From Actinomycetota bacterium (GTDB lineage: Bacteria; Actinomycetota; Aquicultoria; Aquicultorales; Aquicultoraceae), in the NCBI GenBank assembly GCA_030018005.1, contig JASEGT010000013.1, positions 1 through 41,495 on the forward strand: a stretch of 41,495 nt of DNA, read 5' to 3'. Of the stretch, positions 1-41,495 are shown one piece after another. Position 1 is the first letter of the stretch, and the number at the start of each line of letters is the position of its first letter. The position numbers were made by a program, and so were the translations under genes. The notes beneath the pieces are model-generated. The model saw only the letters and a list, made by a program, of their open reading frames with translations, was not told the DNA's origin and made no database searches.

Positions 1-10
1 CCGTTAGAAA

Positions 11-1279
11 CTACCGTTTAAGATTGACCAACTCCTGCAACATCTCGTCGGATGTGCTGATAATACGCGAGTTCGCCTGGAAGCCGCGCTGGGTGATAAT
101 CATGTTAGTAAACTCTCGCGACAGGTCCACATTTGACATCTCGAGTGCTCCGGAGACGAGCGTTCCGTTCGCACCGGTCGCCGGGACACCGTATTGAAGC
201 TCACCCGAGTTGTTCGACTGCTTAAATGCGTTAGCACCTGCTTTCAAAAGACCGGCCGGGTTTCCGAAGACACCCAGCGCTATCCTGCCCAATTCCTGGT
301 TCATGCCATTGGTGAAGGTGCCGGTGATAACACCGTCTACACCGATGAAGAAATTCTCAAGAACACCCATCGGGAAGCCATCCTGGTACTGTGCGGCGAT
401 GTCGGATTTATCAGATGCGAACTGGATGGAACGTGCAAAATCCAAGGTGACATTGACCGGATCGGCTCCGTTTCCCGGATTGACCACAAGCGCCGGAATC
501 GTTGAGGTTTCCGGGTCGATTACTGTCTCGGTGTCGATCGAGCCATCGGCGTTGAATATGAGTGTTCCCGAGCCGCCACTGGGAATCCATGTCGGTGCAA
601 CTGTCGTAATCGCATAGTTCCAGGTATTTGCTGCGACCTGCTTGGTAAAAGCAAAGGTCAGGTTGTGCGCAGTGCCTTGGCTATCGTATACTTGAACCGT
701 CGCGTTCGCGACATATCCGGTAGACTCATCCGCGTCTAAGTTGCCCGTAAAAGTGACGTTACTCGTGCCCTTCGCCAACATCAACTGCCCCATCGGAATA
801 TTGATATGTGTCGGACTCATGCTCGTATCTATCGTGCCCGGTTTCGCCGCGTTGTTGCCGGACTCCCAGCCCATGACATAGTAACCCGTCGCGGGGTCGA
901 CGAGGTCTTTCTTCAAGTTGACATCGAACGCTCCGACCCTACTGAATACCTTTCCCTGCCTGGTGTCGAGAACAAAGAAGCCCTCACCCTGGATTGCGAG
1001 ATCGGTTGATTTTCCGGTCGACTCAAGCGAGCCTTGACTCATAAGCGTATCGACAGAGCGGACCATCATGCCGAGACCAACCTGGTGTGCGTTCGAGCCG
1101 CCGAGGCCTTCTGAAGGGGCACTTGCCGCTCTGGTCAACTCGTAGACCATATCCTGGAACGTAACGCGGCTCGACTTGAAGCCGACTGTGTTGACGTTTG
1201 CAATGTTGTTACCTATGACATCCATGCGGGCCTGGTGGTTACGTAAACCTGAAACTGCACTAAACATTGAGCGCATCAT
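11..1279 (-). CDS. flgE: Flagellar hook protein FlgE
   Basis: FlgE polymerises outside the cell into the hook that joins rod and filament. The 422-residue product starts MMRSMFSAVSGLRNHQ and carries the rod/hook signature NNIANVNTVGFK at about residues 24-35. A central beta-rich part follows, then the conserved C-terminal helix containing SNVDLSREFTNMI. Length and both termini fit FlgE rather than the shorter FlgF/FlgG. A GGAGG site lies about 11 bases before the start; a second ATG follows directly. It is the last gene of the basal-body operon inside the window, separated from the upstream TIGR02530 gene by 126 bp that hold a strong RNA structure (1331-1398). The stop lies 10 bases from the window edge. 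Function is secure from sequence. Confidence 0.95.
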   Translation of the reverse strand: MMRSMFSAVSGLRNHQARMDVIGNNIANVNTVGFKSSRVTFQDMVYELTRAASAPSEGLGGSNAHQVGLGMMVRSVDTLMSQGSLESTGKSTDLAIQGEGFFVLDTRQGKVFSRVGAFDVNLKKDLVDPATGYYVMGWESGNNAAKPGTIDTSMSPTHINIPMGQLMLAKGTSNVTFTGNLDADESTGYVANATVQVYDSQGTAHNLTFAFTKQVAANTWNYAITTVAPTWIPSGGSGTLIFNADGSIDTETVIDPETSTIPALVVNPGNGADPVNVTLDFARSIQFASDKSDIAAQYQDGFPMGVLENFFIGVDGVITGTFTNGMNQELGRIALGVFGNPAGLLKAGANAFKQSNNSGELQYGVPATGANGTLVSGALEMSNVDLSREFTNMIITQRGFQANSRIISTSDEMLQELVNLKR

Positions 1280-1330
1280 AGCGCATCTACCTCCTAAATA
1301 ATCCGTAGTTTTTAATAATCTCGCCCGTGG

Positions 1331-1398
1331 TGAACTGGCCTCGACTAGTCGCCTCTATCGTTTGGCGACTACGAACTTCCTCAGAGAGGTCCAGTTCA
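1331..1398 (-). promoter_or_regulatory. Nested RNA structure in the flgE leader
   Basis: In the flgE-sense strand an outer helix, TGAACTGG with CCAGTTCA (1391-1398 and 1331-1338), encloses an inner helix, TAGTCGCC with GGCGACTA (1364-1371 and 1346-1353), around a 10-base loop. A CCTC segment just inside the outer helix can pair either with a GAGG three bases away or with a GAGG next to the far arm of the outer helix, so two folds are possible. A T-run precedes rather than follows the structure, so it is not an ordinary terminator. It ends about 52 bases before the flgE start. No known riboswitch class was recognised; the function is unknown. Confidence 0.6.
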
Positions 1399-1405
1399 AA
1401 AAAAC

Positions 1406-1795
1406 CTACATAATCACGGCGCTATCGATGTTTGTGAAAACGTTTTCCTTCAAGTTCTTATCATCGACCGCTGTGATAACAGTTTTGTTCTTAATGCTCA
1501 CCACGAGAGCTACATCATCGACGAGCACGAGCGACTCACGCGCGCCTTTGCTCGCCGCCTTGTCTACACCGGTATGAAGCCGGCTTAACTGTGACTCGGT
1601 CAGCTTGATATTTCGCGCTTCCAACCTGGCCTTTGCATGAGCTGAGAACTTGAGTTCATTGCCGATTTCTTGCGTCAGAACGTCTTTAAACGACGATCCT
1701 TGGGTGGCGGCGGTCTTATCGACCCGCTTTTTATCTCCTTCTATCCGCTCCATCGGCCGTATAGGTTGCTGGTGCACGAAAATCTTATCCGTCAC
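1406..1795 (-). CDS. Flagellar operon protein, TIGR02530 (flg_new) type
   Basis: This 129-residue protein resembles the small flagellar-operon family TIGR02530, found between flgD and flgE in many Gram-positive flagellar clusters. The recognisable core runs from FKDVLTQEI through FSAHAKARLEARNI to LVLVDDVALVVSIKNKTVITAV, which I read as a helical N-terminal half and a beta-rich C-terminal half. No signal peptide or membrane segment is present. The start is GTG, with GGAGG placed 7 bases upstream. Its location between flgD and flgE suggests a role in hook assembly, but the biochemical role of the family is not established as far as I know. Confidence 0.85.
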   Translation of the reverse strand: MTDKIFVHQQPIRPMERIEGDKKRVDKTAATQGSSFKDVLTQEIGNELKFSAHAKARLEARNIKLTESQLSRLHTGVDKAASKGARESLVLVDDVALVVSIKNKTVITAVDDKNLKENVFTNIDSAVIM

Positions 1796-1837
1796 GTATG
1801 ACCTCCTTTCTTTAAATGCTCAAGAATCTTCTAGTCA

Positions 1838-2332
1838 TTAGGCACTAGCATCAGTTATCGGCAGCTCGTCTGCTTGCTCGCAATAGGCACTAGTATTAGT
1901 CATTGGTATCTGGGCCGCTTTCTCGTAAATTCTGGCGATCTCACTCAGGCTTAATTGCGTCTTCCCGACTACAAGCTTCGGCTCGCCTTCGACGTAGCGA
2001 ACCTCCTTGACAGCCCCGGATATGGTACCGTCTAGCGTGACGCCATCGACTTCCTTGCCAATCAAGCTGCTTGCCTGAGTCATCTGCGACCATTTAAGCA
2101 TCTTATCGAACTTGTCGTTCAAGTTCTGCATCTGCTCGAGTGAGTTGAATTGAGCAAGCTGCGCGATATACTCGGTGTCTTTGACCGGCTCAAGCGGATC
2201 TTGGTGCCGCATCTGGGTTATCAGAAGCTGCAAGAAGCTGTCTTTGCCGAGCCCGTCGCCGAGTGTCATCGTCTTGTTCTGGCCGCTCTCGACACCTGTC
2301 GAGCTAGCCTGGTAGACTGCGCCTACCGTCAT
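1838..2332 (-). CDS. flgD: Hook-capping / hook assembly scaffold FlgD
   Basis: FlgD caps the growing hook and allows FlgE subunits to add. The N-terminal family signature LGKDSFLQLLITQMRHQDPLEP is followed by DTEYIAQLAQFNSLEQMQNL. At 164 residues this is the short Bacillus-type form, without the C-terminal Ig-like/tudor extension of enterobacterial FlgD. An upstream ATG at 2338 lies only 2 bases after GGAGG; the ATG at 2332 has 8 bases of spacing and is preferred. The last 20 or so residues are not family-like and are encoded by an imperfect 45-bp-period direct repeat (1839-1857 and 1884-1902), so the C-terminus may have been extended by a local duplication. Confidence 0.92.
   Translation of the reverse strand: MTVGAVYQASSTGVESGQNKTMTLGDGLGKDSFLQLLITQMRHQDPLEPVKDTEYIAQLAQFNSLEQMQNLNDKFDKMLKWSQMTQASSLIGKEVDGVTLDGTISGAVKEVRYVEGEPKLVVGKTQLSLSEIARIYEKAAQIPMTNTSAYCEQADELPITDASA
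1839..1902. repeat. Short direct repeat at the 3' end of flgD
   Basis: Two 19-base copies beginning TAGGCACTAG occur at 1839-1857 and 1884-1902, with 16 of 19 positions identical and a period of 45 bp (15 codons). On the coding strand they encode the similar peptides TNTSAY and TDASA, and the second copy contains the stop codon. All three differences are C/T transitions. It looks like a small local duplication at the gene end. Confidence 0.6.
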
Positions 2333-2344
2333 AATCATCGCCTC

Positions 2345-4006
2345 CTATGCCAACAAGTTTACGGCTATATTGCCTTCGATATTGCTGCTGGCCTTGATGT
2401 TCTGCACTTCGCCTTCCATATTCACGAACCCGTTCTCCGCCAGCGTATCGGCACGGTTTCTGTAGAGACCCTGTCCGCCACGGCCTTGCTGTTGCCCTAC
2501 GGATACATCGAACTTGCTAACTTGAATACCCTGGCTTTCCAGAGATTGCTTGAGGCTCTGCAAATTTGCCTCGAGCAATTCTTTTACCTGGTGCGATGAT
2601 GCATCGAGCACTGCCTTCATCGAACCGTTTTCGACGAGCAGATGTATCCTGAGTTCTCCTAGATGCTTGGGATGAAGCTGGATTTTAGCCTCGCCCTTGC
2701 CCTCGGACAGAAGTACGTCGAATTTCTCGACGAAACTATCGCTTACTTGGCGCATTACACTGTGTGGATCGGTTGCACCTGCCTTTGCCGACTCTGTATT
2801 ATTCGCCATGTGCTGAGCAAAGCTGCCCTTAGAAACGCTTGAGTTTCGCTCGACTGCCGAGCCGTTGACTTGAAGGTTCGTTTCGCTGGATGAGTCCTGC
2901 GACGTACCGGCCTCGCTTCGGCCTTCTTCGACTTCCGATCCCGCAACCTCGATAAGCGCCGTATCCTCTATTTGGGCCTCAGTCATGCCGGTATCCTCTG
3001 CCCTACGACCTTCCTTCGCGGATATGGTCTCCGGCAGGACAACCGTATCGTTGTCGATCACGGCCGTCATCGCATCGTTTACTCCGCTTTGCCGAGCGCT
3101 AACCGGATTATGCGCGTTCTCGCTCGCATTAGAGGATACTGTAGGTTTGTTTGCGACCACCATCTTCAAGCCATCCGCTGCTAATCCCTCGTTGTCACCT
3201 ACCTTACCGTCAAGGGCAGGACTAGCTATCGGCATCTGACTCTCAGCAAATTGCTGTGCCGCATCGTTTTTGAAAGCGGCGGGTGCGGCGTGCATCATTT
3301 TCGCGTTGATATTGCCTAAACCCCGCAGCGTGGTAACCATGTTAGCGTGTGGGTTAGATGCGCCTGCTTTGTCCACTTGGGCCTGTTCTGCGTTGATCAC
3401 ATGCGCAATAAGCTTGAAGCGCAGCATATCAGTTTCCGAGCCTTCGGCCAAAGGCGGCTTTGCCCCGTCTTTCAGATGCAGATTAAGCTTAAGTCTTAAC
3501 GGCTCCGGAAGGGTTTCAACAGACTCCTCCAGCGCGCTCTGTGCTCCTTCGCCATTGACGACATCCTTGAGGTTTAGCAAGGCTTTCAGGATAAGATGAT
3601 TTCCCTTCATCTTCTCCGGGTTTTCGCTAAGCTTGGATATCGAATCGGTGATTGCACCTTTGAGTCCTTCAATCTGAGGCTCGATCGTGTGCCCGCCAAG
3701 CAATGATGTCATTACCCCCTCCAGCTTGTCGCCGAGGGCAGTCAATGCATCTCCCACTTCCCGAAGCATCACTAAAAGTTGTTCCTCGCTCATCTTTTGG
3801 TTGGCAAGTAAACATGTCGGAGTATTACCGAGTACGCCGGCTTCTGCTTCGGCCGGGATTAAACTTTTCACGTTAATGTTCTCTGAGATCATACCGGCGA
3901 GCAGACCCTCAAAATCTTGAGTGGCCTCTTTTAAGTCCGCTCCTTGCGCCTGCGTGGATGGCTGACTCTGAATAGAGCCGGATATAAGAAGCTGAGCTAT
4001 GTTCAT
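2345..4006 (-). CDS. fliK: Flagellar hook-length control protein FliK
   Basis: FliK is a secreted ruler that stops hook growth and switches export specificity. The 553-residue product has a long, low-complexity, weakly conserved N-terminal region (about 1-410) rich in E, S, A and N. A compact C-terminal Flg_hook domain follows at about 425-520, with the recognisable stretch KIQLHPKHLGELRIHLLVE and then MKAVLDASSHQVKELL. A Q/G-rich tail comes after it. The ATG has a GGGAGG site 8 bases upstream. It lies between the ylxF-like gene and flgD, the usual Gram-positive order. The long variable part is normal for FliK, so only the C-terminal domain supports the name. Confidence 0.92.
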   Translation of the reverse strand: MNIAQLLISGSIQSQPSTQAQGADLKEATQDFEGLLAGMISENINVKSLIPAEAEAGVLGNTPTCLLANQKMSEEQLLVMLREVGDALTALGDKLEGVMTSLLGGHTIEPQIEGLKGAITDSISKLSENPEKMKGNHLILKALLNLKDVVNGEGAQSALEESVETLPEPLRLKLNLHLKDGAKPPLAEGSETDMLRFKLIAHVINAEQAQVDKAGASNPHANMVTTLRGLGNINAKMMHAAPAAFKNDAAQQFAESQMPIASPALDGKVGDNEGLAADGLKMVVANKPTVSSNASENAHNPVSARQSGVNDAMTAVIDNDTVVLPETISAKEGRRAEDTGMTEAQIEDTALIEVAGSEVEEGRSEAGTSQDSSSETNLQVNGSAVERNSSVSKGSFAQHMANNTESAKAGATDPHSVMRQVSDSFVEKFDVLLSEGKGEAKIQLHPKHLGELRIHLLVENGSMKAVLDASSHQVKELLEANLQSLKQSLESQGIQVSKFDVSVGQQQGRGGQGLYRNRADTLAENGFVNMEGEVQNIKASSNIEGNIAVNLLA

Positions 4007-4041
4007 ATTTTCACCTCCCTTCAGCGAAATCGGCCAAACGC

Positions 4042-4527
4042 CTAGAGGCCGAGTTTCTTGCTTAGAGTGGCAGCGCGATCCGTATCCATGGCAGACAGCA
4101 CTTCGGCAGCTATCTCCTCATCCATCACGCTTAATATAGACACAGCTTCGTTGTCTGTGAGCTTGGACATAATAATGGCCGCTTGGCCGGAGTCCATCGC
4201 TTCATAGATCTTAACAAGTCTTCTAAGCTTGTCCGAACTTTTGTCTTCCCCCGCTGCTGGATCCTCAGACGTTGTCGTTGTCGTTAGTATCGTCGTTGTT
4301 GTTGTCGTCGTCGTTGTTTCGGACCCGGTTCCCGCTGCTGTGGTCGTTGTAGTCGACCCACTCTTATCCCTTTTATCGGTTTCTTCCTTCGCGACATTAG
4401 TCTTTTTCTTAGCCGGAAAGTTTATAACGCCGGTGTATTTGAGCGAGCCCAGCAGGACTACCGCATATACCAATATCAAGATAATGCTGAGCGAAGCTCC
4501 GCCTTTCTTCTTTTTGTCAGCGCTCAT
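4042..4527 (-). CDS. YlxF/MotE-like membrane protein with MgtE-N-type domain
   Basis: This 161-residue protein begins with a lysine-rich cytoplasmic start (KKKKGG). One membrane segment follows (about 13-35, ending SLKYTGVI), then a very threonine-rich linker (about 58-92) and a C-terminal domain of about 60 residues resembling the MgtE N-terminal/MotE fold (IMSKLTDNEAVSILSVMDEE). The position between fliJ and fliK matches Bacillus ylxF. MotE of Sinorhizobium is a periplasmic chaperone, which gives a hint only. The gene starts inside the stop of the upstream 61-residue ORF (ATGA overlap), so translation is probably coupled. The Thr run is encoded by near-repetitive ACN codons. Confidence 0.8.
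   Translation of the reverse strand: MSADKKKKGGASLSIILILVYAVVLLGSLKYTGVINFPAKKKTNVAKEETDKRDKSGSTTTTTAAGTGSETTTTTTTTTILTTTTTSEDPAAGEDKSSDKLRRLVKIYEAMDSGQAAIIMSKLTDNEAVSILSVMDEEIAAEVLSAMDTDRAATLSKKLGL
4268..4356. repeat. Degenerate threonine-codon microsatellite
   Basis: A GTT/GTC-rich trinucleotide tract on the plus strand (ACA-lacking ACN codons on the minus strand) encodes about 20 threonines in the linker of the ylxF-like protein, interrupted by a few A, G, S and E codons. Codons alternate AAC/GAC in the complementary frame, so the tract is not a pure single-unit repeat. It could still change length by slippage in multiples of three without breaking the frame. Confidence 0.6.
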
Positions 4528-4709
4528 CTGCTCAACCCCTTGAGTTCTCTCCAGCGTCGCGTGACTTTCTCCACATAGGCCTGCGTTTCTTTAAACGGCG
4601 GTATCCCTTCGCGAGTCTCAGGCGATTTTTGTTGCGACGGCGTAAAAGCGCTTAGACGGTTTTGTATCTCGTAAATGCGCGAGACGACTCGGTCAAGATT
4701 GCTCGGCAT
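4524..4709 (-). CDS. Small hypothetical protein between fliJ and ylxF
   Basis: A 61-residue basic protein (MPSNLDRVVSRIYEIQNRLS...) with no membrane segment and no family I recognise. It is probably real: a strong AGGAGGAG site lies just before the ATG, the start overlaps the end of fliJ by 17 bases, and the stop overlaps the start of the ylxF-like gene by 4 bases. The helix-forming N-terminal half (IYEIQNRLS) and the position suggest a partner of the export apparatus or an adaptor for the neighbouring membrane protein. That is inference only. A search of other flagellar operons for short ORFs in this position would be informative. Confidence 0.7.
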   Translation of the reverse strand: MPSNLDRVVSRIYEIQNRLSAFTPSQQKSPETREGIPPFKETQAYVEKVTRRWRELKGLSR

Positions 4710-5172
4710 TACTCCTCCTTAGCGGATTCCCATCGTCCCTGTTGTGACGCACTGTCGCAATCTCATCGATTATGCCCTGCTCGACTCGTTCGGCCTCCAA
4801 CTTATACTCGCTAAGCTGTTTTTCCTCTAGCTTCTCTAGAGCCTTCCGGTCTTTCGCGGCCTCGAGTAAGCGCTCTTGGACTTTTCTAACCTCAGTCGCA
4901 ACGCTTGCTACCAGGGATAATTGGACCTCTATCTGACGCTCTAATCGTTCTATGAATTTTTGATGCACCGATATCTCGGTCGCATCTAAGGCGGAATTTT
5001 GCTTTTCGCGTAGGGCTTTATGTGAGTCGGCAAGGCGAACGTTGAGCTGCGTCAAGCGCTCTTTTTCAAACTCATACAACCGCTTTACCTCAGCCAACTC
5101 CTTCTTCACCAGATCTTCCTTCTTCTGTCGATGATGGAGAACCGACTTTAGCTTAAAGACAAATCTATTCAT
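4693..5172 (-). CDS. fliJ: Flagellar export chaperone/ATPase stalk FliJ
   Basis: FliJ is a coiled-coil protein that inserts in the FliI hexamer and couples it to the FlhA export gate. This 159-residue, highly charged product is almost wholly helical, with the typical FliJ start (RFVFKLKSVLHHRQKKEDLVKKEL) and a later heptad region (QKFIERLERQIEVQLSLV). Its position directly after fliI supports the name. The ATG has AAGGG upstream. The end overlaps the next small ORF. Sequence conservation in this family is low, so the assignment rests on start motif, length, coiled-coil character and context. Confidence 0.88.
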   Translation of the reverse strand: MNRFVFKLKSVLHHRQKKEDLVKKELAEVKRLYEFEKERLTQLNVRLADSHKALREKQNSALDATEISVHQKFIERLERQIEVQLSLVASVATEVRKVQERLLEAAKDRKALEKLEEKQLSEYKLEAERVEQGIIDEIATVRHNRDDGNPLRRSNAEQS

Positions 5173-5180
5173 AGTGTCCC

Positions 5181-6524
5181 TTAGAACTCTTGTTGCTCGG
5201 CGAATATTTCCAGTAGTTCGGCTACCGTATCGTTAAAGGGAAGCGCTTCTTCGACATCTTGTTTCAAGAACGCTCTCGCCTGGTCTATCAAATCTATAGC
5301 GTAGTCTATGCGCGGGTTGCTGCCGCTGACATAAGCGCCGATATTGATGAGATCTTCGGCCTCCCTGTGTGTGGCGAGCACGTCGCGCAACCGGCCTGAG
5401 CCTGCCATGTGTTCTGTGCTTACGATATCGGGCATCACCCTGCTTACGCTCTGCAAAACATCGATCGCTGGATAATGGTTTTGAGCAGCGAGTCTTCGAG
5501 ATAGGACAATATGACCGTCGAGAATTCCCCGGACTGCATCGGCAATAGGCTCATTCATGTCATCCGCCTCGACCAGCACCGTATAAAGCCCGGTAATCGT
5601 GCCGTGTTGAGCGGTACCTGAGCGCTCAAGCAACTTCGGCAGGAGCGCGAAGACAGACGGTGTGTAGCCGCGGGTCGCCGGAGGCTCACCGATTGCGAGA
5701 CCGACTTCGCGCTGTGACATAGCAAACCTTGTCACAGAATCCATCATCAACATCACGTCGAGGCCTTGGTCTCTAAAATATTCGGCAATCGCCGTTGCCG
5801 CGAAAGCACCTTTCAGACGTATCAGCGCCGGCTTGTCGGATGTTGCCACAACCACGACCGAACGCGCCAAGCCTTCCTCGCCTAAATCTTTTTCGATGAA
5901 GTCGCGAACCTCCCTGCCCCTCTCACCAATCAGCCCGATAACATTGACATCCGCATTCGTATTTCTGGCGATCATGCCGAGAAGCGTGCTTTTTCCGACA
6001 CCACTGCCGGCGAATATGCCGATTCTTTGCCCCCTGCCGCATGTCAAAACCCCATCCAGGGCCTTAACTCCTAGCGTGAGAGGTTCACTGATCCGCGCGC
6101 GCTTTAGTGGGTTTGGGGGTTGGTTGTGAAGCGGGTACTCCTTTTCGGGAAATATCAGACCCTTATCATCTAAGGGATTACCTAGGCCATCTATGACTCT
6201 GCCCAAGAGGGACTTGCCGACTCCTACCGATAGAAACTTGCCGCTCGCCACTACCTCGCAGCCCGGTTTGATGCCACTCATATCTCCAAGAGGCATGAGA
6301 AGCACTCTATTCTCCTTAAAACCGACGACTTCAGCCTCGACCGGAGGCTGGTTTCTAGATATGTGCAAATAGCAGAGCTCGCCGACCTGAGCAGGTGGCC
6401 CTTGCGATTCGATTACGAGGCCTACAACCTGGGTAACCCGGCCATTCTGCTTTATCGCCGATATTCTCCTGACGGCATCGTGTAGCTTGACGAAATCCGG
6501 TTTGCTCTGTTGCGAATCAATCAA
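5181..6524 (-). CDS. fliI: Flagellum-specific type III export ATPase FliI
   Basis: FliI is the cytoplasmic ATPase of the flagellar type III export system, related to F1-beta. In the 447-residue sequence the Walker A loop GSGVGKST is at 173-180, with a catalytic-region match GLIGERGREVRDFIE shortly after. The Walker B strand is VMLMMDSVTRFA, and the family stretch EPPATRGYTPSVFALLPKL follows. The N-terminal beta-barrel part and helical C-terminus are complete. Translation appears to start at TTG, overlapping the fliH stop by 8 bases, with AGGGGAG about 9 bases upstream. The overlap suggests translational coupling of fliH, fliI and fliJ. Confidence 0.97.
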   Translation of the reverse strand: MIDSQQSKPDFVKLHDAVRRISAIKQNGRVTQVVGLVIESQGPPAQVGELCYLHISRNQPPVEAEVVGFKENRVLLMPLGDMSGIKPGCEVVASGKFLSVGVGKSLLGRVIDGLGNPLDDKGLIFPEKEYPLHNQPPNPLKRARISEPLTLGVKALDGVLTCGRGQRIGIFAGSGVGKSTLLGMIARNTNADVNVIGLIGERGREVRDFIEKDLGEEGLARSVVVVATSDKPALIRLKGAFAATAIAEYFRDQGLDVMLMMDSVTRFAMSQREVGLAIGEPPATRGYTPSVFALLPKLLERSGTAQHGTITGLYTVLVEADDMNEPIADAVRGILDGHIVLSRRLAAQNHYPAIDVLQSVSRVMPDIVSTEHMAGSGRLRDVLATHREAEDLINIGAYVSGSNPRIDYAIDLIDQARAFLKQDVEEALPFNDTVAELLEIFAEQQEF

Positions 6525-7173
6525 CGTCGATTGCTCCCCTTAAGGACTGCTTGACCTCATTTAATTGAGACTCGATTCCAGCGTCGATATTACCGGCATT
6601 AGTCTCTATCACGCACCCGCCCCTTCTTATCCTGCGGTCTGCGATCAACTCTATTTTTTGAATCCCATCCATGGCGCACATGAGATCTTCTTTCGCTTCC
6701 TTCATCACCTCGAGATCCTCGGAGTTGACCCTTATCACGATATGCTCCCGCTCCACCGCCAAGAGCAACGCTTTTTTAGCTATGTTCGTTACGGTCTTAG
6801 GATTAAGTTTGACTTGTTCGGCAACAAGCTTTTCTGCTATATCCAGCGCCAGCTCGACGATATTTGTTTCTGCCCCATGGATAACCTTCCATTTTTGCTC
6901 GGAGGCTTCTTGGGCTAGAGCGATTATCGCTTGAGTCGTCTCGGCGACATACAACGCCGCCCTCGCCATGCCAACACGGAGCCCCTCTTCGCCGGCCCTG
7001 TTCTTGATTTCAGCCGCATCCACTTGCGCTTTTTCAATAATAGCGGCCGCTTGCGCTTGAGCATCGGCCAAGGCCTCGGGATTCCCTCTATGCCCAGACG
7101 CACCGGGCTCATAAGCCAGCCTGTCAAAACTCAGGCTCTTTACGCTGTCACGGTTGCGAATAATTCTAGACAA
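6517..7173 (-). CDS. fliH: Flagellar export ATPase regulator FliH
   Basis: FliH binds FliI as a dimer, regulates its ATPase and anchors it near the C-ring. The 218-residue protein has a variable N-terminus, an alanine/glutamine-rich coiled region (ALADAQAQAAAIIEKAQ at about 34-50) and the C-terminal FliH/V-ATPase-E-like domain (VELALDIAEKLVAEQVKLNP, then IELIADRRIRRGGCVIETN). The probable start is TTG overlapping the end of fliG by 8 bases. fliH and fliI follow directly, the standard order. The name is supported by C-terminal motifs and context. Confidence 0.93.
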   Translation of the reverse strand: MSRIIRNRDSVKSLSFDRLAYEPGASGHRGNPEALADAQAQAAAIIEKAQVDAAEIKNRAGEEGLRVGMARAALYVAETTQAIIALAQEASEQKWKVIHGAETNIVELALDIAEKLVAEQVKLNPKTVTNIAKKALLLAVEREHIVIRVNSEDLEVMKEAKEDLMCAMDGIQKIELIADRRIRRGGCVIETNAGNIDAGIESQLNEVKQSLRGAIDVD

Positions 7174-8206
7174 CTATTTCTTCCTCTCCGCCACGCGCTA
7201 TGATAATCTCGCCATCTTCCTCAAGGCGGCGGACTGTGTTTACTATCTCTTGCTGCGCGAGTTCTACGTCTTTCAGGCGAACCGGACCGAGAAACTCCAT
7301 ATCTTCGCGGAGCATTTCTCCGGCTCGTTGCGACATGTTGGCGAATATTTTCTCTTTGAGCTCATCATTTGCAGTCTTAAGCGCAAGCGCAAGTCTCTTA
7401 GTCTCGACCTCGCGAAGAACACGCTGAATTGCACGGTCTTCGAGGTTGATAACATCCTCGAACGTAAATAGCTTACGCCTTATCTCATCGGCAAGCTCGG
7501 GGTTTTCGTCCTCAAGAATCTCAAGAATCGCTCGCTCTGTGCCACGGTCAACTTGGTTGAGTATCTTGACTGTGGCATCGAGTCCACCCACGGCGGCATA
7601 CTCCTGACCTCTGGCAAGAGATGACACTTTGGATTCGAGGATATTTTCGACTTCAGCGATAATATCCGGGGTTGTCCTATCCATCAAAGCGATACGCCGC
7701 ACCACCTCAGCCCGCAAGACCGTCTCGAGCTGTTTTAGAATCAACGATGCCTGCTCCGGACGAAGATGGGTTAAGACAAGCGCAATAGTCTGCGGATGCT
7801 CATCCTCTATAAAACTTAGTATTTCGTTCGGATCGGCGTTACGCAAGAAATGAAATGGGGCTATTTCCAGGGTAGCGCTCAAGCGCTCTATAATCTCACG
7901 GGCCTTGTTCTTGCCGAGCGCCCGTTCCAGAATGTCGCTCGCGTACTCGAGCCCGCCAGAGGTGATGAAGCCTTGCGCTTCATATAAATCATGAAACTCG
8001 CTTAGAACCTTGTCGGTGACTCCTTGTGGCAACTTCTCGACGTGAGCTATCTCTGCAACCAGCAGTTCAACCTCGCCTTCGTTGAGCCTCTTTAGCACCT
8101 GTGCCGACAAATCCGGTCCCAATGCGAGTAGGAGAATTGCGGCTTTTTGCCTGTCTGATACTCCTTGCTTAGGACCTGCCGAACGCATCCTTGCCACCAC
8201 TTGCAA
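7166..8206 (-). CDS. fliG: Flagellar motor switch protein FliG
   Basis: FliG forms the upper C-ring and contacts the stator to generate torque and switch direction. The 346-residue sequence has an N-terminal domain that binds FliF, the middle-domain EHPQ motif in EDEHPQTIALVLTHL (about 133-147), and a C-terminal armadillo/torque domain with charged helices (FTFEDVINLEDRAIQRVLREV). Length is normal. The start is uncertain: TTG at 8206 lies 4 bases after GGGGG, and GTG codons at 8200 and 8197 are alternatives. A 128-bp gap separates it from fliF, unusually long for this otherwise packed operon. Confidence 0.96.
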   Translation of the reverse strand: MQVVARMRSAGPKQGVSDRQKAAILLLALGPDLSAQVLKRLNEGEVELLVAEIAHVEKLPQGVTDKVLSEFHDLYEAQGFITSGGLEYASDILERALGKNKAREIIERLSATLEIAPFHFLRNADPNEILSFIEDEHPQTIALVLTHLRPEQASLILKQLETVLRAEVVRRIALMDRTTPDIIAEVENILESKVSSLARGQEYAAVGGLDATVKILNQVDRGTERAILEILEDENPELADEIRRKLFTFEDVINLEDRAIQRVLREVETKRLALALKTANDELKEKIFANMSQRAGEMLREDMEFLGPVRLKDVELAQQEIVNTVRRLEEDGEIIIARGGEEEIVV

Positions 8207-8334
8207 TCAACCCCCGTGATACTTTATATAGAACTAAACTGCTTTCTCTTTGACCATTACAATATAAGACATAGGTCTTAAGACAAAAGGCCGGCATTTT
8301 GCGCCATGTGCTGGAGCCTGCGATAGCAGAGCCC

Positions 8335-9960
8335 TTACGTATTTAACCAGATGCGCAGCAACTGAGCGACGTCTCCGGGTCTCTCTTTCGCCAGGCTTTG
8401 TATCTCCTCTTTCGTGAGCTGCGACTTTCGCTGCTCAATCTGCATCTCTCTCTTCTTCTCAGGTGTAATCTTGCTGATATTTATATCTCCGAGATCTAAA
8501 CCCGCGGCCCCAGCCACCGATACCGAGCGTGGTGTCAACAACTCCGGTTGTCTTGCCGGCCTTACACTAGAGATGACTTTCAAGAGTGCGAACAAGCCTA
8601 CCATAAACAAAATCGCTACCAACGCATATTTGCCATATTCCGCGTACATCTCCCTTTGCTGGGCATCAGCTATAGCTTTTTCTTCCTTTTTCATCCATTC
8701 GGTGTCAAACGGCACGCTGCTTACGGTTAGCACATCACCCCGGCCCTTGTCGATACCGCAAGCCGCCGACACCAATTCCTCAATCGTCTCATCGCGAATC
8801 GGCTTGCTTCCATCGTTGTTAACGACTACTGCGACCGACAACTTCTTGAGCTCGCCGGGCGCCTTCACCTCTTGTTCGCTGATTTCGGTAAAACCATAAT
8901 TGGTCGTTTTCTTCTGCCGCGAATAGGTTGAGTCACCATCGCCCTGGCCAGCACTCGGGTACGTCGCGGATGCCTGTTGGTCCGTCGTATTAGAGCTCGG
9001 CACCTGGGAAGTGACTCCGGGAATACCTCCGGGCGAGGCGCCTTGGCCCTCGTATTTCTCTTTGTCTACATCTTCACTGATTACGACAGGTGTCTCTCCT
9101 TGTTTAACGATTTTGCTTGCCGTGTTCTTCTGGGTGAAGTCAAGGTCGGCCGAGACTCGCACAACGGCATTGCTCTCGCTTCCCAAGACCTTTCCGAGCA
9201 TAGACTCGATTGATGTCTCGAGAGTTCCCTCATAAGCTTCCTTCGCACCCAGCTGGGTCTTCGTGTAATTACCACCCGATGCGAACGACGAATCTCCGGT
9301 AGCCTCATTCAAAATATTGCCGGTGGTATCAACGACCGTTATGTTCTCGGTTTTTAGCCCTTCGATGCTCTTCGAGACCAGGTTTACAATACCTTGAACC
9401 TTACTATCGGCAAGCCTGGCACCGGCACGGGGCTTTATTACGACTGATGCCGTCGCCGGATTCTCCTTGTCTTTATAGAGTGAAGGTTCGGGCAAGACTA
9501 TGTGCACCCTGGCTCCCTCTATCTCATTTATCTGCGAGATAGTCCTCCCCAACTCGCCCTCCAGGGCTCTTCTATAATTGAGCTTCTGAGCGAACTCCGA
9601 TAATCCAAAATTGGTCTGGTCGAATATCTCGAAACCGACCGTGCCTCCTTCGGGCAAGCCCTCGCCGGCCAGCTGGATACGGGCTTCATGCACCTGATTG
9701 CTCGGAACCTCGATTATGCTTGAACCGTTGAGCCGGTAGGGGACTTTCTTCTCTTGGAGCTTAGCTACGATAGCACCTGCGTCTTCGGAGCTCAAATTCG
9801 AAAAAAGAACGGAATATGATGGTCTTGAGACCCAAAAGAAGAGCGAACCCAGCGCAACGACAAATAAGATGATCGTCATCAAGATAATCATCTTCTGATT
9901 TATGTCCAGCTTATCCCAGCCTGTTTTGGCGTTTTCAAGCATTCCAGGGGGCGATGCCAT
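8335..9960 (-). CDS. fliF: Flagellar MS-ring protein FliF
   Basis: FliF forms the membrane MS-ring on which the rod, C-ring and export gate are built. The 541-residue protein has one N-terminal membrane helix (about 24-46, IILMTIILFVVALGSLFFW) and the ring-building YscJ/FliF domain (VPYRLNGSSIIEVPSNQVHE; LEGELGRTISQINEIEGARV). A low-complexity periplasmic loop (about 310-350) comes next, then a second membrane helix (about 443-463, KYALVAILFMVGLFALLKVI). The C-terminal FliG-binding tail ends DVAQLLRIWLNT. Both membrane segments and the full length are present. The ribosome site is weak (AAGGTGG, distant). Confidence 0.97.
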   Translation of the reverse strand: MASPPGMLENAKTGWDKLDINQKMIILMTIILFVVALGSLFFWVSRPSYSVLFSNLSSEDAGAIVAKLQEKKVPYRLNGSSIIEVPSNQVHEARIQLAGEGLPEGGTVGFEIFDQTNFGLSEFAQKLNYRRALEGELGRTISQINEIEGARVHIVLPEPSLYKDKENPATASVVIKPRAGARLADSKVQGIVNLVSKSIEGLKTENITVVDTTGNILNEATGDSSFASGGNYTKTQLGAKEAYEGTLETSIESMLGKVLGSESNAVVRVSADLDFTQKNTASKIVKQGETPVVISEDVDKEKYEGQGASPGGIPGVTSQVPSSNTTDQQASATYPSAGQGDGDSTYSRQKKTTNYGFTEISEQEVKAPGELKKLSVAVVVNNDGSKPIRDETIEELVSAACGIDKGRGDVLTVSSVPFDTEWMKKEEKAIADAQQREMYAEYGKYALVAILFMVGLFALLKVISSVRPARQPELLTPRSVSVAGAAGLDLGDINISKITPEKKREMQIEQRKSQLTKEEIQSLAKERPGDVAQLLRIWLNT

Positions 9961-9979
9961 GAGCTAATTCTCACCCACC

Positions 9980-10282
9980 TTAAACTTGCATTCTCATTAC
10001 TTCCTGATACGCTTCCATTACTTTGTTCCTGAGTTGGATTGTCAGCTGCATTGCGACGCTTGCTTTTTCTACTGCGATCATTACTTCATGGACATCAAGC
10101 TCACCAGCGGCGAATTTCTCGACCGCCGTATCTGCGCTTTTCTGCAATTCAGATACTTTGTTGATTGTTTGATCGAAGACCTCGGTAAATGAGCCAAGGA
10201 CTTTCCCTGATGGGCTTTCGATCTTAGCTGGTGAGATTGCCGCACCCTGTATCGGATTGAGCTTAATGGGAACTATTTCCAT
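9980..10282 (-). CDS. fliE: Flagellar hook-basal body complex protein FliE
   Basis: FliE joins the MS-ring/export gate to the proximal rod. The 100-residue product ends in the family's conserved helical region: FAAGELDVHEVMIAVEKASVAMQLTIQLRNKVMEAYQEVMRMQV, of which VMIAVEKASVAMQL is the clearest motif. Small size, position between flgC and fliF, and this C-terminus all fit. The ATG has GAAGG about 9 bases upstream. It is exported by the type III system without a cleaved signal. Confidence 0.95.
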   Translation of the reverse strand: MEIVPIKLNPIQGAAISPAKIESPSGKVLGSFTEVFDQTINKVSELQKSADTAVEKFAAGELDVHEVMIAVEKASVAMQLTIQLRNKVMEAYQEVMRMQV

Positions 10283-10300
10283 ATCAGCCGACCTTCTTTA

Positions 10301-10732
10301 CTATATCTCTAGCGATTTCATGGCCATACTTTTTGCTGCGTTCATCACAGTGACATTGGCCTCATAGGCACGCGTCGCTGCAATCATGTTTACCATCTCT
10401 GTTACGACATTTACATTCGGCATTGCTACATATCCATTCGCGTCCGCGTCCGGGTGCTCGGGGTTGTATGTCAAGCGTGGAGCGCTACTATCTTTCAATA
10501 TGGCCGCTACCTTGACTCCTTGTCCTGCGGAAGTGCTGCCTGCGCTCCCAAGTAATTGAGAAAAACCGCCTCGACCCTGCGGCGTCATGACGATATCCCG
10601 CCTTCGGTATGGGCCGCCTTCGGCCGTCCTCGTCGTGTTTGCGTTGGCAATATTGCTCGATATCGTGTCCAGCCATAAACGATTTGCGCTAAGACCCGAT
10701 GAGCTTATCCGCAGCGTCGAAAATATACTCAC
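10301..10732 (-). CDS. flgC: Flagellar proximal rod protein FlgC
   Basis: FlgC is a proximal rod subunit. The 143-residue sequence carries the N-terminal rod signature SSNIANANTTRTAEGGPYRRR (about residues 25-45) and the C-terminal helix motif NVNVVTEMVNMIAATRAYEANVTVMNAAK, in which MIAATRAYEAN is diagnostic. Start is GTG with a perfect GGAGG 6 bases upstream. Three bases separate it from the flgB stop, so the two are co-translated. No deviations were seen. Confidence 0.96.
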   Translation of the reverse strand: MSIFSTLRISSSGLSANRLWLDTISSNIANANTTRTAEGGPYRRRDIVMTPQGRGGFSQLLGSAGSTSAGQGVKVAAILKDSSAPRLTYNPEHPDADANGYVAMPNVNVVTEMVNMIAATRAYEANVTVMNAAKSMAMKSLEI

Positions 10733-10735
10733 TTC

Positions 10736-11152
10736 TTACCTCCTTCCTTCATTGATGACATTCTTAAGACCCGTAAAACGGCTTGCGATCAGCTGTGCCA
10801 TAGTATTGAATCGGATATTGTTTTCCGCCAAATTCGTCATCTCTTCATCGACATCGACGTTGTTACCATCCTCGCGCATTGAAGTCGCGTTAAGCACGTC
10901 GACTCGCGCACCGACCCCCGCAAGCGACCTTCCTCCAGGTAAGTGTCGCGCATCTGTCTGCTGCATTCGAGAATCATACTTCTTATCCAGCGCACGCTTC
11001 AACTCCCCCTCAAAGAGAACGTCTCGCTTTTTATAGCCAGGTGTATTAATATTCGCGATGTTCCCCGAGATTACCTGCTGTCTAAGTGAAGTAGCATCCA
11101 TACCTTTTTGCAGAGCAACGAACGTATCGCCCGAAAATAATTTCCCAATCAA
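10736..11152 (-). CDS. flgB: Flagellar proximal rod protein FlgB
   Basis: FlgB is the most proximal rod subunit. The 138-residue product contains the rod signature SGNIANINTPGYKKRDVLFE (about 28-47) and the C-terminal motif VDVDEEMTNLAENNIRFNTMAQLI. The probable start is TTG with GGGGGTGA about 6 bases upstream; the TTGA overlap with the stop of the HTH gene indicates translational coupling between that regulator and the basal-body genes. The family assignment is secure. Confidence 0.95.
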   Translation of the reverse strand: MIGKLFSGDTFVALQKGMDATSLRQQVISGNIANINTPGYKKRDVLFEGELKRALDKKYDSRMQQTDARHLPGGRSLAGVGARVDVLNATSMREDGNNVDVDEEMTNLAENNIRFNTMAQLIASRFTGLKNVINEGRR

Positions 11153-11376
11153 TTCTGGTCACCCCCAGCCGCTTCCAAGCTCTCAAAGACCTCTTCAAAA
11201 TTGCTCCCCGACGCTATATACTTGTCAATAAGCGCCTTGGGGAAACGCCATTCCTTGCCTATTTTAAGGCCCGGCAATTTTTTCTCGCGCGCGAGCCTAC
11301 AAACCGTAATCTGGCTCATCTGCAAATATTCGGCAAGCTGTTTTGCGGTCATGATATCGGTGATAGTCTTCTTCAT
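11149..11376 (-). CDS. BldC/excisionase-family HTH DNA-binding protein at the head of the flagellar operon
   Basis: A 75-residue protein that is nearly all one winged helix-turn-helix of the excisionase/BldC type (TIGR01764, HTH_17). Residues 9-46 read MTAKQLAEYLQMSQITVCRL followed by AREKKLPGLKIGKEWRF, the hallmark of this MerR-related fold. A short acidic tail (NFEEVFESLEAAGG) follows. The start ATG has GGAGG 6 bases upstream. It is the first gene of the basal-body operon and overlaps flgB by 4 bases, so it is made in step with the rod genes. The upstream region has two 17-bp direct repeats. I infer a flagellar operon regulator, possibly autoregulatory. Such proteins bind DNA, but the target here is unproven. 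Confidence 0.85.
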   Translation of the reverse strand: MKKTITDIMTAKQLAEYLQMSQITVCRLAREKKLPGLKIGKEWRFPKALIDKYIASGSNFEEVFESLEAAGGDQN

Positions 11377-11452
11377 CGCAATCCTCCGGCTTTACCATTG
11401 GTCTCGCTGGCTAAGCACCAAATCCTTTATCCAGCAAGCAATGGCTTCATAT

Positions 11453-11482
11453 ATATTAAGATAAAGTCCGGTTGTTTATCAA
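11453..11482 (-). promoter_or_regulatory. Candidate vegetative-type promoter for the HTH-flgB operon
   Basis: On the minus strand TTGATA (11477-11482) and TAATAT (11453-11458) are separated by 18 bases, giving five and four matches to TTGACA and TATAAT. Transcription would begin about 70 bases before the HTH start codon. The spacer contains almost all of one of the two direct repeats, the arrangement MerR-type regulators use. It is a prediction from sequence only. Confidence 0.45.
11461..11477. promoter_or_regulatory. Direct repeat 1, candidate operator
   Basis: ATAAAGTCCGGTTGTTT, matching the copy at 11521 in 15 of 17 positions. It lies between the proposed -35 and -10 elements of the HTH-flgB operon. 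It is a candidate binding site for the HTH protein encoded just downstream. Confidence 0.55.
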
Positions 11483-11520
11483 CTAATTAGCCAGATTATT
11501 ATTTTTTAGATGCTTTTTTT

Positions 11521-11537
11521 ATAAAATGCGGTTGTTT
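11521..11537. promoter_or_regulatory. Direct repeat 2, candidate operator
   Basis: ATAAAATGCGGTTGTTT, starting exactly 60 bp from the first copy and in the same orientation. The two differ at only two positions, in an intergenic region that is otherwise AT-rich and not repetitive. A TTGTG-N7-CACAA inverted repeat (11545-11561) and a TATCG-TTTT-CGATA inverted repeat (11569-11582) lie further upstream of the operon. Confidence 0.55.
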
Positions 11538-11629
11538 GCGCTTTTTGTGTGCTAATCACAAGCCATTCTATCGTTTTCGATAAGATATAACATCATTACG
11601 ATGTTTCCTATCTCGCAGCTCTAGAACAA

Positions 11630-11824
11630 TTACATGCGAGCGGCGAAGAAAACAATTCTCGGCTCAAGATCTGAGGAATCTTCGGGGAGGTTGATGTTGA
11701 TTTGATTTGTGCGGAATACTTCTGTCATTCGGTATTCCTTGGCCCCTGTTACCAGCCCGGCCCTGTCAACCCTTTGTTCGCCTCGCGCCTCAGAATCTAT
11801 ATTTAAAGCTATTGCTTCCGACAT
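11630..11824 (-). CDS. 64-residue orphan protein with a sigma-28-type promoter
   Basis: A small acidic protein (MSEAIALNIDSEARG... ending RIVFFAARM) with no signal peptide, membrane segment or family I can recognise. Evidence that it is a gene: ATG with AAGGAG 5 bases upstream, and a sigma-28-like promoter (TAAA-N16-GCCGAAAT) that would place the transcript start about 30 bases before the ATG. It sits alone between the glycosyltransferase genes and the basal-body operon. Expression with late flagellar genes would suggest a filament, motor or chemotaxis accessory, but nothing in the protein says which. Confidence 0.65.
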   Translation of the reverse strand: MSEAIALNIDSEARGEQRVDRAGLVTGAKEYRMTEVFRTNQININLPEDSSDLEPRIVFFAARM

Positions 11825-11861
11825 CTTCGCTCCTTGTCAACGGCCTCGCGACCTAATGTTA

Positions 11862-11889
11862 ATTTCGGCAAAGAGCAGAAGACGCTTTA
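11862..11889 (-). promoter_or_regulatory. Sigma-28-like promoter of the 64-residue ORF
   Basis: Minus strand TAAA (11886-11889), 16-base spacer, GCCGAAAT (11862-11869): a perfect -35 and seven of eight -10 positions of the SigD/FliA pattern TAAA-N14-16-GCCGATAT. It lies in the 92-bp gap after the glycosyltransferase-TPR gene, at the right distance from the ATG at 11824. Confidence 0.55.
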
Positions 11890-11916
11890 AGGTTTTTTTA
11901 AGATTAATAGGCTTGC

Positions 11917-14070
11917 TTATATGTTCTGTCTAAGCTCGGCAATTAGGAGGGAGTTCGGATATTTGCCTGCGCCGGCGTCGAAGACCTCCGCGGCGAGGCC
12001 TATCTCACCTTGTTTTATGAGGGTGCGCCCTAACAGTACGAAGAGCCCGAGTTCTTCGACTCCTCTATACAGCGCTTCAAAGAAAAAAGTCTTGGCCTCT
12101 TCAAAGAACTCATTGTCAAACGCAGTGCCACCAAGGATATAAAAAGACTCTCCGTCTGCACTTCCGCTTTCGTACGCGTGAATCAGTTCTTCAACAGCGA
12201 TTTCGTTATAACCGGCATCATAATATATCTTCCCAAGAAAGAGACTGCTCTCGCCTGGCGATAGGCCTAGCTCGTCTAATAGGGCTACGGCTTTTTCAAA
12301 GACGTCCAGATTCTTCAGCTCTAAGAGTTTCCCCATAAGGTCGGCGACAATTTGCAGGGCGCTATCTTTCTCGGCGCCATCCAGCGAAATCGAAGAAACC
12401 TGTCCTTCCGACAGAGAAGCTATCGATCGATAAATCGCATGAACCAAAGCAAAATCTTCGATGCTTTTGATGAGGTCGATGGCCTCAATCGCTCGTTTGC
12501 TATCTCCGATGAGCATGAAGCAGACTGACTTGTTTGCGCATGCCGCAGAGTAATGTTGGCTCGATATCGCGACCTTATCGAATTCAGCGATCGCCTCCTT
12601 GAAATACCCCAGATTGAACAAGCATTCCCCCTTAAGGAGCGCCGTTTGGGAGGGGGCAGATCCCCTTTTCACTAGTTGTTCTACGTATATGAGGCTTATA
12701 TCATAATAGCCGGTTTGACTAAATAAGAGCGCTAAGGAAGAAAGCACGGCCTCGGATGTCAGGTCAACCTGCGACTCTAGAATTTGCCTGACATTTTCCG
12801 GCCCGTCTTTGCGCATTAGAAGCAGGCCTAAATCATATGCGGCCCGACCATACCCGGCATTCAGCGCCAGAGCTTTTTCATAATAGCATATAGACTTCGC
12901 CTCATCACCGAGCGCCATATATGTTCGGGCGGCCATGTATGCTGCCATATAGCTACCGACACCTGAATGACTGGAATAGAGGCTTCTATGCGAGCCCATC
13001 GTCAAGCAAGTCTCAAAACACGTTGTGGCCGATTCATAGTCGCGCTCCTCGAAATGGACTAGTCCTTCCAGGTAGAATAGGTCCACGTATTCCGGATAAG
13101 CGTCTTGAGCGTCCCTGAGCAGCTTGAGTGCCTCCTGGTACCGGCCCAAGCCCTTAAGACACAGAGACATGTTGCTCGCGAGCCTCGCAGCATTCTGAAT
13201 ATCCGAGCCCGAGAGATTCGCGAAAGCACGCTTGTAGCTCTCGAGCGCTCTCTTAAAATCACCCTGCGCTAAGTAATCGACCCCGACTTTGATTCGAAGA
13301 CTGAAATCACCCGAGCCGTCGTCCCGCTCGCTCATAATAATCCTAAGGTCACGCTGCGCTTTGTTGGCTTTCGGCTTATTCAGGTACCCGAAATTGTTGA
13401 TCCTGACCTCTGCGACACCAACACTTGGGTTATTTTGTCGAGCGCTCACCTTCAACTGCTCCTGGTCTGCGTCAGCGAAACGATACTCCGATTTGTTCCG
13501 CCAGAGCCTGAAAGAAAGACTTGAAACGGCACCGTCTTCCTCCCGCGCCCCGACGTAATATATTTCACCAAGATAGAATCCACTATGATCGATGTCTTGA
13601 AGCAATTCAGCCAGCTTCGATACGTCCTCCGCTATCAACTCATCATCGGCATCTAGAAAGAGCACCCAGTCGCAGGTAGCGTTCTCCAGACAGATGTTGC
13701 CGGCTTCAGACCAACTATTGTTCCACGGGTGGAAAACTACCTTGGCTCCGTGACTTCGCGCAATTTCTACGGTCTGGTCGGATGAGCCTGTATCCACAAC
13801 AATAATCTCGTTCGCTATGTCTTTGATGCTCTCCAAACTCCGTGCAATATTGGTCTCTTCATTTCTAACTATCATGGCTACTGATAGTGACGCAAGCTCA
13901 ATATGCTTATCCGGAAATCGCCAGGGCTCCTGCATGTAGCGTGTAGCAAAGACCTCTATCGGGTCGCTTTCTCCCAAATCATCTGCCGGGAAACCCGGGG
14001 CTGTGCTCGTCAAACCAAACACTAAACCACAGTCGCTCTTTCTCTCGTCGTCTAGCTTTTTACCAGGCAC
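11917..14070 (-). CDS. Family 2 glycosyltransferase with TPR repeats
   Basis: A 717-residue protein. An N-terminal extension precedes a GT-A (GT2) domain at about 60-260 with SVAMIVRNEETNIARSLES, the nucleotide-binding IIVVDTGSSDQT, and the metal-site motif FLDADDEL. From about residue 265 to the end are many TPR-like helix pairs (for example AYPEYVDLFYLEGLVHFEE and AYMAARTYMALGDEAKSICY). This architecture is common for sugar transferases that act on proteins or surface glycans. It starts with GTG inside the end of the upstream transferase gene (19-base overlap), so the two form a unit. Location between the flagellin and basal-body operons suggests flagellin glycosylation; the acceptor and sugar cannot be read from sequence. 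Confidence 0.88.
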   Translation of the reverse strand: MPGKKLDDERKSDCGLVFGLTSTAPGFPADDLGESDPIEVFATRYMQEPWRFPDKHIELASLSVAMIVRNEETNIARSLESIKDIANEIIVVDTGSSDQTVEIARSHGAKVVFHPWNNSWSEAGNICLENATCDWVLFLDADDELIAEDVSKLAELLQDIDHSGFYLGEIYYVGAREEDGAVSSLSFRLWRNKSEYRFADADQEQLKVSARQNNPSVGVAEVRINNFGYLNKPKANKAQRDLRIIMSERDDGSGDFSLRIKVGVDYLAQGDFKRALESYKRAFANLSGSDIQNAARLASNMSLCLKGLGRYQEALKLLRDAQDAYPEYVDLFYLEGLVHFEERDYESATTCFETCLTMGSHRSLYSSHSGVGSYMAAYMAARTYMALGDEAKSICYYEKALALNAGYGRAAYDLGLLLMRKDGPENVRQILESQVDLTSEAVLSSLALLFSQTGYYDISLIYVEQLVKRGSAPSQTALLKGECLFNLGYFKEAIAEFDKVAISSQHYSAACANKSVCFMLIGDSKRAIEAIDLIKSIEDFALVHAIYRSIASLSEGQVSSISLDGAEKDSALQIVADLMGKLLELKNLDVFEKAVALLDELGLSPGESSLFLGKIYYDAGYNEIAVEELIHAYESGSADGESFYILGGTAFDNEFFEEAKTFFFEALYRGVEELGLFVLLGRTLIKQGEIGLAAEVFDAGAGKYPNSLLIAELRQNI

Positions 14071-15875
14071 AAGCCCACCCCCCCTCTGTCGTCGACCCTA
14101 ACCTTTTTAGCCACCATCATATAATGAGAGTATTGAATCTCGGCGGTCAGGCTTGCCGCCGCTACATTCAACGGTTTGATACTCTTCATAAACGCACTCG
14201 CCTCATCGGAGTCGACGCACCCATTGGTAATTCCCTCAACGGCTTCGATCTCAAATCCTGCCAATTTGAACATATAAACGATTTCTCGAAGGGTAAACGA
14301 TTTGGGATGGGTCCCGTCTAAGGTGCCGTTACCGCTATAGCGCCAACAACCCTTTAGGAAATCCTTTATGACCGGCAAGTACAGTGTGTTGGGGATGCAA
14401 GCAATGATTCTCCCGTTCGCGGTCAAGAGGTTACCCTGCTTTACCAGCGCTCGCCAGGGCTCCTGCAAGTTCTCAAGCACCCCCCTGTAGATAATGCAAT
14501 CAAAGAAATTACTCCTAAACGGAAGCTCCACTTCCTCGGTATTGCCTATGATCACCTTGTCGAGGCGATCGATGGCCTTGTTCGCGACGACCTCGTTCTC
14601 TTCAACGCCGAAAATCTCCTTCACGCCTTTTGACCTCAAAATATCGCCAAGCAGTCCTTCGCCGCAGCCAATTTCCAGAACCCTCTTTGCATCGGCCGGC
14701 ACAGACCTCGCAAGAATCTCGTCGTCTCTTCGGGAATTAAACCTGTTCTTTTCGTAGAGATACGCCTGATCGTTGTTTACGGATGAGATGGCATCTTGAA
14801 TCAATACCCCGTTATCCTGGTGCAACGCATGCTCTAGTATAAACTCTAGTCTGTTGACGTAAGTGTGCTCTTTTAAACATCGCTCTCGTGCGAGAAGAGC
14901 CATTTCTTCTCTCTCATCAGAATGCTCTACGTAATGCGCGATTTTATCGGCTAACTCAACGGGCGATGTGAAGATGTCGACCTCTTTGCCGACCTCAAAG
15001 TATCTTTCAAGATTGGGTGATGCACTCTCGATCAGCTGGAAGCCGCCACTGGCCGCAATCTCGAACGTCTTGTGGTCCGGCGAAGAGCGCACGATATTGT
15101 ATTCTTGCCCGTTGACTCGCAACGTCAAATCGCGGTTACCCTGCAGATTTAGATTTATCTTTGCATTCGAATAGTATCTTGCCCTATCCGCGGCGTATAT
15201 CGCACGGTTAGAAATCGACTTATTAAGCATATGTGCGGATTTTAACGCGTCCCATCGCTCACCTATGATTCTCGTTCGAACATCGCTGTCGACAAGAAAA
15301 CCCGCTATCGCATCGATGATCTCGGCAGGGCCGCCCTCGCCCGACCCGATAGCGCACACGTCATACTCAAAATGGGAAACCGGCTGTTTTTTAAAGACGC
15401 CCGGGAATGCCGCTTGTGGCAAGTAAGACACATTCTTGCAACCGCAATCGAGGTAAATTTCGACGAGGTTCGACTCGAATGTGAATACATAGTCGTAAAC
15501 ATGTGCGTGTTTAAGTGTCTCAGCTACCCCGCTATCGTCCAGAACCCACAGCACAACTACGGCTCCCGTTTTTTGTATCGACCGGACAGTCATCGGCGGC
15601 AGAAAACAGCCTTGGGTTGTCAGAACCAAATCGGGCTCAAACTCAGAGACGAGCTGCAGAAGCGGAGCGACTGAATACTTATATAGGTGATTAGATGAAT
15701 AATCTATATCATATGCTTCTTTCGCATGATTAAACACGTCGTCAAAGAATTTGATGTGGGCGGCAAAATCAAAAAACCTGTAATCGACGTCCATATCGCG
15801 AAGGGTCAGGTCGATATACCTATCAAACGGCTTATCAGCCGAATCCAGGCCGGAGTTAACGAATACAACCTTCAC
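14052..15875 (-). CDS. CgeB-like glycosyltransferase fused to a SAM methyltransferase
   Basis: This 607-residue protein (from a GTG at 15875) has two parts. Residues 1-350 resemble CgeB/DUF3880-type glycosyltransferases, with the GT-B C-terminal core YYSNAKINLNLQGNRD and KTFEIAASGGFQLIES. Residues 375-560 are a class I methyltransferase with the SAM-binding motif VLEIGCGEGLLGDIL, the acidic strand FGVEENE, and the Methyltransf_11 stretch FFDCIIYRGVLENL. A TTG at 15893 would extend the N-terminus by 6 residues but lacks a good ribosome site; GGAGAAGGGG lies upstream of 15875. The pairing suggests transfer and O-methylation of a sugar on one surface polymer, plausibly flagellin. The substrate is unknown. 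Confidence 0.86.
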   Translation of the reverse strand: MKVVFVNSGLDSADKPFDRYIDLTLRDMDVDYRFFDFAAHIKFFDDVFNHAKEAYDIDYSSNHLYKYSVAPLLQLVSEFEPDLVLTTQGCFLPPMTVRSIQKTGAVVVLWVLDDSGVAETLKHAHVYDYVFTFESNLVEIYLDCGCKNVSYLPQAAFPGVFKKQPVSHFEYDVCAIGSGEGGPAEIIDAIAGFLVDSDVRTRIIGERWDALKSAHMLNKSISNRAIYAADRARYYSNAKINLNLQGNRDLTLRVNGQEYNIVRSSPDHKTFEIAASGGFQLIESASPNLERYFEVGKEVDIFTSPVELADKIAHYVEHSDEREEMALLARERCLKEHTYVNRLEFILEHALHQDNGVLIQDAISSVNNDQAYLYEKNRFNSRRDDEILARSVPADAKRVLEIGCGEGLLGDILRSKGVKEIFGVEENEVVANKAIDRLDKVIIGNTEEVELPFRSNFFDCIIYRGVLENLQEPWRALVKQGNLLTANGRIIACIPNTLYLPVIKDFLKGCWRYSGNGTLDGTHPKSFTLREIVYMFKLAGFEIEAVEGITNGCVDSDEASAFMKSIKPLNVAAASLTAEIQYSHYMMVAKKVRVDDRGGVGLCLVKS

Positions 15876-15992
15876 CTGCAACCCCTTCTCCAACCACTTC
15901 TAGACAAAGACTTTAATTACTGCTGCAATCGTAAGAATACCAAACTATACTATATCCATGTTATCAAAAATCTATAACAGAAGCGACGCGTT

Positions 15993-16028
15993 GTAAAGCA
16001 ATGAAGCATTAGCGCCTCATTGCTTTAC
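15993..16028. terminator. 12-bp inverted repeat downstream of the exoprotein gene
   Basis: GTAAAGCAATGA (15993-16004) and its exact complement (16017-16028) flank a 12-base loop, beginning 36 bp past the stop of the PxKF gene. There is no T-run on either side, so it is not a classical intrinsic terminator. It may act as an mRNA 3'-end stabiliser or a weak terminator. The remaining 100 bp before the transferase gene is AT-rich with a possible TATAGT -10 element but no convincing -35. Confidence 0.45.
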
Positions 16029-16063
16029 GAGCCATTAGAAGATTAGTTTGCACTTATCGTATA

Positions 16064-18307
16064 TTATCTAAGCGTTGTCTCCAAGTACTTGGAGCTTCCG
16101 TCATTTAGTTCAACACGCACCCGCCACGTGCCCACGGAGAGATTCTTGGTTGAGAGGTTGAAGATATACCGTTCGCCGTCGCTGTCATAGCGGAATAGGT
16201 TCCCGCTATTTGCCGAACCCGAGGGAATGCCTTCAAGCTCGACACCGGGCACGCCGTTTTCGATCTTTGCCGCATAAATCTTGGCTACGGCATCTTTTAT
16301 GAAATTGCCGCTTGCGTCTTTAATCTGGAACTTGACCGGTATTGTACTGCCAAATTTTGCGCTACTTGTGTTCGGCGGCAAAAACCGGAAGTCTTCGTAA
16401 CGGACGAAATACGTTACCGTCTTGACCGAGTGATTGCCGGCATTGTCTGTGGCTTCAACCGTAAAGGTATGCGCCCCTACTATTGAGGTGTCGATAGGCG
16501 CTCCGCTAGGTACGGTTCCGGTTGCTAAGACCAAACCTGAGATGCTGTCCATTGCCGTCCACTCGGCGAGAACGTTCTCGCCTAAAGAGTACTCCCCGCC
16601 GTCGGCCGGTATGCTTATGTCTATAATGGGTGCGGTTTTGTCCACCCCTATTTGCTGCTCTTTAACTGCGCCTACATTTCCGGCTTTATCGGTCGAGCGA
16701 TAGTGCACGGTTGTCCTACCGTCAACAGAGATTGTAAATGGCGCTGTGCAGTTTATCCAGTTTACACCATCGAGGTTATATTCCGTTTTCGCCACACCGG
16801 AGCCGCCCTCGTTGTCTACCGAGGTAAGGCCTACCTTAACATCAGATAAATACCAACCGTTATCACCCGGAGTACCAAAAAGCTCGATTATAGTTGCCGG
16901 CGCAGTCTTATCGGAGGAATTCGAGCCCCAACCATTCGGCTTCGTCCAGGGAAGATAATCCGCGCAACGGCCGACGTAATAGGGTTTATCCACAAACCCG
17001 TCACCGTTGCCATCGGGTCCCGTCCAGTTGCTCCAGTAATTTCCACCCGACGGCTTCCCTATATTAAACCCGTTGCTCTGAGGCCAACCATCTACGCCGA
17101 CAGACTGGGTGCCGTTAGCGACAAAGTTGTTATTATATATCTTATTATAGGCGCTGTAGAGCGTAGAGATTCCGCACCCGTTTCTAGAGATAGTGTTTCT
17201 GCTAAGCGTCCCATAAACCATTGTTGAAAGAAAAAGGCCATGCTGGCGGTTACTCTCGCTTATGCAATCAGTAAGGGTGCTGTAAGTGCTCGCACCGAAG
17301 TAAAACCCGCCGTCGCGATTTAGACTCGCCGAGCTATCTTCAACGATACAACTATCTGATTGGCTTATGAAAACGCCCCATGCGCCATTTCGCACGGCAT
17401 TGTTGTTCGAGACAGTATTTGAAGAGGATTGATATTGTAGTGTCAACCCTGTATATGCATTTACTTCCTGAACATTGCCCGACAGAGCATTCTTGTATGA
17501 GCAATTGACCCTTATCCCATAGGCATTGGAAGAAGCGACGTTGTCGACAATAGCATTATTGTTTGAGTGGTCAAGAAGGATTCCGATATAAAACCCCTTA
17601 ACCGTAGCGTTTTTAACCGTAACACCAGTCCTTCCGTGAAGGTAGATGCCGCTGCCCGACCCGCTTCCGGTTACCGTGTGGCCGTTTCCATCTAAAGTTA
17701 TGCCATCGCTATCTATCTGAATCGTCTCAAATACATCGCTGGTTAGGGTGGCGGTCTTTGTTACCGGGTCCCAGGTTCCTATGCCGTCTCTGCTCCAACC
17801 GCTATCGCTAAGAAATATCGTAGAGGGCCTGGGCTGGATAAAGACCGAGTGCGCCTTGGAGAGGTCCTGGATATAGAAATAATTGCCGTTTTCGTCGGTG
17901 GTAAATGCAACATGATTGCGGTAATCGTCTTCGTATTTGTGATAGGTGGTGAGCGGAACAAAACCGCCCAGGGTAACCGAGGTAGAGCCAGCGCCTGAGG
18001 CAGCCTCAAGCTGCATAGCAACCATCTCGGGTACAGATTCGAGTACAAGCTTTACCGGCTCCGAGCTATCGAGAGATATATTTAGATATTCACTATCGGT
18101 AAGACAAAATCTGATGCCGGTAGATTCTAGTCTTCCGGGTATTTGGGGCTCTAGGGGAATCTCGGGCAGACCAAGGGGGTCATCCGCGAGGTATGGATTG
18201 ACCTCCAGAGGAATTAAAGGCAAGGGTGTTTCCGCCAAAGCTATGCTTGTGCTTAGCAGGCTCAAAACCAAAGTTACTAGAAAAAGGCTTGAGAGTTTCC
18301 TAATCAT
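16064..18307 (-). CDS. Secreted parallel beta-helix (NosD-like) protein with OmpL47-type and PxKF domains
   Basis: A 747-residue exported protein. Residues 1-25 form a clear signal peptide with cleavage after ALA. From about 175 to 430 is a right-handed beta-helix of NosD/PbH1 type, with repeated N-ladder turns such as LLDHSNNNAIVDNVASSNAYG and IYNNNFVANG. Residues 480-640 hold Ig-like/OmpL47-type units beginning DKTAPATIIELFG and DKTAPIIDI. Residues 645-747 are a PxKF domain (motif TIPVKFQIKDASG). There is no LPXTG or C-terminal membrane anchor, so it is probably released or held non-covalently. A perfect sigma-28 promoter lies 250 bp upstream, tying it to motility. Possible roles are adhesion or glycan binding; both are inference. 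Confidence 0.88.
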   Translation of the reverse strand: MIRKLSSLFLVTLVLSLLSTSIALAETPLPLIPLEVNPYLADDPLGLPEIPLEPQIPGRLESTGIRFCLTDSEYLNISLDSSEPVKLVLESVPEMVAMQLEAASGAGSTSVTLGGFVPLTTYHKYEDDYRNHVAFTTDENGNYFYIQDLSKAHSVFIQPRPSTIFLSDSGWSRDGIGTWDPVTKTATLTSDVFETIQIDSDGITLDGNGHTVTGSGSGSGIYLHGRTGVTVKNATVKGFYIGILLDHSNNNAIVDNVASSNAYGIRVNCSYKNALSGNVQEVNAYTGLTLQYQSSSNTVSNNNAVRNGAWGVFISQSDSCIVEDSSASLNRDGGFYFGASTYSTLTDCISESNRQHGLFLSTMVYGTLSRNTISRNGCGISTLYSAYNKIYNNNFVANGTQSVGVDGWPQSNGFNIGKPSGGNYWSNWTGPDGNGDGFVDKPYYVGRCADYLPWTKPNGWGSNSSDKTAPATIIELFGTPGDNGWYLSDVKVGLTSVDNEGGSGVAKTEYNLDGVNWINCTAPFTISVDGRTTVHYRSTDKAGNVGAVKEQQIGVDKTAPIIDISIPADGGEYSLGENVLAEWTAMDSISGLVLATGTVPSGAPIDTSIVGAHTFTVEATDNAGNHSVKTVTYFVRYEDFRFLPPNTSSAKFGSTIPVKFQIKDASGNFIKDAVAKIYAAKIENGVPGVELEGIPSGSANSGNLFRYDSDGERYIFNLSTKNLSVGTWRVRVELNDGSSKYLETTLR

Positions 18308-18564
18308 TTCTTATCCTTTCATTACGAACCATACGTTTGCAGAAAACTTGTGTGCTCCGAGTTCCAGGCATTGCTTAGGCCTGAAACATATACTTGAACC
18401 ATTAATGGTATTACTGCAGAAGATGCAGGATTTCTAGCATAGTCTTAATTGAGTTAATACTGGTTAAGATTTTAGAGCTATAACAATCTTTTAACTGGGG
18501 GAGCTGCGGAAATTCTTGAATCTTAATAATGACGATAACTGTCATATTCTAGCAATTTAATATT
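18308..18564 (-). promoter_or_regulatory. Long 5' leader of the exoprotein gene
   Basis: If transcription begins at the sigma-28 site, the message has about 250 untranslated bases before the ATG at 18307 (ribosome site AAAGGAT). The leader can form a 7-bp hairpin with one G-U pair (18363-18369 with 18379-18385) and contains an ATGAC-N7-GTCAT inverted repeat around 18528-18544. I found no c-di-GMP, SAM or other riboswitch core in it. Confidence 0.35.
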
Positions 18565-18591
18565 ATATCGGCGTCATCTCAGTAATCTTTA
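18565..18591 (-). promoter_or_regulatory. Perfect sigma-28 promoter upstream of the PxKF exoprotein
   Basis: Minus strand TAAA (18588-18591), 15-base spacer, GCCGATAT (18565-18572): an exact match to the Bacillus SigD/FliA consensus, the best in the window. It lies 34 bp from the fliS terminator and points towards the exoprotein gene. No other minus-strand gene lies between them. Confidence 0.75.
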
Positions 18592-18624
18592 GGCGTCGTG
18601 GTTTTTTAGAGAGATTTGAGCGCC

Positions 18625-18658
18625 AAAAAAAATGACCACCCTAGAGACCCAGGGTGGT
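18625..18658 (-). terminator. Intrinsic terminator of the fliD-fliS operon
   Basis: An 8-bp perfect stem, ACCACCCT with AGGGTGGT (18635-18642 and 18651-18658), around an 8-base loop. On the minus strand it is followed by CA and eight T residues (18625-18632). It begins 30 bp after the fliS stop. The plus-strand side has only a short T-run, so termination is mainly for the flagellar operon. Confidence 0.85.
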
Positions 18659-18688
18659 TTTTAGTCGTTTAAGTATGAGCCTGCGAGA

Positions 18689-19063
18689 TTATCGAATCTC
18701 TCTCCAAGCAGTTCTTAGCTCTTTTAGCAACAATTCGATTTGCTGTATCTTTGCGGCATCGTTAGTGATGTTGGCGATTGCTAGTTCTTTTTGCATGTAT
18801 AGATAGAGGCTCTGCAGGTTGTCCGCAATTTCCCCGCCCACCTCATGGTCGAGAGAGGCGAGGAGTTCCTCGACAATCGCCATCGCCCTGGTTATGTACT
18901 GCGTTTTTTGAGAGACGTTATTGTCGTTCATGCAGAATTGCGCTTTGTTAAGAAATCCTATGGCTCCATCATAAAGAAGAATGATAAGTTCAAGCGGTGT
19001 TGTCGATGTATTAACCATAGCATGTGTATATGCGTTTTGCGCGTAAGCTGTATTTGGTAACAT
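18689..19063 (-). CDS. fliS: Flagellin export chaperone FliS
   Basis: FliS binds newly made flagellin in the cytoplasm, prevents early polymerisation and helps delivery to the export gate. The 124-residue helical protein has the typical start AYTHAMVNTSTTPLELIILLYDGAI and the later KTQYITRAMAIVEELLASLD. Its ATG shares one base with the fliD stop (TAATG), so translation is coupled. The gene is closed by a good terminator. No fliT is visible after it. Confidence 0.96.
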   Translation of the reverse strand: MLPNTAYAQNAYTHAMVNTSTTPLELIILLYDGAIGFLNKAQFCMNDNNVSQKTQYITRAMAIVEELLASLDHEVGGEIADNLQSLYLYMQKELAIANITNDAAKIQQIELLLKELRTAWREIR

Positions 19064-20478
19064 TATCTACTGCCTCCGATACTCTTCATTTGAGCTTGCA
19101 GCTGCGTTATATAGCTGCCCTGACCCTGAAGCTTCGCTAGCTGCTGGTCAAGGTTTTCGAATTTCTTCCTGAACAACTTCTCAGTTTTGCTCAGCCTCAA
19201 CTCTAAGTCCGAGCTTCTCCTGGTAATCGTCTTGATGGTATTCGTATAACCGCTTTGCTTGTCAGGAATAACGGTCTTGATATAGCCATCGAGTGGTGCT
19301 TCCAAAGAGGTCACCATTTCGTCGAGCATGCTCATTACATTAGCTGAATCCGACAACAATTTGCTGTCTAATTTCGCGGCGTCGAAACTCATCACGCCCA
19401 GCTTATCAATCGAGACACCTATGTCTACCAGGGAGACATCATTATGCATATTGGCGGTAAGGCCTCTGATGCTTGAGTGTATCGAACTGACCGTGCTATC
19501 GTTTCTCAATAGACCCTTTCCTGTGGCACTGCCGCGAAGGTTTTTTATGGTGGCAACAAGGCTGTTGTATGTCATTACGAACGAGTTTATCTTAGCCTTT
19601 ATGGCATCCGTGTCTGTCGAGACATCCAGGGTAAGTGTGCTGCCGGCTGAATCCTTCTTAAGGCTCATCGTAACACCAGTGATGACATCGTTTATAGTAT
19701 TCGCTGATTTTATGATGGTTAGCCCGTTGATAACAAGGGAAGCATCCCTGGCCGCCCAGGACTGCGTCATGTTCATGACACCAGCGATAGGATTTCCGTC
19801 TGCGTCATAGCTTGTGGGGTTAAAGGCAAGCTTTGAAAGCCCGGTCATATCCGTCTCGCCGGCCTCTTCAAATGTGCCATTATTGTCCTCGTCAACCCGT
19901 ATGACTATCCTGTTGGAAGCACCGGTGCTGGTTGAAGAAAGCACCAACCTATAGCCCGTCCCGTCATTTAATATGGACGCCTTGACTCCGGCATTAGCAT
20001 TATTTATCGCATCCTTTGCGCCGGTTAACGTGTTGTTTGTGGAGTCGATGGTTATTGTGACGGGAGCCGAACTGCCGATTTGTATTTGTAGCTTTTGCGA
20101 GGTAACCACGGATAGGTCGGCTACTTCGTCTGTCTCGGCGGTAAACGTTGTGGAATGAACGCTCTGGGCGCTCGCAATATTGTTGACCTTGATGTTGTAA
20201 GTAGCGGCCGTAGCATTGGTGGCGGCAGATGCGCTAAAAACATAGTTGTCTGCCGATACCGCTTTCATACTTATGAGGTTGCTGCCTTTAAGAGCGCCAA
20301 GAGAGCTTTTAAAGCCTGAAAGAGACGAGAGCAACGAGCCTAAGCCGCTTATTTTCGCCTGGTAATCGGCCTCTTTTGTCTGTAGCTTTACGAGCGGCTG
20401 GCGCTCGACCCCCATGAGCCCTTTGATCATGCTTTCAACGTCTAAGCCTGAATAAATTCCCGAAGTCGCTAAACCCAT
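19063..20478 (-). CDS. fliD: Flagellar filament cap protein FliD
   Basis: FliD forms the cap at the filament tip that guides flagellin insertion. The 471-residue product begins with the conserved GIYSGLDVESMIKGLMGVERQPL and continues with FliD_N, a variable middle and the FliD_C domain (TYNSLVATIKNL; SKLGV-like region DIGVSIDKLGVMSFDAAKL). A long C-terminal coiled coil (SDLELRLSKTEKLFRKKFENL) comes last. Length is within the family's range. Order flaG-fliD-fliS is the common one after flagellin. Confidence 0.96.
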   Translation of the reverse strand: MGLATSGIYSGLDVESMIKGLMGVERQPLVKLQTKEADYQAKISGLGSLLSSLSGFKSSLGALKGSNLISMKAVSADNYVFSASAATNATAATYNIKVNNIASAQSVHSTTFTAETDEVADLSVVTSQKLQIQIGSSAPVTITIDSTNNTLTGAKDAINNANAGVKASILNDGTGYRLVLSSTSTGASNRIVIRVDEDNNGTFEEAGETDMTGLSKLAFNPTSYDADGNPIAGVMNMTQSWAARDASLVINGLTIIKSANTINDVITGVTMSLKKDSAGSTLTLDVSTDTDAIKAKINSFVMTYNSLVATIKNLRGSATGKGLLRNDSTVSSIHSSIRGLTANMHNDVSLVDIGVSIDKLGVMSFDAAKLDSKLLSDSANVMSMLDEMVTSLEAPLDGYIKTVIPDKQSGYTNTIKTITRRSSDLELRLSKTEKLFRKKFENLDQQLAKLQGQGSYITQLQAQMKSIGGSR

Positions 20479-20484
20479 GATATG

Positions 20485-20802
20485 CTACGCCTCTCTGTCA
20501 ACTAGATGTTCGATGGTTTCCTGGATGTGCTCTGCCGCCGCGATTACTTCTTTTGGCGGAGTCTGCCTGACCACGTTTCCTTGTTCGTCAATAAATTGGA
20601 TCACTGTTTGCTTGTTGTCCAGAAGTTTGAACACCGCTTTATTGCCGGTAGCCATCTTAATATCAGGCATAGGATCCGCTTTAGGCTGTTTGCTTGCCTT
20701 TGCCGCTGAATCAGTATGCTGAGGCTTAGGCGGTTCAGCAAGCACAGCATTCTGTTTTATCTTAAAGCTCAGATTTGTTGAACTTATCTTCCACATTTCC
20801 AT
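20485..20802 (-). CDS. flaG: FlaG family protein
   Basis: FlaG proteins lie between flagellin and fliD and affect filament length. The 105-residue product has a basic, disordered N-terminal half and the FlaG C-terminal motif KLLDNKQTVIQFIDEQGNVVRQTPP (about 61-85) followed by helices. The start is uncertain: ATG codons at 20802 and 20796 both lack a good ribosome site, because a 28-bp perfect palindrome occupies the space behind flagellin. Low or coupled expression is therefore likely. Six bases separate it from fliD. Confidence 0.85.
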   Translation of the reverse strand: MEMWKISSTNLSFKIKQNAVLAEPPKPQHTDSAAKASKQPKADPMPDIKMATGNKAVFKLLDNKQTVIQFIDEQGNVVRQTPPKEVIAAAEHIQETIEHLVDREA

Positions 20803-20808
20803 GATATT

Positions 20809-20836
20809 TGAAGGGAGGGCTTAAGCCCTCCCTTCA
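20809..20836. terminator. 28-bp perfect palindrome between flagellin and flaG
   Basis: Fourteen bases and their exact complement with no spacer (centre TTAA, arms AAGGGAGGGC and GCCCTCCCTT) begin 12 bp after the flagellin stop. There is no T-run on the minus strand. It could partially terminate or, more likely, protect the 3' end of an abundant flagellin message while reducing flaG-fliD-fliS output. It overlaps the position where the flaG ribosome site should be. Confidence 0.7.
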
Positions 20837-20847
20837 ACCCTCCAAAT

Positions 20848-22275
20848 CTACCTACCGCCCAACAGCGCCAGTACATTCTGAGGCAATGAATTCGCCTGAC
20901 TAAGTACTGAGATACCAGCCTGTTGGAGAATTTGTGATTTAGTGATGTTCGCTGCTTCAGCCGCGAAGTTGGCATCCATGATGCGCGAGTGGGCAGCTGT
21001 GACGTTCTCAAGAACGTTTGACAGGTTCGAATTGGTCGACTCAAACCTGTTCAAGATAGCGCCGAGTTCCGCTCTCATGGTCGTGATGCCCTGAAGCGCG
21101 GAGTCGACTCTCTTCATCGTGTCGTTGGCGTTCGCTGCAGTTGTAACGTCAACGCTGTTAAGGGTTGTGCTGTCTTTTGCGATTACAGCGCTCACGCCAA
21201 AGCCAAGCCTGTTGTTCGCATCGGCAACAGTGATGTTGTCAGCTGCTGAGAGCTTGATGAAACCGCGAGTCTGCGTTGTGCCGGCGGCGAACGCTATTGT
21301 GTCGGCAACACCAGCATCTACTTTCGCAGCGGTCAGGTCGATATGGCGACCGTCTGCTGCGGTCAGCTCCATGTTGACACCGTTAAGAGCCGCTGTGACA
21401 CCCGTCTGGTTGGAGTACAAGTTGATGCGGTCCATCAGCTCAGTTTGCGAGACGTTGGTTACGCCGGTGTACGACGCAACGGTCACGGTGTTGATGGTGA
21501 GTGAGTAAGAATCACCCGCGTTGTTCATGACAACGCCCGCGCTGGCGGTATTAGAAGTCTTGGTTCCCGATACAGCTGTGGCGGTCACACCGGTTATACC
21601 GCTCGAATTAATCGCCAGCGCTTTCGCGTAGGCACTGCCAATGGCCTGGCCATTGGCTGAACCAGCTACGGACGCGCTAACGTTGCTCCCGTTGATTTGA
21701 ACATCGCCAATACCTATGCCGGCAGCGGTAACAGCAGTTCCAGCGGTCGCTTCGGCGATTTGACCGATTTGCGTGACCCTAAGACCTGTAGACATCGACA
21801 GCGCGATGGTCTGGCCTGATGACACGCCAACCTGGAATGTCTTGGTACCGAGGGTACCGTCGAGCAACGTCTGGTTGTTGAACTGAGTCTGGGTCGCGAT
21901 CCTATCCATCTCCTGGATAAGCTGCTGAACCTCTTTGTCGGTCGCGCCGCGGTCCAACGAAGTGTTGGTCGCGTTCGCCGACTGGACTGCCAGCTCCCTG
22001 ATCCTCTGGAGGGCGTTGGTCATCTCATCGATGGCACCCTCAGCAGTCTGCACCATTGAAACCGCGTCATTCGCGTTTCTAATAGCTTGGTTAAGACCCC
22101 TGATCTGTGACGACATTCTCACTGCGATAGCAAGACCGGCTGCGTCGTCTTTTGCGGAGTTAATGCGAAGACCTGAAGATAACCTCTGCATCGCTGTCTG
22201 GAGCGGCATAAGGCTCTTGCTTAGGTTCCTCTGTGCGTTGAGTGATTGCATGTTTGTGTTGATTACTAAAGCCAT
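20848..22275 (-). CDS. Flagellin (filament subunit)
   Basis: Flagellin (fliC/hag type), the filament subunit, exported by the type III system. From the ATG at 22275 the product is 475 residues. The conserved D0/D1 N-terminus is present (ALVINTNMQSLNAQRNL; RLSSGLRINSAKDDAAGLAI), as is the C-terminus (DANFAAEAANITKSQILQQ; ending LPQNVLALLGGR). The middle (about 180-390) is Ala/Thr/Val-rich and variable, as for the exposed D2/D3 parts. The upstream in-frame ATG at 22323 is rejected because AAGGAGG sits 8 bases before 22275. Only one flagellin gene lies in the window. Glycosyltransferase genes nearby suggest the protein may be modified. Confidence 0.97.
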   Translation of the reverse strand: MALVINTNMQSLNAQRNLSKSLMPLQTAMQRLSSGLRINSAKDDAAGLAIAVRMSSQIRGLNQAIRNANDAVSMVQTAEGAIDEMTNALQRIRELAVQSANATNTSLDRGATDKEVQQLIQEMDRIATQTQFNNQTLLDGTLGTKTFQVGVSSGQTIALSMSTGLRVTQIGQIAEATAGTAVTAAGIGIGDVQINGSNVSASVAGSANGQAIGSAYAKALAINSSGITGVTATAVSGTKTSNTASAGVVMNNAGDSYSLTINTVTVASYTGVTNVSQTELMDRINLYSNQTGVTAALNGVNMELTAADGRHIDLTAAKVDAGVADTIAFAAGTTQTRGFIKLSAADNITVADANNRLGFGVSAVIAKDSTTLNSVDVTTAANANDTMKRVDSALQGITTMRAELGAILNRFESTNSNLSNVLENVTAAHSRIMDANFAAEAANITKSQILQQAGISVLSQANSLPQNVLALLGGR

Positions 22276-22283
22276 TTTTGTTT

Positions 22284-22322
22284 CCTCCTTGAATTTACCT
22301 TGTTTATTTGGCATCCTTGCCA
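22284..22322 (-). promoter_or_regulatory. Candidate CsrA-binding region in the flagellin leader
   Basis: The leader contains a 5-bp hairpin TGGCA-AGGA-TGCCA (22309-22322) that shows AGGA in its loop, and, about 20 bases downstream, the ribosome site AAGGAGG (22284-22290). A hairpin-presented GGA plus a GGA overlapping the Shine-Dalgarno is the arrangement through which CsrA blocks hag translation in Bacillus. The csrA and fliW genes are immediately upstream, so the target and its regulators are adjacent. Confidence 0.7.
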
Positions 22323-22405
22323 TTGCCAGCTATAACCGAGAGTGCCCTTTCCGACCGGCCGGTGCCCGAGAAGATCCTCCCTGGACAGAACTGGACTTAA
22401 CACTT

Positions 22406-22413
22406 ATATCGTC
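22406..22413 (-). promoter_or_regulatory. Possible sigma-28 -10 element for flagellin
   Basis: GACGATAT on the minus strand matches seven of eight positions of GCCGATAT and is identical to the -10 of the MCP promoter at 38364-38371. No TAAA is found at 14-16 bases upstream, so the -35 is weak or absent. A start near here gives a leader of about 125 bases. Confidence 0.45.
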
Positions 22414-22451
22414 AGCTTTTTAAATTTTCTGCACAAGATTAAGAAGGTTTT

Positions 22452-22688
22452 TTAAGAAATATCTTTGGCGAGAAGGTCACTTAAATTCTGAAGGGCGTCT
22501 TTCGATGTGGAAGCGGCGCGGTCATTCTCCTCGAGAATAGCCTTGTATATCTCCTGGCGGTAGACGGGGATATTCTTAGGAGCTTTGATACCGATTTTAA
22601 CGTGGTCGTCTCTTACCTCGACGATGAAGACCTCGATATCGTTACCTATATTAATGCTCTCGTTGATCTTTCTGGTAAGAACCAGCAT
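22452..22688 (-). CDS. csrA: Carbon storage regulator CsrA (RNA-binding)
   Basis: CsrA is a dimeric RNA-binding protein that recognises GGA motifs and represses translation, in Gram-positives chiefly of flagellin. The 78-residue product has the full family sequence: [20 protein letters not shown], then [20 protein letters not shown]. The latter part carries the usual PKNIPVYR motif. A short acidic, Ser/Asp-rich tail follows. GGAGG is 6 bases before the ATG. Order fliW-csrA-flagellin with an 8-bp gap to fliW is the standard partner-switch module. Confidence 0.97.
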
Positions 22689-22696
22689 TGTTCCTC

Positions 22697-23221
22697 CTAG
22701 GCTTCGGATATCAGCGGATGCTTAGTCGTATAGCCATCATAAGCCAAAACAACCTGAATTGCTAAGTTACTGCGAAGATTAATGATTACGGGCGCCATGA
22801 GATTGGCGGTGATCTTTCCCGGATCGCCGGGGATGGTCAAAATAGACAAAACCAGAAGGGAAGCTTCTTCGTCGGCTTCGTCTTCTTCTGTAGCTTTAAG
22901 CTTCTCCAGATCCCACTCGCTTATAGCCGGGTTATAGTCTTCGAAATATGCCCAGGGCTCAACTACCACAAAAGCGACATCCGCCAGCTCAGTCGATTGG
23001 AGCCAAGCAAGCGGGCTGTTTTCCTTATGCGGTATCAAGACAAATTCCTTCGCATCGGGAAACCCCGGTATGCTATCGACAAATCGTATTATTTTGTCCT
23101 CATCTACCTCGACCACACCAAATCTCGTAGTCGTGAACTTTGCTCTAGCCATCGTTTCAACCTTTACCATAATTTTTTCGGGACCCTCTTCGGGCATCAA
23201 CGCTGCAGTTCGGGCATCCAT
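22697..23221 (-). CDS. fliW: Flagellar assembly factor FliW
   Basis: FliW binds either flagellin or CsrA; when flagellin is exported, free FliW sequesters CsrA and flagellin translation resumes. The family core starts at [18 protein letters not shown] and [14 protein letters not shown], and continues to [16 protein letters not shown] and [19 protein letters not shown]. At 174 residues it is longer than most FliW because of about 25 extra N-terminal residues; GGAG lies 6 bases before the first ATG, so this start is kept, but ATG at 23152 ([12 protein letters not shown]) is an alternative. No clear promoter was found, only an isolated TATAAT at 23309-23314. Confidence 0.93.
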
Positions 23222-23355
23222 CCGTGTCTCCTCTGTCTAATAATATTAACGCTAATAGGGCATTTGTTGAACCACTTACACACTTTTTTGTTTACTCTAC
23301 AGACGCGCATTATAACGATAGAGCTTATGCCCTGCGCCGGTCATATCCTCAAAAT

Positions 23356-24249
23356 CTATCTTAAGAAGTCGATGAGCGATTTCTGTATAGACATGCTGCC
23401 TGACGTGAGTGCTGCCTGGTATACGTTTTCTTCACTCTTGAGCTTCATTATGACTTCCGCCAAATCGGCGTCCTCGATATTGCTGAGTATTCCAGTCAAG
23501 CTAAGCACATCCTGCGAGTGCCTGTCTTTGACGAAATCCAGACGGTTTATCTTTGCTCCGACTGTCGCCAATGAATCCGTTATGGATTCTAATGAATCAT
23601 CGACCAGGCTGGTATCTCCCGAAACCGCCGTATAGTCCCCCGCACGAAGATGAGCACTAAGGTCTATTAAGACCTGGAAGACGTCTGTGGCACCTTGGAA
23701 TATCGCATCCCCGTTAAGGTTGACCGCAGCGTTGACCCCTCTTTCGATTTCGTAGTTGATGACTCCGGCGTCACCATTATAAGTAACGCTAGGCACCGGA
23801 GGGCCGACTTGTATAAATGCCGGTGTCGTCGTCTTATGGCCGGCAAAGATAGACCTACCCGCTAAACTCGTATTTCCGATGACGACCATCTCGGATAAGA
23901 GCTGGTCTACCTCGTTGGCGATTTTGTCGAGTTCGCTCTGGCTGTTGGTAGAATTGGCCCCCATTACGGCCAGCTCTTTTGCCCTATACATCAGCTCTGT
24001 AGCATTTCTGAGCGCCACGTCCGCCATGTTTAGCCAAGTAAGCCCGTCGTCGACATTGTTGATATATTGTTCCGTCTCCTTTATTGAGACGCGAGTAGCC
24101 AGTGCTTGGTTTATGGCTACCGGGTTGTCGGATGGCCGATTGAACAGCTTCCCGGAAGATAGCTGGGTCTGATACTTTGCCATCCTATCGTAAGAAGACG
24201 ATATGTTCTTTAAAATCGTGCTCGAAAGCATGTTTTGAGTTACTCTCAC
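23356..24249 (-). CDS. flgL: Flagellar hook-filament junction protein FlgL
   Basis: FlgL (HAP3) is the second junction protein between hook and filament. The 297-residue sequence starts MRVTQNMLSSTILKNISSSY and has the flagellin-like motif QLSSGKLFNRPSDNPVAINQ. Its C-terminus is a helix (LADVEDADLAEVIMKLK-like region, ending QKSLIDFL). The start is GTG, 11 bases after the flgK stop. Order flgM-flgN-flgK-flgL is the usual one. Confidence 0.95.
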   Translation of the reverse strand: MRVTQNMLSSTILKNISSSYDRMAKYQTQLSSGKLFNRPSDNPVAINQALATRVSIKETEQYINNVDDGLTWLNMADVALRNATELMYRAKELAVMGANSTNSQSELDKIANEVDQLLSEMVVIGNTSLAGRSIFAGHKTTTPAFIQVGPPVPSVTYNGDAGVINYEIERGVNAAVNLNGDAIFQGATDVFQVLIDLSAHLRAGDYTAVSGDTSLVDDSLESITDSLATVGAKINRLDFVKDRHSQDVLSLTGILSNIEDADLAEVIMKLKSEENVYQAALTSGSMSIQKSLIDFLR

Positions 24250-24260
24250 CTATACCACCC

Positions 24261-25649
24261 CTACCTGACCATTTGATTGATAAGAACGTCCAGCATCTCG
24301 TCGAAGATCGTGACCAGCCTGGCTGCCGCCTGGTAAGCGCGCTGAAACTTGATCATATTGGTCGCTTCTTCGTCAAGCGAGACGCCCGCGACAGACTGTC
24401 GGTGATTCTCGATTAAATCGTAATACATCTTACCGTTGGCGGTCATGGCCGCTGCCTGCTGCGACTCAACCCCAAGGTTTGTTACAAGCGAGCGATAATA
24501 ATCATCCATCGTAATCGTGTTGCCGCTCATAATTAGCCCGTTCTTAAGTTGGGCAAGCGCTAATGCGTTTGAATTGTCGCCGGGCTCACCACTGAGCGAT
24601 GCGCCTAAGCTTCTAGGATCAGAGACATCCATACTTATTGCCATGTCTGAAGCGCCTATACCGGAGAAGAACTCCAACCCGGTAGAGGCGTCAAGGCCGA
24701 TACCGTTGAAGTGAATCGAGTTCACCTCATTGATAATGCTCGCAGCCAGCACATCAAGTTCGCTCTTATACGCCGGCACCGTGACATCTCGCGTTTCGGT
24801 GAGCGCTTTGATTTCGCCGCCGTAAATAGTAGCCGCGACGCCCGACGCTTTCCATTTCACATCATAGAAACCATTTCCAGGGTTGGAGACCGCCTCTAGC
24901 TCGCTATAACCATACTCGGAGACTAATTGAGAACCATTGATATATATAATCGTTGCCCCGGTATCAAGGTCTGCAATCTGTACATCGACCATCTTTGAAA
25001 GCGAATCGATGAGCAAATCTCGCTCATCCAGCATATCATTCGGCTCGGCACCGTATGTCTTGACCCGCAATATGTCCCGGTTTAACTCCGAAATGCGCTG
25101 TGCCATCGAATTGATATCATTGACCTTAACAAGCACCTGTTCGTTCAAATTATCTTGAACCCTACTCAACTTGCTATCGAGTTGGTTAAATGTCGTCGCC
25201 AGCATGCGCCCGGTCTCTAGAACGCCCGAGCGCGTCGATACGCTCTCAGGGTTTTTGCTCAGTTGCTGCCAGGAATCCCAGAATTGACCCATGATGTTGA
25301 GCAAGCCTCCATCTGAGGGCTCATTGAAGATGGTCTCGATTTGTTCGAGGCCATTCTTCTTGGCCTCCCATCCACCCAAGGACTGGCTCTCCCGCCTTAT
25401 CTGCCCATCGAAGAAGCTGTCGCGCACGCGTTGGATAGACTGAACCGTCACACCCGTTCCAAGCTGTCCTTGAATAAGCGGTCGGTTCCAGGAAGGTGCG
25501 GGAAACGAAGGTGTCGTTCCCTGGATTACCCGCTGTCTCGTGTAACCAGGCGTATTTGCGTTAGCTATATTGTGCGCAGTTACATCCAAAGCATATTGGC
25601 TCGTCTGCAGCGCTTTTCTTGCTATTTCTATTCCAAAAAAACCATCCAT
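24261..25649 (-). CDS. flgK: Flagellar hook-associated protein FlgK
   Basis: FlgK (HAP1) is the first junction protein on the distal hook. The 462-residue product contains the rod/hook signature AHNIANANTPGYTRQRVIQG near residue 25, a central helical domain (NLNEQVLVKVNDINSMAQRISELN), and a C-terminus with VSLDEEATNMIKFQRAYQAAARL, the family's hallmark. GAGGT lies 7 bases before the ATG. It follows flgN, its chaperone, by 13 bases. Confidence 0.96.
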   Translation of the reverse strand: MDGFFGIEIARKALQTSQYALDVTAHNIANANTPGYTRQRVIQGTTPSFPAPSWNRPLIQGQLGTGVTVQSIQRVRDSFFDGQIRRESQSLGGWEAKKNGLEQIETIFNEPSDGGLLNIMGQFWDSWQQLSKNPESVSTRSGVLETGRMLATTFNQLDSKLSRVQDNLNEQVLVKVNDINSMAQRISELNRDILRVKTYGAEPNDMLDERDLLIDSLSKMVDVQIADLDTGATIIYINGSQLVSEYGYSELEAVSNPGNGFYDVKWKASGVAATIYGGEIKALTETRDVTVPAYKSELDVLAASIINEVNSIHFNGIGLDASTGLEFFSGIGASDMAISMDVSDPRSLGASLSGEPGDNSNALALAQLKNGLIMSGNTITMDDYYRSLVTNLGVESQQAAAMTANGKMYYDLIENHRQSVAGVSLDEEATNMIKFQRAYQAAARLVTIFDEMLDVLINQMVR

Positions 25650-25662
25650 TTATAACACCTCG

Positions 25663-26157
25663 TTATGCTCGTCCGTCGAAAATCCTCGCGCGCGGACTCT
25701 GCGGCATTGCCGCGCTCCCGTAACACGGATCTTCAGCGGGCAGCAAAGAGTCGAGCAGGAAGTCGATGTAGCCTATACTCCTATTAACCAGCTCGGCATT
25801 GGTCTTGTTTGTCTCACTAAGCTCGTCGATGATTTGGAGGATCTCGTCTCTAAGTTTGCAGGCTTCAATGGCCGAAACGCCATTTAAGCTTCTCAAAACG
25901 GACGATATAGTGTGGGATGACTGGGGCGGATGCCGGTCATTGTCTACACCCAACAGAGCGAAACGCTGTTCCTCAAGGTTGCGCGCTTTTACGATGATCC
26001 GCTCTATCGCCTCCAAAATCTCTGAAAGCCCTTCTGTATCTCGTCCTATGATTAATTCTTGTTCTTTCTTGGCTAATCCAAGCAAGTCCTGGTACGATTC
26101 TTTCTCGCATCTTAGTACATCGACTAAAGCAACATCATCGATCTTCAATTCTCTCAC
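25663..26157 (-). CDS. flgN: Flagellar chaperone FlgN
   Basis: FlgN is the cytoplasmic chaperone for the junction proteins FlgK and FlgL. This 164-residue protein is helical, with a typical N-terminal long helix (CEKESYQDLLGLAKKEQELI) and ILEAIERIIVKARNLEEQRFAL. It lies directly between flgM and flgK, which largely decides the name. The start is uncertain: GTG at 26157 has little ribosome site, and TTG a few codons in is possible. The last 25 residues (PAEDPCYGSAAMPQSPRARI) look disordered. Confidence 0.85.
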   Translation of the reverse strand: MRELKIDDVALVDVLRCEKESYQDLLGLAKKEQELIIGRDTEGLSEILEAIERIIVKARNLEEQRFALLGVDNDRHPPQSSHTISSVLRSLNGVSAIEACKLRDEILQIIDELSETNKTNAELVNRSIGYIDFLLDSLLPAEDPCYGSAAMPQSPRARIFDGRA

Positions 26158-26169
26158 CCTTGGTGTAGT

Positions 26170-26484
26170 CTAGACCATCTTATCGATAATCATTCGATGG
26201 ACAATCTTATCTGCCACATCTTTGCTGGTTACTTCGTAATCACCAGACTTGATTTTGGTTTTTATCTCATCAACCAGGTCTTTTCTAACTTCAGGGAGCT
26301 TACGGTAAGCTTCTCTTGCTTTGTTAGCCTCTTCCCCGCGAGCCGTTATGGTGACAGAATCAACGTTGTGACGGAGCTTTTCCGTTTTCTGCTCCGAGCC
26401 TTTTGCCCGGTCAGACGTTTTGTTTTCGACCTGCCGCACATACTTGTCTAAGACCTGTTTGACTTGCTCATTTGAGATCTTCAT
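26170..26484 (-). CDS. flgM: Anti-sigma-28 factor FlgM
   Basis: FlgM binds and inhibits sigma-28 until the hook is complete and it is exported. The 104-residue product (MKISNEQVKQVLDKYVRQVE...) has the disordered N-terminal region and the conserved C-terminal half: DSVTITARGEEANKAREAYR and VRKDLVDEIKTKIKSGDYEV, ending in KDVADKIVHRMI. Start at 26484 is preferred over GTG at 26493 because GGGGTG lies about 6 bases before it. The downstream genes of sigma-28-type promoters in this window are its expected regulon. Confidence 0.93.
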   Translation of the reverse strand: MKISNEQVKQVLDKYVRQVENKTSDRAKGSEQKTEKLRHNVDSVTITARGEEANKAREAYRKLPEVRKDLVDEIKTKIKSGDYEVTSKDVADKIVHRMIIDKMV

Positions 26485-26677
26485 ACTATTCACCCCACTT
26501 GCTCATAGTTATCGTCAGGTTCTGCCGCTTTCTCCAGCATTCCAGCAAAACCGTCTCGGCAATTACGCAAACGCGGGTGAAACCAACCGCTCACACAAAC
26601 CGGCTCAATGCCGGCGAACTGCTATCCTTGACGTATCTCGCAATCCCGTAAAACCCTCAACCTGTCAACGATATTGG

Positions 26678-27463
26678 CTATGCCCTGATGTTAGTAGCTA
26701 GCATCAGCATCTCTTCGGCCGTCTTGAGTGCCCGTGAATTTACCTCATACGCACGTTGCGCGATGACCAACTGGGTCATCTCATCGGCAAGTTCCACGTT
26801 CGAGCCCTCGACAAAGCCTTGGGTCAACCGCCCCACACCATCGCTCTCAGGTATCTCTTCAACAACATTGCCGCTGGCTACAGTCGGAACGAAAACGTTT
26901 TCTCCAACCGCTAGCAGGCCATTTGGGTTATCGACCTTGAAGAGTGTTATAGTACCGACCTCGCGGAGCTCTCCGGTCTCGACATCAACAACCCGAACCT
27001 GACCATTCGGAAGTATATTAAGGTCGGTTGCCCCTTCAGGTAAGGTTATTGCAGGGTCCAACGTATAGCCCTGCGGCGTAGCGAGCTTCCCGGTAGAATC
27101 AGCGTTAAAACTGCCGTCTCTCGTATAGGCAGGGGTTCCGTCTGGAAGTTGAACCCGGAAAAACCCTGCTCCGTCGATAGCGACATCATATGGGTTGTCG
27201 GTCGCCTCCAGCCTGCCTTGATTAAATATTCTCTGGGTCGATGCGACCCTAACCCCCGTGCCAATCGATATTCCCGTCCTGCTTGAATTATCGGGCTCAA
27301 ACTCTCCTAAGGCATTAGCCTGCATATAGCTGAGATCCTGGAACTGTGTGATACTGCGCTTGAAGCCGGTCGTGCTAACATTCGCGACATTATTTGAGAT
27401 TGCGTCTACCGCCGCTCTTTGCGAAAGCAGGCCTGACGCCGACGTCCATAATGCTCCAATCAT
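26678..27463 (-). CDS. flgG: Flagellar distal rod protein FlgG
   Basis: FlgG forms the distal rod. From the ATG at 27463 (AAGGAGG 5 bases upstream; the longer frame to 27514 has no ribosome site and lacks family sequence) the product is 261 residues. It starts MIGALWTSASGLLSQRAAVD and has NNVANVSTTGFKRSITQFQD. The mid-sequence family stretch is GAGFFRVQLPDGTPAYTRDG, and the C-terminus is VELADEMTQLVIAQRAYEVN. The second copy next to it (27602-28354) is more divergent, so I call this one flgG. Confidence 0.93.
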   Translation of the reverse strand: MIGALWTSASGLLSQRAAVDAISNNVANVSTTGFKRSITQFQDLSYMQANALGEFEPDNSSRTGISIGTGVRVASTQRIFNQGRLEATDNPYDVAIDGAGFFRVQLPDGTPAYTRDGSFNADSTGKLATPQGYTLDPAITLPEGATDLNILPNGQVRVVDVETGELREVGTITLFKVDNPNGLLAVGENVFVPTVASGNVVEEIPESDGVGRLTQGFVEGSNVELADEMTQLVIAQRAYEVNSRALKTAEEMLMLATNIRA

Positions 27464-27601
27464 GCTACCCTCCTTCTTGCCGTATCCGTGTAATTTCGGA
27501 CGTAGGGTAGGCATAGAGAATGTGACTTAAGGGATGTTGGGGTTTGACCCGCCTCTATCAATCGGCGGTTCTGGGGAGACCTCCGTTTCCGGTCCAGCCT
27601 C

Positions 27602-28354
27602 TTACGCTAATCTACCAACATCATTCACTGCTCTACCCAAGATTTCGTCCTGGCTCTTCAATATCTTCTGGTTGGCCTCAAAAGACCTTACCGTTGTAAT
27701 CATGTCGACCATCTCAATCGTAACGTCGACATTCGAGCCTTCCAAATACTTTTGTCTAACTCGAGCCTCGGAAGCCCTTCCTTCGGTTTGTGAAACAAAC
27801 AGGTTGCTTCCGGCCTTCTCTAACTCATCGGCATCGAAATCTCGTATCTTTAGCCTGTCGATATAAGTATCATCGACATAGATATTTCCTGTCTCATCGA
27901 TAAAGACCTCATCACCATTGATCGCTATAGTAGATCCGTTTTCGCCCAACACAAGATTGCCGTCCTGGTCGACCAATCTACTCAAGCCGCCGATTCCGAA
28001 GCTTCCATTTCTCGTATACCTTTCACCTGCTTGGGTCCCAACGGCAAACAACCCGTTGCCGGACAGCGCGACGTCAAGCATACTTCCGGTGTGACGCAAT
28101 GGGGCGTCCGTATTTATGAAACCGGTTTCTCCGATACCGACCCCGGTACTTAACCAGCCGAGGGGATTCTGGGCAGCCGGCGCGCCGACGCTTTTCTCAG
28201 ACGCATACACTAATGCATCCGGAAACGAAGTTATCGATGCATAATCTCGCTTAAATCCAGTTGTGTTGACGTTGGCCAGGTTGTTCGAGATAACGTCTTG
28301 CTTGTTCATTAGGGCAAGCATCCCTGTAGCCGAGGTGTATAACCCTCTTATCAT
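27602..28354 (-). CDS. Flagellar rod protein FlgF/FlgG-type
   Basis: A 250-residue member of the FlgE/F/G family. It starts MIRGLYTSATGMLALMNKQD with the signature NNLANVNTTGFKRDYASIT and ends with VTIEMVDMITTVRSFEANQK. It precedes flgG by 138 bp, the order flgF-flgG, so it is most probably FlgF (flgF), though Gram-positive clusters often carry two similar rod genes (flhO/flhP in Bacillus). AGGAGG lies 6 bases before the ATG. Placement downstream of the chemotaxis genes rather than in the basal-body operon is notable. Confidence 0.88.
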   Translation of the reverse strand: MIRGLYTSATGMLALMNKQDVISNNLANVNTTGFKRDYASITSFPDALVYASEKSVGAPAAQNPLGWLSTGVGIGETGFINTDAPLRHTGSMLDVALSGNGLFAVGTQAGERYTRNGSFGIGGLSRLVDQDGNLVLGENGSTIAINGDEVFIDETGNIYVDDTYIDRLKIRDFDADELEKAGSNLFVSQTEGRASEARVRQKYLEGSNVDVTIEMVDMITTVRSFEANQKILKSQDEILGRAVNDVGRLA

Positions 28355-28391
28355 TTGGCACCTCCTTTCGCTGTTGCTAATCCTTGGGTGT

Positions 28392-28898
28392 CTAGCTAGC
28401 CGCCTTTTTGGAAGCCATAATATCTTCTGCGTTAACGCGCTCCTTGAGCGCTATACTTACCTCGATGTCTCCAAATTCGCTCATAAGAACGACATAGAGC
28501 CGCTGGATGTCTACCGTGGATATGAGAACTTTCTGACCTATGATCAGCGTCGGTGGTGTAATGGCCAGACTCGAGTACGACTCGCCAAACTTGACCGTCG
28601 CCAGCCCGGTAATCATGTTCCCCAATTCGCTAATCGCACTTTGCGCAAGCTCGTCGAGCAAGGGGACGTTGCGACCGATCATCGCTGCGGCAATCCTCTT
28701 CGCGGCCTTGGATGAAATACCGTATATGACCTGGCCGTGGATTTCACCAGTTATGCCAAGAAGCACGCTGACTTCTTGAGAAGTTAACGATGACTTCTGA
28801 ACAGAAATCGGTCCTTTTTGCAGTTTGGCACCCGTTTCGGTCTCAAAGACTTCGCAAGCGGCTTCGAGAAACGGATTTACAAATTCAGCTTTGAGCAT
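28392..28898 (-). CDS. cheX: CheY-P phosphatase CheX
   Basis: CheX is a dimeric CheY-phosphate phosphatase. From ATG at 28898 it is 168 residues, the usual length. The phosphatase helix ISELGNMITGLA carries the catalytic pair E91 and N94 (E-x2-N), and the sequence has the family's start MLKAEFVNPFLEAACEVFE. The ATG at 28916 has no ribosome site, while AAGGGA lies 9 bases before 28898. The gene lies 48 bp after an HDOD gene. Both CheX and CheC are present, so two phosphatases act on CheY. Confidence 0.93.
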   Translation of the reverse strand: MLKAEFVNPFLEAACEVFETETGAKLQKGPISVQKSSLTSQEVSVLLGITGEIHGQVIYGISSKAAKRIAAAMIGRNVPLLDELAQSAISELGNMITGLATVKFGESYSSLAITPPTLIIGQKVLISTVDIQRLYVVLMSEFGDIEVSIALKERVNAEDIMASKKAAS

Positions 28899-28946
28899 CT
28901 CTACCGTCCCTTCCATCTATAATGTCGTCTAAATCCCGGCCGAGCT

Positions 28947-29795
28947 TTATGTCAGAATCTTTTCTATCTCTTCAGCAATGCTATAAGCGGAATAAATCAG
29001 GTTGTCTATCTCCGGCTCATCTAATTTCAAAATCTCCAGTGCTTCCTTTTTAAGCGGATAGAGCATGCCATCGTTTCCTATTCCAAGACCCAAGCTGAGG
29101 CAGATGAAATCCGCCACATGGACGATTGCTGTAAGCTCGGGCTCTTTCTTGGCCCTTTCCGGTCGGTGATGGCAACGGATGGCCTCAACTATTGTGTCGT
29201 TGAAATTCCACTTCTCGGCAACTTTAGAGCCAATATCCTGATGGTCGAAGCCTAGCACACGTTTTTCGGCTTCGGCGAAGGAGAGTCCCTGACTACCGGC
29301 TAATTCTATTATCTCGTCTATTTCATCTCTCACATACTCGTTAAGGATGACTTTGCCGACATCATGAAGCAAGCCGGCGACAAATGCCTCTTCGACGGCC
29401 GGATATTTTACCTGGGTCGCAAGTAAGCGCGAAGCAAGCGCACAACCAACCGAGTGTTTCCACATATCGCCTTTTTCAAGCCCGTATCCGCGGACTTCAT
29501 TGTCGTAGAATTTCTGGAGGGTAAGCGCTAGAACAACGCTCTTGAGCGTCTCGTAGCCGAGAATGACTATAGCCTCGCTCACGGTCGTGACTTTGCGGGC
29601 AAACCCATAGTATGCTGAGTTAGCCATGCGCAGCACGCGCGCTGTAAACGCAGGGTCATACGAGATGACGCGACTTATGTCAACCGCTGATGCCCTGGGA
29701 TCATTAGTTAGCTTAAGCACGCGATTTGCAATCGCTGAGAACGGTGGTAAGTCCCTTATTTCTTTTAAGATTTTTTGTGCGACTTCCTGCCCCAT
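28947..29795 (-). CDS. HDOD domain protein
   Basis: A 282-residue single-domain HDOD (HD-related output) protein. Motifs: LPPFSAIANRVLKLTNDPRAS at the start, VISYDPAFTARVLRMANSAYYG, the central AGLLHDVGKVILNEY with an H-D pair, and IVEAIRCHHRPERA. Many HDOD proteins act in signalling without known catalysis. GGAGG lies 5 bases before the ATG at 29795, preferred over 29807. It stands second of two tandem HDOD genes between cheR and cheX, so a role in chemotaxis or motility control is likely, but its output is unknown. Confidence 0.9.
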   Translation of the reverse strand: MGQEVAQKILKEIRDLPPFSAIANRVLKLTNDPRASAVDISRVISYDPAFTARVLRMANSAYYGFARKVTTVSEAIVILGYETLKSVVLALTLQKFYDNEVRGYGLEKGDMWKHSVGCALASRLLATQVKYPAVEEAFVAGLLHDVGKVILNEYVRDEIDEIIELAGSQGLSFAEAEKRVLGFDHQDIGSKVAEKWNFNDTIVEAIRCHHRPERAKKEPELTAIVHVADFICLSLGLGIGNDGMLYPLKKEALEILKLDEPEIDNLIYSAYSIAEEIEKILT

Positions 29796-29841
29796 CATAT
29801 CCTCCATTTATCGCCGATGTCGAAAGCTGCGTTCCCTTTCG

Positions 29842-29876
29842 ATTGAAAGCTTTCAGCTTCGCGCTCGGCTTTCAAT
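29842..29876. repeat. Hairpin between the two HDOD genes
   Basis: ATTGAAAGC (29842-29850) and its exact complement (29868-29876) flank a 17-base loop in the 80-bp gap between the HDOD genes; the left arm also forms a 12-bp palindrome, TGAAAGCTTTCA. No T-run follows on the minus strand, so it is more likely a processing or stability element than a terminator. Confidence 0.4.
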
Positions 29877-29887
29877 ATGCCGCCAAA

Positions 29888-30658
29888 CTAATCCAACGAC
29901 GGTATATTGCCTGCTAATAAGCTAACGAGACCATCATCTTTTAGAGCGGGTCCGAGACTCATGCACATGCAATCAGCCAGGTGGACGAAGACCGTTAGGT
30001 CTGATCCGTCACTAGCTTTTTCCGGCTCGTGATGACACCTTATGGCTTCAACGACAGCATCATCAAAGTGCCATTTCTCCGCTAGGAGGGCTCCGGCTTC
30101 CGCATGATCTATCCCAAGCAAAGCCCTCTCCGCCTCTGCTGGGGTTAGCCCATCTTCTGTAATAGTATCGACCAACATAAGTCTTTCTTCACATAAAAAT
30201 TTATCGAGCACGATTTTGCCGATATCGTGCATCATGCCCGCCACAAACGCTTGTTCCAAATCGTTGAAATTCGTTTTCGTCGCTATCATCCAGGCCGAAA
30301 GGCCACAGTTTATCGAGTGCTCCCAGAGTTCTCCGGAAATCTGCCCATAGGATTTAAGTTCACCGCTGATAAAGTCCTGCAAAGAAAAGGCCAGCATGAC
30401 TCCGCGGAGCACGTCCTTGTCCTCAAGAGCCACCGGCCCTTGGGACACCATTCCAGGACCCCCAAAACCAAACGCTGCATATTTAGTCATCTGGAGTATC
30501 TGTTGAGCGAACCTCGCATCATGCATGCCGAGAGCCTTCAAAGACTCCCCGCTCAATGCCTGCTCTCTTAAGCCGACCATAGCCTTATCGGCCACAAACG
30601 AAAACTGTGGCATCTCGTCGATTGCTCTCCGTATTTTCTCAACCAACTCTTTTGACAT
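29888..30658 (-). CDS. HDOD domain protein (second, divergent copy)
   Basis: A 256-residue HDOD protein related to its downstream neighbour. Both carry an HHxPE segment (AIRCHHEPEKA here) and a central H-D pair (AGMMHDIGKIVLDKF). The early part differs: MPQFSFVADKAMVGLREQAL and FAQQILQMTKYAAFGFGGPG carry glycines and replace the usual DPAFTARVLRMANSAYYG. The C-terminus is also shorter. GGAGG lies 5 bases before the ATG at 30658; the start overlaps the end of cheR by 20 bases. Ancient tandem duplication followed by divergence is the simplest reading; the two may form a heterodimer, which is inference. Confidence 0.88.
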   Translation of the reverse strand: MSKELVEKIRRAIDEMPQFSFVADKAMVGLREQALSGESLKALGMHDARFAQQILQMTKYAAFGFGGPGMVSQGPVALEDKDVLRGVMLAFSLQDFISGELKSYGQISGELWEHSINCGLSAWMIATKTNFNDLEQAFVAGMMHDIGKIVLDKFLCEERLMLVDTITEDGLTPAEAERALLGIDHAEAGALLAEKWHFDDAVVEAIRCHHEPEKASDGSDLTVFVHLADCMCMSLGPALKDDGLVSLLAGNIPSLD

Positions 30659-31463
30659 GCAATCCTCCGTCAACAGGCAGCTTCCTATAAAAGAACGGAC
30701 GCGAAACTTGTAGACCTAGGCTCTTCGCATTCAAAATACTCTCGGCGCCTCCAACGAAAAGAACACCCTGCTCAGTCAGCGACTCCCTAAAATTCCGATA
30801 TATCTGGTCTTTAGCTTCAGAGGTGAAATAAATCACTACATTGCGACAGAGTATTAGGTCGAAGTCATTCTCGTATTTATCGTTCAGCAGATCTTGTTTT
30901 TTGAAAACGACGCGTTTCTTTATCTCATCGCTTAAAATTGCTTGACCATTGTCGCACTTGAAAAATCTACTGGTAAGATGTTTCGGAACATTCCGTATGT
31001 CACGGTCTTCATAACACCCGAGCCTGGCTTTTTGTAGGATTCTGTCGTCAAGGTCGGTGCCGATTATCGTGTGGTGCTTTCCGGGTGTCAGTTCTTCAAG
31101 GATGAGTGTGAGGGTGTAGGGTTCAGACCCATTCGAACAACCTGCACTCCAAATGCGCAACTCTTTCCTATGACTTAGCAGCTCAGGAAGTATAACATCT
31201 TGAAGTTCTTTGAACTTCAGCTGGTCGCGATAGAACTCTGATACGTTAATCGTCACCCAATCAACAAACTCATTAAGCTTCTGCTTGTCGGATGCGAGAA
31301 TATCCGCGAATTCCCTGTAATTCTTCGTGCCGGCTTGGTCCATGACGAATGCGAGTCTTCGCTGTATCTGCCAAGGCTTGTAATTGCTCAAATCGATAGC
31401 ACTAAGACTCTTTATCTTGCCTACAAAGTATGAATAATCCGGACTGTCGTCAAACTCCACCAT
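30639..31463 (-). CDS. cheR: Chemoreceptor methyltransferase CheR
   Basis: CheR methylates glutamates of MCPs with SAM for adaptation. The 274-residue product has the N-terminal helical domain (LSNYKPWQIQRRLAFVMDQA), the receptor-contacting beta-region, and the SAM-binding motif RIWSAGCSNGSEPYTLTLIL near residue 103. The conserved LILCRNVVIYF follows near 206. AGAGG lies 5 bases before the ATG. It follows cheB by 13 bases and is followed by two HDOD genes. The two MCPs in this window and any others in the genome are the expected substrates. Confidence 0.96.
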   Translation of the reverse strand: MVEFDDSPDYSYFVGKIKSLSAIDLSNYKPWQIQRRLAFVMDQAGTKNYREFADILASDKQKLNEFVDWVTINVSEFYRDQLKFKELQDVILPELLSHRKELRIWSAGCSNGSEPYTLTLILEELTPGKHHTIIGTDLDDRILQKARLGCYEDRDIRNVPKHLTSRFFKCDNGQAILSDEIKKRVVFKKQDLLNDKYENDFDLILCRNVVIYFTSEAKDQIYRNFRESLTEQGVLFVGGAESILNAKSLGLQVSRPFFYRKLPVDGGLHVKRVG

Positions 31464-31476
31464 GGCAACCTCTTTC

Positions 31477-32511
31477 TTAAAGCATCTTTACTATCTCGTT
31501 TGCTATCTGCTCTACGGGAACAACTCTGTCGGCATTGCCATTTTCGATTACAGACCGCGACATGCCGTAAACGATACATGTAGATTCATCTTCGGCAATG
31601 GTGCAACCGCCTTTTTTCTTGATAAGAGCCATACCGTCTGCGCCATCGTGCCCCATGCCTGTAAGAATCACTCCTATTATATGTGGGCCATAGACCGCAG
31701 CGGCTGAACTCATCATGACATCGACCGAAGGCCTTACTGAGTTGACAGAAGGCCCATGATTCAACTTTACGACCTGCCCCTGCTCTATAAGCATATGGTA
31801 GTCCCCGGGTGCTATCAGGGCGCGACCCGGCTCTAATCTATCACCATTACCAGCCTCATTCACATTGATCTGGGAGTCGGCTTCGAGCCTTTTTGAGATT
31901 GATTTTATGAACGGACCAGGCGGCATATGTTGGACTATTGCAATCGGTGCAGGAAAATTCTTCGGTAGTCGTGGCAAGACCTCCAAGAGAGCCCTGGGCC
32001 CACCTGTTGAGGAACCGATAAGAACAAGCTTATTGCTGTGTTTGCCGGGCCTGACGACGGCATCACTTGCTGCAGCAATTTTTGGTTGCGTACTTTGCAC
32101 AAGCCTCAAACGCGCGCGCGACGCTATTTTGACCTTAGCGACAATTTCTTCCTTGATGTTATAGTGCTTGATATCCCCGAAACTCGTTGGTTTATGTATG
32201 AAATCTACCGCACCCCTCGTAAGAGCAGTCATTGCCGCTTCAGAGCCGGCTTCCGTTAGTGTGCTTACCATTATGACCGGGGTCGGGTGTTCCTTCATTA
32301 TTCGCGCAAGCGCGGTCAGCCCATCCATATTGGGCATTTCTATGTCTAGCGTGACAACATCAGGCCTAAGTCTTGCAATCTTTTCGATTGCTTCTAGGCC
32401 ATTTTCGGCGGTGTCGACAACGTTGATCCCTGGGTCAGAGTTCAATATTTCAACAAGGCGTTTTCTTATAAAAAAGGAGTCATCGACGACGAGAACTTTT
32501 ACTTGTGGCAA
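31477..32511 (-). CDS. cheB: Chemotaxis response regulator/methylesterase CheB
   Basis: CheB demethylates receptors when phosphorylated. From a TTG at 32511 it is 344 residues. The receiver domain (KVLVVDDSFFIRKRL; DVVTLDIEMPNMDG with the phospho-aspartate; the lysine in FIHKPTSF) is followed by the methylesterase domain with serine in IGSSTGGPRALLE, histidine in IVQHMPPG and aspartate in GMGHDGADGM. No ATG start is available: GGAG lies 9 bases before TTG 32511, whereas TTG 32532, directly after the cheY stop, lacks a ribosome site. Either way the start is TTG. Confidence 0.95.
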   Translation of the reverse strand: MPQVKVLVVDDSFFIRKRLVEILNSDPGINVVDTAENGLEAIEKIARLRPDVVTLDIEMPNMDGLTALARIMKEHPTPVIMVSTLTEAGSEAAMTALTRGAVDFIHKPTSFGDIKHYNIKEEIVAKVKIASRARLRLVQSTQPKIAAASDAVVRPGKHSNKLVLIGSSTGGPRALLEVLPRLPKNFPAPIAIVQHMPPGPFIKSISKRLEADSQINVNEAGNGDRLEPGRALIAPGDYHMLIEQGQVVKLNHGPSVNSVRPSVDVMMSSAAAVYGPHIIGVILTGMGHDGADGMALIKKKGGCTIAEDESTCIVYGMSRSVIENGNADRVVPVEQIANEIVKML

Positions 32512-32534
32512 TTTTTCACTCTCCGAACTCAAAA

Positions 32535-32897
32535 CTAACCGATTTGCTTTTTAATGGCCTCTAGAACCCTGTCGGGCTGAAACGGCTTTAGCACATAGTC
32601 CTTTGCACCTGACTTGATGGCCTGGATGACCATGCCTTGCTGCCCCATCGCGCTGCAAACAATTACCTTTGCGCTATCGTCGAGCTTCTTGATTTCCGTG
32701 ATTGCCTCGATACCATCCATGACGGGCATAGTAATATCCATGATGACAAGATCGGGTTTGAGTTGCTGGTATTTCATAACCGCTTCCTCACCGTTGCCGG
32801 CCTCACCCGTGACGCTGTACCCGTTATCTGTGAGAAGCTTGACGATCTTCATTCTCATGAAAGCGGCATCGTCAACGACCAAAACGTTCTTTCCCAT
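32535..32897 (-). CDS. cheY: Chemotaxis response regulator CheY
   Basis: CheY is the diffusible signal that binds the motor switch. The 120-residue product has a single receiver domain with phospho-acceptor D54 (in VIMDITMPVMDG), acidic pair D9/D10, S83 in VIVCSAMGQQG and K105 in YVLKPF. GGAGG sits 8 bases before the ATG. It lies between cheD and cheB in the operon. The standalone form and context support CheY over other small receivers. Confidence 0.95.
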   Translation of the reverse strand: MGKNVLVVDDAAFMRMKIVKLLTDNGYSVTGEAGNGEEAVMKYQQLKPDLVIMDITMPVMDGIEAITEIKKLDDSAKVIVCSAMGQQGMVIQAIKSGAKDYVLKPFQPDRVLEAIKKQIG

Positions 32898-32909
32898 TCT
32901 CTCAGCCTC

Positions 32910-33398
32910 CTAAATTACGGTCACGCTACGACCTATTGCTTTAACCATAAGTTCACCACTTGCAACCGAGAACTCAACTGTCCTTCCATAATCTTTACCA
33001 GTATCGGCAGCAACAAGTTTGAGTTTAAGCTCACTAAGAACCCTTGTGATTGCTTCAACATTTCGCTCACCGATTTCGAGCAAACTACTGCCACCCGGCA
33101 TCTTAAACATTCGAGCACCTCCGGCTATCTTAACGGTGATATGTCCGGGCTCCGCGCCGTTCTTTATCATCTCCTCAAATAATCGGGGAACGCCTGTATC
33201 GGCAAATCTCGCGTTCAATAGTTCGTCCCTGCCGTTGTCGACGGGGAGCATGATGTGCGCCATCCCAGCTACTTTCGCGACTTTATCGTATAGGCAAACC
33301 GCTACGCACGAACCGAGTCCTCGCGTGATGATCGCAGTACTGCGATCTCTGGATACCTCGAAGTCGCCGATTCCGATATTTATTAGAATTCCAGCCAT
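32910..33398 (-). CDS. cheD: Chemoreceptor glutamine deamidase CheD
   Basis: CheD deamidates receptor glutamines and, with CheC, modulates adaptation. The 162-residue sequence has the active-site cysteine C31 in TRGLGSCVAVCLYD and histidine H48 in GMAHIMLP, plus the family motif KIAGGARMF. GAGG lies 7 bases before the ATG, 3 bases after cheC, so CheC and CheD are made together. This CheC-CheD pair is a Gram-positive-type adaptation system. Confidence 0.96.
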   Translation of the reverse strand: MAGILINIGIGDFEVSRDRSTAIITRGLGSCVAVCLYDKVAKVAGMAHIMLPVDNGRDELLNARFADTGVPRLFEEMIKNGAEPGHITVKIAGGARMFKMPGGSSLLEIGERNVEAITRVLSELKLKLVAADTGKDYGRTVEFSVASGELMVKAIGRSVTVI

Positions 33399-33401
33399 TT
33401 A

Positions 33402-34019
33402 CTACCTCGCCTCTATTACACGTAGAACTGAATGGAGCGTTGTTTCATCCGTAAAGAGCATCATATAGCCCTGGATGGTGTCGCTTTCGTCGGCGATATT
33501 CGTCTCTATATATAGAATCTCGTCTGGCGCTTCTTCAAGAATCAGCATCGCCGAGCTTACTATGGCTTCGACCATATCGTGAACTATCATCGGTGCCGAA
33601 GGTTGTATACTTAAACCGGTATAATCAGAGAGAGTGCTCAAGAAATACGCGCTTACCAGATTCCCGACCTCTCCAAGCACAGAGACAGCCATCTCACTGA
33701 GTTCCTCGGTGTCCCCGGAGTCTTCCTGTAGAATTAGGTCAGCAAGCTTGAAAGCGCTTCTTCCCGGGAACAGAAGAAGAATACTCCCACGCGCTTCGCC
33801 AAGGAGCAAGAGGCATACGCTGACAGCAGGATTATCGTTTCCACCGGCTATGGCGGGTACATCTCCGAGTGGAACGACATCGATTTCGGGTGATTTCAAG
33901 AAGATGGCCTTATCGGTCATCTCGCTTAAAGCGACTGCAGAGCTATCAGCACTCAGTTTAAGTATGCGCTCCAGTAATTCTTTTTGCTTTGGCGTGAGGC
34001 TCCCTATCATCTTGGACAC
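33402..34019 (-). CDS. cheC: CheY-P phosphatase CheC (one active-site motif degenerate)
   Basis: CheC dephosphorylates CheY-P and interacts with CheD. The 205-residue product has two domains. The second phosphatase motif is intact (VLGEVGNLVSAYF, E117 and N120). The first, normally EIGNIGAGNAATALS, reads ERILKLSADSSAVALS, with E17 kept but the asparagine replaced by leucine, so that site is probably inactive. Classical CheC proteins have two sites. The GTG start has GGGAGA 7 bases upstream. The separate cheX in this operon may compensate. The gene precedes cheD. Confidence 0.93.
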   Translation of the reverse strand: MSKMIGSLTPKQKELLERILKLSADSSAVALSEMTDKAIFLKSPEIDVVPLGDVPAIAGGNDNPAVSVCLLLLGEARGSILLLFPGRSAFKLADLILQEDSGDTEELSEMAVSVLGEVGNLVSAYFLSTLSDYTGLSIQPSAPMIVHDMVEAIVSSAMLILEEAPDEILYIETNIADESDTIQGYMMLFTDETTLHSVLRVIEAR

Positions 34020-34062
34020 AATTATCTCTCCCTGTTAAACCTAATCGTAAAAGGTCGGCCTG

Positions 34063-36198
34063 CTATGCAATCTTCTTGCTGGTTGATTTCTTGCCTTTGG
34101 AGACCGGCTGCGCGTTTAGCTTCTTGCCTGCATCAAACTTGACAATCAAACTTACTGGGTCGATGACCAGGGCAACCCGCCCATCTCCCAAGACCGTCGC
34201 TCCTGAAATCCCATCAACGAGTCCCAGGTAATCCCCGAGCGCTTTTATCATTATCTCCATCTTGCTCAGCAAACGATCTACAATGAGACCGATACGATTT
34301 TCCCCGTAGCCGACCACGACGACATGGAGTTCGTCTTCGCTGCCGCGATCCGCGGCCGAGGTATGGCTGAAGAGTTCGCTCAACCTTAGCAGCGACAATA
34401 CGCTGCCGCGAAGCAACATGGTCTCTTTTTTGTCGACCATCTTGATATGGCCATCCTCAAGCCTAAGAACCTCTTTTATTGTGTTAAGGGGAACAGCATA
34501 TATCCTGTCGCCGACGACGACGGTCAATGCTTCGACTATCACAAGCGTGAGCGGCAATTTTATAACGAACCTCGTTCCGACACCGAGCTCGGACATGATC
34601 TCCACGGTACCGTTGATCTTCTTGATATTGTTTCGAACCACATCCATCCCTACACCGCGACCCGATATCTCGGATACTTTGTCGGCTGTACTAAATCCTG
34701 ACAGAAAGATAAGGTCGAGGATTTCGCGATCGCTCATTTGATCGCCGGTTTCCTGTGTCAAAAATCCTTTGCGTATAGCTTTATCTTTAATCTTTTGAAC
34801 ATCCATACCGTGACCATCGTCCGACACCTCTACGACGATATGATTCTCCTCATGCCGCGCGCCCAAAAATACGTTTCCTTCGGGCGATTTACCGGCTTTT
34901 TTCCGGACATCCGGTGTTTCGACGCCATGGTCGATTGCGTTTCTCAAAATATGTACGAGCGGATCTCCTATCTCTTCAAGGACAGACCGGTCTATCTCGG
35001 TCTCTTTGCCCTCAACGACAAAATTGATTGTCTTACCCGCGGTACGAGCCAAATCACGTACCAGTCGCGGAAACTTGTTGAATACCTGCTCTATGGGGAG
35101 CATACGCGCACGCATGACTTCTTCTTGGAGTTCGTTCGTGATTTGCCCGACATGCGCTGTTACCTCGTTGAGCGTTGAGGTCAAATCTCCCACATGATAG
35201 CTATTCGCTAAATCGCTCCCGATTTGCTGGAGACGGGTCTTGCCGATGACCAACTCACCGACAAGATTCATGAGATGGTCCAGACGCTCGACATCGACAC
35301 GGACGGTCTTGACTGCAGCGGCCGTGCGCATCTGCTGCAACTCCTGTGCGCTCTTGCCACGAGCCTCGGGTCCCAGGTCCTGCATCCTCTTATCCCCGGA
35401 AACAGCGACGGTCTCTTCCACTTCTTGGGGTTCGTCTTCGTCATGCTCTGATGAAATACTGTAAACCCCTACCGAATGCTCGGAAAGCTCGGATACAGCC
35501 TTGACGACGCTTTCGAGACGGCTTTGATCTTCGTCGGTCACAAGAATTAGAGCCAACTCGGAACCACATTCGCCACTCTCTATCACATCCATGCTGGGGT
35601 TTGTCTTTATTATCTCCCCGATAGGCTGAAACTCTTCGATCACTTGGTAGAACCTTACCGACGGCATCATGCAATCATCCGCGACTTTGATTCTGATTGA
35701 AAAAGCGGTCGAACCCTTGACCTCGGCCATATTGATAACGTCGTGTTCGTGGTCTTCTAAAACAATTAATACAGGGCCGCCGGCTTCGCCCGCATCGACC
35801 GGAGTCCCGGAAGCAAACCCGTCTATCTGTATAATAAGGGCCTTTATATCGATGTCGCTCGCCTTAAAAGTAATGCACTCTTCTTTTAATATCTTGAGAG
35901 CATCCAGGCAATCGAGAAATACATCGATGAGTTCGGTGCTCACGCTCAACTCGTCTCTACGAAGTTTATCGAAGAGCGATTCCAGCGAATGTGTCAGTTC
36001 GGCCATGCGCTCATGTCCCAACATGCCGGATGAGCCTTTTAGGGTGTGCGCCGCACGAAAGATTTCCTGAATTATCTCTGGGTTCTGGCCTTCTTTCTCA
36101 AGACGAAGAACGTTCTCGTCGAGCTGTTGCATCAGCTCATCCGCTTCCTGTAAAAATACGCTTAAATCATCAGGTGTGGCGTCAAATACTAGGTCCAT
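34063..36198 (-). CDS. cheA: Chemotaxis histidine kinase CheA
   Basis: CheA autophosphorylates under receptor control and passes phosphate to CheY and CheB. The 711-residue protein has the P1 Hpt domain with H51 in FRAAHTLKGSSGMLGHERM, a P2-like region (about 150-240), and the P3 dimerisation domain (VDVERLDHLMNLVGELVIGK). The P4 kinase has N box HILRNAIDHGVE, G box DDGHGMDVQKIKDKA and G box GRGVGMDVVR. The P5 CheW-like domain ends the core, followed by a lysine-rich tail (KGKKSTSKKIA). GGAG is 5 bases before the ATG. All kinase motifs are intact. A weak promoter candidate lies in the 195-bp gap after the second cheW. Confidence 0.97.
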   Translation of the reverse strand: MDLVFDATPDDLSVFLQEADELMQQLDENVLRLEKEGQNPEIIQEIFRAAHTLKGSSGMLGHERMAELTHSLESLFDKLRRDELSVSTELIDVFLDCLDALKILKEECITFKASDIDIKALIIQIDGFASGTPVDAGEAGGPVLIVLEDHEHDVINMAEVKGSTAFSIRIKVADDCMMPSVRFYQVIEEFQPIGEIIKTNPSMDVIESGECGSELALILVTDEDQSRLESVVKAVSELSEHSVGVYSISSEHDEDEPQEVEETVAVSGDKRMQDLGPEARGKSAQELQQMRTAAAVKTVRVDVERLDHLMNLVGELVIGKTRLQQIGSDLANSYHVGDLTSTLNEVTAHVGQITNELQEEVMRARMLPIEQVFNKFPRLVRDLARTAGKTINFVVEGKETEIDRSVLEEIGDPLVHILRNAIDHGVETPDVRKKAGKSPEGNVFLGARHEENHIVVEVSDDGHGMDVQKIKDKAIRKGFLTQETGDQMSDREILDLIFLSGFSTADKVSEISGRGVGMDVVRNNIKKINGTVEIMSELGVGTRFVIKLPLTLVIVEALTVVVGDRIYAVPLNTIKEVLRLEDGHIKMVDKKETMLLRGSVLSLLRLSELFSHTSAADRGSEDELHVVVVGYGENRIGLIVDRLLSKMEIMIKALGDYLGLVDGISGATVLGDGRVALVIDPVSLIVKFDAGKKLNAQPVSKGKKSTSKKIA

Positions 36199-36307
36199 AT
36201 CTACTCCCGCATTTATAGTAAACCTCTGCCGTTGAAACCCTTACGTATAACCAGTGTGCTGAAATCATATGCATTATTGCTTCGTTCTTATGGAAATCAT
36301 GCTTCTA

Positions 36308-36336
36308 TTAATAAATCGCGCCTTTTTGTTGATCAA
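36308..36336 (-). promoter_or_regulatory. Weak vegetative promoter candidate for cheA
   Basis: TTGATC (36331-36336) and TATTAA (36308-36313) with a 17-base spacer, each four of six consensus positions, in the 195-bp gap before cheA. A 10-bp direct repeat, AGTAAACCTC, occurs at 36217-36226 and 36346-36355 on the plus strand. Neither element is strong; they only suggest that cheA may have its own promoter. Confidence 0.3.
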
Positions 36337-36393
36337 AGCGCTAAAAGTAAACCTCGATACCGCGAACATCAATAGCTGCTGAGCTTCTTTCGG

Positions 36394-36870
36394 TTAGGCG
36401 ATTTCAGCCATCCCTACCAAATTCGCGCCCATCTCGACGAGAAGCTTGTCCAAATCCAATAGTATGATCAGCTTATCCTCGAGTTTGCCTATTCCCCTTA
36501 GATACTGTGAGCCGACGCTGCCGACAATGTTTGACGGTGGCTCGATTGAATCTGTCGCTAAACGCAAAACCTCGCTTACCGCATCGACGATCATACCGAC
36601 GATATTGCCGAGAACATCGACGACGACGATTCGCGTTGCCTTTGTCTCTTGACTCATGCCGATACTGAACCTCTCGCGCACATCGATAACCGGTATGACC
36701 TTACCCCTGAGGTTAATAACGCCTTTGACATACATTGGCGCTCGCGGCACCTCGGTAATCGGCTGAAGCCTGATTATCTCCTGCACTAACGATATATCTA
36801 TACCGAACGATTCATCGCCTACCTCAAAAACAACGAGCTGCTCTTGTTCGAACGTCTGCTCCTCGCTCAC
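36394..36870 (-). CDS. cheW: Chemotaxis coupling protein CheW (copy 2)
   Basis: CheW links MCPs to CheA in receptor arrays. From GTG at 36870 it is 158 residues; GGGAGG lies 7 bases upstream, while the longer frame to 36885 does not have one. Family motifs: LVVFEVGDESFGIDISLVQEI, MYVKGVINLRGKVIPVIDVR and GMIVDAVSEVLRL. It is closely related to the copy at 40311-40769, with a different tail (LLVEMGANLVGMAEIA). It lies between the second MCP and cheA, about 24 bases after the MCP. Confidence 0.95.
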   Translation of the reverse strand: MSEEQTFEQEQLVVFEVGDESFGIDISLVQEIIRLQPITEVPRAPMYVKGVINLRGKVIPVIDVRERFSIGMSQETKATRIVVVDVLGNIVGMIVDAVSEVLRLATDSIEPPSNIVGSVGSQYLRGIGKLEDKLIILLDLDKLLVEMGANLVGMAEIA

Positions 36871-36894
36871 GGTGAAACCTCCCACTAATCCGCT

Positions 36895-38301
36895 TTAAGC
36901 TATCTTGAACTTTTCGACTAATCCACTTAACTCATCCGCCATGTTCGAGACCTCGATGGCCGATGCCGCTATCTCTTCGACTGAAGCTGTCTGCTCCTGC
37001 GTGGATGCAGAGATCTCCGAAGCCGATGCAGCGGAGTGGGCGGTCGATTGTGAAATCGTTTCTACGACTGTTTCGACTTGACCCGAAGATGCCGCAACCT
37101 CTTGCGTTATGGCTGAATTCTCTTCGGTGATCGTCGCTATCTGATCCATTGCAGAAGCGATTTTCTCGGACGATGTCGATATTTGTTCGGCTGCTGTAGA
37201 AACCCCGGCGATTTCCGTAACGACTCTATTGATTGACACCATCATCTCTTCAATGGCTTCACCGGCGTTGTGGGCAAGTTCGGTCCCGGATGCGACCTCT
37301 TGTGTACCCTGTTCCATGGCGGCTACCGCCTCAAGTGTTTCGTCTTGGATTCCCTTTATAAGTTTTGCTATCTCCCCGGTGGCTCTCGCTGAACGCTCTG
37401 CCAGCTTTCGCACCTCATCGGCGACTACGGCAAAACCTTTGCCGTGTTCACCGGCGCGCGCGGCCTCGATTGCCGCATTTAGTGCCAAAAGGTTGGTCTG
37501 CTCGGCGATATCGTCTATTACTTCGATGATTTCGCCTATCTGCTTGGACTTCTCGCCCAGCATCTGTATCTTGTTGGCTGAGGAGAGGACGGTTCCTCTA
37601 ATCTTCTCCATGCCGGAGATTGTCTTACTGACCGCCTCTTGGCCCCGGGTCGCGACGACTGAGCCTTCCGAAGCCGCGTTCGATACGACTTTAGCGTTTT
37701 CTGCAACCTTATTGATTGACATTGCGAGCTGATTCATATTTTGCGTCGTATCAGAGACGCTTCGCGATTGCTCAACGGCACCTTTTGAGACCTGGTCGAT
37801 AGCGGACGCGATTTGATCGATTAAGCCGTGAGCCTCAGAAGTAGACTTGCTCTGCTGCTCCACATCGCTAGCGATCCCATAGACGCCTTGTGCGACCTGG
37901 GTGGAAGTTTGGCTGATGGCATCTGAACCTGTTGCCAGGCGCTTGGCTGAGGCCTGCAAGCTGTGAGCGCTTCTTGTGATTTTCTCAAACAGCTCTCGTT
38001 GCTTCCTCACGAGAAGACCATCAAAGGTCGAATAGTTGAGCGCGACAACCATAAAGACGAATATCGCGCCGAACAGAAAGACGAGACTTACTAGAAGGTT
38101 TGGGTCAACCAAGTGAATGTTCTTGAATAAGATTGCGCCGTAAAACACGTAACTCGCAAGAAAGGCCATCATGAAGACGAATAGTGCCATCCATTTCGAG
38201 CCATATTCCGTTTTCTTGACGATAGTGATCAGCCGCCGGCAATTGATGACTGCGGCGAGCATTATTAAAGCACCGATTGACACTATTATTACTGGAATCA
38301 C
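36895..38301 (-). CDS. Methyl-accepting chemotaxis protein with three N-terminal membrane segments
   Basis: A 468-residue MCP. The N-terminal part has three hydrophobic segments (about 1-20, 38-59 and 70-90) and no extracellular sensory domain: a cytoplasmic/membrane-type receptor rather than a ligand-binding one. The rest is the cytoplasmic signalling coiled coil with the hairpin tip [38 protein letters not shown], an essential site for CheA/CheW. Start is GTG with AAGGAGG about 7 bases upstream and a TAAA-N15-GACGATAT sigma-28 promoter at 38364-38390. The signalling tip is nearly identical in DNA to the neighbouring MCP gene. Confidence 0.94.
37334..37428. repeat. Shared MCP signalling-domain segment, copy A
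   Basis: A 95-base stretch identical, base for base, to 38838-38932 in the neighbouring MCP gene, within a longer region (about 37320-37600 against 38824-39104) that differs at few positions. The N-terminal and C-terminal parts of the two MCPs are unrelated. Identity at silent positions shows recent exchange, not only selection for the protein sequence. Confidence 0.8.
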
Positions 38302-38363
38302 TCTGCTTCCTCCTTAGACCATTCGACTAGCACTGCGTGTTTGCTGCGTTAATGCTCTTGTAT

Positions 38364-38390
38364 ATATCGTCTCTATTCGTTTCCTCTTTA
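38364..38390 (-). promoter_or_regulatory. Sigma-28 promoter of the second MCP
   Basis: TAAA (38387-38390), 15-base spacer, GACGATAT (38364-38371) on the minus strand; perfect -35, seven of eight -10. It starts 11 bp from the end of the upstream MCP and about 63 bp from the GTG at 38301. A strong match to the SigD/FliA pattern. Confidence 0.7.
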
Positions 38391-38401
38391 GAAAAACCTA
38401 A

Positions 38402-40126
38402 CTACCACTTAAGAGAGCCTGCCAGCTTATCAAGTCCATTGGCCATCGACGAGAGTTTCTGCAACGTCGAAGTCATCTGGTCGAGAGATATACTGGTCTC
38501 GCCCGCTGATACCGTTATATCCTGAATTGATGTGTTTATCAGCTCGCGCTGGCTGGTCATACCATCAACGGTCTGGGTCACGCTCTCGGTCGATGCGGCG
38601 ACTTGCTGAGTCAACGCCGTGTTCTCTTGCGTTACAGCTGCTATGTCCGCGACGGAACCCACAACAGTCTCCGATATGGCGACCATTGCATTGCATGCGG
38701 ACCGGACACTTGCTATCTGCATCATCACTTCTTCGATAGATTCGATCATCTCGTCGATGGACAAGCCGATGGCTTTCGTAAGCTCGGTCCCAGATTCGAC
38801 CTCTTTTGTACCCAGCTCAATGGCAGCAACCGCCTCGAGTGTTTCGTCTTGGATTCCCTTTATAAGTTTTGCTATCTCCCCGGTGGCTCTCGCTGAACGC
38901 TCTGCCAGCTTTCGCACCTCATCGGCGACTACCGCAAAACCTTTGCCGTGTTCGCCGGCGCGCGCGGCCTCGATTGCCGCATTTAGCGCTAAGAGATTTG
39001 TCTGTTCGGCGATATCGTCGATTACTTCGATGATCTCGCCTATCTGCTTAGACTTCTCACCCAGCATCTGTATCTTGTTGGCCGAGGAAAGGACGGTCTG
39101 CGTTGTCCGTTCGATTCCGACGGTCGCCTCTTCCGCGGAATCCTTGCTCTGTTCAGCCATTCCTAGGCTTTCCGAAGCATACTGTGCGACCGTCATTGCG
39201 TTACTGGTAACACTTTCTATGGCTGACTTAAACTGCCCCATCATACCGTTGATCTCAACAGCGTCCTTCGACTGTTCGTGCGCCCCGTTGGCGACCTGAT
39301 TAACGGCTAGCGCTATCTGCTCTATTAGCTTATCTACCTCTTTCGCAGCTTCATGCTCGATATCGGAACTCTCCGACAATGAACCGAGAGATGTGGCGAT
39401 TTTGGTGCTGGCCTGGTTGACATGCTCCGAGTCTGCGAAGACCTCGCCCAGGAAAGAGTTGAGGTTTGCGGACGCGTCGGCAAACTCTAGAAACATCTGC
39501 TTAGACGGCTCGATGACCTTGATCCTGACCCAGGCGATAACACTAATACAGACAACCAGCGCTATGGCCAAAACAAGTGCGTTGACAGCATTTGTCCGTT
39601 TCCCTACTATTGCCATCTCCTGCGAAAGACCATCGGTATATTGCCTAATCAAAACATGTAGCCGGTCAGCATCGGCAAGCGCGTTGGCTGCCAAGGCATC
39701 ATACTCGTCCATCTTTGTGTTTACATCGGCCGAGTCGACAGCGGCTAACACCTCACGCGCTTTAGCATCAGCTAGAGTCATATCGGCTTTGATTCGCGAC
39801 ATCACTTGCTTAGCCTCGGGTGAAGACATCAAAACTTGAAGCTCGACGATGGCCTTGTCTATCTCGACATGGAGCGCGCCGTACTCTTGGGCTTGTGCGG
39901 TGTCTCGCTTAATATAAACATCGTTGAGTTCCATGGCGCTGCGCCCTATAAGCGATTGCAGGTCGCCAACCTTCTCTGATTTCGTCTCGACATCTTTGTA
40001 TAAATAAGAGTTCTGCTCAATGTCGGAGAGCGCTTTGAAACTCATAAAGCCCATGACTAGCAGTGGCAGCAACATCAGTGCAAAACCGATTGTGATCTTC
40101 GTTCCTAATCTCGTATGCCCCACCAT
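38402..40126 (-). CDS. Methyl-accepting chemotaxis protein with periplasmic-type sensory domain
   Basis: A 574-residue MCP. From the ATG at 40126 (GGAGGAG 3-4 bases upstream; the longer frame to 40168 would start before the predicted transcript) it begins [15 protein letters not shown], with a membrane segment at about 9-31. An extracellular helical region follows at about 32-180, resembling a four-helix-bundle sensor domain, then a second membrane segment (about 183-205). A linker leads to the signalling coiled coil, with the tip [19 protein letters not shown]. The ligand is not predictable. The gene ends DKLAGSLKW. Confidence 0.94.
38838..38932. repeat. Shared MCP signalling-domain segment, copy B
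   Basis: Identical over 95 bases to 37334-37428. The copies are offset by 1504 bp in the same orientation. Recombination between them would delete one cheW-independent MCP segment or create a hybrid receptor. Confidence 0.8.
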
Positions 40127-40169
40127 GAACTCCTCCGTATCCGGTAATGTAAGAAAATAGCTAGACATA

Positions 40170-40195
40170 ATATCGACAAAAAGCTTTCGAGCTTA
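40170..40195 (-). promoter_or_regulatory. Sigma-28 promoter of the first MCP
   Basis: TAAG (40192-40195), 14-base spacer, GTCGATAT (40170-40177) on the minus strand: three of four and seven of eight consensus positions. A transcript from here would begin near 40163, which rules out the in-frame ATG at 40168 and supports the start at 40126. Confidence 0.6.
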
Positions 40196-40223
40196 AATGT
40201 CCGATTATTGCTAAGGAATTAGT

Positions 40224-40253
40224 AAGCAGGCCGGATTCTCATCAGGCCTGCTT
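40224..40253. terminator. Hairpin after cheW copy 1
   Basis: AAGCAGGCC and GGCCTGCTT (40224-40232 and 40245-40253), a perfect 9-bp stem with a 12-base loop, 58 bp after the cheW stop. The following minus-strand sequence is only moderately T-rich (TTACTAATTCCTT), so termination would be partial. It separates the cheW transcript from the first MCP promoter. Confidence 0.55.
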
Positions 40254-40310
40254 GATGCCTACATCCTTTATTAAATCGAAACTTGCACGACGCATATTCC
40301 AGTCAAGCAG

Positions 40311-40769
40311 TTACGCGACGGCCTGAAGCTGCGACGCTTCAGGAATAACCTTTCCCAGGTCGAGCAGGAGCACTAAGCGCTCCTCTAGCTTGCCTATTCC
40401 AAGCAAGTATTTCTCATACGACTCAATTATCGCCGATGGGTCCTCGATCTGATCCTTGCTGATTCTGAGGACTTCAGAGACCGCATCTACGATCATCCCG
40501 ACCGTACAACCGGTAACGTCTACGACTACAATCCTTGTCGACTTCGTTTCTTCTGTCTGCACCAATCCGAACTTATCGCGAAGATCGACTATCGGAATCA
40601 CCTTGCCGCGTAAATTAATAATGCCTTTTACATGCATTGGGGCTTTCGGCACATCGGTGATCTGCTGCATCCTAATGATTTCTTGCACAGCGTTAATGTC
40701 TATGCCAAAAGACTCTCCCGATAACTCAAAGACTACTAGCTGATCTTGCTCAAAAGATCTATCTTCCAC
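40311..40769 (-). CDS. cheW: Chemotaxis coupling protein CheW (copy 1)
   Basis: A 152-residue CheW starting at GTG with GGAGG about 9 bases upstream. The domain is complete: LVVFELSGESFGIDINAVQEIIR, VPKAPMHVKGIINLRGKVIPIVD and VGMIVDAVSEVLRI. It is a paralogue of the CheW at 36394-36870 (the same core around FGIDI, INLRGKVIP and RIVVVDV), so the arrangement cheW-MCP-MCP-cheW could come from a local duplication. It is the first gene of the chemotaxis block, with its own sigma-28-type promoter. Confidence 0.95.
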   Translation of the reverse strand: MEDRSFEQDQLVVFELSGESFGIDINAVQEIIRMQQITDVPKAPMHVKGIINLRGKVIPIVDLRDKFGLVQTEETKSTRIVVVDVTGCTVGMIVDAVSEVLRISKDQIEDPSAIIESYEKYLLGIGKLEERLVLLLDLGKVIPEASQLQAVA

Positions 40770-40893
40770 TATTATCTGCCTCCCTCGACTTTAAGGTGCT
40801 CGATGTCGCCTGTCATGACCCTTGCCGTACCGACCTTATCTAGCAACGTTGAAACGACTTGGCAACCGTTCCCCATGGTTTCTCTACATAACT

Positions 40894-40919
40894 TAATCGG
40901 CGACTTATTGGATGTTTTA
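40894..40919 (-). promoter_or_regulatory. Sigma-28 promoter of cheW copy 1
   Basis: TAAA (40916-40919), 14-base spacer, GCCGATTA (40894-40901) on the minus strand: a perfect -35 and a -10 one base off the enterobacterial variant GCCGATAA. It lies about 125 bp from the GTG start of cheW, leaving a leader of about 115-120 bases. Confidence 0.6.
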
Positions 40920-41092
40920 ATAGTAAATCCCAAAATTATGATGATCAGTTTTGTGATGGCTCGGCTGTGCTACACTGCCACAGTGAGGGCTTATGTCTTT
41001 CTAACCGACAGTTACAGTACCATCGCGCCCCTCTCGATCGCCTAACTAGCGCATGATGCTTGCATTAGCGAGTTAACTTTGGGATATTTATA

Positions 41093-41137
41093 AGGGTAGC
41101 ATTGGCCGTTATAACCACGGTAAGCCATGCTAGCCCT
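41093..41137. other. Long imperfect hairpin between the divergent genes
   Basis: AGGG-TAGCA at 41093-41101 pairs with TGCTA-G-CCCT at 41128-41137 with one bulged G. Inside, TGG/CCA and CCG/CGG extend the helix around a nine-base loop. No T-run follows on the plus strand. It would be in the leader of the plus-strand gene if transcription starts upstream of it. The function is unknown. Confidence 0.4.
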
Positions 41138-41234
41138 AAATTAACAATCACAATCATATAGTAATGCGAATACCGCTACACGGCGGTAGACCGGTTAATA
41201 GTATCACTGAATGCAGCACTAATGGATGGTAGTC

Positions 41235-41495
41235 ATGATCAACGAAAGAGACCGGATTGGGTTCGCGAGCCGAAAAAGCCTCGCGCCGTGGATCGCTTCC
41301 GCAGGTTTGCTTAGCCTGTGCTTCAGACTCAAACATATTGCGGCACTAATAATATTGGCGGCGCTCACCGCTGTGCTTGTTTTAAGTTATGCTGCAGGAG
41401 CGTTCGCCGAATCTCAGCTTACTAAAGACGGCGGCGTCGAGTTGACCGTTGGCAGCACTGTTGGCGAAGAGACTGCCGCCGTTGGCGCAGAGGAG
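41235..41495 (+). CDS. Truncated exported protein, N-terminal part only
   Basis: The only plus-strand gene, running off the right edge after 87 residues (start MINERDRIGFASRK). It has two hydrophobic stretches: a weak one (about 17-29) and a strong one (HIAALIILAALTAVLVLSYA, residues 38-57). The sequence AGAFA|ESQL looks like a signal-peptidase site near residue 62. The n-region is unusually long (about 36 residues), so the true start may be internal, although no better ribosome site was seen; GGATGG before this ATG is weak. The mature part (TKDGGVELTVGSTVGEE) is too short to classify. Divergent from the chemotaxis block. Confidence 0.55.
   Translation, partial: MINERDRIGFASRKSLAPWIASAGLLSLCFRLKHIAALIILAALTAVLVLSYAAGAFAESQLTKDGGVELTVGSTVGEETAAVGAEE

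Follow-up and report, generated by a model that had tools for sequence, protein, structure and literature searches.

A small excisionase-type helix-turn-helix gene and a helically phased A-tract array at the start of a flagellar operon in Candidatus Aquicultoria

A winged helix-turn-helix gene opens the flagellar operon

The window that we analysed, meaning the whole stretch of 41,495 nucleotides, comes from a 2.19 Mb genome (assembly G000) of the class Ca. Aquicultoria and carries a flagellar operon that comprises some 20 genes and is headed by a gene for a 75-residue winged helix-turn-helix (wHTH) protein, below simply called the HTH protein. The features at the head of this operon, all on the reverse strand, are listed here:

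10736-11152 (-): flgB, overlapping the stop codon of the HTH gene
11149-11376 (-): HTH gene, 75-aa wHTH protein, first in the flagellar operon (PF12728, TIGR01764, BldC by Foldseek)
11436-11447 (-): conserved leader start, AAGC-N3/4-GCTT (AAGCCATTGCTT), at approximately +1 to +12, from the alignment and counted from a putative +1
11453-11482 (-): sigma-A-type promoter TTGATA-N18-TAATAT, with a spacer CG (11469-11470) invariant in 11/11 family members
11461-11477 (-): proximal 17-bp repeat ATAAAGTCCGGTTGTTT, in the promoter; its AAA (11475-11477) keeps approximately to the phase of the array
11483-11488 (-): conserved block before the -35 element, family consensus TAATnAG preceding TTGnTA (gap-free alignment of 11 genomes)
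11502-11507 (-): in-phase A-tract, by phase fit
11521-11537 (-): distal 17-bp repeat ATAAAATGCGGTTGTTT, genus-restricted and decaying; its AAA (11535-11537) fits the array phase
11542-11546 (-): in-phase A-tract, by phase fit
11569-11577 (-): array unit AAAACGATA, the most strongly enriched motif in the DNA that precedes the HTH gene in relatives
11604-11613 (-): array unit AGATAGGAAA, with the CGATA unit 40 bp away

The first-pass annotation had placed the HTH gene at the start of a flgB-flgE operon and directly against flgB, and both points hold: the TGA of the HTH gene overlaps the TTG start of flgB as TTGA, and the same strand continues with flgB, flgC, fliE, fliF, fliG, fliH, fliI, fliJ and further genes up to flgD and flgE. 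In G002, a genome of the same genus, the series from the HTH gene to flgE goes on with motA, motB, fliL, fliM and a fliN-like gene over around 16 kb of one strand (names past flgE were taken from translation starts alone). For the operon we infer a single transcript.

Among the 36 genomes of the class that were searched, 12 have flgB, and in every one of these an orthologue of the HTH gene lies directly upstream of it, while only a single flgB-negative genome (1/24; G004) has the orthologue. Such an association (12/12 versus 1/24) is very unlikely to have arisen by chance, with the qualification that the genomes concerned, mostly metagenome-assembled, belong to two families only and thus represent few independent events. 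Elsewhere in the phylum, none of 19 flgB loci had the HTH gene at a distance of up to about 1.5 kb. In comparisons across genera, identity to the window's version is 72-82% for the HTH protein and 59-68% for FlgB, so that the HTH protein is the more conserved of the two.

G004 has lost flgB and flgC, its fliF is broken and its fliE weak, and fliG and the HTH gene remain (L037, 9073-9765); at this decaying locus the HTH gene and an upstream small ORF are both intact. An HTH gene that outlives its flagellar neighbours might be taken to regulate or repress targets outside the flagellar operon and to be merely co-transcribed with it. We consider this decidedly unlikely, since the gene is strictly restricted to flagellar loci in 13 genomes, since the best motif of the array described below has no other consistent genomic location, and since recent decay accounts for the retention of the gene in G004.

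On the other side of the intergenic region, a 64-aa ORF (11630-11824, (-)) is found between a glycosyltransferase gene and the HTH gene. It has no Pfam family above cut-off and is 48-97% identical in most genomes of the family, though not detected by tblastn in G009. Two large genes for glycosyltransferase/TPR and glycosyltransferase/methyltransferase proteins (11917-15893, (-)) lie by the filament genes, are kept in part of the family and are candidates for flagellin glycosylation.

The HTH protein is BldC/Xis-like in predicted fold

The description of the first gene as encoding a BldC/excisionase-type HTH protein of 75 residues ahead of flgB agrees with Pfam, NCBIfam and fold comparison alike. 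The ORF matches Pfam HTH_17 (PF12728) with an E-value of 2.8e-12 and 47.2 bits (cut-off 27), and it belongs to the excisionase family by its match to NCBIfam TIGR01764 (excise) at 45.3 bits against a curated cut-off of 28.8, a profile matched in 11/11 orthologues. The gene is single-copy in its genome at the level of similarity searched. No integrase was identified among the window's flagellar and chemotaxis genes, so that mobile-element excision is not indicated as its role.

A profile search of PDB sequences returned no relative of the HTH protein, and its structural relatives come from fold comparison only. The AlphaFold2 model is of moderate confidence overall (pLDDT 74): the core (residues 11-50) is confident, at about 87-91, and the tail is poor, its last 15 or so residues being of low confidence. 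Foldseek placed BldC chains (6AMA/6AMK) at ranks 1-3, with an rmsd of 1.7-1.9, TM scores of 0.74-0.81 (by target length) and probabilities of 0.99-1.0, though at E-values above 0.01 for this query of 75 residues; RacA, phage proteins and RdfS are among the matches ranked after BldC. As modelled, the protein is thus a stand-alone wHTH with a BldC/Xis-like fold.

In BldC, Arg30 reads bases, Gly44 lies at the oligomer interface and Arg48 in the wing (PMC5859096). When aligned to a BldC sequence verified against 6AMA, the invariant R27, G40 and R44 of the HTH protein correspond to these three residues, while Lys26, His46 and Trp31 of BldC are replaced by I23, E42 and L28. Two of the four residues of the DNA-reading set of BldC (Arg30, Lys26, His46 and Arg48) are therefore retained, as R27 and R44. 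The protein falls outside BldC in the strict sense, and going by its model it plausibly works like BldC.

A conserved promoter and a decaying pair of repeats

A TTGATA-N18-TAATAT promoter with one repeat overlapping its spacer had been proposed upstream of the HTH gene and was indeed found at 11482..11453, conserved in all 11 genomes of the family. Their gap-free alignment reads TAATnAG-TTGnTA-N18-TAnnAT-A-N3-AAgCC-N-TTGCTT, with a spacer of 18 bp in each. We found no second site in the genome that matches this promoter with fewer than three mismatches, and no inverted repeat in the promoter spacer. The promoter of family f3 differs (TTGAAT-N17-TAAAGT).

The two 17-bp repeats noticed at first pass are equally real by their coordinates and by shuffling: ATAAAGTCCGGTTGTTT and ATAAAATGCGGTTGTTT are direct repeats, identical at 15/17 positions, that start 60 bp apart. 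A pair as good arose within the 253 bp upstream of the HTH gene in 3 of 1000 dinucleotide shuffles, a figure to be read knowing that the pair had been chosen out of the 41-kb window. In six further intergenic stretches that were compared, also from the window, the best 17-mer pairs reach 10-13/17. As a conserved operator, however, the twin was rejected. The comparison of relatives that keep the HTH-flgB order, suggested as a check by the first-pass annotation, went against it: in G002 both copies have drifted and are only about 11/17 identical to each other, copies within the genus are conserved no better than the surrounding DNA, and no second 17-bp copy was found in the other genera. The proximal copy persists because it lies within the conserved promoter.

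These results bear directly on the original proposal that the HTH protein binds both repeats and acts from the promoter spacer in the manner of MerR. MerR-type regulators work on a spacer of 19-20 bp with a dyad operator and have a coiled-coil dimerisation domain. The repeats are better than chance in their region, and the invariant CG of the spacer suggests that something may read it. On the other hand, the twin is lost within the genus, a spacer of 18 bp is in the ordinary sigma-70 range and requires no MerR-type untwisting, and family f3 has promoters without the spacer element of the f1 type. No C-terminal coiled-coil dimerisation or effector domain is present in the 75-aa protein. Taken together, we regard a MerR-like mode of action as quite unlikely.

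A phased array of A-tracts and GATA units upstream of the promoter

The DNA further upstream, from about -112 to -280 in family f1 or to -380 in f3, is rich in A-tracts and (A)AACGATA on its coding strand. In 10 non-redundant upstream sequences, AAACGATA was seen 8 times compared with 0.134 in shuffles, and with L004 added there are 9 occurrences on the coding strand and 0 on the opposite one. Its density of 4.39/kb is around 40-fold above the 0.10/kb per strand of control intergenic DNA from the same genomes. Neighbouring [ACG]GATA pairs are spaced at 10, 10, 10, 20, 21, 30, 30, 39 and 40 bp, as in 0/2000 shuffles. The case for GATA phasing as the primary signal is weakened by a test of all 4- and 5-mers, which identified A-tracts as the chief carrier of the periodicity. 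Tracts of at least three A outnumber T-tracts by 97 to 31 on the coding strand, and their period peaks at 10.0 bp with a mean cosine of 0.40 at 10.25 bp (0/1000 shuffles), values that come from a test devised after the motif had been seen, with region limits and period picked after inspection. No such phasing is present in control intergenic DNA from these genomes (mean cosine 0.07-0.10).

Five tracts of the window, at 11604, 11574, 11542, 11535 and 11502, share one phase, and the A-tract of the proximal 17-bp copy is 1.7 bp off it. Phasing is weak in L006, L008, L010 and L011 when each is taken alone, and the distance from array to promoter differs among genomes. Both 17-bp copies open with an A-tract in the register of the array, which fits their 60-bp spacing as six array turns, and by sequence they appear to be two units of this A-tract/AAACGATA array. 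Judged by conservation, it is the array rather than the twin that is the stronger feature, and it accompanies the HTH gene in two families.

Genome-wide CGATA-N5-CGATA tandems were rejected as further sites, given counts not far above those of a reversed-pattern control and A-rich examples that, where inspected outside the locus, were mostly intragenic. Likewise, AAACGATADAAA has 27 matches across 11 genomes, mostly intragenic, and the only 3 that precede the start of a flagellar operon are all upstream of the HTH gene. Among the flagellar operons examined, no other is preceded by close copies of the best motif of the array, which suggests that the regulation is local and of the operon by itself. 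A TTGTG-N7-CACAA inverted repeat (11545-11561, (-)) sits between array units and is kept only in the four genomes of the genus; it was rejected as a CRP/FNR site because its half-site spacing is off by one.

As the main rival to binding by the HTH protein, the phased A-tracts could be promoter DNA of an intrinsically curved or UP-like kind, or be bound by a general nucleoid protein or some other protein, with the HTH protein acting elsewhere or only modestly at this place. Curved upstream DNA activates promoters, the phasing of A-tracts alone is the strongest signal that we found, and plain GATA counted together with TGATA was only weakly phased. Curvature, however, needs neither the strand bias of the A-tracts nor any specific AAACGATA on one strand, and it leaves aside that two families have the array together with the HTH gene and that other AT-rich intergenic regions are unphased. 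We therefore think it rather unlikely that curvature or a nucleoid protein is the explanation.

Sigma factors of the flagellated genomes

A sigma-54 DNA-binding domain was found in none of the 11 family genomes, with positive controls; matches to sigma-54-activator domains were weak, partial and within large proteins, as they also were in control genomes devoid of sigma-54. FliA/WhiG-type sigma factors are present in the family. Assembly G000 has one above cut-off that is shared with non-flagellated relatives, and a second, found mainly in flagellated relatives, was not found in it, perhaps owing to an assembly gap.

The Bacillus fla/che operon has a sigma-D promoter, and (A)ACGATA could by analogy be read as -10 boxes of feedback promoters for sigma-28 (FliA), given the FliA-type sigma factors of flagellated relatives and the sigma-28-like sites that occur in the window. 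This seems very improbable to us: an exact TAAA at 14-17 bp accompanies just one CGATA site (in L006), all others lack a matching -35 element and were discarded as promoters, and a tandem arrangement at 10 bp does not resemble promoters.

Exact sigma-28-type sites of the form TAAA-N15-GMCGATA are found at 18566-18591 (-), upstream of a NosD/beta-helix gene (16064-18307), and at 38365-38390 (-), upstream of an MCP gene (36895-38301). The former gene, for a beta-helix surface protein, may belong to the late genes of the flagellar regulon.

A model for autoregulation of the flagellar operon

In its consensus AATT-N4-C, BldC recognises an AT-rich minor groove and, four bases further along, a C-G pair (PMC5859096), and its filaments place one turn of DNA between protomers (PMC11963761). 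The reverse strand of GATANAAAA is TTTT-NTAT-C and thus has the same layout; in view of this and of the one-turn filaments of BldC, the explanation that we rate highest is that the HTH protein binds the array head to tail. We therefore infer array binding and oligomerisation of the HTH protein. In the model that we favour, it would bind the AT-rich DNA upstream of the promoter (approximately 11490-11615) as a head-to-tail oligomer with about one protomer per helical turn, each reading an A-tract/(C/A)GATA unit phased at 10 bp, and the bound oligomer would modulate the sigma-A promoter TTGATA-N18-TAATAT. Because the HTH gene comes first in the operon, this would be autoregulation, a feedback loop on genes for rod, MS-ring, switch, export, hook and stator. 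A hierarchy may follow in which the HTH-controlled sigma-A promoter serves the early operon and FliA some late genes.

Overall, the flagellar operon is probably controlled by the small DNA-binding protein that it encodes, a mode of regulation not yet described for flagella. Whether a BldC/Xis-like protein does so specifically by way of the phased array appears to us evenly balanced between right and wrong. The broadest version, that a filament-forming wHTH of the BldC/Xis type is a dedicated, self-regulating top flagellar controller of Ca. Aquicultoria and of a type not recorded before, is a tentative proposal that we would sooner doubt than assert.

Comparison with known regulatory systems

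To our knowledge, regulators for the onset of flagellar synthesis have been identified in a few lineages only. FlhDC, FleQ/FlrA, SwrA, CtrA and MogR/GmaR hold a comparable position at the top of flagellar control, but these proteins are unrelated to the HTH protein, and control of the FleQ/FlrA type is not possible in a family where no sigma-54 gene was found. Closest in operon layout is Bacillus fla/che, in which genes for rod, motor, export and hook likewise form one long operon that follows a sigma-A-type promoter. The gene for its activator, SwrA, lies outside this operon, and we know of no HTH first gene in it. A 2023 survey of actinobacterial flagella was limited to FlhDC, SwrA, FliA, FlgM, CsrA and similar factors, and its text makes no mention of a helix-turn-helix or excisionase regulator (PMC10746217). 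A first-gene wHTH with a helically phased array is thus a concrete candidate regulator for an uncultured class in which sigma-54 was not detected.

Excisionase-family wHTHs (TIGR01764; phage Xis and RdfS) share the fold class of the HTH protein and form head-to-tail filaments on DNA (PMC11963761). Unlike with Xis and RdfS, no attachment site, integrase or mobile element was seen beside the HTH gene, which has a flagellar context in all flgB-positive relatives. The closest solved fold is that of Streptomyces BldC (PMC5859096; 6AMA, 6AMK), like the HTH protein a short stand-alone wHTH that goes with AT-rich direct repeats, oriented and spaced by one turn, on the upstream side of a promoter. The two proteins differ in sequence (24% identity), in the C-terminal tail, which is of variable length in the HTH protein, and in their repeats, which here are A-tract/(C/A)GATA. 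BldC controls sporulation genes, whereas the HTH protein heads a flagellar operon; if our model is true, regulation by BldC/Xis-like filaments would extend from sporulation and phage excision to motility.

Follow-up and report, generated by a model that had tools for sequence, protein, structure and literature searches.

A candidate sigma-28-dependent gene for an exported beta-helix/PxKF protein in the flagellar cluster of an uncultured Candidatus Aquicultor

Sigma-28 promoters are expected at late flagellar genes, so what is the best sigma-28 site of a flagellar gene cluster doing in front of a gene for a large exported protein? The locus lies in a 2.19-Mb genome of 128 contigs from the uncultured genus Candidatus Aquicultor. 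The window, i.e., the whole stretch of DNA that was analyzed (41,495 nucleotides), corresponds to contig C33 and carries a flagellar/chemotaxis cluster that is read on the minus strand. Flagellar clusters are frequent in Candidatus Aquicultoria, a basal class of Actinobacteria (PMC10746217).

The gene in question starts with ATG, encodes 747 aa and lies between fliS and a glycosyltransferase-methyltransferase gene (Table 1), the position that a first-pass annotation had assigned to it. On the evidence presented below, it probably encodes a lineage-specific accessory surface or matrix protein that is made under the late flagellar sigma factor.

Table 1. Coordinates of features around the 747-aa protein gene, as positions in the window
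Feature	Position	Strand	Remarks
Glycosyltransferase-methyltransferase gene	14052..15893	-	Downstream neighbor; directly after fliS in congeners
12-bp perfect inverted repeat	15993..16028	-	3' of the 747-aa gene, at the downstream junction of the lineage-specific segment
Lineage-specific segment with promoter and gene	15998..18630 (approximate ends)		Three congeners have no more than about 170 bp in its place
747-aa exported-protein gene	16064..18307	-	Signal peptide, N-terminal region, beta-helix, OmpL47-type/Ig-like repeats, PxKF C-terminal domain
PxKF ('rightmost') domain, residues 644-746	16070..16378	-	NF038114; predicted Ig-like sandwich
OmpL47-type/Ig-like repeat region, residues about 466-635	16403..16912	-	NF047446
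Right-handed parallel beta-helix, residues about 161-460	16928..17827	-	PF05048, PF13229, AF2 model
Predicted Sec signal peptide, residues 1-26	18230..18307	-	Judged by eye; no lipobox cysteine
Untranslated leader, about 250 nt	18308..18562	-	AAAGGA ribosome-binding site just 5' of ATG
Sigma-28-type promoter, TAAA-N15-GCCGATAT	18565..18591	-	Sole exact site in the window
Intrinsic terminator of the fliS transcript	18635..18658	-	Similar hairpin 3' of fliS in three sister genomes
fliS	18689..19063	-	Upstream neighbor of the 747-aa gene; PF02561

Domains and predicted fold of the 747-aa protein

The earlier description of the product, an exported protein with a NosD-like beta-helix, OmpL47-type domains and a PxKF domain, was confirmed by the family matches. 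The NosD family PF05048 matched with E=1.4e-35, the OmpL47 domain NF047446 covered two stretches with 82 bits (cut-off 40), and the PxKF domain NF038114 scored 61.9 bits, above its curated cut-off of 35, and ended one residue before the stop. The N-terminus reads by eye as a Sec-type signal peptide, MIRKLSSLFLVTLVLSLLSTSIALA, with the cleavage point before the following E. About 130 residues between the signal peptide and the beta-helix received no domain assignment, and no LPxTG anchor was found in the protein. AlphaFold (AF2) modeled residues 161-410 and 465-747 with confidence but gave no such model for residues 1-160.

The beta-helix model matched AlgE4 (Z 29.7, 262 residues, rmsd 2.2) and NosD (Z 28.8), and also AlgG, phage tailspikes, a GH87 glucanase and the adhesin PfbA (Z 23.8). 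Most of these proteins act on glycans, yet a common fold shows no function. Mannuronan C5-epimerases of the AlgE/AlgG type are defined by a DPH motif. Since this AlgE-type catalytic motif is absent from the 747-aa protein and no other catalytic motif was recognized in it, it is the fold that suggests glycan action, and judged by the fold, the protein probably binds or modifies glycans.

The PxKF domain is modeled as an Ig-like fold, with Z of about 10 to antibody variable domains. This is uninformative on function because Ig-like sandwiches are very common. In 28 of the 28 loci checked, PxKF stood 0-13 residues from the stop. Within the class, it ends proteins of the ScyF-NHL and choice-of-anchor B types (L109, G019:C43, 8655-10493; L110, G028:C15, 6044-7552), and members of these types elsewhere carry sorting signals where PxKF stands. 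Based on the fixed C-terminal place, which in these two relatives is the place of a sorting signal, it is a fair guess that PxKF is a terminal attachment or sorting module. No papers on PxKF domains were found in a literature search. A search of named genome contigs (by P0001) found no relatives of the 747-aa protein, and one phage record shares only an OmpL47-like stretch with it.

The sigma-28-type promoter and its motif in the genus

The promoter site (TAAAGATTACTGAGATGACGCCGATAT, read on the minus strand from 18591 to 18565) lies 258 bp upstream of the 747-aa gene, behind the fliS terminator. It is the only exact TAAA-N13-17-GCCGATAW site in the window, where shuffles expect 0.08. Scored by a weight matrix that was derived from 11 other genus sites, it received 24.8 bits, compared with 17.9 bits both for the next best site in the window (a lead of 6.9 bits) and for the best site in 12 Markov shuffles. 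It should be noted that this score mainly restates the consensus match, since the training sites were chosen by exact consensus. The site had been called the best sigma-28 site in the window, and by both measures it is.

Because the fliS terminator isolates the promoter, the 747-aa gene would be transcribed alone. The inverted repeat behind the gene lacks a T-tract and is thus not a canonical terminator. The -10 of the promoter shares bases with a perfect TATAAT (GATATAAT), so some use by sigma-A may also occur, although this TATAAT has neither a TTGACA-like -35 nor an extended -10. No sigma-70-like site of at least 9/12 was found on the minus strand within the 255-nt leader. The length of the leader, about 250 nt, was counted against the sigma-28 reading. 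A riboswitch or other RNA element in the leader was considered and rejected, since no Rfam family scored above threshold and the predicted folding was no better than that of shuffles (z 0.06).

The source genome encodes a sigma factor of the FliA/WhiG family (282 bits, with WhiG as the best NCBIfam match) and FlgM. In four genomes of the genus, exact sites numbered 18, 12, 22 and 15, compared with 5, 2, 5 and 2 for the reversed pattern (67 sites vs. 14 control sites in total). Many of the exact sites lie inside genes and are probably due to chance. Intergenic sites that keep both boxes precede genes for a GGDEF/Cache protein (L012/L060), a HAMP/Tll0287 protein (L017/L074), a TPR protein (L011), a cytochrome-c7-like CxxCH protein (L023) and others, and in several of them, e.g., those of the GGDEF and HAMP/Tll0287 proteins, the spacer changes while both boxes stay. 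This enrichment of exact sites in the four genomes, together with boxes conserved across diverged spacers, makes sigma-28 control of the 747-aa gene likely. The first-pass proposal that sigma-28 drives a non-flagellar exported protein is therefore well supported at the sequence level by the site, its strand, the terminator, the presence of FliA and the genus-wide motif.

A usable sigma-28 motif for the genus also predicts other motility-linked genes, among them those for the GGDEF protein, the CxxCH protein and a small conserved flagellar-locus protein; the regulon list consists of pattern hits only. The CxxCH protein is secreted, and its sigma-28-type site is conserved in three genus genomes (L023, G000:C93; L064; L066), a hint of motility-linked extracellular redox chemistry. 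The small protein is a 64-aa ORF (MSEAIALNIDSEARGEQ..., window 11630-11824, minus strand) that belongs to no Pfam family and is conserved between a glycosyltransferase gene and flgB in G000, G001, G002, G005 and G007. A sigma-28-like site lies 5' of it in the window (11889-11862, TAAAGCG...GCCGAAAT), in G005 (ACCGATAT) and in G007 (GCCGATTA), and it is possibly an unannotated late flagellar small protein. Directly before flgB, a 75-aa HTH_17 protein (excisionase-type DNA-binding; 11149-11376, minus strand) is conserved in the flagellar loci of relatives; ORF lists miss it because an antisense ORF (11201-11464) masks it. It could be a regulator of the flagellar cluster.

Elsewhere in the window, a chemoreceptor gene is preceded by TAAAG...GACGATAT at a distance of about 60 nt (38390), and cheW by TAAA-N14-GCCGATTA (40919). 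The flagellin gene fliC has a conserved GACGATAT -10 and no TAAA box, and scores 7.5 bits by the matrix. Flagellin's own sigma-28 site is weaker than that of the 747-aa gene. The suggestion that the two proteins are made together is uncertain because fliC offers a sigma-28-like -10 and lacks the TAAA box. The strongly conserved stretch before fliC (TTTAAAAAGCTGACGATATAA) contains this -10 and no TAAA -35 at the right distance. In this part of the window (22324-22697), csrA lies between fliW and fliC.

A lineage-specific segment beside fliS and the distribution of PxKF proteins

The first-pass annotation had proposed a search of related genomes for the promoter and the gene near flagellar loci. 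In three congeners (G001, G002 and G003), the flagellar cluster is collinear and the glycosyltransferase-methyltransferase is 89-95% identical, yet both the promoter and the 747-aa gene are missing. Neither this absence nor the long leader had been noted in the first-pass annotation. There, fliS is followed directly by the glycosyltransferase-methyltransferase gene, with 175-270 bp in between. At one end, sequence similarity returns at about 15998, and the other boundary falls near 18630, where the fliS terminator is similar but diverged; a segment of ~2.6 kb thus holds the promoter and the gene together. No ortholog of the gene was found in 40 relatives, and segment DNA matched nothing in them except for short repeat-domain stretches in G010. 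The absence from all three congeners favors a recent gain of the segment in this lineage over repeated loss. A foreign composition of the segment was rejected, since its GC, GC3 and codon use are typical of native genes. About 110 bp in G003 were also considered as a remnant of the gene; they share with the segment only the conserved flank and one chance 10-mer.

In five other Aquicultoria flagellar loci, an accessory gene adjacent to fliD/fliS has a sigma-28-like site 49-105 bp upstream of it. These genes encode a radical SAM protein (G006), a glycosyltransferase (G007), a methyltransferase-type protein (G009) and PseC-like aminotransferases (G012 and G024). Over twelve loci, a relaxed pattern found 15 sites, where 2.4 would be expected and the reversed pattern gave 5. 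Since three of the five accessory-gene sites carry TAAG instead of TAAA, this recurrence is suggestive only. It suggests that the 747-aa gene occupies a setting in which late-class accessory genes look normal. A bolder proposal would be that the fliD/fliS slot of Aquicultoria holds variable sigma-28 genes for surface chemistry, and that it has here acquired a beta-helix/PxKF protein whose target is the cell's own glycosylated filament or a surface encountered during swimming, PxKF being a hitherto undescribed C-terminal attachment module; taken as a whole, we think this improbable. In another genus of the family (L045, G009:C42, 104-7681), an RHS/YD-repeat protein and an OmpL47/DNRLRE surface protein are encoded a few kb from fliD/fliS, and neither has a sigma-28 site of its own.

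We found four other PxKF proteins in the class (G006, G010, G019 and G028). Their N-terminal parts differ and include an NHL/ScyF-like propeller and a choice-of-anchor B region, and OmpL47-type repeats precede PxKF in two of the four. None of the four loci has flagellar genes beside the PxKF gene, and FliS matches are absent from two of the genomes (G019 and G028). No sigma-28-like site was found at other PxKF genes in the loci scanned, the leaders of L107-L110 having been read by eye only. Among 296 genomes of the phylum, PxKF was over its cut-off in 30, FliS was present in 50 and both were present in eight, i.e., 8 of 30 PxKF genomes had FliS vs. 42 of 266 others (p=0.11, one-sided Fisher test). 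When both were on one contig (G082, G113 and G146), they were >100 kb apart. These data do not support a general link of PxKF proteins to flagella, nor does the 747-aa gene establish one: the protein shows neither the conserved flagellar location nor the phyletic co-occurrence of a flagellum-associated family.

Rival readings, proposed mode of action and known systems

The segment could be a genomic passenger, an intergenic insertion transcribed mainly by sigma-A or by read-through, with a fortuitous match to sigma-28. That it is lineage-specific, that its leader is long and its -10 overlaps a TATAAT, and that repeat proteins of this kind abound and vary in these genomes would all fit. However, an exact match is unlikely to fall at this spot by chance, the TATAAT has no companion elements, the upstream terminator blocks read-through, and the sigma-28 motif looks functional elsewhere in the genus, so that we regard a passenger as unlikely. 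The 747-aa protein could also be a dedicated partner of the flagellum: it could bind to the glycosylated filament, edit it, or decorate it in the manner of a sheath or an adhesin, a role that the first-pass annotation had in part envisaged. This would agree with the position between fliS and the glycosyltransferases, the sigma-28-type promoter, the carbohydrate-type beta-helix and the glycan or modification genes that occupy the slot in relatives. It agrees poorly with three congeners that have the same flagellar and glycosyltransferase genes and lack this one, with PxKF relatives that lie off flagellar loci and also occur in FliS-less genomes, and with a co-occurrence that is not significant in 296 genomes. 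A specific filament partnership was thus not borne out, and we rate it as distinctly unlikely. The PF05048 match and the NosD and AlgE4 folds might also point to a real NosD-type factor (copper delivery to nitrous oxide reductase) or an alginate-type epimerase, but the protein scores 83.2 bits where the NosD model (TIGR04247) has a cut-off of 300 bits, no nosFYL or nosZ is found among the annotated neighbors (flagellar, chemotaxis and glycosyltransferase genes), and the DPH motif is absent. We consider either function highly improbable.

If the 747-aa protein is an accessory surface or matrix protein, as we propose, FliA would be freed from FlgM late in flagellar assembly, and FliA-RNA polymerase would transcribe the gene from 18565-18591. 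The signal peptide suggests that the protein would leave the cell by Sec, not by the flagellar exporter. To judge from its fold, the beta-helix may then meet, bind or modify polysaccharide, while the OmpL47/Ig repeats may serve as a stalk. PxKF, given its fold and fixed C-terminal place, would be a terminal Ig-like module, perhaps for attachment. The outcome would be a surface-held or shed protein that is made in the motile phase. Our analysis suggests that the gain of a promoter-plus-gene segment brought a secreted surface protein into the flagellar regulon of one lineage, within an uncultured, deep-branching class of actinobacteria in which late flagellar genes are hardly studied.

Several known protein families share a part of the 747-aa protein. 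NosD and the AlgE-type epimerases have the same right-handed parallel beta-helix (Z 28-30), whereas the 747-aa protein is far below the NosD cut-off, has no DPH motif and carries fused Ig-like repeats. OmpL47 of Leptospira (NF047441) has only the repeat in common with it (43.9 bits vs. an equivalog cut-off of 250 bits). PxKF proteins of Actinomycetota likewise have NF038114 over its cut-off at the extreme C-terminus, whereas the four relatives in the class have NHL, choice-of-anchor B or other N-terminal parts, lie off flagellar loci and showed no such promoter in the loci examined. The closest parallel in regulation is with the SigD regulons of Gram-positive bacteria. In a sigD mutant of C. 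difficile, expression of the surface adhesin gene cbpA falls (PMC3865298), and in B. amyloliquefaciens, bslA and the species-unique RBAM_004640/RBAM_018080 are controlled by SigD (PMC5200910). These regulons resemble the present case in their TAAA-N-GCCGATAW promoter logic, in an exported non-flagellar product and in the addition of species-specific genes. However, the protein families are different, and dependence was measured there in sigD mutants, whereas it is predicted here. A surface protein under the swimming program is thus a known arrangement; it is the domain set that is unusual here.
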